64,000 nt of DNA from Spirochaetales bacterium. GTDB lineage: Bacteria; Spirochaetota; Spirochaetia; Sphaerochaetales; Sphaerochaetaceae. Location: the NCBI GenBank assembly GCA_028722305.1, contig JAQYHB010000056.1:1-64000 (forward strand). The letters are read 5' to 3'. This document shows, in pieces, positions 1 to 64,000 of the stretch (its first letter is position 1; each line of letters starts with the position of its first letter). The position numbers and the translations under genes are program-made. The notes under the pieces are model-generated. The model did no database searches. It was given only the letters and a program-made list of their open reading frames with translations, and was not told where the DNA came from.

Positions 1-2
1 AG

Positions 3-137
3 GGCACCAACAACATGATCAAGACCACACGAAGATCTGCTTACGGTTTCAGGGACACCCAGTACTTCTTCTACAAGATCTACGAGAACTCCCGCAAGCC
101 AACTCAAAACTGGCTATCCCACAAAATTCTGATTTGA
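3..137 (+). mobile_element. ISL3-family transposase, C-terminal fragment
   Basis: This is the last 44 codons of an open frame that enters from the left edge and ends at TGA 135-137. The peptide contains NNMIKTTRRSAYGFRDTQYF, the conserved end of the DDE domain of ISL3 (IS204/IS1001/IS1165) transposases, where the catalytic Glu lies just upstream. The enzyme would move an insertion sequence by cut and paste. Only the 3' end is visible, so intactness cannot be judged. The right end of the element should lie within about 50-100 bases after the stop, but the matching left inverted repeat is outside the window. A direct repeat TTGTACACC occurs at 222-230 and 234-242; its link to the element is unknown. 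Confidence 0.75.
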
Positions 138-259
138 ACCAATTTTTCGAATTCTTTCCCCGTAGGATGCTTTAGCTGCCTATGAAAGGTGATGCCACAT
201 CACTATTCCCTTCGTGGGCGGTTGTACACCATTTTGTACACCTCAACCCGTTATTACAA

Positions 260-294
260 AAAAGACTTGCCAGCAAACAAACGGGCAAGTCTTT
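260..294 (-). terminator. Rho-independent terminator of tRNA-Asn
   Basis: On the minus strand, AAGACTTGCC pairs with GGCAAGTCTT across an 11-base loop, and the 3' arm runs straight into a T run. It lies about 25 bases after the 3' end of tRNA-Asn, in the right orientation to end that transcript. Confidence 0.8.
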
Positions 295-317
295 CTCTAG
301 AAATGAATAATCTGTAT

Positions 318-390
<73 letters not shown>

Positions 391-403
391 ATGAACATAT
401 AGG

Positions 404-432
404 AATCTACTGTTTTCGTTGGAATCTGTCAA
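404..432 (-). promoter_or_regulatory. sigma70 promoter of tRNA-Asn
   Basis: A perfect -35 TTGACA (427-432) lies 17 bases from a -10 TAGATT (404-409) on the minus strand. The predicted start point is about 7 bases upstream of the mature tRNA 5' end. Confidence 0.8.
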
Positions 433-607
433 TACGGATAAAGAAAAACGTACATCGAAAAGTAAAGGTTCCCAGAGAGGTTACACTCCCATAGGCCAGC
501 ACAGACCGCAATGAGATCTCTCCCGTATTGTAAAAGATTCCAGAGATGCACCTATTTGTGGACCATGGGCAATCTTCAGGGATGTAATAGGAGAAAGCGC
601 TCCTACA

Positions 608-640
608 CAAAAAACGGGGAGGGTTGTCCGCCCTCCCCGA
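608..640 (-). terminator. Terminator of the 5'-nucleotidase lipoprotein gene
   Basis: Minus-strand hairpin CGGGGAGGG / CCCTCCCCG with a 7-base loop, followed directly by TTTTTT. It sits just downstream of the stop codon at 657. The 433-607 interval beyond it shows no gene, RNA or repeat that I can support. Confidence 0.85.
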
Positions 641-656
641 CATTCCGTGAAACAGC

Positions 657-3347
657 TTATTTCACCGGATAGTTCTCAGCCAAATATTCCATGAATACAT
701 CACTGAGCATCTTTCCTCTGCTGATCACATTGCCGAACATGGTGTAGCCGTCGCCACCCGCAGCCATGAAGTCGTTGGTCGCGACTTTGTAGGTTGCGTC
801 TTTGTCAATCAGCTGGCCATTGAGCAGAACCCTCTTGATCCTGTTGCCCGGCTTGGCGTACTTGCTGTAGACGACCTGCAGGTCGGTCTGCGCATAACTA
901 CCGGCAGTTTCGGGAAGCTTCGAGTATCCGTGCTCGAGCGCGGCATAGACATCGCTACCCTTGATTTCGCAGACGTAGACGACGTTGGTGAACGGCAGAA
1001 CATTCATGACATCGCCTCTCGTGATCTTGCCAGCCTTCAGGGAAGCGCGGATACCACCACCATTGGTGATCGTGAAGTCAGCGCCACTATCCTTGGTGAT
1101 TGCATCGACAATCATCTTGGAGAGGTTGGTCTTGCGGGTGCGGACATGAGCGCGCTCGCCGTCGAGATCCTCGGGAATCGTCGCGATGACCTTGTTCAGC
1201 TGGACGTTCAGATCCTTGTTGATCGACTCGATCGTAGCGGTAATCTGCGGATCATCAGGCACGCTGGTGACGCCGAACTGCTTGGCGAGATCGCTCTTCT
1301 CCGGCTCAAGGACGTCGCTTGCCTGAATCAGCATGGCGGTCTTGCTGACAGCCTTGCCATCCTTCACCAGGATGTCGACGACGCCAACGTTCTTCAGGTA
1401 CTCGCCGGTGGAGACAATCAGAGTGTCGCCAACCTGCTGTCCGTCCTTCAGGACCGTGTGGCTGTGACCATCGACGAACAAGTCGATTCCTTTGACCTTC
1501 TCGGCAATCTGGTCGCTGGTGATTCCGCTGGGGCCAGTCGGGTCAAGGCCGATATGACCGTCAACGATGATGAAGTCGGCATACTTCTTGACCAGGTCGA
1601 CCATCTTCTGGACAGTGCCGTAGAAGTCATCCTGGGAGAAGTCGACGCCCTCGGTGTTCTTCGGATTGCTGGTGACCAGCGTATCCGGAGTGGACAGGCC
1701 GATGACAGCAACCTTGAAACCGTTGAAATCATACAGCTGGTAGGGCTGGAACAGCAGCTTGCCATCCTTCTTGACGTTGGCGCTCAGGACGCGTAGCGTA
1801 CCACCGTTGGTCGCGGCGATATTGGCCATCTCGACCAGATGGTCGGTGCCATAGTTGAAGTCATGGTTGCCCGGAGCGATGGCATCATAGCCCAACTCCT
1901 CGAGCAACGCGTCAACCGTCTCACCCTGGAACAGGTTGGCGAAGTTGGTGCCATGGGTGGTGTCGCCAGCATCCAGGACCAGCATGTTGTCGGTGATGGA
2001 GCGGCCTGCGTTCAGCAAGGTGCCAAGCTTGGCATAGCCCATGCCACCATCCTGCGGTACCACACGAGCGTGGACGTCGTTGGTATGCACGACAATCAGA
2101 TCGAAGGTCTTGTCGCCCTTGGCGTTCTTCTCAATCAGCTGGACACCATACGGATAGGGCAGCAGGCCGGCGACCAACTGGTCATCAGGCACTGCGGCGT
2201 TCGGATCATAACCGGCACCTGCGATGATGGAAGCATACTGCTGTACCAGAGCGCTGTCGGCAGGATCGGTGATGGCATCGGCAGGAACGCTCATCGGATA
2301 GGTGGCGACCACCTTGCCATCCTTGACGTGCAACTGCACGACACCGATGCTCATGAGGTCTGCATCGGCATGAACAATCTCGGTATCACCGACAATCTTG
2401 GCGGAAACGGTGTCTCCGGAATCGACGATCAGGTCGATTCCCTTCAGGTTTTCGGCCAGGAACTGGCTGGAAAGATCTCCTGTATCCGGAGCATCAGTCA
2501 GGACGATGACGTAGTCGACCACCTTGTTGGCGATATCCAAAGCCGCCTGTGCGTTGGCGACAATCACATCACTGGTGAACGATACTCCATCCACATCCTT
2601 CGGCATGGTCAGGCCGACAACCGCGACCTTGAAGCCATTGAAATCATATACCTGATAAGGAGTCTCCATCAGATAGCCATTGGCATCAAGAGCGTTCGCG
2701 CTCAATGCGACGGCTTTCTCCGTGCCTTCGATACCCGTAGCAAGCTGAATCGTCTGAGGAGTGTACGCATCGTAACCGGCAGCATCCAACGCCTTGGCGA
2801 CCTGCAGGGCGTCGGCTTCCGTCACGCCCATGTTGCCAGCATTCAGCACCAGGTAATTGTCGGTAATCTGCTTGCCGATATTCGCGAGGGTCGCGAACTG
2901 GCTCAGGGACAGACCTCCGGCCTCACCCTGGAAATTGCCGTTGATGTCGTTAGTATGCACGACGAAGAGGTCGAACTCCTTGTCGCCCTGGGTATTGCGG
3001 ACGATGGTGTTCACGCCATACGGATAGTCACTCGTCGGCTTTGCCGGCTCCTGTGCCACAGGGGCGGGTGCGGGAACTTCAGCCTTCACAGGTGCCGGAG
3101 CCTCCTCCTTTGCCGGGGCTGGCGCAGGTGCGGGAACTTCAGCCTTCGCAGGTGCCGGAGCCTCCTCCTTTACCGGGGTTGGCGCAGGTGCGGGAACCTC
3201 AGCTGGTTTTTCTGGGGCAGGGGCTACCGCCGGTGCCGCCGGAATTGGCTCAGCTGCCTTTTTTGCTGTCGTCTGGCATCCGACCAGCGACACGATCAGA
3301 AGTGCGGCAAGAGCCACTCTTGCGATCGATTTCGAAAGACGTTTCAC
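657..3347 (-). CDS. Lipoprotein with two tandem 5'-nucleotidase/metallophosphatase halves (UshA-like)
   Basis: This 896-residue protein should sit on the periplasmic side of a membrane and release phosphate from nucleotides. The GTG start at 3347 is chosen because AGGAGG lies six bases upstream; the longer frame includes the promoter. A signal peptide ends in lipobox LVGC (Cys24). An Ala/Pro/Glu/Lys linker built from 60-bp DNA repeats follows (residues about 30-105). Two homologous halves come next, each opening with a YPYGV segment. The second half keeps the calcineurin-like metal motifs (HTNDVHARV, DAGDTTHG, GNHDFNYG, DGHSHT) and ends with the 5'-nucleotidase C-terminal domain (TNGGGIRASL, AAGGDGYTMF). 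The first half has lost them (HTNDINGNF, NAGNM, no GNHD) and lacks that C-terminal domain. It is monocistronic with its own terminator. The nucleotidase call is secure; the true substrate is not. Confidence 0.88.
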   Translation of the reverse strand: MKRLSKSIARVALAALLIVSLVGCQTTAKKAAEPIPAAPAVAPAPEKPAEVPAPAPTPVKEEAPAPAKAEVPAPAPAPAKEEAPAPVKAEVPAPAPVAQEPAKPTSDYPYGVNTIVRNTQGDKEFDLFVVHTNDINGNFQGEAGGLSLSQFATLANIGKQITDNYLVLNAGNMGVTEADALQVAKALDAAGYDAYTPQTIQLATGIEGTEKAVALSANALDANGYLMETPYQVYDFNGFKVAVVGLTMPKDVDGVSFTSDVIVANAQAALDIANKVVDYVIVLTDAPDTGDLSSQFLAENLKGIDLIVDSGDTVSAKIVGDTEIVHADADLMSIGVVQLHVKDGKVVATYPMSVPADAITDPADSALVQQYASIIAGAGYDPNAAVPDDQLVAGLLPYPYGVQLIEKNAKGDKTFDLIVVHTNDVHARVVPQDGGMGYAKLGTLLNAGRSITDNMLVLDAGDTTHGTNFANLFQGETVDALLEELGYDAIAPGNHDFNYGTDHLVEMANIAATNGGTLRVLSANVKKDGKLLFQPYQLYDFNGFKVAVIGLSTPDTLVTSNPKNTEGVDFSQDDFYGTVQKMVDLVKKYADFIIVDGHIGLDPTGPSGITSDQIAEKVKGIDLFVDGHSHTVLKDGQQVGDTLIVSTGEYLKNVGVVDILVKDGKAVSKTAMLIQASDVLEPEKSDLAKQFGVTSVPDDPQITATIESINKDLNVQLNKVIATIPEDLDGERAHVRTRKTNLSKMIVDAITKDSGADFTITNGGGIRASLKAGKITRGDVMNVLPFTNVVYVCEIKGSDVYAALEHGYSKLPETAGSYAQTDLQVVYSKYAKPGNRIKRVLLNGQLIDKDATYKVATNDFMAAGGDGYTMFGNVISRGKMLSDVFMEYLAENYPVK
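3066..3197 (-). repeat. 60-bp tandem repeat encoding an Ala/Pro/Glu/Lys linker
   Basis: A 60-bp unit containing ggtgcgggaac and gccggagcctcctcc occurs twice in full, and a third copy begins (starts near 3066, 3126 and 3186). Each unit encodes 20 residues of the flexible linker after the lipidated Cys. The copies differ at only a few bases, so copy number could change by slippage without breaking the frame. Confidence 0.8.
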
Positions 3348-3393
3348 GATAATCCTCCTCATGATTGTCCTATTGTAACAGTATTCATTCCAC

Positions 3394-3401
3394 ACTATAC
3401 C
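3394..3401 (-). promoter_or_regulatory. Extended -10 promoter of the 5'-nucleotidase gene
   Basis: Minus strand TGGTATAGT matches TGnTATAnT (hexamer 3394-3399). No good -35 is seen at 16-18 bases. The start point would lie about 40 bases before the GTG start, leaving room for the AGGAGG ribosome site. Confidence 0.5.
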
Positions 3402-3488
3402 ACAGCAATTAAAAAATGCGTTATTAATTCACGAAAAAATTGCCTTTTCTCGCTCTTTTTTTTGCAACCATCTCTTCATGCGGATACG

Positions 3489-3515
3489 AAAAAGGGCACC
3501 GCCTGCGCGATGCCC
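3489..3515 (-). terminator. Terminator of the 56-residue protein gene
   Basis: Minus-strand hairpin GGGCATCGC / GCGGTGCCC with loop GCAG, followed by TTTTT. It lies about 30 bases after the stop codon at 3543. Confidence 0.8.
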
Positions 3516-3542
3516 CCTGCCCCATCATACGATGGATGTTCA

Positions 3543-3713
3543 TTACATCAAGTCTTTCGGCTTACGTGCGGTGTTGCCGGTCTTCTCGCAATACGCCTCA
3601 TGGCGCAACTTGCCGTTCTCGAAGACGCTTCTCATCTTGATAGCTCCACCCCAGCGGCTCAACAAAGTCTTGGTACCGGCACGATGTGCGTTTTTAGATA
3701 CTGCTCCAGCCAT
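3543..3713 (-). CDS. Unrecognised 56-residue basic protein
   Basis: I do not recognise this protein. It begins MAGAVSKNAHRAGTKTLLSR and ends KTGNTARKPKDLM. It has about twelve Lys/Arg against four acidic residues, one Cys, and no signal peptide or membrane segment. The gene signals are unusually complete: TTGACT-18-TATAGT promoter with an extended -10, GGAGG eight bases before ATG, and a terminator right after the stop. That is the layout of a strongly expressed single-gene unit. The size and charge would suit a ribosome- or nucleic-acid-associated protein, but this is inference. Its short length makes it easy for automated gene callers to miss. Confidence 0.75.
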   Translation of the reverse strand: MAGAVSKNAHRAGTKTLLSRWGGAIKMRSVFENGKLRHEAYCEKTGNTARKPKDLM

Positions 3714-3757
3714 ATCATTATCCTCCAGAAAGGGAATATCCCGAAATGTGCGTATGT

Positions 3758-3787
3758 ACTATAGCAAAGAGCCCGAGATAAAGTCAA
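3758..3787 (-). promoter_or_regulatory. sigma70 promoter of the 56-residue protein gene
   Basis: Minus strand TTGACT (3782-3787), 18-base spacer, extended -10 TGCTATAGT (hexamer 3758-3763). The -35 overlaps the stop codon of the phosphatase gene upstream. The leader holds a small dyad GGGATATTCCC before the Shine-Dalgarno. Confidence 0.75.
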
Positions 3788-4401
3788 ACCCCAAGGGAAC
3801 TTCTTACCCCGGCAATTCCACGAAAAGGCTCGCTTTCCGGCACTGGGTGACGCTCCGCCTGTTCCATATCATAGCAAGCCAAGCTACAGTTTGGCATCAG
3901 GCTCGACTTGAGCTGCTCGATTGTATAGGAATGGAAATAGGTGGCGATCACCCTTGCCAGCATACCATGGGTCACCAAAAGCACGTTTCCCGTATACATC
4001 TTCCTCATCTCGTCCAAAGCCGGATAGACCCGGCAGGCTGCGTCAACCAGCGACTCCCCGCCGGTAAAACGGGAAAACGGCTCGTCCTTACGCTCTTGGT
4101 ACGGACGCTCGCTGAAAAGAGAACCCTCGTCGCTGCCAAAACTTACCTCATGGAACAGGGAATCGACAGTCACCGGGAGGGAAAGCGCCTTGGCGACAAT
4201 CTCCGCGGTCTGACGGGCACGTACCAGGTTGGAGGAAACGACATGCAGGATCCGGTACCGGTTCCTTCCCTCGCACAGCTTCCTCGCCAATCCACGCGCC
4301 TCCTCTACCCCCTCGGGGGAGAGTGGCACGTCGACGATGCCGCTGATGCGTCCCGTCGAGTTGTTGAGGGTTTTGCCATGTCGGGTCACATACAGCAACA
4401 T
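3784..4401 (-). CDS. Histidine phosphatase (phosphoglycerate mutase-like) family protein
   Basis: This 205-residue cytoplasmic protein starts MLLYVTRHGKTLNN. RHG is the catalytic histidine motif of the branch-1 histidine phosphatases, and the second key His is in LLVTHGMLARV. Members remove phosphate from phosphosugars, phosphoglycerate or nucleotide derivatives; the substrate cannot be told here. The ATG at 4401 is preferred because GAGG precedes it by six bases and it lies eight bases after the comB-like stop, so the two genes are probably co-transcribed. That pairing suggests a small-molecule phosphatase rather than the glycolytic mutase. Confidence 0.85.
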   Translation of the reverse strand: MLLYVTRHGKTLNNSTGRISGIVDVPLSPEGVEEARGLARKLCEGRNRYRILHVVSSNLVRARQTAEIVAKALSLPVTVDSLFHEVSFGSDEGSLFSERPYQERKDEPFSRFTGGESLVDAACRVYPALDEMRKMYTGNVLLVTHGMLARVIATYFHSYTIEQLKSSLMPNCSLACYDMEQAERHPVPESEPFRGIAGVRSSLGV

Positions 4402-4409
4402 GGCGCGCC

Positions 4410-5102
4410 TCAGCAATCAATCCGGACCATACGGTAGGGATAGGAGGAACGGTCGACCGTCAGCACGAAGTCGAACATATCGGGAACCAGGCACATGAAG
4501 AAGTCGGGTTCAGGGAAGGCCCCGTCAGCCCGCCGCACAAAGAACTTGCGCCCACTGGTGAACTGGATCTGGCGGATCTGCTGGTGGATATTGGGATGCT
4601 TGCCCTCCAGCAGGTCACGGATATACGTCGCGCAGAGCAGATCCTCGTCGGTGTCCTCTACTCCGTTGAGCCCCATGGCGACCAGGCTCACCACCTGGGG
4701 ATCCTTCTGTTTGATGTAGCGGGCCACAGCCCTGGCGTTGACCAAGGAGGCGACAATCACCTCGCTCGCGTGGCTGGCGCCCGCTATTCCCTGCACCCCC
4801 GCACTGGTGGTATGGACCACGCTCCTCCCCTCCAGGTCGGGACCGGTGGTGATTTCCATCGGGGAGTTTCCCGCGTCGAAACCGGGAACCTTCACCCCGT
4901 TCCGCTCACCGACCAGGAAATAGTCCGGATGCCGGTCCTTCAGCGCGAAGCACTCCTTGACATCCTTCACAGGGAAAATCTCCTTGACCTTCATCTGGGA
5001 GAGGAAGCACTCCACCGTGAAGGCCCGGAACACATCGATGATGACAGTCAGGCCCGCGGCGGCCTTGGCCCCTTCCAGCTGATGCAACACACGAATATCC
5101 AT
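4410..5102 (-). CDS. comB: ComB-like 2-phosphosulfolactate phosphatase family protein
   Basis: The 230-residue protein matches the ComB family. In methanogens ComB hydrolyses 2-phosphosulfolactate on the way to coenzyme M. Family features visible are the N-terminal VIIDVFRAFT, then FLVGERNG, GNSPMEI, HTTSAGVQG and a C-terminal region rich in Phe and Asp. Many bacteria without coenzyme M carry a copy, so the physiological substrate is probably another phospho-acid. The start MDIRVLHQLEG at 5102 is chosen because the family begins there. It is the first gene of a two-gene operon with the histidine phosphatase and is divergent from yidD. Confidence 0.85.
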   Translation of the reverse strand: MDIRVLHQLEGAKAAAGLTVIIDVFRAFTVECFLSQMKVKEIFPVKDVKECFALKDRHPDYFLVGERNGVKVPGFDAGNSPMEITTGPDLEGRSVVHTTSAGVQGIAGASHASEVIVASLVNARAVARYIKQKDPQVVSLVAMGLNGVEDTDEDLLCATYIRDLLEGKHPNIHQQIRQIQFTSGRKFFVRRADGAFPEPDFFMCLVPDMFDFVLTVDRSSYPYRMVRIDC

Positions 5103-5157
5103 GGTTCTACGCTCTTTGGTTGCTAGGGTAGCAGATTCGACCAAGAAACAGAAGGGT

Positions 5158-5186
5158 TTGAGGGAAACGTGGGAAAAGAGTACGAT
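5158..5186 (+). promoter_or_regulatory. Promoter of yidD, predicted leaderless
   Basis: TTGAGG (5158-5163), 17 bases, TACGAT (5181-5186), then six bases to ATG 5193. With the last -10 base at -7, the A of ATG would be +1. An alternative GTG at 5169 lies inside this promoter and is therefore unlikely. Confidence 0.65.
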
Positions 5187-5192
5187 ATTGGT

Positions 5193-5480
5193 ATGAACAT
5201 CCTCAGGCAGATCTATCTGATTCCCGTGTATCTCTACAAGGGACTGCTCTCCCCCTTCTTCGGGGGCAAGGCCTGCCTGTACCACCCTACCTGCTCCACC
5301 TACATGGTCCAGGCAGTGCTGAAGCACGGCATCATCAAAGGCACCGTCCTCGGATTTGCCCGCATCGGACGCTGCAACCGAGCCTTCTGGGGTGGAGACG
5401 ATCCCGTCCCGGAACAGTTCTCCTGGAAGGGAATCAGGGACGCGTACGTCCTGTTTCGGAAACCCCGAGGGAACGGATGA
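5193..5480 (+). CDS. yidD: YidD, membrane protein insertion efficiency factor
   Basis: YidD is a small amphipathic protein at the inner face of the cytoplasmic membrane that helps YidC-dependent insertion of membrane proteins. The 95 residues show the family signature CLYHPTCSTYMVQAVLKHG, followed by GRCNRAFWGGDDPVPE. The N-terminal YLIPVYLYKGLLSPFFGG segment is the usual hydrophobic anchor. Its 3' end overlaps the convergent udk 3' end by 47 bases. yidD usually sits between rnpA and yidC; here it stands alone beside comB, so it must be expressed from its own promoter. Confidence 0.93.
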   Translation: MNILRQIYLIPVYLYKGLLSPFFGGKACLYHPTCSTYMVQAVLKHGIIKGTVLGFARIGRCNRAFWGGDDPVPEQFSWKGIRDAYVLFRKPRGNG

Positions 5481-6066
5481 ACGACAAGAGCACCGAAAGG
5501 GCGCGATAGTTGTTGCCGCCCTCGGGAATGATCAGGTCGGCGTACTGCTTGGTCGGCTCGATGAAATGCTCGTGGCCCGGCCGCACCACCTCGAGATACT
5601 GGGTAATCACGCTGTCCATCGTCCTTCCCCGCTCGTTGATGTCCCGCTTCAGCCTCCGGATGAAACGGATGTCGGCGGGAGTGTCGACATAGAGCTTCAA
5701 GTCCAGTAGGTCGCGGATATGCTGGTCGTAGAGTACCATCAGACCCTCGATCACAATCAGCGGCTTGGGCTCGACATGGACCGTCTCCTTGAGACGCACG
5801 CTGTGGACGAAGTCGTACTGCGGCATCTCGACCGGCTTGCCCTTTTTCAGGTCGGAAAGCTGCTGGTAGAGCAGCTGGTTGTCGAAGGCCGCTGGCTGGT
5901 CGAAATTGAACGAGGTGATCGTATAGTTGTTGAAAGTGGAGACGGACTGGTAATAGCTGTCCTGGGCCATGAAGACCGAATCCGGGAAAGCCTCCCGGAT
6001 CCTGCGCACGATGGTACTCTTGCCACTGCCCGTTCCGCCCGTGATTCCTATGATTTTCGGCTGCAT
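5434..6066 (-). CDS. udk: Uridine kinase
   Basis: The 210-residue enzyme phosphorylates uridine and cytidine with GTP or ATP in pyrimidine salvage. It starts MQPKIIGITGGTGSGKST, giving P-loop GGTGSGKST, then AQDSYYQS, FNFDQPAAFD and a lid region RRLKRDINERGRTMDSV typical of Udk. Only four bases separate its ATG from the galM stop, so it is translated as the last gene of the ftsH-lepA-galM-udk run. Confidence 0.95.
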   Translation of the reverse strand: MQPKIIGITGGTGSGKSTIVRRIREAFPDSVFMAQDSYYQSVSTFNNYTITSFNFDQPAAFDNQLLYQQLSDLKKGKPVEMPQYDFVHSVRLKETVHVEPKPLIVIEGLMVLYDQHIRDLLDLKLYVDTPADIRFIRRLKRDINERGRTMDSVITQYLEVVRPGHEHFIEPTKQYADLIIPEGGNNYRALSVLLSFIRSLGVSETGRTRP

Positions 6067-6070
6067 CGGA

Positions 6071-7084
6071 TTACCTGACCGAGAATCTGTATTCGGTGAC
6101 CGTCCTCAGCGTCTCCCCTTTCTTCACGATGCAGGAGGGGAATCCAGGGTGGTTCGGCGCGTCCGGATAGAACTGCGTCTCAAAGCAGACACCCTCGTTG
6201 CGGCTGGCACCGGCAGCATTGATGCCACCGGCAAGTCCGTTGCCCGTATAGAACTGGACAGCCGGAAGCGTGGTACGCATATGCATCTCGATTCCGCTTT
6301 TCGGGTCGTACAGGCATCCGAAACTCTGTGGCCAGAGGTGGTCCTTGCCGATCACGTAGCAGTAGTCGTAGCCGTTGATCGGAGTCCGGACCATATCCTT
6401 CCGGATTGTCTTCGGGCTTTGGAAGTCGTAGGCTGTCCCCGACACGGGAAGCACCTTCCCGGTCGGAATCAGCTGGTCATCGACCTCGAGCATCTCCGGG
6501 CAGGAAAGCTGCACCTCATCGTCGAGGATCGTTCCACCCCCAGAAAGGTTGAAATAGGTGTGGTTGGTCAGGTTGACAGGGGTATCGGCGTCGCTGGTCG
6601 CCGTATAGGCGAGGGACAGTTTTCCGTCGGAGCTGATCGTATAGGTGACCGTGACGAACAGGTTGCCGGGCATGCCGCCATCCCCGTCGGGGCTATCGTA
6701 GCAAAAGGTGACGCTATCGCCCTTCCCGTCGAAGGGAAGCACGTTCCACATGTGCAGGCCGAAATCGCTCTGTCCTCCGTGAAGCGCGTTGCCGTTGTTG
6801 TTCTGGTCAAGATGATAGGTGACCCCGTTCAAGGTGAAGCGGCCCTTCGCGATACGGTTGGCGAAACGCCCGATAACCTGCCCGTAATGAGGACTGGTCA
6901 TGTTCTGCAACACTTCCGGCATCTTCCAGACGACCGAGACCTTTCCTTTACGGGAAGGAACCACCACATCCTCCAGAATCGCTCCCAGATTCAACAGCTT
7001 CACCGTGAAATCACCGCTCACAATGGTTAGACGGACCACCTGCCGGCCCTCATACCGCTCTGCCAACACCTCTTTGGCAATCAT
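6071..7084 (-). CDS. galM: Aldose 1-epimerase (mutarotase)
   Basis: GalM interconverts the alpha and beta anomers of glucose and galactose. The 337-residue protein carries the family motifs GQVIGRFANRIAKGRF, GNALHGG and LTNHTYFNLSG, with the catalytic His in the NHTYFNL segment and the catalytic Glu in CFETQFYPDAPNHP. AAGGGGGG precedes the start. It follows lepA by 12 bases and precedes udk by 4. No other galactose gene is nearby, so its place in a translation operon seems opportunistic. Confidence 0.95.
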   Translation of the reverse strand: MIAKEVLAERYEGRQVVRLTIVSGDFTVKLLNLGAILEDVVVPSRKGKVSVVWKMPEVLQNMTSPHYGQVIGRFANRIAKGRFTLNGVTYHLDQNNNGNALHGGQSDFGLHMWNVLPFDGKGDSVTFCYDSPDGDGGMPGNLFVTVTYTISSDGKLSLAYTATSDADTPVNLTNHTYFNLSGGGTILDDEVQLSCPEMLEVDDQLIPTGKVLPVSGTAYDFQSPKTIRKDMVRTPINGYDYCYVIGKDHLWPQSFGCLYDPKSGIEMHMRTTLPAVQFYTGNGLAGGINAAGASRNEGVCFETQFYPDAPNHPGFPSCIVKKGETLRTVTEYRFSVR

Positions 7085-7096
7085 CTCGCCCCCCTT

Positions 7097-8904
7097 TCAA
7101 TTATCGGAATCCTTACTCTTCAGAACAGCCAGATAGGCATGCTGGGGAATCTCGACGTTGCCCACCGTCTGCATGCGCTTCTTGCCTTCCTTCTGCTTTT
7201 CCAGAAGTTTGCGCTTGCGGCTGATATCTCCGCCGTAGCACTTCGCGATGACATCCTTCCGGTAGGGGCTGACTGTCTCGCGGGCGATGATGGTGCTGCC
7301 CAAGGCCGCCTGGATGGCGATCTTGAACTGCTGCCGTGGAAGCTCGTCCTTCAACCGCTCGCAGATCTGCCTTCCGCGGCTCTGCGCATTGCCCTTGAAG
7401 ACCAACTGGCTGAGCGCGTCCACCGGCTCCCCATTGACCAGGATGTCCATCTTTACCAGCTCGGTCGGCTTGTAACCGTTGACCTCGTAATCGAACGAGG
7501 CATAGCCGCGCGAAATCGACTTGAGCCGGTCGTAGAAATCGAAGAGCACCTCGCTGAGGGGCATGTCCCAGACCAGCTCGACGCGCTTCTCGTCCAGATA
7601 GTTCATGCCGGTCTGCGTGCCACGCTTCTCCAGACAGAGCTTCATGATGGAACCGACATACTCGCTTGGAGTGATGATCGAGGCCCTGATGTAGGGCTCT
7701 TCCGCGCTCCTGATACGGGTCTGGTCGGGGTATTCAGTCGGGTTGTCCACATCAACCTGGTCTCCATTCTGCAACTCGATGTGGTAACGGACAGAGGGAC
7801 TGGTGAAGACCAACGAAAGGTCGAACTCACGCTCCAACCGTTCCTGGACCACTTCGAGATGCAGCATTCCCAGAAAGCCACAGCGGAAACCAAAGCCGAG
7901 CGCAGCGGAGCTGTCCTTCTCGTAAATCAGCGACGCGTCGTTCAGCTTGAGCTTTTCCAAGGACTCTTCCAGCTCCTCATAGTCGTTCGAGTCGACCGGA
8001 TAGATTGAGGAGAAGACAACCGGCTTCAATGCCTTGAATCCGGGCAAAGCCTTGGCGCATGGCCTGTCCGGATGAGTGATCGTATCACCAACGCGGATAT
8101 CGCTGATCGTCTTGATGCCGGCGATGATGTACCCTACGTCGCCATCATGGAGCAGGTCGGTAGGCTTCAGACCCAGCTGGAAGATACCGACTTCCTCCAC
8201 CTTGTAGGTGCCCTCCCCATGCATGAACTTGATCGTGTCGCCGGCCTTGACGTCTCCGTCGAAGACACGGACATGGGCGATGACACCGCGGTAGGCGTCG
8301 TAGTGGGAATCAAAAATCTCAGCGGCGAGCGGGTCGGTATCGACACCCGCGGGAGGAGGGATCTCGTCGACAATCGCGTCGTACAGCTTGTCCACTCCCT
8401 CGCCTGTCTTGGCGCTGACCATCAACGCCTTGCTCGGGTCAAGGCCAAGCTCGTGCTCGATCTCCTTCAGGCAGTTGGGGATATCGGCCGAGGCCAGATC
8501 AATCTTGTTGATCACAGGAATGACGGTCAGGTTGTGTTCCATGGCCATGAAGAGGTTGGCGATGGTCTGTGCCTGCACCCCTTGGGTGGCGTCAATCAAC
8601 AGAAGCGCCCCCTCGCAGGAGCTGATGGCACGGGAGACTTCATAGGAAAAGTCGACATGTCCCGGGGTGTCAACCAGGTTGAGCTTGTAGGTCTTACCGT
8701 CCCGTTCATAGGGAATCGTCACCGCTTGGCTCTTGATGGTGATACCTCTCTCACGCTCGATATCCATATTGTCCAGCACCTGGGTCTGGACCTTCGAGCG
8801 CTCGTTGATCAAGCGGGCACGCTGGATGAAACGGTCGGCAAGCGTCGACTTGCCGTGGTCGATATGGGCGATGATGCAGAAGTTTCGGGTAAGGTCGGCA
8901 GCTC

Positions 8905-8908
<4 letters not shown>
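7097..8908 (-). CDS. lepA: Elongation factor 4 (LepA), back-translocating GTPase
   Basis: LepA is a ribosome-bound GTPase that acts on stalled or mistranslocated ribosomes and helps 30S biogenesis. At 603 residues it is full length. G1 is AHIDHGKST, G2 RERGIT, G3 DTPGHVD and G4 NKID. The LepA-specific C-terminal domain is clear (KCYGGDISRKRKLLEKQK, VGNVEIPQHAYLAVL). Its ATG overlaps the ftsH stop by four bases (ATGA), which implies coupled translation. Confidence 0.97.
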
Positions 8909-10968
<2,060 letters not shown>

Positions 10969-10980
10969 GTGTTTTTTCCT

Positions 10981-12288
10981 TTAGTCCCAATAATAGACAA
11001 ATAGGTTTTGTGGGGCAAGCGATTTACAAGCGGTGGCGATGCGATCACGAGCCCCGATCGCGGAACCGAAGACAGCGATGATTCCGCCCCGATCCTCCAA
11101 CAGAGGAATCGCGGCCATTGGTTTTTTCCGTTTCCAGCCCGACGCAAGGTGGGCGATTCCGACCTGTTTGCCGAAAAGCTCAATCCGGTCTCCTTCCCGG
11201 GCCGAGCGGAGCACCGGATCAGCGAGGGCGTTGGGATCGATGCGAATCCAACGCTCTGGATCTCCTTCCCGCTGGGGGCGCACATGCAACGTCCCTACAC
11301 CAGGAATGGAAAGCACACCGCCCTGTGTGAGACAATGGCCTGAATAACAAAACTCATGGATATAACTTATATCTTCCACATGCATGAGACCATCATCGAA
11401 CCAAACAGAGAGATTTCCCAGACGCTCCCGCCATCGAGGCTCAGAGCCCTCTACCAAGGTTCGGATCCGGGTGATGAACGGCAAGGGGACGCGCTCAACA
11501 CTACAAAGGAAGCGGTAGAGCAACTCGTCCCTGGCGATTCCGGGCAGAGCGAGGAAAACGCCGCGGGAAAGCGGGCGAGTCGGGTCGACTGAGACAATCT
11601 GGGAATCGATGAAACGACGGAGCCTCTGGGAAAAGACCGCAAGGGCGTCCAGCAGGGCGGGAAGTTCCGGATACCTTTCAACCAACGCGGGAAGCATGAC
11701 ATGCCGGAGATAGTTCCTGGCGATCTCCTGGTCGGTATTGGTGGAGTCCTCGGACCAGACAAGATGCTGGTTTTGCAAGTCGCTCCGTAGTTCCTCATGG
11801 GTCGAGTCAAGCAGGGGCCGGACAAGGCGAACACCTTCCACCACGCGCTCCCCGGCAATCGCCAGATGGCCCGCGGAGGCTCCCAGCAACATGCGGAACA
11901 ACACATTTTCCCGCTGGTCATCCTTGGTGTGGGCGACAACCAGACAGGCGTGGTGTTCCCGGCACCAGGCAAAGAGAAGCCGATAACGGAGAGTCCTGGC
12001 AGCCCCTTCCATCCCCATCCGGCCTTTCAGTTCCTCCAATTCCTTAGGATCCACGTCAAGCACGATCAGCGGAACCCCCAGACGACGACAGTTCGCGGCG
12101 TTGAGCTCGAGTTCCTTCTCCAGTTCGGCTTCCGGACGGATATGATGGTTCACGTAGAGCGCAGTCACCGAAGCGTGGGTATGGAGCCTCCAAAGCAAGG
12201 CTAGGCTGTCGGAACCACCGCTGAAAGCGACGGCGATTTTTCCCTCAGGAACCAGGACGTTGGTTGTAGGCACCTTCCACCTCGACAA
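10981..12288 (-). CDS. tilS: tRNA(Ile)-lysidine synthase
   Basis: TilS attaches lysine to C34 of the CAU-anticodon tRNA-Ile, changing it to read AUA. The 435-residue protein has the PP-loop FSGGSDSLALL, then VNHHIRPEAE, HTKDDQRENVLFRML and NYLRHVMLP, all characteristic. The C-terminal half is the less conserved tRNA-binding region. Its start overlaps the 3' end of pth by 44 bases; a GTG five codons downstream is an alternative. tilS followed by ftsH is a widespread gene order. Confidence 0.93.
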   Translation of the reverse strand: MSRWKVPTTNVLVPEGKIAVAFSGGSDSLALLWRLHTHASVTALYVNHHIRPEAELEKELELNAANCRRLGVPLIVLDVDPKELEELKGRMGMEGAARTLRYRLLFAWCREHHACLVVAHTKDDQRENVLFRMLLGASAGHLAIAGERVVEGVRLVRPLLDSTHEELRSDLQNQHLVWSEDSTNTDQEIARNYLRHVMLPALVERYPELPALLDALAVFSQRLRRFIDSQIVSVDPTRPLSRGVFLALPGIARDELLYRFLCSVERVPLPFITRIRTLVEGSEPRWRERLGNLSVWFDDGLMHVEDISYIHEFCYSGHCLTQGGVLSIPGVGTLHVRPQREGDPERWIRIDPNALADPVLRSAREGDRIELFGKQVGIAHLASGWKRKKPMAAIPLLEDRGGIIAVFGSAIGARDRIATACKSLAPQNLFVYYWD

Positions 12289-12805
12289 GGGCCCGGCCCT
12301 GCATCAGATCGATTACCGCACGGGCAGCCCGATCCAGTGCCACGGGATACAGCGGATCGGTCTCCCTTGACAGCACATGGTCCACTACCGTCTCGCCCTG
12401 CTTGGGACGGCCGGTTCCCACATAGACACGGATGAAAGAAGCCGAGCCAAAACAGGAAATCAGGCTCTTCAAGCCGTTGTGTCCTGCTGAAGAGCCTCCC
12501 TTGCGCACACGGATGGTCCCCACTGGCAGATCCATCTGGTCACAGACGACAATCATTTCCTCGGGATCACAACCCTGGAAATCGGGAGCGATCTCCCCGG
12601 AAGAATTCATATAGGTCAATGGTTCCACCAAAGCGCAGGTACGACCCCCGACATCAGCCTTGGCGATGCGGTAGAGACGAAAACAGCGTTTTCTCAGGCG
12701 AACCTGAAAAAACGCTGCGACTCGATCGACCACATCAAATCCGGCATTATGCCGCGTATGATCGTACTTGGAACCAGGATTTCCCAGTCCAAGCACCAAA
12801 ACCAT
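12245..12805 (-). CDS. pth: Peptidyl-tRNA hydrolase
   Basis: Pth recycles peptidyl-tRNAs dropped by the ribosome. The 186-residue protein starts MVLVLGLGNPGSKYDHTRHN, with Asn9 and the catalytic His in the HTRHN stretch. CDQMDLPVGTIRVRKGGSSA supplies the catalytic Asp and GHNGLKSL the conserved Asn. The start overlaps the rplY stop by one base (TAATG), the classic rplY-pth coupling. Confidence 0.96.
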   Translation of the reverse strand: MVLVLGLGNPGSKYDHTRHNAGFDVVDRVAAFFQVRLRKRCFRLYRIAKADVGGRTCALVEPLTYMNSSGEIAPDFQGCDPEEMIVVCDQMDLPVGTIRVRKGGSSAGHNGLKSLISCFGSASFIRVYVGTGRPKQGETVVDHVLSRETDPLYPVALDRAARAVIDLMQGRALVEVEGAYNQRPGS

Positions 12806-13494
12806 TACTGCTTTGCCTTGTCCGTGGCAGGAGCGGCGGCAGCAGGCGCTGCGCCAGCAGCGGGAGCGGCAGCAGTGGCAGTCGTGGCGGCAGCAGTGGC
12901 GTCAGTAGCGGCCGGCGTGGCGACAACCTCTTCCTTCACGGACCTGCAGGAAGCGACCGTCTTGTTCAGGTCGTCAAGGATCTCAACGCCCTCAGGCAAC
13001 TTGATGTCGGACAGATGGCGAACAGTGTTCAGCTCCATATCGGAAATATCCAGGACCAGCATGTCCGGCAGGTTCTTGGGAAGAGCCTCGATCTCGACCT
13101 GGTACATGACCTGGTCCAGAACTCCACCATCGCGGGCGCCAACCGGGTTGCCGGTAAGCTTGATGGAAATCTCGGTCCTCAGCTTCTGGCCACGGGTGAC
13201 CTGGTAGAAATCGACATGCTTGATCTGGTCATGCAGCAGATCATCCTGATAATCCTTCATCAGACACTCATAGGTCTTGTCACCAACATTGATGGTGAGC
13301 AGGGTCGTGTCGGTGAAGTGGCGCATCTTCAGCGTGAACTCTTTGGCATCCAGCGTGATGTGGATGGGCTGAGCGTTGCTCTTGCCGTAAATGACGGCGG
13401 GGATGCGGCCGGCGCGCAGCACGCGGCGGCTACCAGCAGAACCAAAATCACTGGTTCTGTCCTGCGCGGAAAGAATTCTTCCTTCGTTGCTCAT
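12805..13494 (-). CDS. rplY: 50S ribosomal protein L25 (general stress protein CTC type)
   Basis: bL25 binds 5S rRNA on the large subunit. The 229-residue protein has the N-terminal L25 beta-barrel (RRVLRAGRIPAVIYGKS, HVDFYQVTRGQKL) and the CTC-type C-terminal domain, then an Ala/Pro/Thr-rich tail of about 35 residues. The start MSNEGRIL at 13494 has AAGGAG at the right distance. The gene follows tRNA-Gln by about 90 bases and may be transcribed through it. The leader contains an 18-base dyad described separately. Confidence 0.95.
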   Translation of the reverse strand: MSNEGRILSAQDRTSDFGSAGSRRVLRAGRIPAVIYGKSNAQPIHITLDAKEFTLKMRHFTDTTLLTINVGDKTYECLMKDYQDDLLHDQIKHVDFYQVTRGQKLRTEISIKLTGNPVGARDGGVLDQVMYQVEIEALPKNLPDMLVLDISDMELNTVRHLSDIKLPEGVEILDDLNKTVASCRSVKEEVVATPAATDATAAATTATAAAPAAGAAPAAAAPATDKAKQ

Positions 13495-13518
13495 GTAGGA
13501 CTCCTTACTACTACTCTC

Positions 13519-13536
13519 ATTGGCGTATATGCCAAT
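13519..13536 (-). promoter_or_regulatory. Perfect dyad in the rplY leader
   Basis: ATTGGC and GCCAAT flank a six-base centre (gtatat on the plus strand) 25-42 bases before the rplY start. It could be a small RNA hairpin or a protein operator. No regulator can be named from the sequence. Confidence 0.35.
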
Positions 13537-13583
13537 TACCATGGGTAGAACATCTATGATGCCCTAGTATTCCCTCAGTACAT

Positions 13584-13656
13584 CTGGGAAGGCGGGATTC
13601 GAACCCACGAATGCTGGTATCAAAAACCAGAGCCTTAACCTCTTGGCGACTTCCCA
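13584..13656 (-). tRNA. tRNA-Gln (anticodon TTG)
   Basis: The minus strand folds into a cloverleaf with acceptor stem TGGGAAG/CTTCCCA, anticodon stem CTGGT/ACCAG around loop TTTTGAT (anticodon TTG) and T arm GTGGGTTCGAATCCCGC. Discriminator G; CCA not encoded. It sits between spoVG and rplY on the same strand. Confidence 0.95.
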
Positions 13657-13685
13657 ACGTCGTGTCAAGAGACAGACAGCATCAG

Positions 13686-13714
13686 ACGATAGCGTAATTC
13701 CGGCTCTTTGTCCA
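13686..13714 (-). promoter_or_regulatory. sigma70 promoter of tRNA-Gln (and probably rplY onwards)
   Basis: Minus strand TGGACA (13709-13714), 17-base spacer, TATCGT (13686-13691). It ends a few bases downstream of the spoVG stop and about 30 bases before the mature tRNA, so it can start the tRNA-Gln-rplY-pth transcript. Confidence 0.65.
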
Positions 13715-13717
13715 GCC

Positions 13718-13981
13718 TTAATCGGCTGTAGACTGATACCGGGAAAGAATCTGCTCTTCCAGATAGGTACGGAATGAAGTATCGATAGGATGGACAACAT
13801 CCTTGTAATCCCCGTTGCCGACCTTCCTGCATGGCATGGCGATGAAGGCTCCATCCTTTCCGTTGATGACCCGGATATTGTGGATGACCAACTGACTGTC
13901 GAGCGTGACCGAGGCATACGCAAGCACCTTTCCGCCTGCATCAGCATTCACTTTCTTGATCCGAACTTCCGTAACCTGCAC
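13718..13981 (-). CDS. spoVG: SpoVG family nucleic-acid-binding regulator
   Basis: SpoVG is a small DNA- and RNA-binding protein. In Bacillus it affects septation and sporulation. In Borrelia and Staphylococcus, which do not sporulate, it is a global regulator. The 87 residues match end to end: VTEVRIKKVN, KVLAYASVTLDSQLVIHNIRV, GAFIAMPCRKV, then VVHPIDTSFR. The start codon is GTG with GGGGGG upstream. It follows ispE by about 30 bases, an ispE-spoVG order known from Firmicutes too. Confidence 0.95.
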   Translation of the reverse strand: MQVTEVRIKKVNADAGGKVLAYASVTLDSQLVIHNIRVINGKDGAFIAMPCRKVGNGDYKDVVHPIDTSFRTYLEEQILSRYQSTAD

Positions 13982-14011
13982 TTCCGCAACCCCCCAGCGC
14001 AGACCCGAACA

Positions 14012-14863
14012 TCAGATCTGCACGAACCAGCTCCTGAACCGACCGGCGTCCATTTCCCCAAGCCGGGCGATATAGCGGTCCACAAACGTTTTATCCTCAC
14101 TCACGAAGAACCAGCAGCTGCCGCTGCCGCTCAACGCCCCATATCCCACAAGTCCGTCAGCCGCCCGAATGAGGGAACCATACGGCTGACTCGTCTTGAC
14201 CACCTCAAAAAAATCATTGCGCATCACCTTGCCATAGTTGGCAGGGCCAGAACGCAACGCGTCCAGTACCAAGCTTTTGGCCGGCGGAGCGGGGCGAGCG
14301 AGGCGGTCAAGCGCCTCATAGGCCTCCTTCGTCGAGCACTTCAGGGCGGAAGGCATCACCAGCGCGCCGTAGAGGGGTCCGACACCCTCAACCGGCTCTA
14401 CTCTCTCCCCTCGCCCTGTCACCCAAGCGAAGCGCGAGCGCGAGAGGAAAAAGGGAACATCGCTCCCCACCTCCGCCGCGACTTCCTGAAGCATTCCCCG
14501 TTCCATCGGATACAGGGAATCCAACAAGAGCAACAGGCTCGCAGCATCGCTCGAACCTCCCCCAAGCCCGGCCTGGGAGGGAATCCGCTTGGTGCACCGG
14601 ATGAGAAGACGCATCCTCCTGCCTGACTTCCCCATCCAGGTTCTGGCAGCTTTGCTCATGGTGTCCTTTCCAGGCTCGCAGAACCCTGCCAGTCCCCGGA
14701 CCCGAACATCCGCGACTTCGCTTTCTGCGATCTCCACCTCCAGTTCATCGCAAAGATCCGTCCGGGCGAAAACCGATTCGATGGAATGGAACCCATCATC
14801 TCGTCTCTCTCCCACCGCTAGGTGAAGGTTCACCTTTGCGGGGGCAAGCACCACGCTTCTCAT
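14012..14863 (-). CDS. ispE: 4-diphosphocytidyl-2-C-methyl-D-erythritol kinase
   Basis: IspE phosphorylates CDP-methylerythritol in the non-mevalonate isoprenoid pathway. The 283-residue GHMP kinase shows APAKVNLHLAVGERRDDGFH and the nucleotide loop PSQAGLGGGSSDAASLLLLL. The start MRSVVLAPAKVN is chosen because an ATG eight codons upstream lies inside the -10 box and cannot be in the mRNA. No Shine-Dalgarno precedes 14863 and the predicted leader is about nine bases, so translation is nearly leaderless. It heads the long minus-strand housekeeping run. Confidence 0.93.
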   Translation of the reverse strand: MRSVVLAPAKVNLHLAVGERRDDGFHSIESVFARTDLCDELEVEIAESEVADVRVRGLAGFCEPGKDTMSKAARTWMGKSGRRMRLLIRCTKRIPSQAGLGGGSSDAASLLLLLDSLYPMERGMLQEVAAEVGSDVPFFLSRSRFAWVTGRGERVEPVEGVGPLYGALVMPSALKCSTKEAYEALDRLARPAPPAKSLVLDALRSGPANYGKVMRNDFFEVVKTSQPYGSLIRAADGLVGYGALSGSGSCWFFVSEDKTFVDRYIARLGEMDAGRFRSWFVQI

Positions 14864-14878
14864 CGCATTACGAAAACC

Positions 14879-14906
14879 ATTATACATATTTGTTCCAAAT
14901 GGTCAA
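14879..14906 (-). promoter_or_regulatory. Strong sigma70 promoter of ispE-spoVG
   Basis: Minus strand TTGACC (14901-14906), 16-base spacer, perfect TATAAT (14879-14884) preceded by TG. The -10 hexamer overlaps the upstream in-frame ATG, which fixes the true ispE start further in. Confidence 0.8.
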
Positions 14907-14982
14907 TTTTATATACAAAAAGAGTTGTAAGTGAGCTCTTTCACATGCAAATCTGGATTTTTCTTGAAATAATTCAAAAGAA

Positions 14983-15711
14983 TCATGGGACAATTCCAAA
15001 ACTATTTTGAAAGGAACCAAGGGCTGCGTCCACCAAGGCTCCCCATCCACGGTTGGCTTGAGGGTTCGCGGGACTAGGATGAACGATGGTACCGACGTGC
15101 CTGCCACGGGGGGCGACCCTCGTCAATTTCTCCCCGGCGTATCTGCCTACCCCCACCAGCATCGGCGCCTTGGACCATTCCAGCACATCCTTCAGATATT
15201 GGTCGCAGACTTCTTCCAGCACCTGTCGGCACTTGGAGGGCAACGCGTCCGGCGTCACGTTCTTCCCCGTCGGGCCGGCGTCCATGAAGACCAGCGGGCA
15301 GTAGTTCAGCACCATCACATGGTTCGCCATCTCCATGGGATCGGGCCATTTGGCGGCGAGGTAGCCCCACAATCGCTTGCCGCTTCCCTCGCTGCGCTTG
15401 CAGGCGAGCCCCTGCACGGGCCGCTTGGGGTGCATTCTGGGCGGTTGCCCCACCGCTCCATCGATACGGAGATAGCCGCGCACCGCGCCCACCTCGCCGA
15501 AGGGAACTCCGTCTTGGGCCATGCCGAACGGCCCGGGGTTCATGCCCAACCAGAGCATGCGGGCATCCTGTCTGCAGTACCGCTGGAGGAATTCCTGATG
15601 CAGGTCCCAGGCATAGACCAAGGGATCATAGACATAGAGGGATTCCGGGAAGGATAGCGCTTCCACCTCATCCCGGAACCGGAGGGTACGTTCGATCAGC
15701 TTGTTTGTCAT
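14983..15711 (-). CDS. SMUG1-type uracil-DNA glycosylase
   Basis: SMUG1 removes uracil and 5-hydroxymethyluracil from DNA in base excision repair. It is best known in animals, with a minority of bacteria carrying it. The 242-residue protein has motif I GMNPGPFGMAQDGVPFGEV (from residue 56) and motif II HPSPANPQANRGW (His211), almost letter for letter the animal signature. The intervening sequence also fits (NYCPLVFMDAGPTGKN). It is a single gene with a predicted leaderless promoter, divergent from the acyl-CoA synthetase. UNG and MUG families are excluded by motif I. Confidence 0.92.
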   Translation of the reverse strand: MTNKLIERTLRFRDEVEALSFPESLYVYDPLVYAWDLHQEFLQRYCRQDARMLWLGMNPGPFGMAQDGVPFGEVGAVRGYLRIDGAVGQPPRMHPKRPVQGLACKRSEGSGKRLWGYLAAKWPDPMEMANHVMVLNYCPLVFMDAGPTGKNVTPDALPSKCRQVLEEVCDQYLKDVLEWSKAPMLVGVGRYAGEKLTRVAPRGRHVGTIVHPSPANPQANRGWGALVDAALGSFQNSFGIVP

Positions 15712-15717
15712 GGGGAA

Positions 15718-15745
15718 AGTCTACACTATTTGGTCCTCGTGTAGA
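15718..15745 (-). promoter_or_regulatory. Promoter of the SMUG1 gene, predicted leaderless
   Basis: Minus strand TCTACA (15740-15745), 16 bases, TAGACT (15718-15723), then six bases to the ATG. No Shine-Dalgarno is present. The -35 is weak. Confidence 0.5.
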
Positions 15746-15817
15746 CAGACATCTTCATATTCTTGACACATATGCTCCAAAGCGTCAAAGTATGTTCCGT
15801 AGTCTGAATTAACTAGT

Positions 15818-15823
15818 CATACT
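15818..15823 (+). promoter_or_regulatory. Possible -10 of the acyl-CoA synthetase gene
   Basis: CATACT lies 28 bases before the ATG, leaving a leader that holds the GAGG ribosome site. A consensus TTGACA at 15763-15768 is too far away to pair with it, so the promoter is only tentatively placed. Confidence 0.35.
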
Positions 15824-15851
15824 GAAAAATGTTTGACCGTGAGGATTTAAC

Positions 15852-17546
15852 ATGGGACACAGATGGGATTATCTCAACGAGTACCGAGGCAAGGATTTCC
15901 AGGGAGAGTGGCCTACCATTGCCGAAATGTTTTTGTTGACCGCAAAGCGCTTTCCCCATAACAAGTGCTTCACTCGCTTCAATCCTGACCGGGAGACCTG
16001 GGACTTCACCGAGGTGAAAGGACACGTGGTCCGCATCGCCTCGTGGCTGATTGAGCAGGGGCTCAAGCCCGGCGACCGCGTTGTCCTGAACGGAAAGAAC
16101 TCCCCCTTCTGGGGTCTGACCTATGTGGCGGTTTGCTATGCCGGCGGCGTGATTGTCCCGATAGACAACCAGATGCACATCGAGCGGCTGATGGAACTGG
16201 CCGCCTTCGCCGGCGTCTCATTCTTCTTCGCCGACAGCGACGTGCTGGAGAAGCTGGACAAGGAGAACGAATGGGTCAAGACCCTTCAGGGCAAGACGGT
16301 GACTCTGCTTGGTGTGGCTGACGCACACTCCCCCTTCATCATGGACCTGAAGCCGGAGAAGGAATACCCGCTCGTGCCAAGGACCGAGGACGACGTGGCG
16401 GCCCTGCTGTTCACCAGCGGCACTACCGGCAACGAGAAAGCGGTCGAGCTTACCAACAAGAACCTGATCAGCGACGTCTACCAGGCAGGGGACATGATGC
16501 CATTCGTCGACGACACCGACACCTTGTACGCCCTGCTTCCCCTGCACCATACCTACTGCTGCACCGCCGTCTTCCTCGAGTGTCTGGAACACGGTGCCGA
16601 ATGCCTGTTCGGACAGTCCCTGGCGGTCAGCCGCATGCTGAACGACCTCAAGCGCGGCCACGTGACCGTCTTCATGGGGATCCCCCTGCTCTTCAATAAA
16701 GTCCTTGCGGGAATGATGAAGGAAGTCAAGAAAAAGGGTCCAGTCGTCAACGGCATGGTCCATCTGATGATGATCATCGGCGGCCAGTGCAAGCTCTGGT
16801 TCGGCAAGAACCCGATGCGCCCCATCTTCAACAAGCTGTTGCTCAGCAAAATCGGCCTGGACCACAACAGACTCTGCATCAGCGGAGCCGGCCCCCTCGC
16901 CCCGAAAGTATTCAAGCAGTACCAGCAACTGGGTGTCGATTTCGTCCAAGGCTACGGACTTACCGAGACCAGCCCCATCGTCACGCTGAATCCGGTCGAC
17001 CATTTCAAGATCGACTCGATCGGCAAGGTGTTCCCGCTGGACGAAGTGATCATCGCCGAGCCCAACGAGCACGGCGTCGGGGAAATCCGCGTCAAGGGCC
17101 CGAACGTCTGCAGGGGCTACTACCATGACGAAGCGCACACCAAGGAACTGTTCGATGAGAACGGGTACCTGCGCACCGGCGACCTTGGAACGATGGATGA
17201 CGAGCACTATGTCTACCTCAAGGGCAGGGCGAAGAACATCATCGTCACCGAGGGTGGCAAGAACGTCTATCCCGAGGAAATCGAGGACATGTTCCAGCTC
17301 TACGACGAAATCCGGCAGATCATGATCCGAGGCTACCAAGAAAAGAAGGACGTTCCTTCCGAGTGCATCGAGGCGGTCGTCTACCCCGATCCCGAGCTGA
17401 AAGACAAGGAGAAGCGAATCAACCAGATTATCGGCGAGGTCAACGCCAAGCTGGCCGGCTACAAGAAGATCTCCAAAGTGACGATTCTCGACAAGCCGAT
17501 GGAGACCACCACGACGATGAAGGTCAAACGCAGCAAGGTCAAATGA
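15852..17546 (+). CDS. AMP-binding acyl-CoA synthetase (long-chain fatty acid-CoA ligase family)
   Basis: Enzymes of this ANL family activate a carboxylic acid, usually a fatty acid, to acyl-AMP and then acyl-CoA at the membrane. The 564-residue protein has the P-loop LFTSGTTGNEKAVELT, motif YGLTETSP, YLRTGDLG and a C-terminal catalytic Lys region (TTTMKVKRSK). A hydrophobic stretch around MVHLMMIIGG may contact lipid. GAGG sits seven bases before ATG. The likely role is recycling exogenous or membrane fatty acids, since no beta-oxidation genes are nearby. The acid specificity cannot be read from sequence. Confidence 0.88.
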   Translation: MGHRWDYLNEYRGKDFQGEWPTIAEMFLLTAKRFPHNKCFTRFNPDRETWDFTEVKGHVVRIASWLIEQGLKPGDRVVLNGKNSPFWGLTYVAVCYAGGVIVPIDNQMHIERLMELAAFAGVSFFFADSDVLEKLDKENEWVKTLQGKTVTLLGVADAHSPFIMDLKPEKEYPLVPRTEDDVAALLFTSGTTGNEKAVELTNKNLISDVYQAGDMMPFVDDTDTLYALLPLHHTYCCTAVFLECLEHGAECLFGQSLAVSRMLNDLKRGHVTVFMGIPLLFNKVLAGMMKEVKKKGPVVNGMVHLMMIIGGQCKLWFGKNPMRPIFNKLLLSKIGLDHNRLCISGAGPLAPKVFKQYQQLGVDFVQGYGLTETSPIVTLNPVDHFKIDSIGKVFPLDEVIIAEPNEHGVGEIRVKGPNVCRGYYHDEAHTKELFDENGYLRTGDLGTMDDEHYVYLKGRAKNIIVTEGGKNVYPEEIEDMFQLYDEIRQIMIRGYQEKKDVPSECIEAVVYPDPELKDKEKRINQIIGEVNAKLAGYKKISKVTILDKPMETTTTMKVKRSKVK

Positions 17547-17608
17547 CCGGATGCGGAACAGCGTCCACAAAGCACCGGGGCGCCCTTTTAGGAAGTTCCG
17601 TCTTCTTC

Positions 17609-17637
17609 GTGACAATGGGGTGTGCATGCGCTACGAT
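17609..17637 (+). promoter_or_regulatory. Promoter of the MTA/SAH deaminase gene, near-leaderless
   Basis: GTGACA (17609-17614), 17 bases, TACGAT (17632-17637), then eight bases to ATG 17646. There is no convincing Shine-Dalgarno. A GTG at 17622 in the same frame lies inside the promoter and is rejected as start. Confidence 0.55.
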
Positions 17638-17645
17638 GGGTATAT

Positions 17646-18944
17646 ATGTACACACTCATCAAAAACGCCTTGGTCGTGCCGATGACCCGCGAGAACTACT
17701 ACCTCGAAAAGGCCGACATCGGCATCAACGGTACCCATATCGACTTCGTCGGAAAGACACCGGAAAACGTGCGCGCTGACCGTGTCATCGACGCCAGCAG
17801 CATGATCGCCATGCCATCCCTTGTCAACGCCCATACCCATGTCGCCATGGAGTTGGAACGCAACTACAAGGACGATTTGCCCACACTGGAAGCCTGGCTT
17901 GGGGAAATATTCCCCATCGAGGCCAAACTGACCGAGGAGGACATCCTCTGGGCCAACCGGCTGGGCATGGTCGAGCTGATTCAGAGCGGGTGCACGCTTT
18001 TCAACGACATGTACTACCAGGTCCACTGCGGAGCGATCGCGGCCAATGAGGCCGGCCTTCGGGCCGTCATCGGCTTCACAGGTGTCGGCGACGTTCCTGA
18101 CCTGAAACGCACCCTCGACAGGGAAGGACCGCTCATGCGGCGGGAGGTGGAGAAAAGCGACGGCCGCATCAAAGTAGCCTGCGCCCCGCACGCCGTCTAT
18201 ACCTGCACCCCCGCCCTCTACCAATACGCCCACGACTGGGCGATGGAGCAAGGAGCCCTGCTGCACACCCACATGGCGGAAACCACCACCGAGGTAGCCA
18301 CCTGCAAAGAGCGCTATGGGGCTTCCCCCTTCCGCCACCTGGAAAAGCTGGGCTATTTCAAGAACACCCGCCATATTCTTGCCCACTGCGTCCACCTGAC
18401 CGACGACGAGATGGATACACTGAAGGATCTGGATGCCACCGTCTGCACCAACCCGACCAGCAACGCGAAGCTGGCCAGCGGGATGGCCCCGATCGGCAAG
18501 ATGCTGAAGAAAGGCGTCAAAGTGGCTTTGGGCACCGATGGTTCGTCAAGCAACAACAATATCAATATGATCGAGGAAATGCATGTGGCATCACTGATCA
18601 GCAGCTCGCTGACCAAGGACATCGCCAGCCTGACTCCCTACCAAATCCTCAAGATGGCGACGACCGATGGGGCGAAGGCGCTCGGTTTCGACCAAATCGG
18701 CACGCTTCAAGCAGGCAACGAGGCCGACCTGATTCTGATCAACACCCGCAAGCCCCACTTGACCCCGCTGAACAACCCCTTCAGCGCTCTGGTCTTTGCC
18801 GTCCAGGCCAGCGACGTCGATACCGTCTTCTGCCAGGGAAGGATGCTGATGGAACACCGGAAGATACTGACCCTCGACCCACAGCCGATCATGGACGAAG
18901 TCAACACCCACTGGAGAGCCCTGCTGGGGCGCTCCCACGCCTAA
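17646..18944 (+). CDS. mtaD: 5-methylthioadenosine/S-adenosylhomocysteine deaminase family amidohydrolase
   Basis: The 432-residue metal-dependent hydrolase belongs to the TrzN/AtzA-like amidohydrolases, where MtaD deaminates MTA, SAH or adenosine to inosyl products for methionine and purine salvage. Metal and substrate motifs are in order: NAHTHVAMELERNYKDD, HTHMAETTTEV, HCVHLTDDEMD and GTDGSSSNNNINMIEEM. The start MYTLIKNALVV matches the family N-terminus and the predicted transcription start. Its 3' end overlaps by three bases the truncated GH31 gene on the other strand. Confidence 0.85.
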   Translation: MYTLIKNALVVPMTRENYYLEKADIGINGTHIDFVGKTPENVRADRVIDASSMIAMPSLVNAHTHVAMELERNYKDDLPTLEAWLGEIFPIEAKLTEEDILWANRLGMVELIQSGCTLFNDMYYQVHCGAIAANEAGLRAVIGFTGVGDVPDLKRTLDREGPLMRREVEKSDGRIKVACAPHAVYTCTPALYQYAHDWAMEQGALLHTHMAETTTEVATCKERYGASPFRHLEKLGYFKNTRHILAHCVHLTDDEMDTLKDLDATVCTNPTSNAKLASGMAPIGKMLKKGVKVALGTDGSSSNNNINMIEEMHVASLISSSLTKDIASLTPYQILKMATTDGAKALGFDQIGTLQAGNEADLILINTRKPHLTPLNNPFSALVFAVQASDVDTVFCQGRMLMEHRKILTLDPQPIMDEVNTHWRALLGRSHA

Positions 18945-19555
18945 TAGGAGCCGTGGAACGACAGGGATAGCGGCATCGTTTCCAAGTGGAGTTCCTGACT
19001 CCTCTTTTCTGTTCCGTCAAACAGAAAGCCCTCTGGCAGGATGGCGGTAAAACGTCTTCCCTCGGTGGGGAGCGTCCCCTGGTCGCGGGAGAAAACGACC
19101 CGCTTCGCATCCAGCTGGACGGCCATCACCGTAAAGGCCCTCCGCTCCAGCTTGGTCGATCCGTCATCCTCAAAATAGCGGTAAGAGACGGAATCGCCAC
19201 CCGGCTGGAGCAGGAAGTCCACCTGACGGTACCTTCCGCTTTGCAACGAGCGGGTATCCGGTGCCGTCGGGACAACGGAACCAGCTTTCAGCAGGTACCT
19301 GGCCGACCCGTAGAGCGGTACCCGGAAGTCATGGACCATTCCCCCCTCAAGCAACGCACGCCCTACCGGGTCGTACCACTTGGTTCCCTTGGGAAGATAG
19401 GCGCGGACCTCATCACTTCCCTGTTCCACCACCAGAAGCTTCAGGATTCCATCCCCGTACTGCACGGCCAGGCTATCGGTCGGGACATTCGGATCTTCCG
19501 GATACTCCAGACAGAGCGCACGGTCGATCGGGATTCCCTCTGTCGCCGCCGGTGC
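18941..19555 (-). pseudogene. 5'-truncated GH31 alpha-glucosidase, C-terminal fragment
   Basis: About 200 residues match the end of GH31 alpha-glucosidase/alpha-xylosidase enzymes. Visible are EGIPIDRALCLEYPEDPNV (after the catalytic barrel), VRAYLPKGTKWYDP, VPLYGSARYLLKAGSVVPTA, and the C-terminal domain with SYRYFEDDGS. The nucleophile and acid/base residues lie in the missing N-terminal part, so it cannot be active. Homology stops near 19540-19555, where a LacI fragment on the opposite strand begins. No promoter or ribosome site precedes it. It looks like one side of a deletion. Confidence 0.85.
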
Positions 19556-19811
19556 CATCACCGCAGCTCAGCAGATGGGGCGTGCCGTCCCCGACAGCCT
19601 GCTGGTCCTCGGATTCGACAACCGCGAGTTCTCCGCCTTCTGGCCGGTCCCCATCTCCACCTTCAAGCCACCGCTCGAGCAGATGGGCCAGCTCGGCATG
19701 CAGCTTCTGCTTGGACAGATCCAGAATCCCGACCGTCCCCTACAGGGCGAGGTGGTGAAGATGCCCGCATCCCTGATCATCCGGAAAAGCACCTGTAGGC
19801 CGATTGTCTAG
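19548..19811 (+). pseudogene. 5'-truncated LacI-family regulator, C-terminal fragment
   Basis: The last 87 codons of a LacI/GalR repressor remain: AGAITAAQQMGRAVPDSLLV, LGFDNREFSAFW, PISTFKPPLEQMGQLGMQLL and a terminal PASLIIRKST. These are the end of the sugar-binding domain. The DNA-binding helix-turn-helix and most of the ligand domain are gone, so it cannot act as a repressor. Its 5' edge abuts the truncated GH31 gene, consistent with loss of a divergent promoter region and both gene starts in one deletion. Confidence 0.85.
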
Positions 19812-19841
19812 AAAAAAGTCCGGCTCCCTGAGGAACCGGAC
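19812..19841 (-). terminator. Terminator of the gltX-glyS-tyrS operon
   Basis: Minus-strand hairpin with outer arms GTCCGG / CCGGAC and inner GGTTCC pairing, followed by TTTTTT. It begins about 25 bases after the tyrS stop. Confidence 0.85.
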
Positions 19842-19866
19842 CATATTGCAGAGGAACAACTCTCTC

Positions 19867-21117
19867 TTATTCCACAACGACACGGAAAAACCGCTTCTTG
19901 CCGGCCTTCAGGATCAACTCGCCCTGTGCGTCCAAGCTGTCGCTCTTGATGACCGCCTTGAAGTCGTCAATCTTCTTGTCGTTGACCACAGCTCCACCCT
20001 GCTGGACAAGACGTCTCGCCTCGCTGTTGGTCTTTGCCAAGCCAGTCATGACAAACAGTTCGAGGACTGGAATGCCGGCCTCCAGCTTCGCTTTTTCGAC
20101 AGTCAGGCTGGGCATGCCGTCGCGGTTTCCGCTGCCCCCGCTGACGAACATCGCTTTGGCGGCGTCACGGGCCTTGACTGCCTCTTCCTCGCCATGGGCG
20201 ATCTTGGTCTGCTCGAAGGCAAGCTTTTCCTTGGCGGCGTTGATGTCGACATGCTCGCCCTCGTACTCGTGGATCTCGTCAAGGCTCATGAAGGTGAACA
20301 GCTTCATGAACTTGACCACGTCGGCGTCAGGGACGTTCCTCCAGTACTGGTAGTAGTCGTAGACGCTGAACATATCCTTGTCCAAGAAGACGGCGCCGCT
20401 TTCGCTCTTGCCCATCTTCTTGCCATCGGCGCGCATGACCAGGTTGAAGGTAAGACCGTAGCACTGGGGCCCCTGCATGCGCTGGATCAGGTCGATGCCG
20501 GCGGTGATGTTGCCCCACTGGTCGGCGCCGCCGATCTGAAGCCTGCAGCCAGTCTTCTGATTCAGCATGTAGTAGTCATAGCTCTGCAGCAACTGGTAGT
20601 TGAACTCAAGGAACGACAAGCCACGCTCCAAGCGTTGCTTGGTTCCCTCGTAGGTCAGCATCTTGTTGACCGAGAAGTAACGGCCGATCTCACGCAGGAA
20701 CTTGATGTAGTTCAGGTCAACCAGCCAATCGGCGTTGTTCATCATCACTGCCTTGCCTACCCCCTTGGGCGGGTTGGCGGAGAAATCGACCACCGTACCG
20801 AGCTGGTTCTTGATATGCCTCACATTCTCGGCGATCTGCTCCTCGGGAAGCAGCTTGCGCATCTCGGTCTTGCCCGAAGGATCGCCGATCATGCCGGTAC
20901 CTCCGCCCACCAAGGCGATGGGGTTGTGGCCGGCAAGTTGCAGGTGGTGCATCGCGAAGAAGGGAACCATGTGGCCGATGTGCAGCGAGGGTCCGGTCGG
21001 ATCCACGCCCACATAAAAGGTCACCGGTCCTTTGTCCATCAGCTCCGACAGGCCATCGAAATCGGTGCAGTTGTTGACGAACCCACGGTCCATCAGCGTC
21101 TGAATCGCGTTATTCAT
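19867..21117 (-). CDS. tyrS: Tyrosyl-tRNA synthetase
   Basis: TyrS charges tRNA-Tyr. The 416-residue class I enzyme has YVGVDPTGPSLHIGHMVP (HIGH motif), the tyrosine-binding SYDYYMLNQKTGCRLQIGGADQ region reduced here to its core QIGGADQWGN, and the KMSKS loop as KMGKSESG. A C-terminal S4 RNA-binding domain is present (ELFVMTGLAKTNSEARRLVQ). Its ATG begins two bases after the glyS stop, so it is translationally coupled as the last gene of a three-synthetase operon. Confidence 0.96.
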   Translation of the reverse strand: MNNAIQTLMDRGFVNNCTDFDGLSELMDKGPVTFYVGVDPTGPSLHIGHMVPFFAMHHLQLAGHNPIALVGGGTGMIGDPSGKTEMRKLLPEEQIAENVRHIKNQLGTVVDFSANPPKGVGKAVMMNNADWLVDLNYIKFLREIGRYFSVNKMLTYEGTKQRLERGLSFLEFNYQLLQSYDYYMLNQKTGCRLQIGGADQWGNITAGIDLIQRMQGPQCYGLTFNLVMRADGKKMGKSESGAVFLDKDMFSVYDYYQYWRNVPDADVVKFMKLFTFMSLDEIHEYEGEHVDINAAKEKLAFEQTKIAHGEEEAVKARDAAKAMFVSGGSGNRDGMPSLTVEKAKLEAGIPVLELFVMTGLAKTNSEARRLVQQGGAVVNDKKIDDFKAVIKSDSLDAQGELILKAGKKRFFRVVVE

Positions 21118-21119
21118 CC

Positions 21120-22445
21120 TTATACCCTCTTGTATTCCTTGTTTGCCTTGCGGATCTCGCTGACAATCTCGCTGACAGGAATGCGCTTCTGCTCCATGCT
21201 GTCACGGAAGCGGAGCGTCACGGTGTTGTCTTTCAGCGTATCGTAGTCGACGGTCACGCAGTACGGAGTACCAACCTCATCCTGACGGCGATACCGGCGG
21301 CCGATGGCGCCACTGACATCGAAGTCGGTGGTAAAATCCTCGCGCAGGTCGTGCTCGACCTTGCTGGCGTACTCGGCAAGACCGTCCTTCTTCATCAGCG
21401 GCAGGACAGCGACCATGATCGGGGCGATATTGGGATGGAAATGCAGCACGACGCGGCTGTCGCCCCCCTCAAGCTGCTGCTCCTCGTAGGCGTCGGACAG
21501 CGCCATCAGCACGTTACGGGTCAGGCCCGCGGAAGTCTCGACGACATAGGGGATGTAGCGGCTGTTGTCGGCCGGATCAAGATAGGTCATATCCTTGCCG
21601 CTGAACTTCTGGTGCTGGGTCAAATCGTAGTCCGTACGGCTGTGGACGCCCTCAAGCTCCTGCCATCCCATCGGGAACAGATACTGGATGTCATAGGCAT
21701 CCTTGGCGTAGAAGGCCAGTTCGTCCGGTCCGTGCTGGTGCCAGCGCAGATGGTCCATGCGGATACCCATCTTGTCGTAGAACTTCATGCGCTGCTCTCT
21801 CCAGTAGGGGAACCACTTCTCGTCGGTGCCCGGCTTGCAGAACCACTGCATCTCCATCTGCTCGAACTCGCAGGAGCGGAAGATGAAGTTCTTCGTGGTG
21901 ATCTCGTTGCGGAAGCTCTTGCCGACCTGGGCGATGCCGAAGGGAACCTTCATGCGGCAGGACTGGACGACATTCTTGAAGTTGACGTAGATACCCTGGG
22001 CGGTCTCCGGCCTCAGATAGACCACGGAGCTGTCATCCTGGGTCGGACCGATATGGGTCGTGAACATCAGGTTGAAGTTGCGCGGAGCGGTGAACGTGTC
22101 CTTGTTGCCGCAGTTCGGGCAGGGTCCGTTCAGGTCGATCTGGTCAGCTCTGAACCGGGCATGGCAGACCTTGCAGTCCACCATCGGGTCGGTGAAGTTG
22201 GAAACATGCCCACTCGCCTTCCAAACGGTGCTGTTCATCAGGATCGATGCGTCGATACCGACGATGTTGTCGTGCAGCTGGGTCATCTCCTTCCACCACA
22301 TGTCGCGGATGTTGTTCTTCAACGCGACGCCCAGCGGGCCGTAGTCATAGGCGCCATTCAGTCCACCGTAAATCTCGCTGGACTGAAAAATGAAACCACG
22401 CCGCTTGCACAGCGAGACAATCTTATCCAATGTCACTTCTGCCAT
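21120..22445 (-). CDS. glyS: Glycyl-tRNA synthetase, single-chain (alpha2) type
   Basis: This class II synthetase charges tRNA-Gly. The 441-residue protein is the archaeal/eukaryotic-like homodimeric form, not the split alpha/beta form of many bacteria. Visible are LCKRRGFIFQSSEIYGGLNG, YDYGPLGVALKNNI, a Cys4 zinc site (CKVCHARF and CPNCGNKD), LRPETAQGIYVNFKNV, FRNEI and the anticodon-binding C-terminal domain. It lies 24 bases after gltX with an AAGGA-rich leader. Confidence 0.95.
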   Translation of the reverse strand: MAEVTLDKIVSLCKRRGFIFQSSEIYGGLNGAYDYGPLGVALKNNIRDMWWKEMTQLHDNIVGIDASILMNSTVWKASGHVSNFTDPMVDCKVCHARFRADQIDLNGPCPNCGNKDTFTAPRNFNLMFTTHIGPTQDDSSVVYLRPETAQGIYVNFKNVVQSCRMKVPFGIAQVGKSFRNEITTKNFIFRSCEFEQMEMQWFCKPGTDEKWFPYWREQRMKFYDKMGIRMDHLRWHQHGPDELAFYAKDAYDIQYLFPMGWQELEGVHSRTDYDLTQHQKFSGKDMTYLDPADNSRYIPYVVETSAGLTRNVLMALSDAYEEQQLEGGDSRVVLHFHPNIAPIMVAVLPLMKKDGLAEYASKVEHDLREDFTTDFDVSGAIGRRYRRQDEVGTPYCVTVDYDTLKDNTVTLRFRDSMEQKRIPVSEIVSEIRKANKEYKRV

Positions 22446-22469
22446 ACTCGTATTTCCTTATCCTTTTCG

Positions 22470-23957
22470 TTAGTTTTTTGTCGCTTCGTGCAGAAAATCC
22501 AGAGCCTTCTGGAGTCTTGCACGCGTCTGTTCCTCACCCAGTAGCTTGATCGAGTCAAACAGCGGCAGGCTGACCTGGCTACCCGTCAAGGCAACACGAA
22601 TCGGCATGAAGACGCCATTGACCTTGATGCCAAGCCTGGCGGCCAGCTCGCAGAGCCGGGCCTCGATCTCTTCGCTCGGCTTCTTTTCCTCCAGCCCCTT
22701 CTCCAGGATCCGGGAACCCTCTTCCAACGCCTTGACGGTCGTGCCCAAGTCAGTCTTCTTGTCGCAGAAGAGCGCAGCATCGCTGTAGGCTACCTCCTGG
22801 AACAGGAAGCGGGAAAGCTCCACAACGTCGCTCAGCAGCCTCATGCGCTCCTTGACCACCGGCACCAGGATGTCCAGCTTCTTCTGCTGTTCCTCGGTCG
22901 GGGGATTGCTGAAGAAGCCGGCTTTCTCCAGGTAAGGAGCGAGCAATTCCTTCAGCCGCGCGTCATCGCATTGGCGGATGTACTGGCCGTTGAACCAGTC
23001 GAGCTTCTTATAGTCGAAAACCCCGCTGGACTTGTTGATCTTGTGCATGTCGAACAGCTTCTCCAGCTCTTCCCTGCTGAAGAACTGCTTCTGCCCGTCA
23101 TAGCTCCAGCCGACCAGACTGACGTAGTTCATGATCGCCTCGGGCAGATAGCCCTTCTCGCGGAACTCACGGACACTGGTCGATCCATGGCGTTTGCTCA
23201 GCTTTTGTCCGTCCTTGCCCAGCACCATGGGAAGATGGCAGTAGACCGGAGGCTCCCAGCCGAACGCCTGGTAGAGCAACACGTGGAGCGGACCGGAGGG
23301 AATCCACTCCTGGGCACGCATGATATGGGTGATCCGCATCAGATGGTCGTCGATGACATTGGCCAGATGGTAGGTGGGGAACCCATCGCTCTTGAGCAGG
23401 ATCGGATCAGGCGAGACATCGCGGTTGCGGCGGGTGATGTCACCCATCAGCACATCGTGGAAGGTGGTCTTGCCTTCGGTCGGGACAATCAGGCGGATGA
23501 CCGGCTTGATTCCCTTTGCAAGCGCCTCTTCCTTCTCGGCCTCGGAAATATGCAGGCAATGGCGGTCATAGCCCTGATACTGGCTGTGGCTCTCCTCCTG
23601 CTCCTTGCGCAGTGCCTCCAGACGCTCCGGTGTGCAGTAACAGTAGTAAGCCTTGCCCATCTCGACCAGCTTCTTCGCATACTCCTGATAGATCGCGGTG
23701 CGTTCGCTCTGGACATACGGTCCGTAGGGGCCACCGACAACCGGTCCCTCATCCCACTTGATGCCCAGCCAATCCAAGGTATCGTAGAGATCCTGGACAT
23801 ATGCCTCGCTATAGCGCGTGCGGTCGGTATCCTCGATGCGAAGGATGAACTTACCTCCGTTGGCACGTGCGAAAAAATAGTTGAACAGCGCGGTCCTCAC
23901 CCCACCGATATGTTGGAATCCGGTTGGTGAAGGCGCGTAACGTACACGAACTTCCAT
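22470..23957 (-). CDS. gltX: Glutamyl-tRNA synthetase
   Basis: GltX charges tRNA-Glu, and in organisms with GatCAB also tRNA-Gln. The 495-residue protein starts MEVRVRYAPSPTGFQHIGG (HIGH-like motif). It has FLRIEDTDR-like FILRIEDTDRTRYSE and KMSKS as KLSKRHGST. It is the discriminating bacterial length with a C-terminal anticodon domain. GGAG lies 12 bases before ATG, at the far end of useful spacing. First gene of the gltX-glyS-tyrS operon. Confidence 0.96.
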   Translation of the reverse strand: MEVRVRYAPSPTGFQHIGGVRTALFNYFFARANGGKFILRIEDTDRTRYSEAYVQDLYDTLDWLGIKWDEGPVVGGPYGPYVQSERTAIYQEYAKKLVEMGKAYYCYCTPERLEALRKEQEESHSQYQGYDRHCLHISEAEKEEALAKGIKPVIRLIVPTEGKTTFHDVLMGDITRRNRDVSPDPILLKSDGFPTYHLANVIDDHLMRITHIMRAQEWIPSGPLHVLLYQAFGWEPPVYCHLPMVLGKDGQKLSKRHGSTSVREFREKGYLPEAIMNYVSLVGWSYDGQKQFFSREELEKLFDMHKINKSSGVFDYKKLDWFNGQYIRQCDDARLKELLAPYLEKAGFFSNPPTEEQQKKLDILVPVVKERMRLLSDVVELSRFLFQEVAYSDAALFCDKKTDLGTTVKALEEGSRILEKGLEEKKPSEEIEARLCELAARLGIKVNGVFMPIRVALTGSQVSLPLFDSIKLLGEEQTRARLQKALDFLHEATKN

Positions 23958-23986
23958 AACAAACGCATGCTCCTGTCAATGAGGTA

Positions 23987-24015
23987 GTTGTACCCCAAAT
24001 AATCCATTCAATCAA
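23987..24015 (-). promoter_or_regulatory. Promoter of the gltX-glyS-tyrS operon
   Basis: Minus strand TTGATT (24010-24015), 17 bases, TACAAC (23987-23992). It leaves a leader of roughly 23 bases before gltX and lies in the only gap between the hydrolase gene and gltX. Confidence 0.6.
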
Positions 24016-24021
24016 CAAGCC

Positions 24022-24870
24022 TTAGGCGTCCAACCAAGAGACCACGTAGGCCATCGCCTCGTCCTCGGCCTTCGGATCGGGATCGTACATCGAAAAATGG
24101 GTCGCACCCTTCACTTCGACACACTCGTTGTAGCCCAGGCGTTTCTTCTCCAGGAAGATGGTCTTGCAGCCCGGGCCCACCAAGGCGTCCTTGCCACTGG
24201 CAACCAACCGGGTGTTCGCCTTCAGGGAGGGGAGCAAGGAAATCGCCTCCTGTTGGTAGGCATACATCTCCAGCATCTGTTTCGGATAGAGCCACGAGAA
24301 GTATTCCTCGCCAAGCTTCGCGTCATCGCAGGGGGCGTTCTCGTAGTGCAGATGATAGCTGGGGTCGGAATGCCACTCAACCCTTACCGGCTCCCGCATG
24401 CCCTCCAGCCGCTCGATGAACCGAGGATCCTCAAAAGCCCGTACCTCCAACGCAGGGGCGAGCAACACCAGACGGCTGACGTGATACTGGTGGGCCAGCT
24501 TGATTGCGGTCAGGCCACCCATCGAATGTCCGACCAGATAGACGATCTGGTAGCGGGAGCGGACAGCCTTGTAGCAGTTCTCGGCGCTCCGATACCAGTC
24601 CACCCTTCCCGTCTGCTGGAAATCGGCGCCACTGGTGCCGCAACCCGGCTCGCGCGGACAGAAGACATCGTAGCCTCGGTCGAACAAGTCATCCCCGGGA
24701 CGGACCAGCTCCCCGGGGTAGCCGCCATAGCCGGCGCAGAGCACGACAGCGATGTCGCTCTTGTCCGGGTGGACCATCTGCCACGGCCGGGCGGCCGAAA
24801 GCACAGGAGCCTTGTCCCGATAACACCCTTCGTTCCAGTCAGGAACCTCATAGGAAATGTGGAGATGCAT
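24022..24870 (-). CDS. Alpha/beta hydrolase (lysophospholipase/carboxylesterase-like)
   Basis: The 282-residue protein has the alpha/beta hydrolase fold. The nucleophile elbow is GHSMGG (Ser116), the likely acid lies in SGKDALVGPG, and the His is in GATHFSMY near residue 261. An oxyanion region AGYGGYPGE follows the second strand. Such enzymes cleave esters of lipids or small acids. It has no signal peptide, so it acts in the cytoplasm. It is the last gene of a four-gene run with a RloA-like ATPase, a RloB-like protein and a membrane LuxR regulator, nine bases after the latter with GAAGGA before its ATG. Co-transcription suggests, but does not prove, a role with that system. Confidence 0.85.
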   Translation of the reverse strand: MHLHISYEVPDWNEGCYRDKAPVLSAARPWQMVHPDKSDIAVVLCAGYGGYPGELVRPGDDLFDRGYDVFCPREPGCGTSGADFQQTGRVDWYRSAENCYKAVRSRYQIVYLVGHSMGGLTAIKLAHQYHVSRLVLLAPALEVRAFEDPRFIERLEGMREPVRVEWHSDPSYHLHYENAPCDDAKLGEEYFSWLYPKQMLEMYAYQQEAISLLPSLKANTRLVASGKDALVGPGCKTIFLEKKRLGYNECVEVKGATHFSMYDPDPKAEDEAMAYVVSWLDA

Positions 24871-24879
24871 AGGATTCCT

Positions 24880-25770
24880 TCACCAGGATTGCTTGAGCAG
24901 ATTGAGCAGGTCGATTCTGCTGCGGACCTTGGTCTTCGCGAAAATATTGGCGACGTGGTTGTTCACCGTGTTGACGCTGATGTTCAGCTGGCTGGCGATT
25001 TCCTTGTTGGTCTGGCCCTGCCGGATCAGCTGTATGACGGCGAACTCGCGTTCGGTGATATGGTATTCAGCCAAATCCTCCAACGTTGTCTCGTGGGGAG
25101 CCGCCTGCTGCTTCTGCGTCAGATGGAAATGGATGAAGAGGTAGACCATCATGGTGATAGAGAAGGCAAGGAAGTAAATCCCGCACATCAGCCCTTTCAG
25201 GAAAGGGAAAATCAAGGTCAGGGCGATGGCCGGCAACATCACCGCTCCAACAATGATCTCGGTGATGCAGACCAGACGGATTCCCCGCTCGCTGATGGAT
25301 TCCAGGTTCCGCAGGAGCACGATGAAGCAGAAAGCGAGATCGAAAACGAAGAGCACCTCAAGCAACGTCGTGTAGAACGTGTTCATGGTAACCAGCCAGA
25401 AAATCCCCACCACCCCGTCCAGCGCGCTCAGGCAGAGGAAGAAAGTCTTGGAAGGGTTCCTCCAGGGAATCGCGATCACGCTGCAGGTGAAATAGGGAAT
25501 GAAACTGGTCAGGAAAACCACGTTCCCCAGCATGACCGAGCCGATGATGACCGAGAGGACCCGATAGGCGAGTCCTCCCTCGTTCATCACCAGCACCATC
25601 AGACGTTCCAGCAACAGGAGTATGATGCAAGCCAGGCACGAGCTCAGGCAGGCAATCAGATAGCTGACCCATTTCTGGACTCTTTGCAACTGATACACAA
25701 TCGCCAAGGCAAGGCTCATGCAGCCTATACCGAAGGCGAAAATGTATACGATCAGAGTAGCGGCATCCAC
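24880..25770 (-). CDS. Membrane-bound LuxR-family transcription regulator
   Basis: The 296-residue protein has about seven hydrophobic segments in its first 215 residues (e.g. TLIVYIFAFGIGCMSLALAI, YLIACLSSCLACIILLLL, GLMCGIYFLAFSITMMVYLF). A cytoplasmic LuxR helix-turn-helix follows: ITEREFAVIQLI, TNKEIASQLNISVNTVNNHV, IFAKTKVRSRIDLLNLL. There is no receiver or autoinducer domain, so signals are presumably sensed by the membrane part. It starts three bases after the RloB-like stop. A membrane LuxR inside an apparent defence operon could control the operon or respond to envelope stress; its target is unknown. Confidence 0.85.
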   Translation of the reverse strand: MDAATLIVYIFAFGIGCMSLALAIVYQLQRVQKWVSYLIACLSSCLACIILLLLERLMVLVMNEGGLAYRVLSVIIGSVMLGNVVFLTSFIPYFTCSVIAIPWRNPSKTFFLCLSALDGVVGIFWLVTMNTFYTTLLEVLFVFDLAFCFIVLLRNLESISERGIRLVCITEIIVGAVMLPAIALTLIFPFLKGLMCGIYFLAFSITMMVYLFIHFHLTQKQQAAPHETTLEDLAEYHITEREFAVIQLIRQGQTNKEIASQLNISVNTVNNHVANIFAKTKVRSRIDLLNLLKQSW

Positions 25771-25773
25771 AGC

Positions 25774-26409
25774 TCAGTGCCGTCCCAGCTGCCTCTGGTT
25801 GTGCGTGATGTCGGCCTTGCCACAGACACGGGTGATGTCGTTGACCAACTGCACCATGTTGGTAGCCTCCAGACCAGTCTTCACGCTGGCAAGCGTGTTG
25901 TACAGGCTCGCCCCGTTGGCAGCCTTGCTGAGAGACGGGAACAGACTGATGTGGAAGGCGATCCCATCGGTCAGGAAGTACTGGGCGGTGGAAGCGTAGC
26001 CCGGCACCACCTTGCCCATCGCCTGCTCGAAGGCATCCTTGTCGGCGACAAAAGCCCGAGGCGTCTGGAAATGGAGCAGGTACCACAGCGACTGGCTGGG
26101 ATTGTTCCACCCAAGGTTCACCTTTTTCTGAGCGGCGAAGGGCTGCTCGGCCTTCACCTGCTCGGCGCTCAGGTTGAAGTCGGCGAAATCGAAGACAGCC
26201 CAGGCATCGCTGAAGCCACCCTTGTTCCGCATGCGCGCCACTTTAGCGATGAAGTCGTGCAGGTCCTTGGCGCCCAGGACGGTATCCACATTCATGTTCG
26301 CGTAACGGCAATCCTTGCGCATCTGCGAGAAGAAAAGCGCGTTCGCCTCGTTGGCCGTCACGACCAGAATCGTCTCATTCGGATTTCTCGTGAGTTTCTT
26401 GCGTGCCAT
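25774..26409 (-). CDS. Divergent RloB-like (AbiLii-like) protein
   Basis: The 211-residue protein follows a RloA-like ATPase by two bases and has the RloB layout. It begins with a beta strand ILVVTANEAN (residues 14-23), has AVFDFADF at 71-78 and WNNPSQSLWYLLHF at 101-114. In ordinary RloB proteins the matching stretches read roughly cEGekTE, vFDxDD and NPxFExWlLLHF and are thought to form a TOPRIM-like nuclease centre. Here several acidic positions are replaced (DxD became DFAD with Ala at the middle Asp, and the Glu of NPxFE is missing). RloB/AbiLii pairs with RloA/AbiLi in abortive phage defence. Homology is inferred by eye; the altered centre may mean a changed activity or a structural role. 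Confidence 0.7.
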   Translation of the reverse strand: MARKKLTRNPNETILVVTANEANALFFSQMRKDCRYANMNVDTVLGAKDLHDFIAKVARMRNKGGFSDAWAVFDFADFNLSAEQVKAEQPFAAQKKVNLGWNNPSQSLWYLLHFQTPRAFVADKDAFEQAMGKVVPGYASTAQYFLTDGIAFHISLFPSLSKAANGASLYNTLASVKTGLEATNMVQLVNDITRVCGKADITHNQRQLGRH

Positions 26410-26411
26410 GA

Positions 26412-27662
26412 TCAGACCTCCTTGTCAGACGCGTCGACGAACGTGAACTCGCTCAAGAGCGGCAGGGCGCCGAAGGCACCAGCCATGTACTGGGCCTGGG
26501 TCTTGTCCTTGCTTCGGGAGAACTTGTAGTTGGCGAGCGAGAAGTAGACGGTCGAGCTCTCGCTGCTCTTCTCGGCGAAGTAGACGCCGTCGCGGCGCAA
26601 CAGACCGGACTTCAGCAGGCTCGGGTTGCAGTCGACCACCAGCATCTGGCTCCCGAAGCCGCGGTTGCAGGTCTCGAAGATCTCGACGATATGGGCAAGC
26701 ACGTAGGGGTGCAGCAACATGCCGAAGTCATCGATGACCAGCGTGCGGCCGACGGTGAAGCTCTCGAAGAAGGCGATACCCATCAGGCACAGACGGCGAA
26801 GCGAGAGGCTTTCGGTGCTGAAGTAGGAGGCATAGTGCTGGGTCACATTGGTATGGATGAAAATCACACGGCCGTTCTGGACGCGGACGTCACGGATGTC
26901 GGTGATATCCAAGGCCCACAGGAAGTTCTTCAGCTGCTCGACCCAGTCCTTGTGCGCCTCGATCATGTCGGCCAGGTACTTCTCGGAGGCCTGGGAGACG
27001 CCCATCGGCAGGATATGGAGGTTGAAATCGACCCAGTGGTACAGCATGCCGCTGGTCTCTCCACCCTTGTGGGCGCTCGCGGAGAGGAACGAATGCTGCG
27101 CGTCCAGCTTTCCTACCAGGCGTTTCTTCTCGCCACGGTACATCTTGCCCCAGCGGTACTTGTAGGTGACATCGGCATCGTCATCGGCCAGCAGTGAGGC
27201 GTCGTCGAGCTTTCTCTCGAACATCAGCTTCTTGCTGCGCCCGATGATGTGGTAGAGCGTCTCCTCGTAAATCTTCTTGTACGAGGCCTTCAGCGTGTAG
27301 ACGCCGATGACCGAGTCATCATTGCCCGTACCCTTGTCCAGCACCACGCGCAGGTTGATGGTGGCCGGCTCGATCTTGCTCTGAGGATCGTACTGGAACG
27401 CCGTACCGGCGAGGATCCTCAGCGGATTCTCCGCGTCGTCAGCCGCGGTGATGATGAACTTCAGCGCCTCGAGAGCTCTGATGAACGTGCTCTTGCCCGC
27501 TCCGTTCGGCCCGATGATCGCCGCCGTGCGGATCAGGTTGAGCTTGTCGTTGACTGCGACTACTTTCGAAGCGTCCAACCGTCCGTCACGAACAGCCTCA
27601 AACGAAATCGTCTGAGGCTCCTTGACCGACTTGAAGTTGGCGATTGTCATGTCAATAAGCAT
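26412..27662 (-). CDS. RloA-like (AbiLi-like) AAA-type ATPase
   Basis: This 416-residue ABC/SMC-type ATPase begins MLIDMTIANFKSVKEPQTIS, the standard opening of RloA/OLD-like defence ATPases. Walker A is GPNGAGKST (residues 51-59). A signature-like LSLRRL precedes Walker B LVIDDFGMLLHP near residue 310. The usual catalytic Glu after the Walker B Asp is Asp here. The start at 27662 is set by AGGAGG five bases upstream. It leads a four-gene operon with its own TATAAT promoter. Together with the next gene it resembles AbiL-type abortive infection pairs, but the accessory genes are unusual. Confidence 0.8.
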   Translation of the reverse strand: MLIDMTIANFKSVKEPQTISFEAVRDGRLDASKVVAVNDKLNLIRTAAIIGPNGAGKSTFIRALEALKFIITAADDAENPLRILAGTAFQYDPQSKIEPATINLRVVLDKGTGNDDSVIGVYTLKASYKKIYEETLYHIIGRSKKLMFERKLDDASLLADDDADVTYKYRWGKMYRGEKKRLVGKLDAQHSFLSASAHKGGETSGMLYHWVDFNLHILPMGVSQASEKYLADMIEAHKDWVEQLKNFLWALDITDIRDVRVQNGRVIFIHTNVTQHYASYFSTESLSLRRLCLMGIAFFESFTVGRTLVIDDFGMLLHPYVLAHIVEIFETCNRGFGSQMLVVDCNPSLLKSGLLRRDGVYFAEKSSESSTVYFSLANYKFSRSKDKTQAQYMAGAFGALPLLSEFTFVDASDKEV

Positions 27663-27720
27663 GCACACCTCCTAGAAAGGGACAGGGTCTCCCTCTGGGA
27701 AACCCGGTTTCATTGGGCTA

Positions 27721-27749
27721 ATTATATCCAGCCTTACCTGAAAGTAAAA
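27721..27749 (-). promoter_or_regulatory. Promoter of the RloAB-LuxR-hydrolase operon
   Basis: Perfect TATAAT on the minus strand (27721-27726), 17 bases from TTTTAC (27744-27749). The leader of about 50 bases ends with AGGAGG. The region is clearly AT-richer than the flanking genes. Confidence 0.65.
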
Positions 27750-27776
27750 GCAATTTTGCCCAACTTTTGTTACAGC

Positions 27777-27803
27777 AGGCTATCATTTTTCGTTTGATAG
27801 CCT
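27777..27803 (-). terminator. Stem-loop at the cobO stop, possible terminator
   Basis: AGGCTATCA and TGATAGCCT pair over a 9-base loop. The cobO stop codon lies in one arm. On the minus strand there is no T run, so termination would be weak; it may instead stabilise the 3' end. Confidence 0.45.
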
Positions 27804-28347
27804 AAAACTCCACCATGGCCATCGCTTTACGGCCCTTTGCGACGGATGAATGCTTCACCATCCGGACCTCGCTGACGATATCTGCGACAGCGACCAGCTC
27901 CTGCGGGCAATCCCGACCAGTAATCACCACGTGGGGGAAGCCCTTTTTGCCATGGTGGTCATCCAGCCACGTGGCGACCTTATGGACATCCAGGTATCCC
28001 ATCGCCAGGGCGTAGGTGAACTCGTCCAGCACCAGCAGGTCGATGTCCTGGCTGCTAATCCAACGCTTGGCCTGTTCCCACCCTTCGACGCACAGCGTCC
28101 GGCTTTTCTCGGCGTTGTCGCCCTCCCAGATGAACCCGCAACCGAAGCACTTCCAGAGCACCCCGAGCGGGGCAAGCGTCCTCCATTCCCCGCAATCCAG
28201 CTTGGAGGGGTCCTCCTTGATGAACTGGGCGACAGCGCACCGGCCTCCGTGTCCGAGCGCGCGGACCACCTGTCCCATCGCGGCGGTCGTCTTTCCCTTT
28301 CCGTCACCCGTATAGATGATGATCTGCGGATTTCCCGTTCCTTTCAT
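27802..28347 (-). CDS. cobO: Cob(I)yrinic acid a,c-diamide adenosyltransferase (CobA/CobO/BtuR)
   Basis: The enzyme adds the adenosyl group from ATP to cob(I)alamin or its precursors. The 181-residue protein has the special P-loop YTGDGKGKTTAAMGQ, AVAQFIKE, the Walker B-like LLVLDEFTYAL and VVITGRDCP, all diagnostic. Its ATG begins one base after the TGA of the lipoprotein gene upstream. No other cobalamin genes are seen here, so it may serve scavenged corrinoids. Confidence 0.95.
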   Translation of the reverse strand: MKGTGNPQIIIYTGDGKGKTTAAMGQVVRALGHGGRCAVAQFIKEDPSKLDCGEWRTLAPLGVLWKCFGCGFIWEGDNAEKSRTLCVEGWEQAKRWISSQDIDLLVLDEFTYALAMGYLDVHKVATWLDDHHGKKGFPHVVITGRDCPQELVAVADIVSEVRMVKHSSVAKGRKAMAMVEF

Positions 28348-28348
28348 A

Positions 28349-29383
28349 TCACGTTCCTTCCCATTGTCTCAGCGCCTCCCGATGGCTGGCTGCGTAGGAC
28401 GTCAGCCGCTCTTGCAGCTTCCGCACCTCTTTGTCGCCGGTACCTGCGGCCACCTGGCCGATCAGGCTGAGCGCCTCATCCAGCTTGCCCTGCGCTTCCC
28501 GCAACAGGGCGGCATTGGCTCCCGCACGCTCGTTGCCTTCTTCCTTCCAGATTTCCAGATAGGTCTGATAGGCCTCCTCAAGCAGGCCCTTGTCAGCCAT
28601 CTTCGCCGCGTTCTTGGCTCCCTGATGATCCTTGATGGCAAGCAGGGGGACGCGCTCCGTCCGCCAGGAGGGAGCGAGAACCAGTGCTATTCGTCCTTGG
28701 AAAGAATCGATCATCGACCTGACCGGCCCCATCACCGAAGGGGCACGGAAGGAACTCCAGAGCCGGGTATCGGTGTAGCCATCTGCCAAATAGGTCCGCC
28801 TGCCCACCAGAGTGGTGTTCCTGCGGCTCGCCGAATAGCTGTCCGTGGCAAGCGTCCTGCCGCTCTGCCGATCCCTCACCACCCAACTGACGCCAAGCGA
28901 GACATCCTGCTCGATCGAATATTCGCTGCCGACCTCCACCTTGACATGCTTGCTCTGGCCATCGACCATGACGGTACGATCCTCGACGATGCTGCGGACT
29001 CTGGGCGTCTCGTCGATCCGTAGATAATCGATATGAAGCTGGATGGTGGCCTTCGCGTCCGATGGAGAGACCAGACGGAAATACCCCGTCCCGGAAAGAG
29101 TCTCTTGCAACCGGATCGTGGCGTACTCGCCCACGGATCCCCTCCCCTCATAGGTGCCACTGGAGAGATACCTGTCCAAATCATCAAAATAGATATCGGG
29201 GTGGCTACGCCAAGAGAAGCCGGTGTCAGTGGGAAGGACCGCTATGTCGCGGTAGGCGCTCAGATCCACACGGGCGGGCACAAGATGACGGACCTTTACC
29301 GCGCTCTGGCAGGAAACAGCCAAGCAAAGGAGCGCGCAAAGGACCAAGGCGAGCGGCAATGAAAAGCGGTTCCTGGTTCGCAT
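28349..29383 (-). CDS. Lipoprotein of unknown function with C-terminal helical repeat region
   Basis: The 344-residue protein has a signal peptide ending in lipobox AVSC (Cys near residue 24). A beta-rich domain follows with PARVDLSAYRDIAVLP, a pattern seen in lipoproteins that act near CsgG-like or LptE-like assemblies. The last ~85 residues are helical with TPR-like spacing (KMADKGLLEEAYQTYLEIW). I do not recognise a named family. The start at 29383 is preferred because the -10 box ends just before it; an ATG at 29389 would lie upstream of the predicted transcript start. It is co-transcribed with cobO. Confidence 0.75.
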   Translation of the reverse strand: MRTRNRFSLPLALVLCALLCLAVSCQSAVKVRHLVPARVDLSAYRDIAVLPTDTGFSWRSHPDIYFDDLDRYLSSGTYEGRGSVGEYATIRLQETLSGTGYFRLVSPSDAKATIQLHIDYLRIDETPRVRSIVEDRTVMVDGQSKHVKVEVGSEYSIEQDVSLGVSWVVRDRQSGRTLATDSYSASRRNTTLVGRRTYLADGYTDTRLWSSFRAPSVMGPVRSMIDSFQGRIALVLAPSWRTERVPLLAIKDHQGAKNAAKMADKGLLEEAYQTYLEIWKEEGNERAGANAALLREAQGKLDEALSLIGQVAAGTGDKEVRKLQERLTSYAASHREALRQWEGT

Positions 29384-29392
29384 CACCATTCT

Positions 29393-29422
29393 ATTCTATA
29401 TCCCCAAGGAACCACGGCGCAA
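29393..29422 (-). promoter_or_regulatory. Promoter of the lipoprotein-cobO operon, near-leaderless
   Basis: Minus strand TTGCGC (29417-29422), 18 bases, TAGAAT (29393-29398). Six bases then lead to an in-frame GTG and nine to ATG 29383. No Shine-Dalgarno is present. Confidence 0.55.
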
Positions 29423-29437
29423 CCGGGGCCGTTCCAG

Positions 29438-29467
29438 TTGACAAGCATTGAACCTCCCCTCTACTGT
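29438..29467 (+). promoter_or_regulatory. sigma70 promoter of the acidic protein gene
   Basis: Consensus TTGACA (29438-29443), 18 bases, TACTGT (29462-29467). The leader holds AGGAG before ATG 29488. Confidence 0.7.
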
Positions 29468-29487
29468 TCCAGTTAGGAGCAAACAGG

Positions 29488-29796
29488 ATGAAAAAGCCGC
29501 GCGCTGATTGGGAAGAGGATCTCGATTTCAACGTTGAAGAGGAACAGTTCTATGACGACATCGAGGAAGATGAGGACGATTCGATGGAAGACATGGATCC
29601 CCCGGAAGGGACCGAGTACGACGAAGAAGAGGATGATTTTTTCGCCGACGAGACTGATGATGACGATCACGAGGCTCTGAATGACGGGTTCCTGGTCGAT
29701 GGGGAGTCCAGCCTGGATGTCAAAGGGGACGATGACCTTGAGGAGCAGATGTACGCAGAGACCGATGAGACCGACGAGTTGGACGACAAATCCTGA
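29488..29796 (+). CDS. Unrecognised, extremely acidic 102-residue protein
   Basis: About half of the 102 residues are Asp or Glu, in runs such as DDIEEDEDD and YDEEEDD. Only about five are basic. There is no signal peptide, Cys or clear fold signature, and it is probably disordered. It forms its own unit: consensus promoter, AGGAG before the ATG, and a hairpin about 20 bases after the stop. Very acidic small proteins can act as DNA or RNA mimics, histone- or polymerase-binding tails, or metal buffers. None of these can be chosen from sequence. Confidence 0.75.
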   Translation: MKKPRADWEEDLDFNVEEEQFYDDIEEDEDDSMEDMDPPEGTEYDEEEDDFFADETDDDDHEALNDGFLVDGESSLDVKGDDDLEEQMYAETDETDELDDKS

Positions 29797-29816
29797 ACCG
29801 GAAATCGGGAAAAGGG

Positions 29817-29838
29817 AAAGGGTGGGCGACCACCCTTT
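29817..29838. terminator. Bidirectional terminator between convergent genes
   Basis: AAAGGGTGG / CCACCCTTT with loop GCGA. It lies between the acidic protein gene and a convergent lipoprotein gene. T-rich but imperfect tails follow in both directions. Confidence 0.65.
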
Positions 29839-29846
29839 CGTTGTCT

Positions 29847-30248
29847 TTACAGGGATCGTTCAAACTCCATCACCCCAGGAACCAGCGAGTTACTGGTGAT
29901 GGTCAGCTTTTGGGAATCGTAGAGCACTTGCCCCATTTGCTGTCCCTCGAGCGCGAGCACCATCCCCCTCACCTCCAGGCTCATCGTCTCCACGCCTTCC
30001 TCGTTATAGCCCTTGGCGGGATAGGAGCCATCCTCAGCCTGCTGGCCGAAGACCAGGATGGCGAGCTGGGCGAAGGGAAGCGGCATGTAATCCCCCTTGG
30101 CCAGCCAGGTCGTCCCGGCAAGCTCGTCCTCCACAACTACTCTGGTTGGCGGAACAAAGGTCTCCCCATTCGAGGAATCCCCCATCAAAAAGAGACCGTC
30201 ACAGCCGCAAAGCGTCCAGAGACAGCACCAAACCAACAGATATCGCAT
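29847..30248 (-). CDS. Small lipoprotein of unknown function
   Basis: The 133-residue protein starts MRYLLVWCCLWTLCGCDGLF: a short signal peptide with lipobox ending at Cys16 (Cys14 is an alternative). The mature part contains GTTWLAKGDYMPLPFAQLAI and short beta-like stretches, without a family I can name. GGAGG lies eight bases before the chosen ATG; an upstream in-frame ATG lacks such a site. It is a single gene facing the acidic protein gene. Confidence 0.75.
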   Translation of the reverse strand: MRYLLVWCCLWTLCGCDGLFLMGDSSNGETFVPPTRVVVEDELAGTTWLAKGDYMPLPFAQLAILVFGQQAEDGSYPAKGYNEEGVETMSLEVRGMVLALEGQQMGQVLYDSQKLTITSNSLVPGVMEFERSL

Positions 30249-30316
30249 AACAGCACCTCCAACCAGAGTCTCCCAGAGTTTCTCGGGAAGCAACCGGTTA
30301 ACCTTTTAATTACATA

Positions 30317-30344
30317 TTGACATTATTTGTATATTTGTCATAAT
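30317..30344 (+). promoter_or_regulatory. sigma70 promoter of the alcohol/aldehyde dehydrogenase operon
   Basis: TTGACA (30317-30322), 16 bases, CATAAT (30339-30344) in an AT-rich stretch. AAAGGAG then precedes ATG 30367. Confidence 0.75.
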
Positions 30345-30366
30345 ATTTTGATTAAAGGAGTTCTCA

Positions 30367-31602
30367 ATGTTTATTGGCGCTCGAATCGCGTGTCGTGTCG
30401 TCCAACTTGGCATGAGAATCGCCCTACCCTTCCTTCCCTACCACGATCCAGAGATTCTCCATGCGACGACGGAAATCGCCAAAGTATGCGTCAAGCAAAG
30501 CGTCAGACGCGTCCTTCTGGTGACCGACACCAATATCCGTTCACTGGGGGTCACCACACCGCTGGAGAAAGCGCTGAAGGAACAGCAGGTGCAGGTGACC
30601 GTCTTCGACAGGGTCGTTCCCAACCCCACCATCGCCTGTGTCGAGCATGCCTATCAAGCCTATGTACTGGGAAACTGCCAGGCCCTCATCGCCTTCGGAG
30701 GTGGCTCGGTGATGGACTGCGCGAAAGCCTGTGGCATATGGGTTGCAAAACCGCGCATCCCGCTCAACAGGATGAAGGGCATCCTCAAGGTCCATGCCAG
30801 GATCCCCACCCTGTTCGCCATTCCCACCACGGCCGGCACCGGTAGCGAGACGACGCTCGCGAGTGTCGTCGTCGACGAGCAGACGGGGCACAAGTATGCA
30901 ATCAACGACTTCTGCCTGATTCCCCGCTACGCCGTCCTCGATCCGGCGGTGACCAGAAATCTCCCCCCCTTTGCCACGGCGACCACCGGCATGGACGCCC
31001 TGACCCATGCGGTGGAGGCCTATATCGGCCGTTCCACCACCAAGGGGACAAGGAGGGATGCCGAGCAGGCAGTCAAGCTGATCAACCGACATCTGCTTTC
31101 CGCCTTTTATAACGGGCCGAACGACCTTCAGGCCAGAGCCGGCATGCTCAAGGCTTCCCATCTGGCCGGCCGAGCCTTCAGCCGTAGCTATGTCGGGTAT
31201 GTGCACGCCGTCGCGCACTCTCTGGGAGGAGCCTACGGCATCCCCCACGGGCTGGCGAACGCCGTCCTGCTTCCCTACTTTTTGGAACTGTATGGCCGGA
31301 AAATCGACAAGAAGCTTGCGAGATTGGCCTGGAAGGCAGGCATCAGCGCGCCTGGGGACTCGACCATCCATGCCGCCGAGACCTTCCGCCACTGGATCAG
31401 GGAAATGAACCGCAGCATGCACATCCCCTCATCGCTGGAAGGAATCCGCGCGCAGGATATCCCCCGTCTGGCAAGGTATGCGGACAAAGAGGCGAACCCG
31501 TTGTATCCTGTACCCGTGCTGATGGACAGGCGCCAGCTCGAGACCATCTACCACCAGGTATCGGCGAAAGAGGAGAAACGGCATGACAGCGCAGCAGATT
31601 GA
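30367..31602 (+). CDS. Iron-containing alcohol dehydrogenase
   Basis: Group III alcohol dehydrogenases reduce aldehydes or oxidise alcohols with NAD(P)(H) using Fe2+. The 411-residue protein has the nucleotide motif AFGGGSVMDCAKA and PTTAGTGSETT. The metal ligands are in GMDALTHAVEAYI (Asp/His) and HAVAHSLGGAYGIPHGLANA (two His). It overlaps the following aldehyde dehydrogenase gene by 20 bases, so the pair probably handles an alcohol-aldehyde-acid interconversion. The substrate is not evident. Confidence 0.92.
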   Translation: MFIGARIACRVVQLGMRIALPFLPYHDPEILHATTEIAKVCVKQSVRRVLLVTDTNIRSLGVTTPLEKALKEQQVQVTVFDRVVPNPTIACVEHAYQAYVLGNCQALIAFGGGSVMDCAKACGIWVAKPRIPLNRMKGILKVHARIPTLFAIPTTAGTGSETTLASVVVDEQTGHKYAINDFCLIPRYAVLDPAVTRNLPPFATATTGMDALTHAVEAYIGRSTTKGTRRDAEQAVKLINRHLLSAFYNGPNDLQARAGMLKASHLAGRAFSRSYVGYVHAVAHSLGGAYGIPHGLANAVLLPYFLELYGRKIDKKLARLAWKAGISAPGDSTIHAAETFRHWIREMNRSMHIPSSLEGIRAQDIPRLARYADKEANPLYPVPVLMDRRQLETIYHQVSAKEEKRHDSAAD

Positions 31603-32941
31603 GGAGATCATCACACTGCAGAGGAACGCCTTCCACGTGGGAAACATACGGGAACGGCGCGAGAATCTTGACAAGCTGGAGTCGGTGGTCAAGCGGTATG
31701 AGAAGGAACTTGCCGAAGCCCTGCTGCTGGACTTGGGCAAGGACGAGACGGAAAGCTACATGTGCGAGACCGGGCTTACCCTCAGCGAGATCCGCTTCCT
31801 GCGCAAGCACCTTGGCAAATGGATGCGGCCCAAGCGGGTTGGGACCAATCTGGCGAACTTCCCCGCGAAAAGCTATCTGGTCCACGACCCTTGGGGCGAG
31901 GTGCTGGTCATGAGTCCCTGGAACTATCCGGTCATGCTCTCCCTTGAGCCATTGGCAGGCGCGCTTGCCGGAGGCAACAGCGTGATCCTCAAGCCCTCGG
32001 CCTACGCGCCCCACGTCTCCCTGCTGCTGAAGCGGATGCTCGATGAGACCTTTCCCCTGACTACAGTGGCCACCATCGATGGTGGGCGGGAAGAGAACCA
32101 GGCGCTGCTTAGCCAGAAGTTCGATTACATCTTCTTCACCGGAAGCCCCACGGTGGGAAGAACGGTGATGGAACATGCTTCAAGACATCTCACCCCAGTC
32201 ACGTTGGAGCTTGGTGGCAAAAGCCCTGTCATCGTCACCGAAAGCGCCAACCTGAAACTGGCGGCCAAACGAATCGTCTTCGGCAAGTTCCTCAACATGG
32301 GGCAGACCTGCGTCGCTCCAGACTACCTTTTGGTCGACCAGAAGGTGGAGAAACAACTGGTCTCCCTGCTGCAGGACGAGATTCTGAGACAATACGGCTC
32401 AGGTTTCAGCGGACATATCGTCAACGCGAAGCACTTCGAGCGGATCACCAGACTGATCGACCAAGGCAAAGTCTGCTACGGAGGCAGGTCGGAGGCCTCG
32501 ACCTTGAAGGTCGAGCCAACGTTGATGCGGGGAGTGACGCTTGAGGACCGAATCATGCAAGAAGAAATCTTCGGGCCAGTGCTCCCCATCATCACCTACC
32601 GCAACAGGGAAGAGGCAGCCTCGACCATCGGCAAACTGCCCAAGCCCCTGGCGCTCTACCTCTTCACCGAGCGCAAGCGCGATGAGGAGCTTTTCCTCTC
32701 GCTCCCCTTTGGCGGTGGATGCCTGAACGACACAATCATGCACCTGACCACCCCCTATCTTCCCTTCGGCGGAGTCGGCGAGAGCGGAATGGGCAGCTAT
32801 CATGGATGGCAGAGCTTTTCCACCTTCACCCACCAGAAGAGCTTGCTGAAACAGAGCCCAAGAATAGACCTACCTCTCCGCTACCGGCCCTACACCAAGA
32901 GGACCAATCGGTTGCTCAAGCTGGTTTTCGAGCGGTTCTAG
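31583..32941 (+). CDS. NAD(P)-dependent aldehyde dehydrogenase (class 3/fatty aldehyde type)
   Basis: The 452-residue protein oxidises an aldehyde to the acid. It matches the shorter class 3 group: VMSPWNYPVMLSLEPLAGAL, VILKPSAYAP, FFTGSPTVGRTVM, LELGGKSPVIV (catalytic Glu) and GQTCVAPDYLLV (catalytic Cys), with EEIFGPVLPI near the end. The ATG lies inside the 3' end of the alcohol dehydrogenase gene with GAGGAG upstream. Long-chain or short aliphatic aldehydes are the usual substrates of this group. Confidence 0.93.
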   Translation: MTAQQIEEIITLQRNAFHVGNIRERRENLDKLESVVKRYEKELAEALLLDLGKDETESYMCETGLTLSEIRFLRKHLGKWMRPKRVGTNLANFPAKSYLVHDPWGEVLVMSPWNYPVMLSLEPLAGALAGGNSVILKPSAYAPHVSLLLKRMLDETFPLTTVATIDGGREENQALLSQKFDYIFFTGSPTVGRTVMEHASRHLTPVTLELGGKSPVIVTESANLKLAAKRIVFGKFLNMGQTCVAPDYLLVDQKVEKQLVSLLQDEILRQYGSGFSGHIVNAKHFERITRLIDQGKVCYGGRSEASTLKVEPTLMRGVTLEDRIMQEEIFGPVLPIITYRNREEAASTIGKLPKPLALYLFTERKRDEELFLSLPFGGGCLNDTIMHLTTPYLPFGGVGESGMGSYHGWQSFSTFTHQKSLLKQSPRIDLPLRYRPYTKRTNRLLKLVFERF

Positions 32942-33037
32942 TCGAAAAACCAACTTTTTTTATCGCAAAAGGCTCCCCCCTCGGAGAAAAATATGGTACG
33001 GTGCTTTCATCTTATCTATTACCTACGAGGTTGGGCT

Positions 33038-34399
33038 ATGGATACCATTGTTGCGATCAATGATTTCGTGAACGGTATCGTTTGGGGAGTCCCCATTCTG
33101 ATTCTCATTCTCGGCACCGGCATCTACTTCACGATCAGGCTTGGTTTTCTCCAGTTTCGTCATCCCGCCTATATCTTTCGGGAAACGGTCGTCAAGGCTT
33201 TCAAGAAGAAGGACGACGGCACGGTCGTCGGGGAGCTGACGAGCTTCCAAGCCGCCATGGTCAGTGTCAGCGCCATCGTCGGTAGCGGCAATATCGCAGG
33301 AGTAGCTACAGCCATCGTGCTTGGCGGGCCTGGCGCGCTTGTCTGGATGGTGCTTGCCGCCTTCGTCGGCATGGCGACCAAGTTCGCCGAGATTGCCCTG
33401 GGCGTCAAATACCGCTCGGTCCACGAGGATGGAACGGTCAGCGGCGGAGCCATGTATTATTTGGCCGAAGGCCTAGGCCAAAAGTGGCTCGGAATCCTCT
33501 TTTCCATCCTGGTCATCCCCTTCGCCTTCGTCATCAGTGGCGTAGTGGACACCAATACCATCGCCCTGACGTTGAACGAACGGTACTCGGTGCCAACGTT
33601 GGCCACCGGCATCGTCCTTGCCGTGGTCACCGGCATCATCGTTTTCGGCGGCATCAAACGCATCGGCTACGCCTGCAGCCTGGTCGCCCCCTTCATGGGT
33701 GGCGCCTACATCATCGCGGGTCTTGCCATCATCCTTACCCACCTTCCCCTGCTTCCGGGCGCGTTCGTCGAGATCTTCGAGGGGGCTTTCAACCCGGCCG
33801 CTATCACCGGTGGCGCCATCGGAAGCATCCTGACCTGCATGCGCTATGGCATCGCCCGCGGAATCTACTCCAACGAAGCCGGTCTGGGAACTGCCGCCAT
33901 GGTCCACTGCGGAGCCAAGGTCGACGATCCGATCGAACAGGCACTCTGGGGACCGGTCGAGGTATGCCTCGACACGGTCTTCATCTGCACGGTCACCGCG
34001 CTCGCCATCGTCATCAGCGGGCTGTGGGTAGGCGGCCAGTATGACGGGGCGGTCCTCACCATGCGGGCCTTCGACAAACTGCTGCCCGGCGGCATCGGCG
34101 GGTTCATCTGCCTCGGAGCGGTGTTCCTCTTCGGCTTCTCCTGCCTGATCAGCTACTACACCTACGCCGAGCGCGCGGCCGAGTACCTGTTCGGCGCCAA
34201 GAGCAAGCAGGTGGTCAAGTTCTTCTGGGTCATCACCATCCTGGTCGGCAGCCAGTCCACCCTTGGTTTCGCCTGGGACCTGGCCGACACCTTCAACGGG
34301 TTGATGATCATCCCCAACCTGGTCGGCATCATCCTGCTCTCCGGCCAGGTGGTCGACATGGAACGCCGCTACCGCGACGCCCACCTGATCAAAGCGTAA
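33038..34399 (+). CDS. alsT: AGCS-family sodium:alanine/glycine symporter
   Basis: This 453-residue membrane transporter takes up alanine or glycine with Na+. The family motif TSFQAAMVSVSAIVGSGNIA is followed by about ten hydrophobic segments, and YSNEAGLGTAAMVHCGAKVD is the second diagnostic region. The start at 33038 has GAGG seven bases upstream. It stands alone; its stop overlaps by 11 bases the 3' end of a convergent broken GH3-like gene. Confidence 0.93.
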   Translation: MDTIVAINDFVNGIVWGVPILILILGTGIYFTIRLGFLQFRHPAYIFRETVVKAFKKKDDGTVVGELTSFQAAMVSVSAIVGSGNIAGVATAIVLGGPGALVWMVLAAFVGMATKFAEIALGVKYRSVHEDGTVSGGAMYYLAEGLGQKWLGILFSILVIPFAFVISGVVDTNTIALTLNERYSVPTLATGIVLAVVTGIIVFGGIKRIGYACSLVAPFMGGAYIIAGLAIILTHLPLLPGAFVEIFEGAFNPAAITGGAIGSILTCMRYGIARGIYSNEAGLGTAAMVHCGAKVDDPIEQALWGPVEVCLDTVFICTVTALAIVISGLWVGGQYDGAVLTMRAFDKLLPGGIGGFICLGAVFLFGFSCLISYYTYAERAAEYLFGAKSKQVVKFFWVITILVGSQSTLGFAWDLADTFNGLMIIPNLVGIILLSGQVVDMERRYRDAHLIKA

Positions 34400-35608
34400 G
34401 TTCGGCGCAGAGCGAGATGGAGTCGACGCTGGTGCCGATCTGGAGAAGGCAATCGCCCTTCCCCCTGACGAAGGCCCAGCTATCATCATCCCACACGGAA
34501 AACAGACGGTCATCCAAAGCCAGAGTACCGTCTTGCTTTCCCCCGCCTCGAGCGGCACACGGCAAAAATCCCGAAGAACCGCGGCAGGTTGGGGAATGCG
34601 GCTCTCCAAGAGATGGACATAGATTTCCACGGGAGCGCTCGCGGCACGTTTTCCGCTATTGCTCACCTGGAAGGACAGCGTTGTCCGATCCAATCGCAAA
34701 CCATCAAAAGCGAATGTGGTGTAGGTCAGTCCATGGCCGAAACAGAAGGTATGCTCCTGTCTCCCTCGATAGCCGAAGTACAGCGGAATCCGCACAGCGC
34801 CCCAGCGGTCGACCGGGACCAGACGTCCTCGCCGCACGCGCCATCCCGCCGGGACATCGCGTGGCATCGTGTAGGGCAGACAGCCCGTAGGACACCGCTT
34901 TCCGCGGATCAGCTCCGCCAACAGCTGGTAGTCGGGCTTATGGGTAAAGGTGGTCATGATGGCGCCGACCCGATCCTTCCAGCTTGCCGTCTCCAATGCG
35001 CTCTCACAGGCAAGGACCACCAAAGTGTGCTTCCAGACGGGGAAGGAACCTACCTCCCAGGGAAGCACCTCGTCCCACTTGCACGGTTTCCTTTGGACAA
35101 GCACCACCAGGAGCGCATCTTCCCTCTCTCGTTCGCCCCTCTTCCAGGTCCTGCCTCCAAGCAGCGGGGCAAGACAGCGCCCTCTCGGCCCGAAGACCAC
35201 CACCTCCCCGCTCCAGGGAAGCAGGTCGTTCCGATTCTGCAACAGGCAGTAGGCATCCTGGTAGGGTTTGCCTGCTCCGCACGCCCTGGACTTCGCTGGC
35301 TGGGGAACCGACAGGCACAGTTCCCGGCTGGTCTCTCCGTTGACCAGACCCTGCCCTGTGGTGAAGGGGCGGACAAAGCCACCAAGCAGAATCGCGTGGA
35401 GGGTCCGCTGGTCGACCTGGTAGGCGAGCCGGTGGAAGCCGAGGGGAAAGCCGGTCAACGTGCACTGCTTCTGGAAAGCGAGCATCCGGGAAAGCAGGCA
35501 GGGGTCCTCTGGCCTGCTGGAAAGGAAGGACAGGTCCCCCCGCAGTCGTTGGGGGGTTGAGAGACGGATCTCGGGGTCGAAGGTGGCGCACAGCTGGGTG
35601 ATATTCAT
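34389..35608 (-). pseudogene. Frameshifted GH3-like gene lacking the catalytic barrel
   Basis: The frame from 35608 encodes the C-terminal half of a GH3 glycosidase: LLQNRNDLLPWSGEVVVFGP, KRCPTGCLPYTMPRDVP, then the fibronectin-like domain FCFGHGLTYTTFAFDGL, SNSGKRAASAPVEIYV and VPLEAGESKTV. After GESKTV (about 34515-34527) the family continuation LALDDRLFSVWDDDSWAF is in the next frame, ending at TGA 34389-34391. One base appears to be missing. The N-terminal TIM barrel with the nucleophile Asp is absent, and the first ~100 residues match nothing I know. A -10 box (TAGAAT) seven bases before the ATG suggests the start is native. It could be a short non-catalytic relative with a sequencing error rather than a dead gene. 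Confidence 0.75.
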
Positions 35609-35615
35609 GGCTCCG

Positions 35616-35644
35616 ATTCTAAAGCCTTGCTTTCACCATTGAAA
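35616..35644 (-). promoter_or_regulatory. Possible promoter of the GH3-like gene
   Basis: Minus strand TTTCAA (35639-35644), 17 bases, TAGAAT (35616-35621), seven bases to the ATG. The -35 is weak and overlaps the promoter of the divergent gene. Confidence 0.4.
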
Positions 35645-35655
35645 AGCCTTACTTT
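35627..35655 (+). promoter_or_regulatory. Promoter of the YmdB-RseC-Lpt-RpoN operon, predicted leaderless
   Basis: TTGCTT (35627-35632), 17 bases, TACTTT (35650-35655), then exactly six bases to ATG 35662. This is the only evident promoter for a seven-gene run. Confidence 0.6.
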
Positions 35656-35661
35656 TAAGGA

Positions 35662-36474
35662 ATGAATGTGCTGTTTGTCGGCGAGATTGTCGGAAAACCC
35701 GGCATCACCTGCGCCAAGAAAATCAAGGAACTGCGCGAGAAATACCACGTGGATTTCGTCATCGCCAACGCCGAAGGCGCGACCGGGGGCTTCGGTCTGG
35801 GAAAGGCCCACGCGATCCAGCTGCACAAGCTCGGCATCGACGTGCTGACCGGAGGCGAGAAAATCTACTTCAAGCTCGACATGGTCGACTTCCTCAGCAA
35901 GACCAACTGGATTCTCCGCCCGGCAAACTATCCGATGGGGAATCCGGGGCGGGGGGTGCGCATCTTCCCTGCCGGCGACAAGAACCTGGTGGTAATCAAC
36001 CTGCTGGGTACCAGCAGTTTCAACCGGGTCCACCTGAACAATCCCTTCGCTCTGGTGCAAACCACTGTGGAGAAGATGCGAAGCGAAGTGAAGGACCCGG
36101 TCTTTCTGGTCCAGTTCCATGCCTCGACCACTGCCGAAAAGCAGACGATGGGGTTCATGCTGGATGGCAAGGTGAGCGCGGTGATCGGCACCCACACCAA
36201 GGTGATGAGCGCGGACGCGAAGATCTTGCCCGGTGGCACCGCCTATATCACCGACAACGGACGATGCGGCTCTCAGATGAGCATCGGCGGGTTCGCCAAT
36301 GACGTGGAGCTGCGCAAGATCCTGACCAGCATCCCGGAGCGCTCCCGCGAGAACTGGAACCAGCTGGAGCTGCAGGCGGTCCTTGTCCAGATTGGCGAGG
36401 ACGACAAGGCTGTCGGCATAGAGCCGATCAGGGTTCCCGTCGAAGATCCCGGAGTTCAGGAAGGAGAGACGTAA
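35662..36474 (+). CDS. YmdB-type metallophosphoesterase (TIGR00282 family)
   Basis: YmdB proteins are binuclear-metal phosphodiesterases; the Bacillus one hydrolyses 2',3'- or 3',5'-cAMP and affects development and biofilm. The 270-residue protein begins MNVLFVGEIVGKPG (first metal motif GEIVGKPG), then ANAEGATGGFGL (Asn-Glu metal ligands), GGEKIYF, VQFHASTTAEKQTMG (His) and GTHTKVMSADAKILPGGTAY (GTHTHxxTAD-like). Some usual residues differ: GNHxW is GGEKI here and GTHTH is GTHTK. It heads the RseC-Lpt-RpoN run. Confidence 0.88.
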   Translation: MNVLFVGEIVGKPGITCAKKIKELREKYHVDFVIANAEGATGGFGLGKAHAIQLHKLGIDVLTGGEKIYFKLDMVDFLSKTNWILRPANYPMGNPGRGVRIFPAGDKNLVVINLLGTSSFNRVHLNNPFALVQTTVEKMRSEVKDPVFLVQFHASTTAEKQTMGFMLDGKVSAVIGTHTKVMSADAKILPGGTAYITDNGRCGSQMSIGGFANDVELRKILTSIPERSRENWNQLELQAVLVQIGEDDKAVGIEPIRVPVEDPGVQEGET

Positions 36475-36475
36475 G

Positions 36476-36871
36476 ATGTACGAGCAGGTCATCGTCAAAG
36501 AGGTGATCTCAAAGGATCTGGTAAAAGTCAGCTGTTCCACCAGCGCCTGCACCGGCTGCAAGAGCGCCGCCTTCTGCAACACAAAGGGACGCGAGTTCGA
36601 AGCGACCAACGACAAGCGCTTTCCTCTGGAGAGCGGTATGGTGGTCAGCCTCTATCTTCCCCCGGCCCGCACCATCGCCAGCACGCTGATCACGCTGATG
36701 GTACCCCTGCTCGGTTTCCCGCTTTTCTATTTCCTCTCCTCCTCTCTGGGAGAAAAAGGCGCCACCCTGCTGGGATTCCTGGGGGTTGCCGTCGGGTTTG
36801 TCCTGGTCGCCATCTATTTCCGTCACCAAAGGCGACGCTATCTGCCTTCGGTAGCCAGTGTCATCGGATGA
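36476..36871 (+). CDS. RseC/MucC-family membrane protein
   Basis: SoxR-reducing/RseC proteins are small membrane proteins with an N-terminal Cys motif, linked to redox control of SoxR and to sigmaE signalling in proteobacteria. The 131 residues have CSTSACTGCKSAAFC near the N-terminus, then two membrane segments (IASTLITLMVPLLGFPLFYF and TLLGFLGVAVGFVLVAIYF). Its ATG follows the YmdB stop by one base. In spirochaetes the sigmaE partners are absent, so a redox or Rnf-like role is more likely. Confidence 0.85.
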   Translation: MYEQVIVKEVISKDLVKVSCSTSACTGCKSAAFCNTKGREFEATNDKRFPLESGMVVSLYLPPARTIASTLITLMVPLLGFPLFYFLSSSLGEKGATLLGFLGVAVGFVLVAIYFRHQRRRYLPSVASVIG

Positions 36872-37389
36872 GATACATCTTTCTGCTGTTTGCCTCCTTG
36901 CTCCTGTTCTCCTGCGTTCCTCGTCCGCCAGAGGAACCTCAGCCTGTCGAACCCGAGTTCCCGACGATGGTGCTGGAGGAGGCAACGTATCGTTTCTCCG
37001 CCCGGAACATCGAGCCGATCCTGATCAAGGCGGCGAAGATCACCATCGATGACAAGCAGCACCTGGCCGTTCTGGAAGGAGCCACCTTCACCCAGCAGGG
37101 AGAGGGAGGCATACAGGGAAGAGGCGACCGGGTGACCATCGACACCCAGAGCGACGACGTCACCCTCGAGGGAAACGTCCATATCACTCAGCCTTCCAGC
37201 GGTTTTGCCATTTCCGCAGAGGAGATTTCATGGAATAATGGACAGCAGGTCCTTTCCAGCGCGCCTGATGGCGCGGTTGACGTGACTTTTGACGGGAGCG
37301 GCACCATCTCCGGCAGCGGCTTCCGCGGGGACTTGTCGCGGGACTCCTATGAGTTCGCGAGAATCAATCGGGGGGAGGTGCAGCATTGA
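36868..37389 (+). CDS. lptC: LptC-like lipoprotein of the LPS/lipid export bridge
   Basis: LptC receives lipopolysaccharide from the LptBFG transporter and hands it to LptA. The 173-residue protein has a lipoprotein signal (lipobox LFSC, Cys16). A beta-jellyroll pattern follows with AARNIEPILIKA-like SARNIEPILIKAAKITI and EISWNNGQQVLSS, typical of LptC. E. coli LptC uses a transmembrane helix, but lipidated LptC forms exist. It overlaps rseC by four bases and lptA by four. Confidence 0.82.
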   Translation: MRYIFLLFASLLLFSCVPRPPEEPQPVEPEFPTMVLEEATYRFSARNIEPILIKAAKITIDDKQHLAVLEGATFTQQGEGGIQGRGDRVTIDTQSDDVTLEGNVHITQPSSGFAISAEEISWNNGQQVLSSAPDGAVDVTFDGSGTISGSGFRGDLSRDSYEFARINRGEVQH

Positions 37390-38009
37390 CTAGTCTCGCG
37401 CTTGTCGCCATATTGCTCCTGTTCGCGGCCCCTTCCCTCTTTTCCGCCCCGGTGACCTTCTCGGGTGGCTACACCCGCATGCAGATGGCCGATGGGGCAC
37501 GGCAGATTGTGCTCTCCGGTGGCGCTGACGTGAGCGCCGACAGCCTCCAGCTTCACGCCGACACCATTTCCCTCCGCGGAGACGACTATGGCCAGGTCAG
37601 CTGTTCCGGCAATGTAACCGTCACCGACGAATCCCAAGGGCTGACCGTCACCAGCCCCGCGATAGCCTATGACCGTAGCCAGAGGCGGATCTCCATTCAC
37701 AGCTGGGTGGAGATCACTGACACGCAGAACATGGTGGGTGCCTCGGCAGGAAACCTGATCTTCGACATGGAGGAAGGCGTCATGGAGCTGGAAAGCCACG
37801 TCCGACTGGTCCGCGAAACCGAGCGCGGGACGATGGTATGCAGGGCGGACCGGGTCCTCTTCGACCGGGACAGGCACACACTCAGCCTGACTGGCACCGC
37901 CACCGTCCAGTGGGACGGGGACACCTATCAGGCCCACGCCATCACCGTCAACCTGGATACCGAGGAAATCACGATGGACGGCTCCATCAAAGGAACAGTC
38001 CATGGATGA
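37386..38009 (+). CDS. lptA: LptA/OstA-like periplasmic bridge protein
   Basis: LptA oligomerises into a beta-jellyroll bridge carrying LPS across the periplasm. The 207-residue protein has a cleavable signal peptide (ALVAILLLFAAPSLFSAP) and repeats of the OstA pattern (VLSGGADVSADSLQLHADTI, VSCSGNVTVTDESQGLTVTS, LVRETERGTMVCRADRVLFD). The start codon is TTG, overlapping the lptC stop. It is slightly longer than E. coli LptA. Confidence 0.85.
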   Translation: MTSLALVAILLLFAAPSLFSAPVTFSGGYTRMQMADGARQIVLSGGADVSADSLQLHADTISLRGDDYGQVSCSGNVTVTDESQGLTVTSPAIAYDRSQRRISIHSWVEITDTQNMVGASAGNLIFDMEEGVMELESHVRLVRETERGTMVCRADRVLFDRDRHTLSLTGTATVQWDGDTYQAHAITVNLDTEEITMDGSIKGTVHG

Positions 38010-38739
38010 AGTGAAGACACTCGCCTTGAGCCATCTTGCCAAGCGCTATGGAAAGCGCTGGGTCGTCAAGGACATCTCGTTTGCCATGCACTCGGGCGAG
38101 GTGGTCGGCCTGCTGGGGCCCAATGGGGCCGGCAAGACCACCACCTTCTACATGGTGGTCGGCTTCATCAAGGCGGACAGGGGCAAGATCCTGCTGGAAG
38201 ACCAAGACATCTCCCATCTCGCCATGTACCAGCGGGCCAAATTGGGGCTTTCCTACCTGCCCCAGGAACCCTCGGTCTTCCGGAAACTCAGCGTTCGGGA
38301 CAACCTGCGTCTCGTTGTCGAGACCCGCAAGGACCTGGACGTCCAGGGACGGAAGCGGCGGGTGGACGAGCTGCTGGAGGAGTTCGGAATCGCGCACCTT
38401 GCCGACCAAAAGGGGTATACCCTCTCCGGCGGCGAGCGGCGCCGTACCGAAATCGCCCGCGCGCTAGGGACCAACCCAGCGTTCCTCCTCCTGGACGAAC
38501 CTTTCGCCGGCATCGACCCGAAGGCGGTCTTCGAGATCAAGCAACTGGTCAGACAGCTGGCAGACAAGGGAATCGGCGTGCTGGTCACCGACCACAATGT
38601 CCGCGACACGCTCGCCATCACTGACCGTTCCTATCTGATCAACGACGGCACCATCCTGGTCAGCGGCACCAAGGGCGACCTGCTCTCCAACCAGACGGCC
38701 CGAGACATCTACTTCGGTGACGATTTCGAGGAGGACTGA
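38002..38739 (+). CDS. lptB: Lipopolysaccharide export ABC transporter ATPase LptB
   Basis: LptB powers extraction of LPS from the inner membrane with LptF and LptG, which are not in this window. The 245-residue ATPase has Walker A GPNGAGKTT, Q-loop LPQEPSVFRKLSV, signature LSGGERRRTEIARAL, Walker B FLLLDEPFAGIDP and switch His TDHNVRDTL, as in LptB. The C-terminal tail ends YFGDDFEED. Its start overlaps the lptA stop by eight bases, and rpoN follows by two. Confidence 0.95.
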   Translation: MDEVKTLALSHLAKRYGKRWVVKDISFAMHSGEVVGLLGPNGAGKTTTFYMVVGFIKADRGKILLEDQDISHLAMYQRAKLGLSYLPQEPSVFRKLSVRDNLRLVVETRKDLDVQGRKRRVDELLEEFGIAHLADQKGYTLSGGERRRTEIARALGTNPAFLLLDEPFAGIDPKAVFEIKQLVRQLADKGIGVLVTDHNVRDTLAITDRSYLINDGTILVSGTKGDLLSNQTARDIYFGDDFEED

Positions 38740-38741
38740 CC

Positions 38742-40118
38742 ATGGCCACCTCGATGGTACTGGAGACTTCGCTCCAGCAGAAGCTCAGCGCGCAGATGAT
38801 CCAGAACCTGCAGCTCGCCGCGATGCCGTTGACAGAACTGCAACAGAAGGTATCGGAAGCCATCTTGGCCAACCCGGTATTGGAAATGCACACACAAAGC
38901 GAGGGTTCCGACCTCTCCGGAAGCGATGACTCGGCCTACGACAAGGACGAAAGCGACAAGTTTGACGACCCCGCCAGCTGGGAGCAATACGACCAAGCCC
39001 AGCCCAGCGGCTATGACGAGGAGGCGAGCGACCGCGCCATGGCCGCCCTGGAGAACAGCCCCAGCTCCGGCGAAAGTCTCGAGGACCACCTGCTTTCCCA
39101 GTTGCGGCTGGAGAATCTGGACGAGCGTCAGATGCAGGCTGGCGAGCTGCTGGTCAGCGATCTTGACGGCAATGGGTTCTGGAGCCGCGATCCCGACGAA
39201 ATCCTTCCTCCCTATCTCGCTCCGGCGAAAGAGAAGGTGCTCCCGATCCTGCAGGGTCTGGATCCGGTCGGGTGTTTCGTCCCCTCCTGGAGGGAAAGCC
39301 TGGTCGTGCAGGGCAAGGACCATGGCCTGAAGCCAGAGGAAATCGAGCTGTTGGACAAACTGGTCCATAGCGACAACGCCATGCAGTTGATGGCATCAGG
39401 GAAGGTAGCGACGGCCGCTTCCCAGCTCGACTGCGACAAAGTGGACCTTGAGGCGATCTTCGAGTTCATGAAAACACTGACCCTCTATCCGGGGCGCAGC
39501 TATTCGAGCGAGTTCTCCGACGCAATCACCCCGGACCTCAGCGTCCACGCCAAGGACGGCAGCCTGCTGCTTGATGTCAATGAAGAGGCGATTCCCACCC
39601 TCACCCTCGATTCCCAGTATTTGGAACTGGAGAAGACCACCAAGGATCCGAAGACCAAGAGTTACCTCTCCGGGCAGATCCGCGATGCGAAGAACCTGAT
39701 CTCGCAAATCGATTTCCGCCATACCAACCTGGAGCGGATGGGCAGGCGTCTCTGTTCCCTGCAACAAGAGTTCTTCTTCAAGGGCACCAAATATCTGAAA
39801 CCATTAAGCCAGAAACAGCTGGCCGATGACATGAAGGTGAGCGAGGGAACGGTCAGCCGTCTGGTTTCCAACAAGTATATCGAGACCGACTGGGGTATCC
39901 TTCCGCTGAAGAGCCTGTTTGTCAGCGGGGTCGATGGAGAAAGCAAGAACAGTGTCCAGGAGATGATCCGTGAGATTCTCAGGAACGCCTCGGGGCAGAA
40001 AAAACTTTCCGACCAGAAGATCAGTGACCTCTTGGCCGGAAAAGGTGTCAAAGTCGCCCGTCGAACGGTAGCGAAGTATCGGGCCCAGATGGGGCTCGAT
40101 TCCTCGTTCGAGCGTTAG
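38742..40118 (+). CDS. rpoN: RNA polymerase sigma-54 factor
   Basis: RpoN directs transcription from -24/-12 promoters with AAA+ activators. The 458-residue protein has the Gln-rich region I (LETSLQQKLSAQMIQNLQLA), an acidic region II, the core-binding middle domain, the helix-turn-helix and the RpoN box ARRTVAKYR near the C-terminus. The lptB-rpoN-hpf order is common in proteobacteria, but hpf is convergent here and its 3' end overlaps rpoN by four bases. No enhancer-binding protein is in the window. Confidence 0.95.
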   Translation: MATSMVLETSLQQKLSAQMIQNLQLAAMPLTELQQKVSEAILANPVLEMHTQSEGSDLSGSDDSAYDKDESDKFDDPASWEQYDQAQPSGYDEEASDRAMAALENSPSSGESLEDHLLSQLRLENLDERQMQAGELLVSDLDGNGFWSRDPDEILPPYLAPAKEKVLPILQGLDPVGCFVPSWRESLVVQGKDHGLKPEEIELLDKLVHSDNAMQLMASGKVATAASQLDCDKVDLEAIFEFMKTLTLYPGRSYSSEFSDAITPDLSVHAKDGSLLLDVNEEAIPTLTLDSQYLELEKTTKDPKTKSYLSGQIRDAKNLISQIDFRHTNLERMGRRLCSLQQEFFFKGTKYLKPLSQKQLADDMKVSEGTVSRLVSNKYIETDWGILPLKSLFVSGVDGESKNSVQEMIREILRNASGQKKLSDQKISDLLAGKGVKVARRTVAKYRAQMGLDSSFER

Positions 40119-40411
40119 TGCTCCTTAACCTTATCTTTTTCCTTTCGGGCGGTATTCTCAATCTTGTCGGCAATCAGCTCGATGCCCTCAAAGAGCTCGA
40201 TGCAGTCCTGGCTGACCATCTTCACGCTGCCCCATTTGAAATGGAGTTTCGCGTCGATATGGTATCCTTGTCCCAGCGTATTGCGAGTCATGACGATATC
40301 TAGATCCTGCAGATAGGTTTCCGCGAAGGAAAGCTTTTTCAGTTTCTTGTCCAGAAAAGCCTTGGTCTCATCACTCGGATTGTAGTGAACGCCTCTTGCG
40401 TTGATTTGCAT
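40115..40411 (-). CDS. hpf: Ribosome hibernation promoting factor, short form
   Basis: HPF binds the 30S A/P sites and silences ribosomes in stationary phase. The 98-residue protein matches the short HPF/RaiA fold: MQINARGVHYNPSDETKAFL, KLKKLSFAETYLQDLDIVMT, then the long second helix LFEGIELIADKIENTARKEK. The long-form dimerisation domain is absent. GGAGGAG precedes the chosen ATG. An extended -10-like TGTATACT lies about 40 bases upstream. It faces rpoN. Confidence 0.92.
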   Translation of the reverse strand: MQINARGVHYNPSDETKAFLDKKLKKLSFAETYLQDLDIVMTRNTLGQGYHIDAKLHFKWGSVKMVSQDCIELFEGIELIADKIENTARKEKDKVKEH

Positions 40412-40539
40412 ACGCGTCTCCTCCATCGTTTCGTAGCATTGCTATTTCCAGTATACATGCGATTCAGGGAATCGGCGAGGAAAAAGGCTGGGATAGGCGC
40501 ATTGACACTCGTCACGGAAAGCGAAACACTGAAGGTACA

Positions 40540-40863
40540 ATGGATTTCACACAGGATTTGCTATTCTCCCTTTCCAGTTCCCTCCCCGTCTCGGGAGAGC
40601 CCTGCTCGCTCTGCAAGAAGGCGATTGGGGGAGAGCCGTGCGATAACGCCGGCTCCTGCGGGAAGTATCTTCTCTGGCTGGATAGGCGACGCACCCAGAT
40701 CCACCGAATCGCCAAGGCGACCGACCGCAACACAATCAGCATCTGCCACACTTGCCCGGTCTGCGGGGTCTGCCCGGTCTCATTCGAGGAGAGCCTCTCC
40801 TTTTGTCCGGTCAAGCGACAAGCGGTGGCGTACATGGTCCAAAAGAAGCGGCGTCCGTTGTAA
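40540..40863 (+). CDS. Cys-rich 107-residue protein, unrecognised
   Basis: The frame contains paired cysteines in zinc-ribbon spacing: CSLCKKAIGGEPC, SCGKYLLWLDRRR and CHTCPVCGVCPVSFEESLSFC. I do not know the family. AAGG lies four bases before the ATG, which is tight. A TTGACA-17-AACACT pair upstream would start the mRNA almost at the ATG. The patterned cysteines and the charged-hydrophobic alternation argue for a real protein that binds zinc or an iron-sulfur cluster. It lies between divergent hpf and hprK. Confidence 0.6.
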   Translation: MDFTQDLLFSLSSSLPVSGEPCSLCKKAIGGEPCDNAGSCGKYLLWLDRRRTQIHRIAKATDRNTISICHTCPVCGVCPVSFEESLSFCPVKRQAVAYMVQKKRRPL

Positions 40864-40887
40864 CCTTTGCAAAGTTATAGTAGTTTT

Positions 40888-40916
40888 TTGTGTAGCGTTT
40901 CCCCCGACTTTATGGT
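40888..40916 (+). promoter_or_regulatory. Promoter of hprK-ptsH-lexA-holA
   Basis: TTGTGT (40888-40893), 17 bases, TATGGT (40911-40916). The predicted start near 40923 leaves a leader of about 15 bases with AAGG at the right distance from ATG 40939. Confidence 0.6.
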
Positions 40917-40938
40917 AGGGTGGAGCCAAGGTATGCTT

Positions 40939-41928
40939 ATGTCCGATTTTACCGTACTTGATCTTCTCGACCTGGACCTGAAGGAACACAACCATCTCGA
41001 ACTGCACTGCATCGCGGGTCGAAGCGGACTGTCGCGCAAAATCACCAACAGCAAGATTTCTCGTCCCGGCCTTCCTCTGACCGGTTTCTTCGAGGAGTTC
41101 GCCGCCGAGAGCATCCAGGTCTTCGGCCACGGGGAGCAGAAATACATGGACAAGCTGGACCGGGAGAAGAGGACCGACACCTACGTCCAGCTGTTCGACC
41201 ACCACGTCCCCTGCTGCATATTCTGTGACGGCGGAAAGCCGACCGGGCCGTTCCTGCGCCTGGCCGAAGAGACCAGCACCCCGGTTCTGGTCACCCCACT
41301 TCTCAGTGCGGACTTCTCCCGCCGCTTGTACGGGTCTTTGGACGAGGTCTTCGCACCCACCATGACCATCCATGCCGTCCTTGTCGAGGTCTTCGGCATC
41401 GGCATGCTGATTACCGGCGAGAGCGGAGTCGGCAAGAGCGAGACCGCGCTCGAGCTGATCGAGCGGGGCCACCGCCTGATCAGCGACGACACGGTACGGA
41501 TGAAGAACATCGGAGACTCCTACCTGATTGGAATGGGAGAAAACCCTACCCTCGCCCATCACATGGAAATCCGGGGAATCGGCATCATCAATATCTCCAC
41601 GCTCTTCGGCGTCGGCGCCATCAGGGACAAGAAACAAATCCAGCTTTCCGTCCATCTGGAGGAATGGGACTCGACAAAGAACTACGACCGGGTCGGCGAG
41701 GAGGAACAGTACGACACCTTCCTGGGCATCTCGGTTCCCAAGCTCGTCATCCCGGTAAAGCCGGGAAGGAACATCCCGGTGCTGATCGAGACGGCGGCAC
41801 GCAACGAGCGGCTGAAGAAACTCGGCTACTACAGCGCGAAGGAGTTCGACCAGAGCGTCCTCAAGTGGCTGGAAAGCGAGACCGCGAGGAATGTCTATTA
41901 CCATTCCACGAACGAGGAGCGGAACTGA
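40939..41928 (+). CDS. hprK: HPr kinase/phosphorylase
   Basis: HprK phosphorylates HPr on Ser46 and reverses it in response to ATP, phosphate and sugar phosphates. The 329-residue protein has the N-terminal substrate-like domain, then P-loop GESGVGKSETALELIERGH, RLISDDTV and the HprK signature MEIRGIGIINISTLFG. ATG 40939 is preferred by Shine-Dalgarno spacing; ATG 40933 is possible. The ptsH start overlaps its stop. No EI, EII or CcpA gene is seen, so the pair probably has a regulatory job, as proposed for treponemes. Confidence 0.94.
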   Translation: MSDFTVLDLLDLDLKEHNHLELHCIAGRSGLSRKITNSKISRPGLPLTGFFEEFAAESIQVFGHGEQKYMDKLDREKRTDTYVQLFDHHVPCCIFCDGGKPTGPFLRLAEETSTPVLVTPLLSADFSRRLYGSLDEVFAPTMTIHAVLVEVFGIGMLITGESGVGKSETALELIERGHRLISDDTVRMKNIGDSYLIGMGENPTLAHHMEIRGIGIINISTLFGVGAIRDKKQIQLSVHLEEWDSTKNYDRVGEEEQYDTFLGISVPKLVIPVKPGRNIPVLIETAARNERLKKLGYYSAKEFDQSVLKWLESETARNVYYHSTNEERN

Positions 41929-42191
41929 TGGTGGAGCGGACTTTGACCATTACCAATCGGGCGGGAATCCACGCGAGACCTGCCGCGGCCATCGTCAAGA
42001 CGGCCGGACGATTCAGGAGCAAGTTGACCTTCATCAAGGACACGATGATTGTCGATGGGAAGTCGATTATGGGAATCATCACGCTTGGGGCCCCGTACGG
42101 CACCAAGCTGACCATGCGGACCGAGGGACCTGACGAAGAGGCTCTGGCTGACGCGATCCAGAGACTTTTCGAGCACCATTTCGAGGAGTAG
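41928..42191 (+). CDS. ptsH: HPr phosphocarrier protein
   Basis: The 87-residue protein has both regulatory sites: His15 in AGIHARPAA and Ser46 in DGKSIMGIITLGA. The fold-defining G-T-K-L-T segment near the end is present. The start codon shares a base with the hprK stop (TGATG). Because Ser46 and its kinase are kept, Ser-phosphorylated HPr is probably the active signalling form. Whether His15 is used depends on an enzyme I elsewhere in the genome. Confidence 0.94.
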   Translation: MVERTLTITNRAGIHARPAAAIVKTAGRFRSKLTFIKDTMIVDGKSIMGIITLGAPYGTKLTMRTEGPDEEALADAIQRLFEHHFEE

Positions 42192-42194
42192 ACC

Positions 42195-42809
42195 ATGAAA
42201 ACAGTCACCGACAGGCAAAAGGCAATTGCCACCTACATCGCCACCTTCATCAAGGAGAAGAAATACGCTCCGTCGGTGCGCGACATCGCCAGCGAGTTCG
42301 GATTCTCCGTCAAGGCCGGGCATGACCACCTGAAAGCGCTGGAGCGCAAGGGCATCATCCGCATGACCCCGGGCGTTTCCCGCTCGATCGAGCTGATCGA
42401 CGACCAGTTCTCCCCCCAGGCCGAGACAGTCCAGGTACCCTTGGTCGGCACCATCGCAGCTGGCAAGCCTCTGCTCAGCGAAGAGAACATTGAATACAAC
42501 CTGGATATTCCTTCCACCATGCTGCGCGGAGGCAAGCATACCTACTTTGCCCTGCATGTCCGTGGCGAAAGCATGATCGAGGCCGGCATCAACGACGGCG
42601 ATATCGTCATCCTCGAGCAGTGCGAAAGCGCGGAGCGCGGACAGATTGTCGCCGCCAGCGTGGATGATGACGGAATCACCCTCAAGCGCTTCTATCCGAT
42701 GCAAGACTGCATCGAGCTGAGACCATGCAACAGGACAATGGGACCGATCCGGACCCGTGACTGCCGCATTCACGGCAAACTGGTGTTGCTGGTCAGGTCC
42801 TACCGATGA
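42195..42809 (+). CDS. lexA: LexA SOS repressor
   Basis: LexA represses DNA-damage genes and self-cleaves with RecA. The 204-residue protein has an N-terminal winged helix (YAPSVRDIASEFGFSVKAGH, LKALERKGIIRM), cleavage site Ala89-Gly90 in TIAAGKP, catalytic Ser126 in GESMIEAGI and Lys164 in GITLKRF. All residues for self-cleavage are present. It is embedded between ptsH and holA with overlaps of a few bases, so it lacks the usual private promoter with its own operator; I see no clear SOS box near the hprK promoter. Confidence 0.95.
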   Translation: MKTVTDRQKAIATYIATFIKEKKYAPSVRDIASEFGFSVKAGHDHLKALERKGIIRMTPGVSRSIELIDDQFSPQAETVQVPLVGTIAAGKPLLSEENIEYNLDIPSTMLRGGKHTYFALHVRGESMIEAGINDGDIVILEQCESAERGQIVAASVDDDGITLKRFYPMQDCIELRPCNRTMGPIRTRDCRIHGKLVLLVRSYR

Positions 42810-43873
42810 TCGCACCCGTCTACCTCCTGCTCGGCCCCGAAACGGGCGAGAAACAAGAACGAATCAAGGCGATCCGGAACCAGATCGCCAAGGAGAACGG
42901 CACCGCCCCTGAGTTCCACCATTACTATCCCACCGACGATGGCTGGGAAGAGCAGTTGTACCAGAACCTGACCACGGTGGGCTTCTTCGCCAGCTGGCAA
43001 CTGGTCATCCTCAGCCAGGTCGAGTCGCTTGGTGCAAAAGAGAGCAAGCAGCTGGCAGACTTCCTCAAGCCGCTTCTCGCCCCCAAACCCGCACCCTATC
43101 AGGCAACCTTGATCCTGGCCAGCGATGCAACCTACCTGAAGGAAGGTAAAATCCTCCAGACCACCATTCCCAAAGACCTGACGATCTTTTTTTACGAGAT
43201 GTTCGACGACAGGAAAGAGGAATGGGTCAGGAATTATTTCCGCAGGCATGGCATCTCCATCACCCCGGACGGCATCAGCACCCTCCTGGACATGGTTGAA
43301 AACAACACCTCCGAGCTGAAAAGCGCCTCCAACCAGCTGATTTTCTTCTGGCAGCTTGAGAAGCGGTCGACACCTGTGGACGGCGACGCGATTGAAACCT
43401 ATATGGCCAACACCAAGGAGGAGGATGCCTTCACCCTCTTTCCCGCAATCATGGAGCGGAACCTGAAAGGAGCGCTCCGAATCCTGCAGCAGATTTTCGC
43501 GCAGGGGGACAGCAAGACCAGTTTCACCCTCTATTCCCAGTTGCTCTTCCAGTTCCGGAAACTGCTGTCCGTCGAGGAAATCTACCGACAGACGCATAGC
43601 GAGAGCGAAGCCTTCCAGAACGCCCAGGTATTCGGCAAGAAGGCCGGGGTTTTCACCCTGAAAGAAAAAGCGACCTATCGCAAGGCGCTGACCAACTACT
43701 CGCTGGATCAGGCGCGCCAGGTTCTTTCCTGCATGGAGGAGGCCGATATCCCCCTCAAAGGCGCGGGGGACATGTGCATGACGGTCTGGGAGCAACTCCT
43801 TGCCACCATCATCCTCCACAACGGGAAGAAGGTCGCGGAGCCTGTCTTCATCACCGCCGCATCGATGGCATGA
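42806..43873 (+). CDS. holA: DNA polymerase III delta subunit
   Basis: HolA opens the sliding clamp as part of the clamp loader. The 355-residue protein has the delta layout: PVYLLLGPETGEKQERI, an AAA-like domain without a P-loop, VRNYFRRHGISITPDGI and NTSELKSASNQL, then the C-terminal collar helices with TLYSQLLFQFRKLLSVEEIY. It overlaps lexA by four bases. The following uvrC gene is convergent, ten bases away. Confidence 0.88.
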   Translation: MIAPVYLLLGPETGEKQERIKAIRNQIAKENGTAPEFHHYYPTDDGWEEQLYQNLTTVGFFASWQLVILSQVESLGAKESKQLADFLKPLLAPKPAPYQATLILASDATYLKEGKILQTTIPKDLTIFFYEMFDDRKEEWVRNYFRRHGISITPDGISTLLDMVENNTSELKSASNQLIFFWQLEKRSTPVDGDAIETYMANTKEEDAFTLFPAIMERNLKGALRILQQIFAQGDSKTSFTLYSQLLFQFRKLLSVEEIYRQTHSESEAFQNAQVFGKKAGVFTLKEKATYRKALTNYSLDQARQVLSCMEEADIPLKGAGDMCMTVWEQLLATIILHNGKKVAEPVFITAASMA

Positions 43874-43882
43874 GTCGGATTG

Positions 43883-45715
43883 CTACAGCTTCAATGTCCT
43901 GAGAATCCGTTCGGCGACAGCTTTGGGAACCTTTCCCTTGGAGGCCAAGTCCTCGGGACTCTGACGCATCAGCTCGTCCAGGCTCCCGAAGGTCCTCATC
44001 AGCCGCTGGCTGCGGGCCGGGCCCACCCCGTCGATCGATTCCAGCACCTTGAAGGTGGCGTCCACCGCGCGCTGGTTCTGGTTCGCCGTCGTGGCGAAGC
44101 GGTGGCATTCATCGCGTACCGCAATCAGGACGCGCAGTCCTTCGTCGCTCGGGTCGAGCAAAAGCGGGGGCCGGTCGTGGTCGAAGACAATCTCCTCCAT
44201 GTCCTTGGCCAGGCCGACAATCGGCACGTCGGTCAGCCCCAGGCTGTCCAGGATTTCCCTGACCGCCATCACCTGTCCTTTTCCTCCATCAATCAGGACC
44301 AGACCCGGGTGCTCCAGATTCTCGTTGATCACCCGGGTATATCGTCTGGCAGTAGCCTCACGCATGCTTTCGAAATCATCGATCTTCCCCTCCAGGCCCT
44401 TGATATTGAAGCGGCGATAGCCTTCCCTGTTGGGGTTTCCGTCCCGAAAACTGATCATGCTGGCGACGGTGTACTTTCCCGAGAGCTGGGCGATATCGTA
44501 GCCCTCGATCAGGGTGGGTACCGTGGGCAGGTCGAGCTCTTTCTGCAGCAGTTCCAGCGCTTTGGTGTTGTCCCTGCTCTTCAAACGGCGCTCGACGTCG
44601 CTGCGTGCGTTCTCCATTGCCATGCGGAGGATCCGGTAGTGCTTGCCATCGGTGGGCACCGTCACCTCAAGATCCCCGCCAAACTGCTTCTTGAAGTATT
44701 CGCTGATCAGAGGGACATCGATCTCGTGGGAAACGTAGAGGTAGCGGGGCAGTTTCTTGCCATCCGAGTAGTACCGGACAAGGAAGTCCATCAACGTCTC
44801 CGTCTCGTCGTCGAAGGTCTCGGCCCGGTAGAGGGCGCGACCAATCAACCTTCCGTCCCGCATCTGCATGATGCTGACCGTGCACAGTGGAGAGCGCATC
44901 TCGATGGCGGCGTAGTCGCGCGCCTCGCTCGTGAAATCCTGCACCTCCTGCTCCTTGCCCACCGTCTCAAGGGCGACCAGCATGTCCCGTTTCTTGGCGG
45001 CATCCTCGAACTTGAAAGCCTTGGCGTCGGATTCCATCTCGCTTCTCAGCTTCTGCTTGAGGCTCTGGTCGTCACCGGAGAGAAAGCGCTCCACCTCGTC
45101 GATGTAGGCGCGGTACTGGTCTTTGGAAATGAGCCCGGCGCAGGGGCCGCCACAAAGACCGAGATGGTAGTAGAGGCAGGGACGGAGCTGCTTCTTCAGC
45201 GGGGTACCGCAACGCCGTAGGGGAAAGATCTTCTGGATCAGGTCGAGGAACGTGTCCAGCTTGCCTGCGTCCGGATACGGTCCGAAGTACTTCGATCCGT
45301 CGTTGATCAGACGCCGGGTCTTGAAGACCTTGGGGAAGTCCTCGTGGGTGATCCGGATGACCGGGTAGCTCTTGCCGTCCTTCAGGTCGATATTGTAGTG
45401 GGGGTTGTACTTCTTGATCAGGTTGTTCTCCAGCACGAGCGCCTCGTACTCGTTGCCGGTGATGATATGGTCGATATGGTGGATTTTGGCCACCAGGGCG
45501 GCGGTCTTTGGAGGGCGGTTCGCGAGGAAATAGCTGGTCACCCTGCGGTGCAGGTCCTTCGCCTTGCCGACATAGATCACCGTCCCCTTGCCATCCCGCA
45601 TCAGGTAGACGCCGCTGTTGTGGGGAAGCGCGTGGGCCTGCTGCTTCGGCGTGAGGCTGTCCTCATGCACCGATAGCCCTAGGTTCTCCACGTCCCCGTT
45701 GTAGCTCTTTCCCAT
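43883..45715 (-). CDS. uvrC: UvrABC system nuclease subunit UvrC
   Basis: UvrC makes both incisions in nucleotide excision repair. The 610-residue protein has the GIY-YIG domain (NSGVYLMRDGKGTVIYVGKA), a Cys-rich region (CLYYHLGLCGGPC), the UVR motif that binds UvrB (AFKFEDAAKKRD), the RNase H-like 5' nuclease (IEGYDIAQLSGKYTVASM) and helix-hairpin-helix motifs (IDGVGPARSQRLM). The start MGKSYNG at 45715 fits both family length and the predicted transcription start. It is divergent from a spore-photolyase-like gene, a second UV-repair-type protein. Confidence 0.96.
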   Translation of the reverse strand: MGKSYNGDVENLGLSVHEDSLTPKQQAHALPHNSGVYLMRDGKGTVIYVGKAKDLHRRVTSYFLANRPPKTAALVAKIHHIDHIITGNEYEALVLENNLIKKYNPHYNIDLKDGKSYPVIRITHEDFPKVFKTRRLINDGSKYFGPYPDAGKLDTFLDLIQKIFPLRRCGTPLKKQLRPCLYYHLGLCGGPCAGLISKDQYRAYIDEVERFLSGDDQSLKQKLRSEMESDAKAFKFEDAAKKRDMLVALETVGKEQEVQDFTSEARDYAAIEMRSPLCTVSIMQMRDGRLIGRALYRAETFDDETETLMDFLVRYYSDGKKLPRYLYVSHEIDVPLISEYFKKQFGGDLEVTVPTDGKHYRILRMAMENARSDVERRLKSRDNTKALELLQKELDLPTVPTLIEGYDIAQLSGKYTVASMISFRDGNPNREGYRRFNIKGLEGKIDDFESMREATARRYTRVINENLEHPGLVLIDGGKGQVMAVREILDSLGLTDVPIVGLAKDMEEIVFDHDRPPLLLDPSDEGLRVLIAVRDECHRFATTANQNQRAVDATFKVLESIDGVGPARSQRLMRTFGSLDELMRQSPEDLASKGKVPKAVAERILRTLKL

Positions 45716-45722
45716 ACCGTCA

Positions 45723-45751
45723 ATACTACCCACCCGACCTTGCCTCGGCAA
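45723..45751 (-). promoter_or_regulatory. Promoter of uvrC, predicted leaderless
   Basis: Minus strand TTGCCG (45746-45751), 17 bases, TAGTAT (45723-45728), seven bases to ATG. Its -35 abuts the -35 of the divergent promoter, giving the palindrome TTGCCTCGGCAA. Confidence 0.65.
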
Positions 45752-45769
45752 CAACCAACGTCCTATCAT
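45740..45769 (+). promoter_or_regulatory. Promoter of the SPL-like gene, predicted leaderless
   Basis: TTGCCT (45740-45745), 18 bases, TATCAT (45764-45769), six bases to ATG 45776. It shares the palindromic -35 region with uvrC. Confidence 0.65.
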
Positions 45770-45775
45770 AGGCCC

Positions 45776-46990
45776 ATGGACGACATCGTGCAGAAATGGG
45801 ACAGCCGCTACCATCTTTCCTTCCAGGAGAGATTGCAGCTCGAGCAAATGGAGCAGGACCTGGTCCAGTGGGGGATGGGATCGCTGGCCGACCATGTCGA
45901 CCTTTCCCTGGTGGACAAGGCAAGTAGCGGACAAAGGGGCAAGCTACTGCTCGAGCAGGCGAGACGTTTCGTCGACGACGAGCGCAAACGCCCTACCGAC
46001 TACTCCACCTTCCAGAGCCCGCGGCTCCTGAACCGGAAGCCGAAAGCCGTCTTCACCGCCCCGGAGACCTTCATGGGCCGTTGTCCATGCCCGGCTGACG
46101 GCGAGCAGACCCGATGTTGCAACCTGAAGACGCTGGACGCAGTCGAGCAGTGTTCCTTCGGCTGCGCCTACTGCGCCGTTCAGACCTTCTATGGCAGGAA
46201 CGAAATCAGGGTCGTCGGCAACCTCAAGGAGCGTCTGGAAACCCTTGAGCTCGACCCAGGCACCTGGCATATCGGTACCGGACAATCCAGCGACAGTCTG
46301 CTCTGGGGCAATGATTTCGGGACCTTGGACGCCCTGAAGGTTCTTGCCAGGCGCTATCCCGACCTGGTCATCGAGCTGAAGACCAAGAGCGCCAGAACCG
46401 ATTGGGTCAGCGACGACTGGCCCAAGAACATCGTCGCAACCTGGAGCCTGAATGCCCCGTTGATCGTCGAGAAGGAAGAGCTGCTCACATCCAGCCTCGA
46501 GGCGCGGCTGGATGCCGCACGCATTGTAGCGGACCACCACGTCCCGGTCGGCTTCCACCTCCATCCAATGGTCTATTTCCAAGGGTGGGAACAGGCCTAT
46601 CAGGAAGTGGTCGGGCAGATCATGGCCCGGTTCCGTCCACAGGAGGTAATGATGGTATCCATGGGGACGCTGACCTTCACCAAGAGCGTGATCAAGGCGC
46701 TGCGAAAGGGTGGCCGCCCCTCTAGGATTCTGGATATGGAGCTGGTTCCCTTCGCCGGAAAATACTCCTACCCGCCCGAAACCAAGCAGCGGCTCTTCCA
46801 AAACGCCTACCACACCTTTGCACCGGAATGGAAGGAACCGAGTGACGACCATCCCTTTTTCTACCTCTGCTTCGAGGACCCGAAGCTGTGGAAGCCGGTG
46901 ATGGGATACGAATACGCATCGAACGCCGAGTTCGAGGAAGCCATGCGGAGGCATTACCTCCAGACGGTCCGGCGGTTCCGTCAAAGATAG
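45776..46990 (+). CDS. Spore photoproduct lyase-like radical SAM protein
   Basis: The 404-residue protein belongs to the SPL group of radical SAM enzymes; true SPL reverses the UV-made spore photoproduct. The iron-sulfur motif is C126-x3-C130-x2-C133 (CSFGCAYCAVQTFYG). Other shared parts are WHIGTGQSSDSL, VIELKTKSA, ATWSLNAP and the segment EKEELLTSSLEARLDAARIV. The organism shows no sign of sporulation, so the substrate may be another DNA lesion or a different molecule. The pairing with uvrC supports a repair role. Confidence 0.85.
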   Translation: MDDIVQKWDSRYHLSFQERLQLEQMEQDLVQWGMGSLADHVDLSLVDKASSGQRGKLLLEQARRFVDDERKRPTDYSTFQSPRLLNRKPKAVFTAPETFMGRCPCPADGEQTRCCNLKTLDAVEQCSFGCAYCAVQTFYGRNEIRVVGNLKERLETLELDPGTWHIGTGQSSDSLLWGNDFGTLDALKVLARRYPDLVIELKTKSARTDWVSDDWPKNIVATWSLNAPLIVEKEELLTSSLEARLDAARIVADHHVPVGFHLHPMVYFQGWEQAYQEVVGQIMARFRPQEVMMVSMGTLTFTKSVIKALRKGGRPSRILDMELVPFAGKYSYPPETKQRLFQNAYHTFAPEWKEPSDDHPFFYLCFEDPKLWKPVMGYEYASNAEFEEAMRRHYLQTVRRFRQR

Positions 46991-47850
46991 GGGGACGGAA
47001 CCCCTTCCTCGGGCGATTTCTTGCAGGACAGATACTGGCTGGTGGGTATTTCCAACGTCATGCTGACCGGATGGACACCCTCGACCCCCTCGAACATGGA
47101 GCCGACTCCCATGCTCTCGCCGGCGCTGTCAAAGAGCACGTGGGGCACATCGGCCTTTGCCGCCTTGCCCAGAAGGCTCTCGAACATCAGCCGGAAAAGC
47201 CCCAGTCCCCGCCACGGCGCTGCCACTCCATAATAGACGACATGCCAGGAGCCGGTCCCCTTCCGGTAGACCAGCATTCCCACCAAGGAGTTGTCCGGCG
47301 CGAGCAACGAGACAAACGAGGCGTCCTGGAATGGGGAAAATGGTGCGTAGCCGTCTTTGCCAAGGGCTGCCAGCAACTTTCCGTCGTCAGGCTCGGTATC
47401 GGAAAAGACGACGGAGAAATCCTCCAGCAGCACGTCAGCCATCTCCGGGTTGCCTTCATGCCCTCCTTCCCGTTTGCGCAATTGCCGGTACCAGGCAGTG
47501 ACCACCTTCTCCATCTCATGACGCTTGAAGGAGTGCCAGCGTTGCTTCAGGGCGGGGTCCCGGTCGAGCACATTCTTGAAGGCGCGGAAAACCCCTCGGC
47601 CTTGGGAAAGGGCCTTTTTCAACTCGGCATCGTGGTTACGGGAGGCAAAGCGAACCATTAGGTCAAATCCGTCCGAGCTGCTCCATCGGGGAAGGTCGAC
47701 CGTACTGTCCATGCCGGAGGAATCCTCTCGGAAAGTGACAATTCCCTCGGCGAGGTTCAAGACCGCGATTTCGTTCTGGTTCTCCATCGCATAGATGATT
47801 TGCTCGATCAGTTCACCGGTCAGGGGCGGGATTTGATATGTGGCGTCCAT
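46981..47850 (-). CDS. UPF0158 domain fused to a GNAT-type acetyltransferase domain
   Basis: The 289-residue protein has two parts. Residues 1-130 match UPF0158: GRGVFRAFKNVLDRDPALKQ and WHSFKRHEMEKVVTAWYRQL are typical. Residues about 145-270 look like a GNAT fold: SLVGMLVYRKGTGSWHVVYY, then GVAAPWRGLGLFRLMFESLL, the acetyl-CoA loop pattern (R/Q-x2-G-x-G/L). The function of neither part is settled, and the acetyl-CoA loop is slightly degenerate. The start MDATYQIPPL is fixed by a promoter ending six bases before it. The 3' end overlaps the SPL-like gene by ten bases. Confidence 0.75.
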   Translation of the reverse strand: MDATYQIPPLTGELIEQIIYAMENQNEIAVLNLAEGIVTFREDSSGMDSTVDLPRWSSSDGFDLMVRFASRNHDAELKKALSQGRGVFRAFKNVLDRDPALKQRWHSFKRHEMEKVVTAWYRQLRKREGGHEGNPEMADVLLEDFSVVFSDTEPDDGKLLAALGKDGYAPFSPFQDASFVSLLAPDNSLVGMLVYRKGTGSWHVVYYGVAAPWRGLGLFRLMFESLLGKAAKADVPHVLFDSAGESMGVGSMFEGVEGVHPVSMTLEIPTSQYLSCKKSPEEGVPSPYL

Positions 47851-47856
47851 ACCCCG

Positions 47857-47885
47857 ATTGTAGGTCCATTCCGCAACCTTGACAA
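47857..47885 (-). promoter_or_regulatory. Promoter of the UPF0158-GNAT gene, predicted leaderless
   Basis: Minus strand TTGTCA (47880-47885), 17 bases, TACAAT (47857-47862), exactly six bases to the ATG. Its -35 overlaps the -35 of eno on the other strand. Confidence 0.7.
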
Positions 47886-47907
47886 TCAAGTTGAAAGCAA
47901 TGATTAT
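47879..47907 (+). promoter_or_regulatory. Promoter of eno
   Basis: Consensus TTGACA (47879-47884), 17 bases, GATTAT (47902-47907). The -10 is imperfect. The leader of about 40 bases ends in AAGGAG. Confidence 0.5.
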
Positions 47908-47927
47908 ACCAGTGGAACGTATTGTAA

Positions 47928-49289
<1,362 letters not shown>

Positions 49290-49310
49290 CCTTCCCGCCT
49301 AGGCGACAAG

Positions 49311-49359
49311 GGGGTGCGAGGAAAGCCGATAGCCGGCTTTTCCAAGCACCCTCTTTTTT
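49311..49359 (+). terminator. Rho-independent terminator of eno
   Basis: Nested hairpin: outer GGGTGC / GCACCC and inner AAAGCCG / CGGCTTT, followed by TCTTTTTT. It starts about 20 bases after the eno stop. Confidence 0.9.
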
Positions 49360-49395
49360 ATGCGAGCCAGGGTGAGATACACTCCTCTTGAGTCC

Positions 49396-50073
49396 TTACA
49401 GGTCAAGCAGGGTCTTGTCCCCGTGGATGTTCCTCCAGCTTGCCTTGCAACCGTTGGTCACCTTGTCCACAACTGGCAGGTCAAGCGAGGCGGTCAGAAG
49501 GTCAGGGTTGACGGAGACCGCGTCCGCGCCCGACTCATAGGCGGTCACCACCTGGTCGATTGAATGGAATCCGACAGCCAGGATACGGGCATAGCATTCG
49601 TCGTCGTGATGGATGATCGAGGCGAGCCGCTGGAGCATGTCACTGGCGTTGATGCCGGCCTCCTCCATCCGCTGGTATTCGCATAGCAGGTAGTCCGCAC
49701 CTGCCATGGCGGCCAACAACCCCTGAATCGGGGTAAGAATACAGGCGGCGGTGACGTTGACCCCCTCATGGGAAAGTTCCTTGATCGCCTTCATCCCTTC
49801 CCTGGTGGCAGGAATCCGGATATAGGTATCACGTCCCAGCTTGTCACGGATCTTGTCGGTCTCGGCGATGATGCCGGAATAGGTGGTCGAGACTACCTGC
49901 ACATGGATGGAACGGGAGCCGATGATGCCACGGAGCTTCTGCAGATGGGAAAAGAAATCCACCGGCCCTTCCTTCTCCATGACAGAGGCGCAGGTGGTGA
50001 CTCCTGTGATTGGGAAGAGGTCGATGGCATTTTCCACCGATTCGATATGGGCGCTGTTCAACAGTAATTCCAT
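49396..50073 (-). CDS. Transaldolase/fructose-6-phosphate aldolase-family protein lacking the catalytic residues
   Basis: The 225-residue protein aligns along its length with the TalC/FSA group (MELLLNSAHIES, FPITGVTT, REGMKAIKELSHEGVNVTAA, QGLLAAMAGADYLLCEYQRM, ILAVGFHSIDQV). Yet every key position differs: FSA Asp6 is Asn6, the Asn of TTNPS (position 28) is Cys28, and the Schiff-base Lys of VKVP is Arg86 (IRIP). Without the Lys, aldol chemistry through an imine is impossible. It has its own SD and extended -10 (TGCTATACT) and is not degraded, so it is probably a functional non-aldolase. Confidence 0.8.
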   Translation of the reverse strand: MELLLNSAHIESVENAIDLFPITGVTTCASVMEKEGPVDFFSHLQKLRGIIGSRSIHVQVVSTTYSGIIAETDKIRDKLGRDTYIRIPATREGMKAIKELSHEGVNVTAACILTPIQGLLAAMAGADYLLCEYQRMEEAGINASDMLQRLASIIHHDDECYARILAVGFHSIDQVVTAYESGADAVSVNPDLLTASLDLPVVDKVTNGCKASWRNIHGDKTLLDL

Positions 50074-50133
50074 GGCAGGTTCCTCTATATTAGTACCGCA
50101 CAGTATAGCACAGAGAAACCTCCTGTGGACGTA

Positions 50134-51237
50134 TTATCGCTGGTCCGAGAAGACAGCCCTTACTTCGTCAAACAGCTCGGGAATGGCGAGATGCTGGGGG
50201 CAGGCTTTGGCGCATTTGTGGCAACGGATGCACTCGCTGGGCTTGTGGGCCTGCATGTCGTAACTCTGCTGGAAGCGGGCGTGCATGGCGGGGAAGAGCG
50301 CCTGCTGGTTGTACAGTTCGAAGAACTTGGGGATTTCGATACCGCGGGGACAGCCTGCGATGCAATACCGGCAGGCGGTACAGCCAATCTTCACTGTCTT
50401 CCTCAGGTATTCGCGCACTCGCGCTATGCGCTTCATCTCCTCCGTTTCCAGAGGCTCGAGATGGTTGAAGGTCCCGACATTCTCCTTGACCTGCCCGACC
50501 GAGTGCATGCCGCTGAGAATCATCTCCACACCCTTCAGTTGGGCAACAAAGCGCAGGCCCCACCTGGCATCCTCTCCCCCACCCAGCATCGCATGGGCCT
50601 CTGGAGGCAGGTTGGCCAACAGGCCGCCTTTCAACGGCTCCATCACCCACACCTTCCGGCCGTGGCGGCGGATTGTCTCGTAGCAAAGACGGGATTGCAC
50701 CTTCGGATCATCCCAGTCCAGGTAGTTCAGCTGGATCTGGACGAACTCCAGCTCGGGATGCTCGGAAAGGATTTTGTCCAACACGGCAGCCGAGTCATGA
50801 AAGCTCATGCCCAGATGGTGGATCAACCCTTTTTCTTTCAGGCCCTTGACGAATTCAAAGCCTCCGAGGCGGTTGGTATCCTCGTATCTCTGTCCATTCA
50901 TCGCATGCAGTAGGTAGTAGTCGAAAAAGCCTGCCTGGGTACGAGAGAGTTGCTCTTCCCAAATCCTCTGGTAGTCCTCGCTCTTCTGTACGAAACGGAG
51001 CGGCATTTTGTCCGCCAGCAAGAAGGAGGAGCGGTCGTGGTGTGCCACCAGCACCTTGCCTACGGCCGACTCGCTGGTCTGCTCGTGGTATGGATAGGCT
51101 GTGTCGAAATAACGATATCCCTGTTCGAGAAAATAATCGGCCATCTGCATGAACTGGTCCAAATCAATCTGGTTGTTCTTGCCATCGATGACCGGCAACC
51201 GCATGCAGCCGAATCCCAGTCGTTTCCACTCGCTCAT
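50134..51237 (-). CDS. Aldo/keto reductase with C-terminal 4Fe-4S ferredoxin domain
   Basis: The 367-residue protein has an N-terminal AKR barrel (LGFGCMRLPVIDG, RYFDTAYPYH with the catalytic Tyr, MSFHDS) and a C-terminal pair of Cys clusters (CTACRYCIAGCP and CIRCHKCAKACP), each able to hold a 4Fe-4S cluster. Such fusions are common in anaerobes and probably use ferredoxin-type electrons; the substrate is unknown. Its ATG overlaps the TGA of the gene upstream, so the two are co-translated. Confidence 0.9.
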   Translation of the reverse strand: MSEWKRLGFGCMRLPVIDGKNNQIDLDQFMQMADYFLEQGYRYFDTAYPYHEQTSESAVGKVLVAHHDRSSFLLADKMPLRFVQKSEDYQRIWEEQLSRTQAGFFDYYLLHAMNGQRYEDTNRLGGFEFVKGLKEKGLIHHLGMSFHDSAAVLDKILSEHPELEFVQIQLNYLDWDDPKVQSRLCYETIRRHGRKVWVMEPLKGGLLANLPPEAHAMLGGGEDARWGLRFVAQLKGVEMILSGMHSVGQVKENVGTFNHLEPLETEEMKRIARVREYLRKTVKIGCTACRYCIAGCPRGIEIPKFFELYNQQALFPAMHARFQQSYDMQAHKPSECIRCHKCAKACPQHLAIPELFDEVRAVFSDQR

Positions 51238-51923
51238 CTCACACTCCTTCGCACCAGCGCCATAATCTGGTGCATCACTTCATCTTCTCCTGCCTTGGCA
51301 ATCGTCGTCGCACAGGGTTCGACGACATCCCCGACATGGACCAAAAGACTCCCCAACACCCTTGCCATTTCCCTCATGTCCTCGCTGAAAGGGTGGTCAT
51401 CGTAACTGACCACCACATCCGCACCTCCGGTATCCAAGGCAAGCCGCTCCACAAGTCCGTCCGCCGGATACGCGGCGGAAAGGGAGATGCAGGCCTCCCA
51501 ATTGAAATGGTCGGAGGCCACCTTGGCCCCATTCCGGCAAAGGGCGGTAAAGGCGCCTGCCTCGTAGACAAGCCGCTCCAACCTTTCCGGGGCATCCACC
51601 AGGAGGACTATACGGTCCCGCAGCAAGTCCTCGGGCCGGCCAGAGGGAACAAGGTCGTACAGGGAACTGACACCGAAACCACAGCAGGCCTCATCATAGT
51701 CGGTTCCCAACCCGAATGGAACTCCTCCCAACAGAACCGAGGCCGGATACAGCTGGCGCGCTTTCCCGTATTGGTCAAGCTGCTCCTTCCAGTGGGGAAT
51801 CGAGGAAACCTCAAGCGGAAGGTCGTCAAAGGCGAACTCAGGCATCTCCACCGAACCGGCGTGGACGAACAGATGCTGGCAGATAGCCCTGACAAGAAGG
51901 GCGCTATAGGCATTAGGTCGCAT
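51234..51923 (-). CDS. Conserved-looking protein of unknown function
   Basis: I do not recognise this 229-residue protein. It starts MRPNAYSALLVRAICQHLFV and includes GGVPFGLGTDYDEACCGFGV, then a mixed alpha/beta region, with no signal peptide or membrane segment. Two adjacent Cys and several acidic residues could bind a metal. The start at 51923 is fixed by a -10 box ending six bases upstream. It overlaps the aldo/keto reductase gene, so it may modify, partner or supply that enzyme. Confidence 0.7.
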   Translation of the reverse strand: MRPNAYSALLVRAICQHLFVHAGSVEMPEFAFDDLPLEVSSIPHWKEQLDQYGKARQLYPASVLLGGVPFGLGTDYDEACCGFGVSSLYDLVPSGRPEDLLRDRIVLLVDAPERLERLVYEAGAFTALCRNGAKVASDHFNWEACISLSAAYPADGLVERLALDTGGADVVVSYDDHPFSEDMREMARVLGSLLVHVGDVVEPCATTIAKAGEDEVMHQIMALVRRSVR

Positions 51924-51929
51924 GCATCC

Positions 51930-51959
51930 AGCATACCACCAAAGCGTACCCCCTGTCTC
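51930..51959 (-). promoter_or_regulatory. Promoter of the unknown gene-AKR operon, predicted leaderless
   Basis: Minus strand GAGACA (51954-51959), 18 bases, TATGCT (51930-51935), six bases to the ATG. Confidence 0.5.
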
Positions 51960-51961
51960 GC

Positions 51962-51990
51962 TTGCACGCTTCTCCTCTTTGACCCATACT
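51962..51990 (+). promoter_or_regulatory. Promoter of the CPBP protease gene, predicted leaderless
   Basis: TTGCAC (51962-51967), 17 bases, CATACT (51985-51990), exactly six bases to ATG 51997. Its -35 lies two bases from that of the divergent promoter. Confidence 0.6.
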
Positions 51991-51996
51991 GGGTCC

Positions 51997-52839
51997 ATGG
52001 GAATACTCCATCTAAAGGCGGTTCTGGCAAGCTTCCTCACCTATTTGGTCTGGATCCTGCTTACCCCTTTCTGCCTTCACCTGTTCCGCATCCTCCCGCT
52101 TCCCGAGCCAATGGCGACCTATCTAGGCACAATCGGCAGCTCGATCGCCATGGCAACCGGGGTGTTGCTCAGCGCGCGGATCCTGATGCGCAAGCCGTTG
52201 CTTGCCTGCATCAGCGACCAGCCCCATTTTTCCCGTTTTCTGGTTCCCTTTCTCTGCGGTATCGGCTGTTTCACCCTGTTTACCCTGCTGCGTATCGCCC
52301 TCGCCCCAAACCACTTCACCTGGCAGGCGCCCCAGGCGAGAACCTATGTCGCCATGCTCCTTCTCGTGCTGGTGATGAACACAATCCAGTGCGCAAGCGA
52401 GGAATTCATGATGCGGATATTCCCCAGCCATGCCCTGCCGGACCGGCTGGGCAGCAGTCTGCTTTGCACCCTGCTGTTCCTTCTCCCCCACTTGGGAAAT
52501 GCCGAGCTGAAGGAAGGCAATGCCGTGCTTGTCCTTTTCTCCTACGTCATTTTTGGATTCTGGGGAACATGGGAAAGTCTTGCCGAAGGAGGATTCGGAT
52601 ACTCGCTTGGCATCCATATGGCCAACAACCTAGTCGTTTCCCTCCTCGTCGGATACAAGTCCACGGCCCTGCGAACCTACCCGCTCTTCATGACCTCGGA
52701 GCGAAGCGGCAACCTGGGTGAGCTTTTGACCCTCGTCGCTACCCTTTCCATCACCTCGTTGTTCAGCCGCCGCTTTTTGACCTATACTCGGAACCATCAT
52801 GGCAAACAATTACAAGCAAACGACAAAGCGCAGTGCTAG
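51997..52839 (+). CDS. CPBP (Abi/CAAX-type) intramembrane metalloprotease
   Basis: The 280-residue membrane protein has about eight hydrophobic segments and the CPBP motifs: SEEFMMRIF (EExxxR), FLLPHLGN (FxxxH-like with His) and HMANNLVV (HxxxN). Members cleave prenylated or other peptides in the membrane, or modify bacteriocins and toxins. The target here is unknown. The nuclease gene overlaps its 3' end by 41 bases. Confidence 0.85.
   Translation: MGILHLKAVLASFLTYLVWILLTPFCLHLFRILPLPEPMATYLGTIGSSIAMATGVLLSARILMRKPLLACISDQPHFSRFLVPFLCGIGCFTLFTLLRIALAPNHFTWQAPQARTYVAMLLLVLVMNTIQCASEEFMMRIFPSHALPDRLGSSLLCTLLFLLPHLGNAELKEGNAVLVLFSYVIFGFWGTWESLAEGGFGYSLGIHMANNLVVSLLVGYKSTALRTYPLFMTSERSGNLGELLTLVATLSITSLFSRRFLTYTRNHHGKQLQANDKAQC
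52759..52788 (+). promoter_or_regulatory. Internal promoter of the nuclease gene
   Basis: TTGTTC (52759-52764), 18 bases, TATACT (52783-52788), ten bases to ATG 52799. It lies within the end of the CPBP gene and would give a leader of about four bases. Confidence 0.5.
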
Positions 52840-53812
52840 CAAGAAGTCCGGCGCACGACACTCAAGAGCAGGCAAGAAGATTCTCTTCTTCCTGTTCGTG
52901 CTGTTGGTGCTCTTCATCCTCCTCATCATCTTCGCTCCAGAGCCGGAACCTGTGGCAACCACCACAGATACGGTGGAATGGATCCAAGGGTTGGAGCTTC
53001 CCGCTCCAGTTCCAGGAGAGCAAATCATCACCCACACTGGTTACACCCTTTCCTACAACGAGGAGTACGAGCAGCCTTCCTATGTCGCATACCTGCTGAC
53101 CAGAGACAAGATCTATGGGGCTTTGGACCGGGCTGACAACTTCCACGCCGATCCCGCGGTCACCACCGGCAGCGCCACCCCGGACGACTACCGTTCCAGC
53201 GGTTACGACCGCGGCCACCTTTGCCCTGCCGCCGACCAGAAATGGTCCGCTCAGGCCATGGACGACTCCTTTTACATGAGCAACATGTCTCCTCAGGCAC
53301 CCGCGTTCAACCGTGGCATCTGGGGTAGTCTGGAGGCGACGGTGCGAACCTTCGCCAACGACTACGGGGCTGTCTATGTGGTGACCGGACCCGTACTCAC
53401 CGACGGCCCCTACCAAACCATCGGAGCCAACAAAGTAGCAGTCCCCAAAGAATACTATAAGGCGATTCTCGCCTATAACGGCAAAGAAGACGCCAAGGCA
53501 ATCGGCTTCCTCCTTCCCAACGAGGGCTCCCAAAAGAAGGTACAGGACTATGCCTGCTCAATCGACGAACTCGAGCTGAAGACAGGGCTGGACTTCTTTC
53601 CCAAGCTGGATGACAACATAGAGATGAAAGTCGAGGATTCCTACAGCCTGAAGGACTGGGACTGGAGGGAGTTCAGCGCGAAAGACGGGCCGAAAACCTT
53701 GGTCACCGAGACCAAGGTGGACGACACGAAGAGCGAAAGCATCAAACAGGTAATCCTGGTTGTGGCCAGCGAGCTACGCAAACAGCTGGTCACGTGGCTC
53801 AACACACTCTGA
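52799..53812 (+). CDS. Membrane-anchored DNA/RNA non-specific endonuclease (NUC1 family)
   Basis: The 337-residue protein has a basic N-terminus, one membrane anchor (residues about 27-46) and an outward nuclease domain. The beta-beta-alpha-metal motif is YDRGHLCPAADQ (Asp137-Arg-Gly-His140), and SNMSPQAPAFNRGIW supplies the metal Asn. Such enzymes degrade external or host DNA for nucleotides or during DNA uptake. The 5'-nucleotidase at 657 could process the products. The predicted mRNA is near-leaderless. Confidence 0.92.
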   Translation: MANNYKQTTKRSASKKSGARHSRAGKKILFFLFVLLVLFILLIIFAPEPEPVATTTDTVEWIQGLELPAPVPGEQIITHTGYTLSYNEEYEQPSYVAYLLTRDKIYGALDRADNFHADPAVTTGSATPDDYRSSGYDRGHLCPAADQKWSAQAMDDSFYMSNMSPQAPAFNRGIWGSLEATVRTFANDYGAVYVVTGPVLTDGPYQTIGANKVAVPKEYYKAILAYNGKEDAKAIGFLLPNEGSQKKVQDYACSIDELELKTGLDFFPKLDDNIEMKVEDSYSLKDWDWREFSAKDGPKTLVTETKVDDTKSESIKQVILVVASELRKQLVTWLNTL

Positions 53813-53838
53813 AACCATCCCGTAAATGCAATACAAAG

Positions 53839-53868
53839 AACGCTGCCTTGGGATGCAAGGGCAGCGTT
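53839..53868. terminator. Terminator hairpin between convergent genes
   Basis: AACGCTGCC / GGCAGCGTT with a 12-base loop, between the nuclease stop (53812) and the convergent P-loop gene stop (53891). Only the minus direction has a short T-rich tail. Confidence 0.65.
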
Positions 53869-53890
53869 CATCATGCATATCAATTACGCG

Positions 53891-54598
53891 TTAGCGGGAA
53901 ATCAGCATCGTCCGAGGATCAAGGTCGACACCAACCGGCTTCTGCAGGTCCTTGCCATGGGCATGGACGCAGGTCATCACGACCTTGTCGGTCGCATCGT
54001 CGTACTTGAGCCCAATCAGGACATCCACCACAGAGCGGTACGGATCGATGGTGTTGGGAACACCGTATTTGTCGATTGTCGCGTCGGAGCGGACCGGCGA
54101 GACGCTGAACCAGACCTCAAGCTGCAGGTCCTCGGCAAACTTCTTGATTGCCTGCACATCCTCTTGGCTCGCCAAAGTCAGCTTGTAACCGTCGAAAAGC
54201 ACCGCGTCAGCCTTCAGGATACCTTCCTTGATCTGGGTTTCCAAGTTGGACAGCACTTTCTTGATGGAGACATCCTCCTGGCTGAAATTCATGACAAAGC
54301 GATGCCGGACAATCTGCTCGTAGATACTGTTCGCGTCATCAAGGCTCAACCCCTTCGAGATGCTGTTGAAGACCTCTTTGTACCAAGCAATCACATGCTC
54401 GACGTTTCCATTGAACGAGACATGAATGACATGCTCTCCATGAAGCAATTTGTCGGTAGCCAGCTGCACCAGGCATGCAGTCTTTCCAACGCCCCTGCGG
54501 GAGACCAATACACCGAGGTTGCCCTTTCCGAGCCCGCCGCCGATCGCCTTGTCAAAGACTCTCATCGGAGAAAGAGAATTCAATTCATTGATTTCCAT
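53891..54598 (-). CDS. P-loop (RecA/KaiC-like) ATPase of unknown function
   Basis: The 235-residue cytoplasmic protein starts near a RecA-like core: GLGKGNLGVLVSRRGVGKTA (Walker A SRRGVGKT), HVIHVSFNGNVEHVIAWY, Walker B-like ADAVLFDGYKL and SVSPVRSDATIDKYG. The architecture is a minimal DnaB/KaiC-type domain without HTH or other parts. GGAGG precedes ATG. I cannot name the family or partner. It is a single gene. Confidence 0.8.
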   Translation of the reverse strand: MEINELNSLSPMRVFDKAIGGGLGKGNLGVLVSRRGVGKTACLVQLATDKLLHGEHVIHVSFNGNVEHVIAWYKEVFNSISKGLSLDDANSIYEQIVRHRFVMNFSQEDVSIKKVLSNLETQIKEGILKADAVLFDGYKLTLASQEDVQAIKKFAEDLQLEVWFSVSPVRSDATIDKYGVPNTIDPYRSVVDVLIGLKYDDATDKVVMTCVHAHGKDLQKPVGVDLDPRTMLISR

Positions 54599-54679
54599 AC
54601 GCGCTTACCTCCAGCATCGTTGTTTTCACCAATATACCATACAAATCTCCCTAAGGCTATTTTTTCCATGAAGGATTGT

Positions 54680-54713
54680 AAAAACAAAGACTACCGGGGC
54701 AAACCCGGTAGTC
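54680..54713 (-). terminator. Terminator of fusA
   Basis: Minus-strand hairpin GACTACCGGG / CCCGGTAGTC with a short loop, followed by TTTGTTTTT. It lies about 25 bases after the fusA stop. Confidence 0.9.
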
Positions 54714-54736
54714 CTTGGTCGCACGCAGGAAAAGGC

Positions 54737-56845
54737 TTATTTCCTTTCCTTTGCCTTCTCCTCGAGGTACTTCTTCTTCAGCTCATCACTGACGCTCTGA
54801 GGCACGCGACCGTACTTGGAGAGCTCCATGGTGAACTCGCCCTTGCCCTGTGTCAGGGATCTCAGGACGGTGGAGAAGCCGAACATCTCGGCGAGAGGCA
54901 CCTCGGCGTCAACGGTGCACTGGTTGTGATCCTCAGTGGAGCTGATGATCACGCCACGGCGCTGGTTGATTGAGGCGAACATGTTACCCTGGAATTCGCT
55001 TGGAGCGGTCATCTCGACCTTCATGATCGGTTCCATGATGCAGGGGGCAGCCTTCGCGAAACCTTCGCGGAAAGCGCCGATAGCGGCAGTCTGGAACGCG
55101 ATATCGGAGGAGTCGACCGGGTGCCAAGCACCATCATTGACGACACAGCGGATACCCAGTACCGGGAAGCCGATCTGCGGACCCTTCTTCATGGCAGCCT
55201 GGAAACCCTTGTCGCAGGAGGGGATGTATTCGGTAGGAATCGCACCGCCCTTGACCTCGTCGACGAACTCGTAGTCCTTGCGCTCCTCATCCGGACCCGG
55301 TTCGGGAATCGGTTCCATGTAACCGGCGACACGAGCGTACTGACCGCTGCCACCCGTCTGCTTCTTGTGGGTGTAGTTGAATTCCGCCCTCTTGGTGATT
55401 GTCTCACGATAGGCGACCTGCGGCTGACCAGTGGTCACGACGGCATTGTACTCGCGCTTCATACGCTCGATGTAGACGTCGAGGTGAAGCTCGCCCATGC
55501 CGGCGATGATGGTCTGGCCACTTTCCTGGTCCACATAGCTGTGGAAGGTCGGGTCCTCCTTCAGGAAGCGGTTCAGGGCCTTGCCCATGTTGTCGGCAGA
55601 CTTCTTATCAACCGGCTCGATGGCCAGCTCAATAACCGGGTCAGGGACGTACATACTGGTCATGGTGTAGTTCAGCGACGGATCGCAGAAGGTATCACCG
55701 CTGGCGCAGTCGATGCCGAACAGGGCGGCGATCTCGCCACAACCGGCTTCGGAGATATCCTCCATGTGGTCGGCGTGCATCTTGATCAGACGTCCGATTC
55801 TGAACTTCTTCTTGGAACGGGTGTTGTACAGCTCGTCGCCCTTCTTGATGGAACCCTGATAGACACGGATGTAGGTCAGCTGGCCGTACTGTCCATCGTC
55901 CAGCTTGAACGCCAGGACGACAGCCGGCAGGTCCTCGCGGGATTCCAGCACGACTTCCTTCTCGTTCTGGTCGATATCCAGAGCCTTGTTGACAACCTCG
56001 GTCGGGTTGGGCAGGTAGTCGACAACAGCGTCGAGCAACGGCTCGATACCCTTGTTCTTATAGGCGGAACCCATGAAGACCGGGCAGAGCTTCAGAGCGA
56101 TGGTGGCCTTGCGGACAGCCTTCTTGATGATCTCGGGGGTGACTTTCTCCTCGAGCATGGCCTCCATCAGGTCATCGTCGCACAGGGAAACGCCATCAAG
56201 CATCTCCTCGCGCTTGGCCTGTGCCTCGTCCATCAGCTCGGCAGGAATCTCGGCGACTCTCTTGTGGATGCCGTCTTCGCCGGCATCGAAGTAATATGCC
56301 TTCATCTCGATCAAGTCGACGACACCCTGGAGCTTGTCCTCAAGTCCGATGGGAATCTGCATCAGGACAGCGTTCAGACCGAGCTTCTCGATCAGGTGCT
56401 GCTTGACACGATAGGGGTTCGCGCCGGCGCGGTCGCACTTGTTGACAAATGCGAGACGGGGTACGTGATACCGCTTCATCTGGCGGTCGACCGTGATCGA
56501 CTGAGACTGGACGCCGGCAACCGAATCAAGAACCAGAATGGCGCCATCAAGAACACGGAGCGCTCTCTCGACCTCGATGGTGAAGTCAACGTGTCCCGGG
56601 GTGTCGATAATGTTGATCTCATCGCCGGCCCAGCGGATGTTCGTCGCAGCACTCTGAATGGTGATGCCCCTCTCCCTCTCCAAATCCATGGAGTCCATCG
56701 TGGCACCAACGCCGTCTTTGCCGTGGACGTCATGAATGGCATGAATCTTGTTGCTGTAGTAGAGGAGACGTTCGGTCAACGTGGTCTTTCCCGAGTCAAT
56801 GTGCGCGGAAATACCAATGTTCCTCATGTGATCAAGGTCAACCAT
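54737..56845 (-). CDS. fusA: Elongation factor G, mitochondrial-like (spdEFG1) type
   Basis: EF-G drives translocation on the ribosome. The 702-residue protein starts [20 protein letters not shown] (G1 AHIDSGKTT, where most bacteria have AHIDAGKTT), with [21 protein letters not shown]3 DTPGHVDF, G4 NKCD and the domain IV and V regions complete. The D-S-M-(D/E)-L-E-R and G-K-D-G-V-G pattern matches mitochondrial EF-G1, as described for the spdEFG subfamily of spirochaetes, planctomycetes and some delta-proteobacteria. AAGG precedes ATG. The non-translocating spdEFG2 partner is not here. Confidence 0.93.
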
Positions 56846-56872
56846 AGTGTAAATTCCTTCTTCTTTACTAGG

Positions 56873-56878
56873 ATTGTA
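56873..56878 (-). promoter_or_regulatory. Possible -10 box of fusA
   Basis: Minus strand TACAAT, about 28 bases before the ATG. The -35 (CGGGCA at 16 bases) is poor, so only the -10 is proposed. The rest of 56879-57015 shows no other signal I can support. Confidence 0.4.
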
Positions 56879-57015
56879 GATGCTGTTTTGTTGTTGCCCG
56901 AGTCCAAAGTCCAATAAGCCATGCACGCAAAACGAATTGGCTCCTTTCCGGGCATACCGCATGGATAATAAATCATTTGCGCGCATTTATGCAAGACTGA
57001 ATATTCGATATTGTC

Positions 57016-57044
57016 TTGCCCCTCCCATCTTTACAAGATAGAAT
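57016..57044 (+). promoter_or_regulatory. Promoter of the HIT-zinc ribbon-lipoprotein operon
   Basis: TTGCCC (57016-57021), 17 bases, TAGAAT (57039-57044). An in-frame ATG overlaps the -10, so translation must begin at 57070, which has AGAGG upstream. Confidence 0.65.
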
Positions 57045-57069
57045 GGACTCCATCAAGAGGTACGCACCT

Positions 57070-57474
57070 ATGGGAAAAACCGTGTTTGAACGCATCATTG
57101 ATGGGGAAATCCCTTCTGTCAAAATCCACGAGGACGACCTTTGCATCGTCATCCTCGATATTGCCCCTGTCGAGAAGGGACACGCTTTGGTCATCGCCAG
57201 GAAACCCTACCCGACCTTCACTGACTGTCCGGAAAGCACGCTGTCGCATATGATGGAAATCGCCAAGCAAGTCGACCGGAAGCTGCGCGATGTGCTGCGC
57301 TGCGACGGCACCAACATTTTGATCAACAACGGCAAGGCGAGCGGACAAGAAGTGCCCCACCTGCACATCCATGTCATTCCCCGCTTTACCGGTGACGGAC
57401 AGCAGTTCGGATTCACCAAACAACAGTACGCCGAAGGCGAGCAAGCCAGTCTCGGCAGCAAGCTGGAGTTCTGA
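57070..57474 (+). CDS. HIT-family nucleotide hydrolase/transferase
   Basis: HIT proteins cleave nucleotide phosphoramidates or diadenosine polyphosphates. The 134-residue protein has KTVFERIIDGEIPSVKIHED, ILDIAPVEKGHALVIARKP, TNILINNGKASGQEVPHLHI and the histidine triad HLHIHVIPR. The start MGKTVFE is chosen from the promoter position and family N-terminus. It leads a three-gene operon. Confidence 0.93.
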   Translation: MGKTVFERIIDGEIPSVKIHEDDLCIVILDIAPVEKGHALVIARKPYPTFTDCPESTLSHMMEIAKQVDRKLRDVLRCDGTNILINNGKASGQEVPHLHIHVIPRFTGDGQQFGFTKQQYAEGEQASLGSKLEF

Positions 57475-57479
57475 CCGCC

Positions 57480-57755
57480 ATGGGAGCCTGTCATTTCTGC
57501 CATGCTCCATTCGAGGGCGAGGTGGATTTCCACACCACCTGCCCCTCCTGCGGGAAATCCCTGCACAGTTGCGTCAACTGCGTCTCGTACGAGCCGGGAG
57601 CCTATCACGACTGCCATGAGGGCGTTGACGAGGAAGAACTGGATAAGGAAGCAGAAAACTTCTGCGAATTGTTTCGGCTAGGTTCCGGCGGCGGGACCAA
57701 ACCGAATGACGCGAAAGCCGCACGAGCCAAGGCCGAGGCCTTGTTCACCTTCTAG
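57480..57755 (+). CDS. Small zinc-ribbon protein
   Basis: The 91-residue protein carries several Cys/His pairs in zinc-ribbon spacing: CHFCHAPFEG, CPSCGKSLHSCVNC and HDCHEGVDEEE. An acidic helix and a Lys/Ala tail follow. No enzyme motif is visible. It lies five bases after the HIT stop and four before the lipoprotein start, so the three are co-expressed. It probably binds zinc; a role as a small regulator or adaptor is possible. Confidence 0.8.
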   Translation: MGACHFCHAPFEGEVDFHTTCPSCGKSLHSCVNCVSYEPGAYHDCHEGVDEEELDKEAENFCELFRLGSGGGTKPNDAKAARAKAEALFTF

Positions 57756-57759
57756 AGAC

Positions 57760-59028
57760 ATGAAGCAACGACTACTGATTGGCGCGGGATGCGCCTTTGC
57801 ACTGCTTTCGGGTTGTGCCCACTATACCGCGAAGGATGGCCTAACCGCCATCGCCCAAGAGCCGACGGCAATCACCAAGACCCGGTACAAGGAAATCCAC
57901 CCTGAGCCCGTGTCCGAACCCCCCGACAAGGCGTTGATAGCCAGTCAGGAGGAAACCATCAAAAGCCAGCAAGAGACGATTGCCCAACGCAATGCCACAA
58001 TCGCGCAGCTGCAGGACCAGATCACCAGCCTGAGCAACGAGAACAGCATGCTGGCCGCCACTGCCGCCGACCAGAAAGCCAAGCTCGCGATGAACGAGTC
58101 GATGATTAGCGACCTTTCCGGCCAGGTGGTGGGACTCCAGTCCAAGGTCAACATCGAAAACGAGAAGCAGCAGAAAGCAAAGGAAGCCGCGGAAGCAAAA
58201 GCCAAAGCGCTGGTCACCCTCGAGCCGCTTGAACAAATCACCTATCCGAAGGGCTACCGTACCGGCGATGTGCTGACTACGGAGAAGAAGCAGCCTGTCA
58301 CCATCGTCTTCCTGCCCTTGGGAGAAACCACCTACAGCGAGGGCCAGATTGACGAGATCATGACCTCGGTCAGCGACCTGAAGGCGCAGATCACCTTGGT
58401 CTCCGGCAACAAGGAGAACTCCTATATGGCGGTGCGCTCCAGCGGCGAAAGCGCCGTTCTCACCGAGCAGGGAGCCATCATCAGCAATTACGCGCTGGAA
58501 GGAGACCCGAAAAGCGAGAGCGCGACACTCCGGCTTGACGAGAACCGCACCTTCACGTTGGCTGTTGCCGACCTGCCCCAGCTCGACCTCTTCACCTCCA
58601 TCAAGGATGGCGGGGACTGGAAAAGCCTGGTCAAGGAGCGCTCAGACAGCCGGGACAAGACGTTACGGAGCATTCTCTCCGAGGTTGATGGCTCCAGCTG
58701 TCTGGTCGCGGCGAGCCTCTACGAGCCCGCGACAAGCGACTGGCAACGGCTGACCGCCTATTCCTGGCGGGATTCCAGCTTCTCCTGGCCGTTGATGGAT
58801 ACCGCCCTGGCCCTTGGATGGAACGACACCTACCGGCAAACTCATTACAGCGTCGAGAGCGACGCTGGCAACACCCTATCCTTGGATGGAATCACCGAGA
58901 GAACCGACTATCTGCTGAACAAACGGGTCGTCCCCCTGTCCAGCAACGTGGTCAATATCGGGCCGGCTTCTCTCGAGGAGAACGGCTACGCTCGCTATGG
59001 TCTGGTCGCCACCTATCTGGTTCCCTGA
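57760..59028 (+). CDS. Lipoprotein with a coiled-coil N-terminal half
   Basis: The 422-residue protein has a short signal peptide with lipobox LLSGC (Cys19). A long coiled coil follows (residues about 50-140, with repeats such as EETIKSQQETIAQRNATIAQ), then a mixed domain with TVAFLPLGETTYSEG-like TIVFLPLGETTYSEG. The C-terminal part is beta-rich. I do not recognise a family. Coiled-coil lipoproteins often span the periplasm or tie the outer membrane to peptidoglycan. It is last in the HIT operon, ahead of a strong terminator. Confidence 0.8.
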   Translation: MKQRLLIGAGCAFALLSGCAHYTAKDGLTAIAQEPTAITKTRYKEIHPEPVSEPPDKALIASQEETIKSQQETIAQRNATIAQLQDQITSLSNENSMLAATAADQKAKLAMNESMISDLSGQVVGLQSKVNIENEKQQKAKEAAEAKAKALVTLEPLEQITYPKGYRTGDVLTTEKKQPVTIVFLPLGETTYSEGQIDEIMTSVSDLKAQITLVSGNKENSYMAVRSSGESAVLTEQGAIISNYALEGDPKSESATLRLDENRTFTLAVADLPQLDLFTSIKDGGDWKSLVKERSDSRDKTLRSILSEVDGSSCLVAASLYEPATSDWQRLTAYSWRDSSFSWPLMDTALALGWNDTYRQTHYSVESDAGNTLSLDGITERTDYLLNKRVVPLSSNVVNIGPASLEENGYARYGLVATYLVP

Positions 59029-59081
59029 CACCAGCAGCTACAGGCCGGCTTTATCCAAAACCGGGAACCTTGGCCCCTTTC

Positions 59082-59115
59082 GGGAGACGGAACGCACTAC
59101 CGTCTCCCTTTTTGT
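59082..59115 (+). terminator. Terminator of the HIT-zinc ribbon-lipoprotein operon
   Basis: GGGAGACGG / CCGTCTCCC with a 9-base loop, followed by TTTTTG and TTT. It lies about 50 bases after the lipoprotein stop. Confidence 0.9.
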
Positions 59116-59175
59116 TTAGGAAAAGCAGGACGCATCCGGACGGTAACCAGCGGCCACATGAGGAATTAGGTTTCT

Positions 59176-59183
59176 GATATAAT
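59176..59183 (+). promoter_or_regulatory. Extended -10 promoter of nrdD
   Basis: TGATATAAT matches TGnTATAAT perfectly (hexamer 59178-59183). No good -35 is seen. The NrdR box begins ten bases downstream, around the start point. The rest of the leader to 59348 is long (about 150 bases) and may fold; no known riboswitch was recognised. Confidence 0.65.
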
Positions 59184-59192
59184 ACCCATATA

Positions 59193-59208
59193 ACACCATA
59201 TGTAGTGT
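59193..59208 (+). promoter_or_regulatory. NrdR operator box
   Basis: ACACCATATGTAGTGT closely matches the NrdR consensus ACACwATATATwGTGT, with arms extended to AACAC...GTGTT. NrdR represses ribonucleotide reductase genes when dATP is high. It sits just downstream of the -10, where binding would block transcription. Usually two boxes occur about 31 bases apart; the second is not clear here. Confidence 0.75.
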
Positions 59209-59348
59209 TTTAAAAAATCAATCATGCTAATTATGGTGGACATATCCTTCAAATGGCCATATACTGGTACGAGCAGGCACAAAGGAAATGCCATGCTCCT
59301 TTACGGGCTTTGCCCCCATCCGTAACACTATCCATACGAGGTAACAGC

Positions 59349-61697
59349 ATGTATCAGGTCATCAAGAGAAACGGAGAAGTTGTCGACTTCCAGCTGTCGA
59401 AAATCGAAAACGCGATCCAGAAAGCCTTCGACGCAACCAACATCCAATACAACGACGACATCATCAGCCTTCTCGCCCTGAAGGCGACCAGCGATTATCA
59501 GGAGAAGATCAAGGATGGAAAGGTTTCCGTCGAGGATATCCAAGACAGCGTCGAGACCACGCTCTCCCTTGCCGGCTACAGCGCCGTCGCCAAAGCGTAC
59601 ATCCTCTATCGCAAACAGCACGAGAACGTGCGCGAGGCGGAAAAGAACCTGCTCGACTACAAGAAACTGGTCAACGCCTACCTCAAGGCCGACGATTGGC
59701 GCGTCAAGGAGAATTCCACCGTCAACTACTCCATCGGCGGTCTTATCCTTTCCAATAGCGGCGCCATCACCGCGAACTACTGGCTCAGCGAGATTTACGA
59801 CAAGGAAATCGCCGACGCCCATCGCGACGCGGACCTGCACCTGCACGACCTGTCCATGCTTTCTGGGTATTGCGCCGGCTGGTCGCTCAAGCAGTTGATC
59901 AAAGAGGGGCTCGGTGGCGTTGACGGCAAGATCTCCAGCTCCCCTGCCAAGCACCTGTCCACCCTCTGCAACCAGATGGTCAATTTCATCGGCATCATGC
60001 AGAACGAGTGGGCTGGCGCACAAGCCTTCAGCTCGTTCGACACCTACCTTGCCGCATTCGTCAAAGCCGACCATCTTTCCTATGATGAGGTCAGGAGAAG
60101 CATTGAATCCTTTGTCTTTGGCGTCAACACGCCCTCCCGCTGGGGAACCCAGGCTCCCTTCAGCAACATCACCCTGGACTGGACCGTCCCCGCAGACCTG
60201 AAGGACGTGCCTGCCATCGTTGGCGGCAAAGAACAGGATTTCACCTATGGCGACTGCAAGCCGGAAATGGACCTTGTCAACCGTGCCTTCCTCGACATCA
60301 TGATCCAGGGAGACGCCAACGGCCGGGGTTTCCAGTATCCGATTCCCACCTATTCGATCACCAAGGACTTCGATTGGTCCGAGACCACGAACAACCGCCT
60401 GCTCTTCGAGATGACCATGAAGTATGGGACCCCCTACTTCAGCAATTACATCAACAGCGACATGAAGCCGAGCGACGTGCGCTCCATGTGCTGCCGGTTG
60501 CGTCTCGACCTGCGCGAGTTGCGCAAGAAAAGCGGTGGCTACTTCGGTAGCGGGGAGTCCACAGGCTCAGTCGGTGTCGTCACGCTGAACATGCCGCGTC
60601 TCGCCTACCTCTCCAAGGATAAGGAGGACTTCTACCACCGGCTCGACCATTTGATGGACATAGCGGCGCGCTCGCTGAAGATCAAGCGGAACACCATCAC
60701 CAAATTCATGGAGAACGGGCTCTACCCCTATACCAGACGGTATCTGGGCACGTTCAAGAACCATTTCTCCACCATCGGGCTGGTCGGTATGAACGAGGCC
60801 TGCGAGAACGCGCGCTGGATCAAGGCGGACTTGACGGACAAGAAGGCGCAGGATTTCACCGCGCAGGTGCTTGACCACATGCGGGAGAAACTTTCCGATT
60901 ACCAGGAGCAATACGGAGACCTGTACAACCTCGAGGCGACGCCCGCCGAGAGCACGGCATACCGCCTTGCCAAGCACGACAAGGAGCGCTACCCCGACAT
61001 CATCACCAGCGGAACCGCCGATGCACCGTACTACACCAACAGCAGCAACCTGCCGGTGAGCTTCACCGATGATGTCTTCAAGGCGATGGATATCCAGGAC
61101 CGCTTCCAGGTCAAGTACACGAGCGGTACCGTCTTCCATATCTTCCTCGGCGAGAAACTCTCCGACTGGAGAAGCACCGCGGCCCTTGTGCGCACCGTGG
61201 CGGAGAACTACCGGCTTCCCTACTACACCCTCAGCCCGACCTACTCGGTCTGCAAGGACCATGGCTATCTGGCTGGCGAGCAATGGGAATGCCCCATCTG
61301 CCACAAGAAAACCGAAGTCTATAGCCGCATCACCGGTTACTACCGTCCCATTCAGAACTGGAACACAGGAAAAGTGGAGGAATTCAAGGAGCGCAAAGAG
61401 TACGTGATGACGCATGCGGGGCAGCCGCATGGCGTGGGGGCGACCCAGGAAGAGATGGCGGCAAAAAAGCTGCCGGCCGGTCAGAGCCTGCTCTTCACCA
61501 CAAATAGTTGTCCGAACTGCAAGACCGTCAAGGCGATGCTCGACCGCAAGGGCATCCCCTACACGGCCGTCGATGCCGAAGCCAATCCGGAAGAAGCGGC
61601 CAGGCTGGGCATCCAGAGTGTGCCGGTGCTCTTCGCCGATGGCCGGCAGTTGATCGGACTGGGACCGATCCTCGGATGGGTCAACAACCGGAAGTAA
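59349..61697 (+). CDS. nrdD: Anaerobic ribonucleoside-triphosphate reductase with fused C-terminal glutaredoxin
   Basis: NrdD makes deoxyribonucleotides without oxygen using a glycyl radical. The 782-residue protein has an N-terminal ATP-cone (MYQVIKRNGEVVDFQLSKIE), the barrel, a zinc site (CKDH and CPICHKK) and the glycyl radical loop RITGYYRPIQNW. Beyond the radical site lies about 85 extra residues: LLFTTNSCPNCKTVKAML, IPYTAVDAEANPEEAARL and GIQSVPVLFADGRQLIG, a glutaredoxin/NrdH-like domain with active site CPNC. It may re-reduce the enzyme internally. GAGG precedes ATG 59349, and nrdG follows. Confidence 0.95.
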   Translation: MYQVIKRNGEVVDFQLSKIENAIQKAFDATNIQYNDDIISLLALKATSDYQEKIKDGKVSVEDIQDSVETTLSLAGYSAVAKAYILYRKQHENVREAEKNLLDYKKLVNAYLKADDWRVKENSTVNYSIGGLILSNSGAITANYWLSEIYDKEIADAHRDADLHLHDLSMLSGYCAGWSLKQLIKEGLGGVDGKISSSPAKHLSTLCNQMVNFIGIMQNEWAGAQAFSSFDTYLAAFVKADHLSYDEVRRSIESFVFGVNTPSRWGTQAPFSNITLDWTVPADLKDVPAIVGGKEQDFTYGDCKPEMDLVNRAFLDIMIQGDANGRGFQYPIPTYSITKDFDWSETTNNRLLFEMTMKYGTPYFSNYINSDMKPSDVRSMCCRLRLDLRELRKKSGGYFGSGESTGSVGVVTLNMPRLAYLSKDKEDFYHRLDHLMDIAARSLKIKRNTITKFMENGLYPYTRRYLGTFKNHFSTIGLVGMNEACENARWIKADLTDKKAQDFTAQVLDHMREKLSDYQEQYGDLYNLEATPAESTAYRLAKHDKERYPDIITSGTADAPYYTNSSNLPVSFTDDVFKAMDIQDRFQVKYTSGTVFHIFLGEKLSDWRSTAALVRTVAENYRLPYYTLSPTYSVCKDHGYLAGEQWECPICHKKTEVYSRITGYYRPIQNWNTGKVEEFKERKEYVMTHAGQPHGVGATQEEMAAKKLPAGQSLLFTTNSCPNCKTVKAMLDRKGIPYTAVDAEANPEEAARLGIQSVPVLFADGRQLIGLGPILGWVNNRK

Positions 61698-61722
61698 CAG
61701 GCCAAGCCAACAGGACTCAAGA

Positions 61723-61746
61723 CGGCGGAAGGGCGACCTTCCGTCG
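61723..61746 (+). promoter_or_regulatory. Intercistronic hairpin between nrdD and nrdG
   Basis: CGGCGGAAGG / CCTTCCGTCG with loop GCGA. There is no T run, so it is more likely a processing or stability element setting the nrdD:nrdG ratio than a terminator. Confidence 0.5.
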
Positions 61747-61766
61747 CTGTACGTAAGGAGACGATC

Positions 61767-62444
61767 ATGAGATTCGGTGGTTTCGAAAAACTCGACCTGG
61801 TCAACTTTCCCGGCCTGCTCGCCGCGACGGTGTTTGTCGAGGGGTGCAATTTCCGTTGTCCCTACTGCCATAACGCCACTCTGGTCGAGCGCCACGGAGA
61901 CAAGATCGAGGAGGAAGAGGTATTCGCGTACCTCGCCAAAAGGAAACGGATGCTCAAGGGGGTCGTGGTGACCGGTGGCGAACCGACCATCCATAAGGAG
62001 ATCCCTGATTTCGTCGCGAAAGTCAGGGACATGGGCTTCAAGGTAAAGCTGGACACCAACGGCAACAACCCCGCCATGCTCAAACAGTTGCTGGAAGGGG
62101 GCATGCTGGACTACGTAGCCATGGATATCAAGACCAGCGTCCAGAACTACCCGTTGGTCACAGGAGTGGACGCTGCCAATGTTTCCAAATCGGTCGAGAT
62201 TCTCAAACACTGCGCGGTACCTTATGAATTCCGCACCACCTGCGTCAAAGGACTCATCCAGCCCAGCGACTTCCTGCTGATCGGGAAATGGATCGAGGGA
62301 GCGAGAAGATACGTGCTCCAGCCATTCAACCCCGAACATACGCTGGACCCCGCGTTCCATTCCTACTCGACATACAGCGACGAAGAGCTGAAACTGATCG
62401 CCCAGCGGATGCGGGAGTTTGTGTCTGACGTCCTTGTCCGATGA
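61767..62444 (+). CDS. nrdG: Anaerobic ribonucleotide reductase activating protein (radical SAM)
   Basis: NrdG uses SAM and a 4Fe-4S cluster to make the glycyl radical on NrdD. The 225-residue protein has CNFRCPYCHN (Cx3Cx2C), VVVTGGEPTIH and KLDTNGNNP. It is the longer NrdG form resembling pyruvate formate-lyase activase-type proteins. AAGGAG lies seven bases before ATG. With nrdD it forms a complete class III system. Confidence 0.93.
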   Translation: MRFGGFEKLDLVNFPGLLAATVFVEGCNFRCPYCHNATLVERHGDKIEEEEVFAYLAKRKRMLKGVVVTGGEPTIHKEIPDFVAKVRDMGFKVKLDTNGNNPAMLKQLLEGGMLDYVAMDIKTSVQNYPLVTGVDAANVSKSVEILKHCAVPYEFRTTCVKGLIQPSDFLLIGKWIEGARRYVLQPFNPEHTLDPAFHSYSTYSDEELKLIAQRMREFVSDVLVR

Positions 62445-62788
62445 ATAACGATGAGACTAAGCTCCTCTACGCGGATGGAGATTACTTCGCTGGCCATACG
62501 ATGAAGGAACCATGCATTCCTTGCCATTGTCCAAAATAGCGCCAACTTCCCTTCCAGTCCCGAACGGTGTCTCCTGTGATGGAAAGGGTTGCCAAGCAGA
62601 TGGATTTCCTTTCTTGAGACCCTAAGATGTATCAGGTGGCCTTCGTGACGCTCCAACGCGGGTTTGCCCACCATAGGCCCTGATTGCCACGAAGGAACGA
62701 CTACCCTGCGTCACAGGAGGCTCTTGTGGCAAAGAATACTCCATCCTCACCTGATGGTGTCGTTGAAGGCATCCGGCGAAGGAATCAA
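62445..62788. other. Interval without a supported gene
   Basis: The stretch lies between convergent nrdG and rsmE. Open frames here are short and have no Shine-Dalgarno or known motif. On the minus strand three successive frames give plausible-looking pieces (HLIHLRVSRKEIHLLGNPF, then GDTVRDWKGSWRYFGQW after a shift), which could be a decayed transposase or other gene, but I cannot assign it. No clear terminator, tRNA or structured RNA was seen. Confidence 0.5.
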
Positions 62789-63511
62789 TCAGAGAAGGCC
62801 CAGCCTCCCCAAGAGGACGGCAGTGGCCGCCGAACATACGGTCTCGGTGCGGAGAATCCGGTTTCCTACAAGGATGGGTTCATAGCCCGCATCCAAGAAG
62901 AGTTTCCTTTCCCGGTCCGAGAAACCTCGTTCCGGCCCTATGGCCATGACGAGTCGCCGTCCTTTCTCCACCTGCAGGGAGCCCAACGGCTGGGACCCAA
63001 TCACGTTATCCAGCAGCAACTTGCGGGCTCCGGAGGGTACTTTGTCCAAAGACTCCTCTACGGTCGAGGCGAATCGCACCTCGCTGATTCCGGTTCTTCC
63101 GCTCTGCATGGCGCCGTCCATCAGAATCTGCCGGTACTCGCCGGTCGTATAGAGTCTGGCATTCTGGTAGGATTTTTCCGTCAGGTCACAGGTGGTCAGC
63201 ACGATAGTCTCGACACCAAGGTCGACGCACTCGCGAAGGATGCGGCGCATGCAAATCGGCCTGACTTGGCCGATTATCAGGGTGACAGGGTACATCTCCG
63301 ATGCGTCCTGCTCGGTCGGATTGAAGGAAACACGCATTCCATCCTCTCCCATTTTGAGGATGGTGGCTATGCCCTTGGCTCCCCCCACGATGCCCATCTG
63401 GAAGGTATCTCCGACCTTCAGCGAAAGGATATCACGCACGTGCGCGAAACGCTCGTCACTCGCCGGCACGAAGCCCCCCTCCGGCATCGACTCGAACAGA
63501 ATCACGTTCAT
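62789..63511 (-). CDS. rsmE: 16S rRNA m3U1498 methyltransferase
   Basis: RsmE methylates U1498 of 16S rRNA. The 240-residue SPOUT enzyme has an N-terminal PUA-like domain (ERFAHVRDILSLKVGD) and the knot motifs VMAIGPERGFSDRE and LVGNRILRTETVCSAATAVL. Its ATG begins one base after the malQ stop, so the two are co-transcribed. Confidence 0.94.
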   Translation of the reverse strand: MNVILFESMPEGGFVPASDERFAHVRDILSLKVGDTFQMGIVGGAKGIATILKMGEDGMRVSFNPTEQDASEMYPVTLIIGQVRPICMRRILRECVDLGVETIVLTTCDLTEKSYQNARLYTTGEYRQILMDGAMQSGRTGISEVRFASTVEESLDKVPSGARKLLLDNVIGSQPLGSLQVEKGRRLVMAIGPERGFSDRERKLFLDAGYEPILVGNRILRTETVCSAATAVLLGRLGLL

Positions 63512-63512
63512 C

Positions 63513-64000
63513 TCACTTGCCCGTCCTTCCGTACAGGTCGATCATCTCCCTCAGGTGGCTAACCCTCCAGGGCTCGATCTCCATGCTTTCCATGCGCCAT
63601 GACCAGTTCGAGGTCCCGCAGGTCGACGGGACATTCATCCTCGCCTCGGAACCAAGCTCCAGCCAGTCCTGCATCGGCAGGATCGCATAACGCGAGGCAC
63701 TCATCAGCATGGCTCGTACCAGCTGGCCGACCACTTGCTCATCCGGGCACTCCAAGTAACGACGGACCTTGTCGCGCAGTCCCTCGTCAAGGCTCTGATA
63801 CCACCCTTTGGTGGTGTCGTTGTCATGGGTACCGGTATATATCACGCTCTGCCACTCGCAGTTATGGGGCAGATAGGCGCTTGTGGCATCCAGCCCCCCC
63901 CTCTCGTCGTAACCGAAGGCGAATTGCAGGATTTTCATGCCAGGCAGACCGTTTGCGGTCCGGAGCGCCTCAACGTCGGGGGTGATGACACCAAGATCCT
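63513..64000 (-). CDS. malQ: 4-alpha-glucanotransferase, C-terminal part (5' end outside window)
   Basis: MalQ (GH77) rearranges alpha-1,4-glucans in maltose and glycogen use. The visible ~160 residues are the end of the protein: DLGVITPDVEALRTANGLPG, MKILQFAFG, YTGTHDNDTTKGWYQ (a family hallmark) and RMNVPSTCGTSNWSWRM. The frame stays open to the right edge, so the true start lies beyond 64000. Confidence 0.93.
   Translation of the reverse strand, partial: DLGVITPDVEALRTANGLPGMKILQFAFGYDERGGLDATSAYLPHNCEWQSVIYTGTHDNDTTKGWYQSLDEGLRDKVRRYLECPDEQVVGQLVRAMLMSASRYAILPMQDWLELGSEARMNVPSTCGTSNWSWRMESMEIEPWRVSHLREMIDLYGRTGK

Follow-up and report, generated by a model that had tools for sequence, protein, structure and literature searches.

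Genes and features at the locus

The window analysed here is a stretch of 64,000 nucleotides from a Spirochaetales bacterium of the family Sphaerochaetaceae, whose genome assembly consists of 56 contigs with a total length of 2.71 Mb and is 95% complete. The reverse strand of the window carries a gene for a protein of the fructose-6-phosphate aldolase (FSA/TalC) type in which six residues of the active-site pocket are replaced (Table 1). The gene converges with that of enolase, behind which a hairpin followed by a T-run, missing from the list of the consensus scan, is likely an intrinsic terminator. Upstream lies a gene for an aldo/keto reductase, whose start is overlapped by a further open reading frame with a dN/dS of 0.195 in comparison with G002, a second species of the genus. 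G001, a third genome of the genus, has its reductase homologue (49%) and its aldolase gene about 100 kb apart, so the pair of reductase and FSA-like gene is not conserved across the genus. Neither the enolase nor the reductase neighbour offers a tight functional link.

A sequence-only reading of this DNA had given the FSA-like gene its own promoter and Shine-Dalgarno (SD) sequence. An SD-like AGGA does precede the gene and is kept in G002, as is the extended -10 block of a promoter-like site in the gap upstream, whereas its -35 is not conserved. The region has three promoter-like matches where 1.1 would be expected (sd 1.0), a weak excess.

Table 1. Genes, codons and signals around the FSA-like gene; coordinates are those of the window
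Feature	Position	Strand	Remarks
Enolase gene	47955..49289	+	Convergent with the FSA-like gene
Hairpin, then T-run, 3' of enolase	49308..49359	+	-31.5 kcal/mol, 60 bases folded
FSA/TalC-like gene	49396..50073	-	225 aa and stop; D6N, N28C, K85R (86), T109A (110), Y131E (132), S166G (168)
Arg86 codon (position of the Schiff-base Lys)	49816..49818	-	CGG; CGC in G002
Cys28 codon (position of Asn28)	49990..49992	-	TGC; TGT in G002
Asn6 codon (position of Asp6)	50056..50058	-	AAC
Promoter-like site, extended -10 (TGCTATACT)	50102..50129	-	Consensus match only; in the 60-bp gap
Aldo/keto reductase, C-terminal 4Fe-4S domain	50134..51237	-	Upstream neighbour, 60 bp away (56 bp in G002)
268-aa open reading frame	51234..52040	-	4-base overlap with the reductase start; no Pfam/NCBIfam match at E <= 1e-3

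Membership of the transaldolase family is clear, with 78.3 bits on PF00923 (TAL_FSA) against a curated cut-off of 27. Solved FSA/TalC chains align to residues 1-221, almost end to end (best E 2e-22); 27 distinct solved chain sequences match at E <= 1e-3, the last of them a designed barrel. An AlphaFold model, built on two sequences, had a mean pLDDT of 53 and was unusable. On the NF009299/PRK12656 equivalog model for fructose-6-phosphate aldolase, the protein (208.9) and its G002 counterpart (201.8) narrowly miss the cut-off of 214; that cut-off is no test of catalysis, since E. coli FsaA (TIGR00875, TalC/MipB) scores only 174, while three of three tested proteins that have lost the Schiff-base Lys, from a lineage described below as g16, score 230.5-253.7. 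The equivalog label thus covers proteins without the Schiff-base Lys, a warning for annotation, and pathway reconstructions may credit bacteria with an extra enzyme that is absent.

A rewritten pocket under selection

The comparison rests on 79 distinct aligned proteins, among them the window protein and E. coli fsaA (NC_000913, L111). The partial rows L051 and L107 were removed before tree building and column counts, leaving 75 other distinct full-length rows as the comparison set. As the sequence-only reading had it, Asn6, Cys28 and Arg86 stand opposite Asp6, Asn28 and Lys85 of FSA. The alignment adds three more changes in the pocket, Thr109 to Ala110, Tyr131 to Glu132 and Ser166 to Gly168, the last at a residue with a phosphate role in FSA. 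Gln59, Arg134 (135 in the window protein), the conserved glycine pattern and the length are retained, so that the protein shares full-length homology, near-equal length and these residues with NF009299 FSA and FsaA, and differs from them at all six replaced positions.

All 75 rows of the comparison set have Asp6, Asn28 and Ser166. Position 86 holds Lys in 56 rows, Ala in 13, Arg in three, Ser in two and Glu in one; position 110 holds Thr in 64, Ser in five and Ala in six; position 132 holds Tyr in 57 and Phe in 18, with Glu only in the window form. The change at Thr109 is not peculiar to the window form, because six of the 75 other rows also have Ala, and Arg86 is common to it and three rows of another lineage (g11); the remaining four replacements occur in no other row. 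E. coli fsaA is only 26% identical to the window protein and retains every one of these residues, so distance alone does not explain the changes. Outside the alignment, a divergent FSA-like sequence at L114 2779-3111 (-) (G108:C33) has Ala at the Asp6 position on local alignment and keeps Lys85.

We also asked how the changes are spread over the 30 columns with a conservation of 90% or more among the 56 Lys-bearing rows; these rows were picked for having Lys, which makes their Lys column invariant by construction. Eleven of the 30 are changed in the window form, five of seven in the active site against six of 23 elsewhere (p 0.043); p is 0.015 if Ala165 is counted as active-site and 0.086 without the Lys column. 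The changes fall preferentially, not overwhelmingly, on the pocket, a modest excess that depends on the definition of the columns.

In a study of FSA, Lys85 and Tyr131 form the catalytic pair, with Tyr131 as the dominant proton shuttle, and loss of Lys85 abolishes activity; Asp6 and Asn28 contact donor-derived intermediates, the catalytic water is held by Gln59 and Thr109 with Tyr131, and Arg134 is the docking centre for the phosphorylated acceptor (PMC13259622). The earlier description of Asp6, Asn28 and Lys as "all three catalytic residues" therefore holds for Lys85, whereas the first two are donor-intermediate contacts and the partner of Lys85 is Tyr131. None of the residues expected of an FSA/TalC enzyme, namely donor-binding Asp6 and Asn28, Schiff-base Lys85 and Tyr131 (or Phe), is present in the window protein.

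A still-working FSA would need another residue in place of Lys85, and catalytic residues may have migrated in some proteins that look like pseudoenzymes, according to PMC10211241. The window protein has nine Lys (34, 46, 74, 78, 95, 98, 204, 210, 220), but none of them aligns to a barrel strand, the strands being assigned by reading the alignment with FSA. Lys78 and Lys98 are absent in G002, and Tyr131 is gone as well. We regard such an enzyme as very improbable; judged from the residues, Schiff-base aldolase chemistry has very probably been lost.

A scan of genome contigs with the window protein (61 stretches), the reach of which is close relatives only, gave one relative, RUG023, from an uncultured 'Spirochaetaceae', at 96% identity. 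RUG023 and G002 were treated as one genome because their proteins are identical. A rumen source is presumed. No relatives were found among 36 pattern stretches in a scan of viral contigs. The window form is thus known here from two genomes.

All six replacements are present in the orthologue of G002 (96% identity). The sequence-only reading had said that a Lys kept by orthologues in close relatives would point to recent loss or sequencing error; the closest relative does not keep it. Between the two genes dS is 0.488 and dN 0.018, giving a dN/dS of 0.036, the third lowest among eight genes compared in the stretch (0.018-0.195). The proteins differ at nine amino acids, none of them at the six replaced sites, and codons 28, 86 and 168 show only synonymous differences. 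Four of the replacements need at least two base changes each. The two assemblies are drafts in many contigs and the branch is long (1.05 changes per column), as could be expected of a decaying gene or of an assembly or sequencing artefact. Against this stand an intact frame in the assemblies of two species, the low dN/dS, and multi-base changes followed by synonymous drift at the new residues, from which sequencing error is not a reasonable explanation; error and recent decay are ruled out on these grounds for practical purposes, their probability being very small indeed. The suggestion of a pseudoenzyme or a new activity is upheld as far as sequence goes: the catalytic motif with Lys and Tyr131 is missing, the gene is kept by purifying selection, and the orthologue is alike.

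G001 encodes an FSA-type protein at 42% identity that does keep the Lys. Grouping it with the window lineage gives p 0.317 in the approximately unbiased (AU) test, so the two are neither grouped nor separated. Whether or not the G001 gene is the orthologue, the loss of Lys predates the split between the window species and G002, in which the replacements are common to both.

Lys-less copies across the family

Of 139 genomes of the family, 66 gave a match to PF00923. The P0001 search matched 56 of the 139, and position 86 was readable in 55; the remaining genome, G017, has a marginal match (9.4e-4) that was not recovered by tblastn of its stretch. A second place in G070 is fragmentary and ends short of position 86, and weak or partial extra places in G108 and G030 keep the Lys on local alignment. 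An FSA-type copy without the Lys is present in 23 of the 55 genomes: two of g1 (the window form, Arg), 17 of g16 (14 Ala and three Ser, one Ser copy being partial), three of g11 (Arg) and one of g13 (Glu). A Lys-bearing copy is also present in 17 of these 23, namely 16 of the 17 genomes of the Ala/Ser lineage and G082. The Lys position was read in Spirochaetota and in E. coli fsaA. Across the phylum, 23 of 392 genomes gave a match, 14 of them inside the family, and the nine outside it (E <= 1e-20) all have Lys. No Lys-less FSA or transaldolase pseudoenzyme was recognised among the matches listed in the open PMC literature.

The g16 paralogue (L096, L097, L098, L099, L076-L087; 17 genomes) has Ala or Ser for Lys and Phe for Tyr; the genus g16 is presumably Sphaerochaeta. 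A divergently oriented AraC/cupin regulator (identified with Pfam at one locus) lies beside the Lys-less copy at all 16 full-length loci, its aligned part starting 23-72 bp from the start of the aldolase-like gene. No such neighbour was found at 12 loci that come from other lineages or from a genome lacking a Lys-less copy, nor at 20 loci of Lys-bearing copies in g16 genomes (mostly 1.5 kb searched on each side). Genes for an FGGY kinase, a split transketolase and a fucose-isomerase-like protein adjoin several of the Lys-less copies, among the matches listed. Because these copies retain Asp6, Asn28, Gln59, Arg134 and Ser166, the proteins may still be able to bind sugar phosphates. All 15 distinct Lys-less g16 rows have Lys or Arg at position 189, where six of the 56 Lys-bearing rows have Lys.

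The three g11 copies (L102, L103, L088) have Arg for Lys and keep Asp6, Asn28, Tyr131 and Ser166. A phosphomannose-isomerase-type gene (Pfam) adjoins them in three of three genomes; the same gene adjoins four of six Lys-bearing sister copies, and was not found beside the G038 and G052 copies within the 3 and 1.5 kb searched. In G082 a second FSA copy (L100 5004-5681 (-)) on a long branch has Glu for both Lys and Arg134, and the same genome holds a Lys-bearing copy.

Constraint on the Lys-less copies is strong. Their dN/dS is 0.017-0.085 in g16 (seven pairs) versus 0.040-0.118 for six Lys-bearing pairs, and 0.068 and 0.037 in g11 (two pairs, a third being saturated). The copies that lost the Lys elsewhere in the family, with at least two losses independent of that in the window form, are under similar constraint. 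The g16 paralogue resembles the window form in its lost Schiff-base Lys, its subfamily and its strong constraint; it differs in the kept sugar-pocket residues, in Ala/Ser for Lys and Phe for Tyr, in the AraC-type neighbour and in its separate origin.

In a tree of 77 rows the Lys-less g16 copies form one group (100/99) within the Lys-bearing g16 rows. Those of g11, three in number (100/100), have six Lys-bearing rows as their sister group (100/99 together), and G082 contributes a single copy that pairs with a Lys-bearing row (89/95). The window pair (100/100) sits on an unresolved fork. Long branches, flagged by the program, leave some doubt about the placements. AU tests on a 39-row subset, in which the bootstrap had not settled, rejected one clade of window form and g11 lineage (p 1.6e-4), one clade of window form and g16 lineage (p 0.0054; p 0.040 with 77 rows), and a single old loss for all Lys-less copies (p 1.7e-5). 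The Lys-less copies lie in four lineages, and the separate losses number at least three, probably four. This repeated and selected loss of Lys in a class I aldolase family offers a tractable natural experiment on the change of a barrel enzyme into a different kind of protein.

Possible functions of the window protein

A pocket that has been rewritten and yet is near-constant in two species very probably serves a purpose outside the chemistry known for the family. At about even confidence we favour, over a new enzyme, a lone non-covalent ligand binder that serves as a receptor or regulator. The FSA-type (beta/alpha)8 barrel would no longer carry out Schiff-base aldol chemistry, and the rebuilt pocket would hold another small ligand non-covalently. 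With Arg135 kept and the positive charge retained by Arg86, this ligand would probably carry a phosphate or be an acid. The protein, perhaps a homo-oligomer, would then work as a receptor or regulator. No active aldolase that could be its partner was found in the genome, so it would act alone.

The possibility of such a partner deserves comment. PDX1 is a Lys-dependent TIM barrel, and PDX1.2 is without that Lys. In plant vitamin B6 synthesis, PDX1.2 is described in PMC6829848 as a non-catalytic homologue that does not conserve key residues of the active site. The window protein would likewise be a non-catalytic homologue of active enzymes with key residues lost. It might assemble with an active aldolase and serve it structurally or as a regulator, in the way that PDX1.2 joins PDX1.3. 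The decameric state of FSA (PMC13259622, figure legend) fits such co-assembly, and the Lys-bearing paralogues that accompany the Lys-less copies suit it in the Ala/Ser lineage and in G082. PDX1.2, however, regulates active paralogues, and the PF00923 search found no TAL_FSA match besides this gene in the window genome or in G002 (95% and 96% complete), which makes a scaffold for an active paralogue improbable here.

The lone ligand binder has a stronger competitor in a new enzyme, in which Cys28, Glu132, Arg86, Arg135, Asn6 and Gln59 would catalyse a Schiff-base-free reaction, for example isomerisation, or a lyase or hydrolysis reaction of a sugar phosphate or acid. The pocket has been rewritten with polar, ionisable residues and not eroded, these residues are conserved, and the gained polar or reactive ones (Cys28, Cys111, Glu132 and Arg86) suit an enzyme at least as well as a ligand binder; the upstream neighbour, an aldo/keto reductase, is moreover a redox enzyme. 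On the other side, there is no candidate substrate or pathway context, and the pairing with the reductase occurs only in the window genome and G002. We know of no enzyme of the FSA fold that works without the Lys. A new enzyme is a real possibility that we nevertheless doubt.

A broader and rather unlikely reading, again drawn from sequence comparison, takes in the family as a whole. The FSA barrel, which without its Lys would make a good sugar-phosphate receptor, may have been turned to non-aldolase use on at least three, probably four separate occasions, and Lys-less FSA may constitute a new class of metabolite sensor, with some members labelled aldolases by the NCBI cut-off. The series would lead from g11, with Lys to Arg but Asp6, Asn28 and Tyr131 kept, through g16, with Lys to Ala or Ser, Tyr to Phe, an otherwise preserved sugar pocket and the AraC-type neighbour, to the fully rebuilt pocket of the window form. 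The sensor suggested by the sequence-only reading fits g16 better than the window gene, because in g16 the sugar-binding pocket is preserved and there is a link to a regulator.

The sulfofructose transaldolase SF-TAL/SftT belongs to the same family and matches the window protein weakly (8bc3, 2.7e-10). It works through a Schiff base, for which the window protein has no Lys. Rumen Sphaerochaetaceae are linked to the use of sulfoquinovose, but via a sulfo-transketolase route, according to PMC13219744. Split transketolases are suggested by two matches to Transketolase_N, one in a frame of 286 aa and one in a frame of 289 aa.
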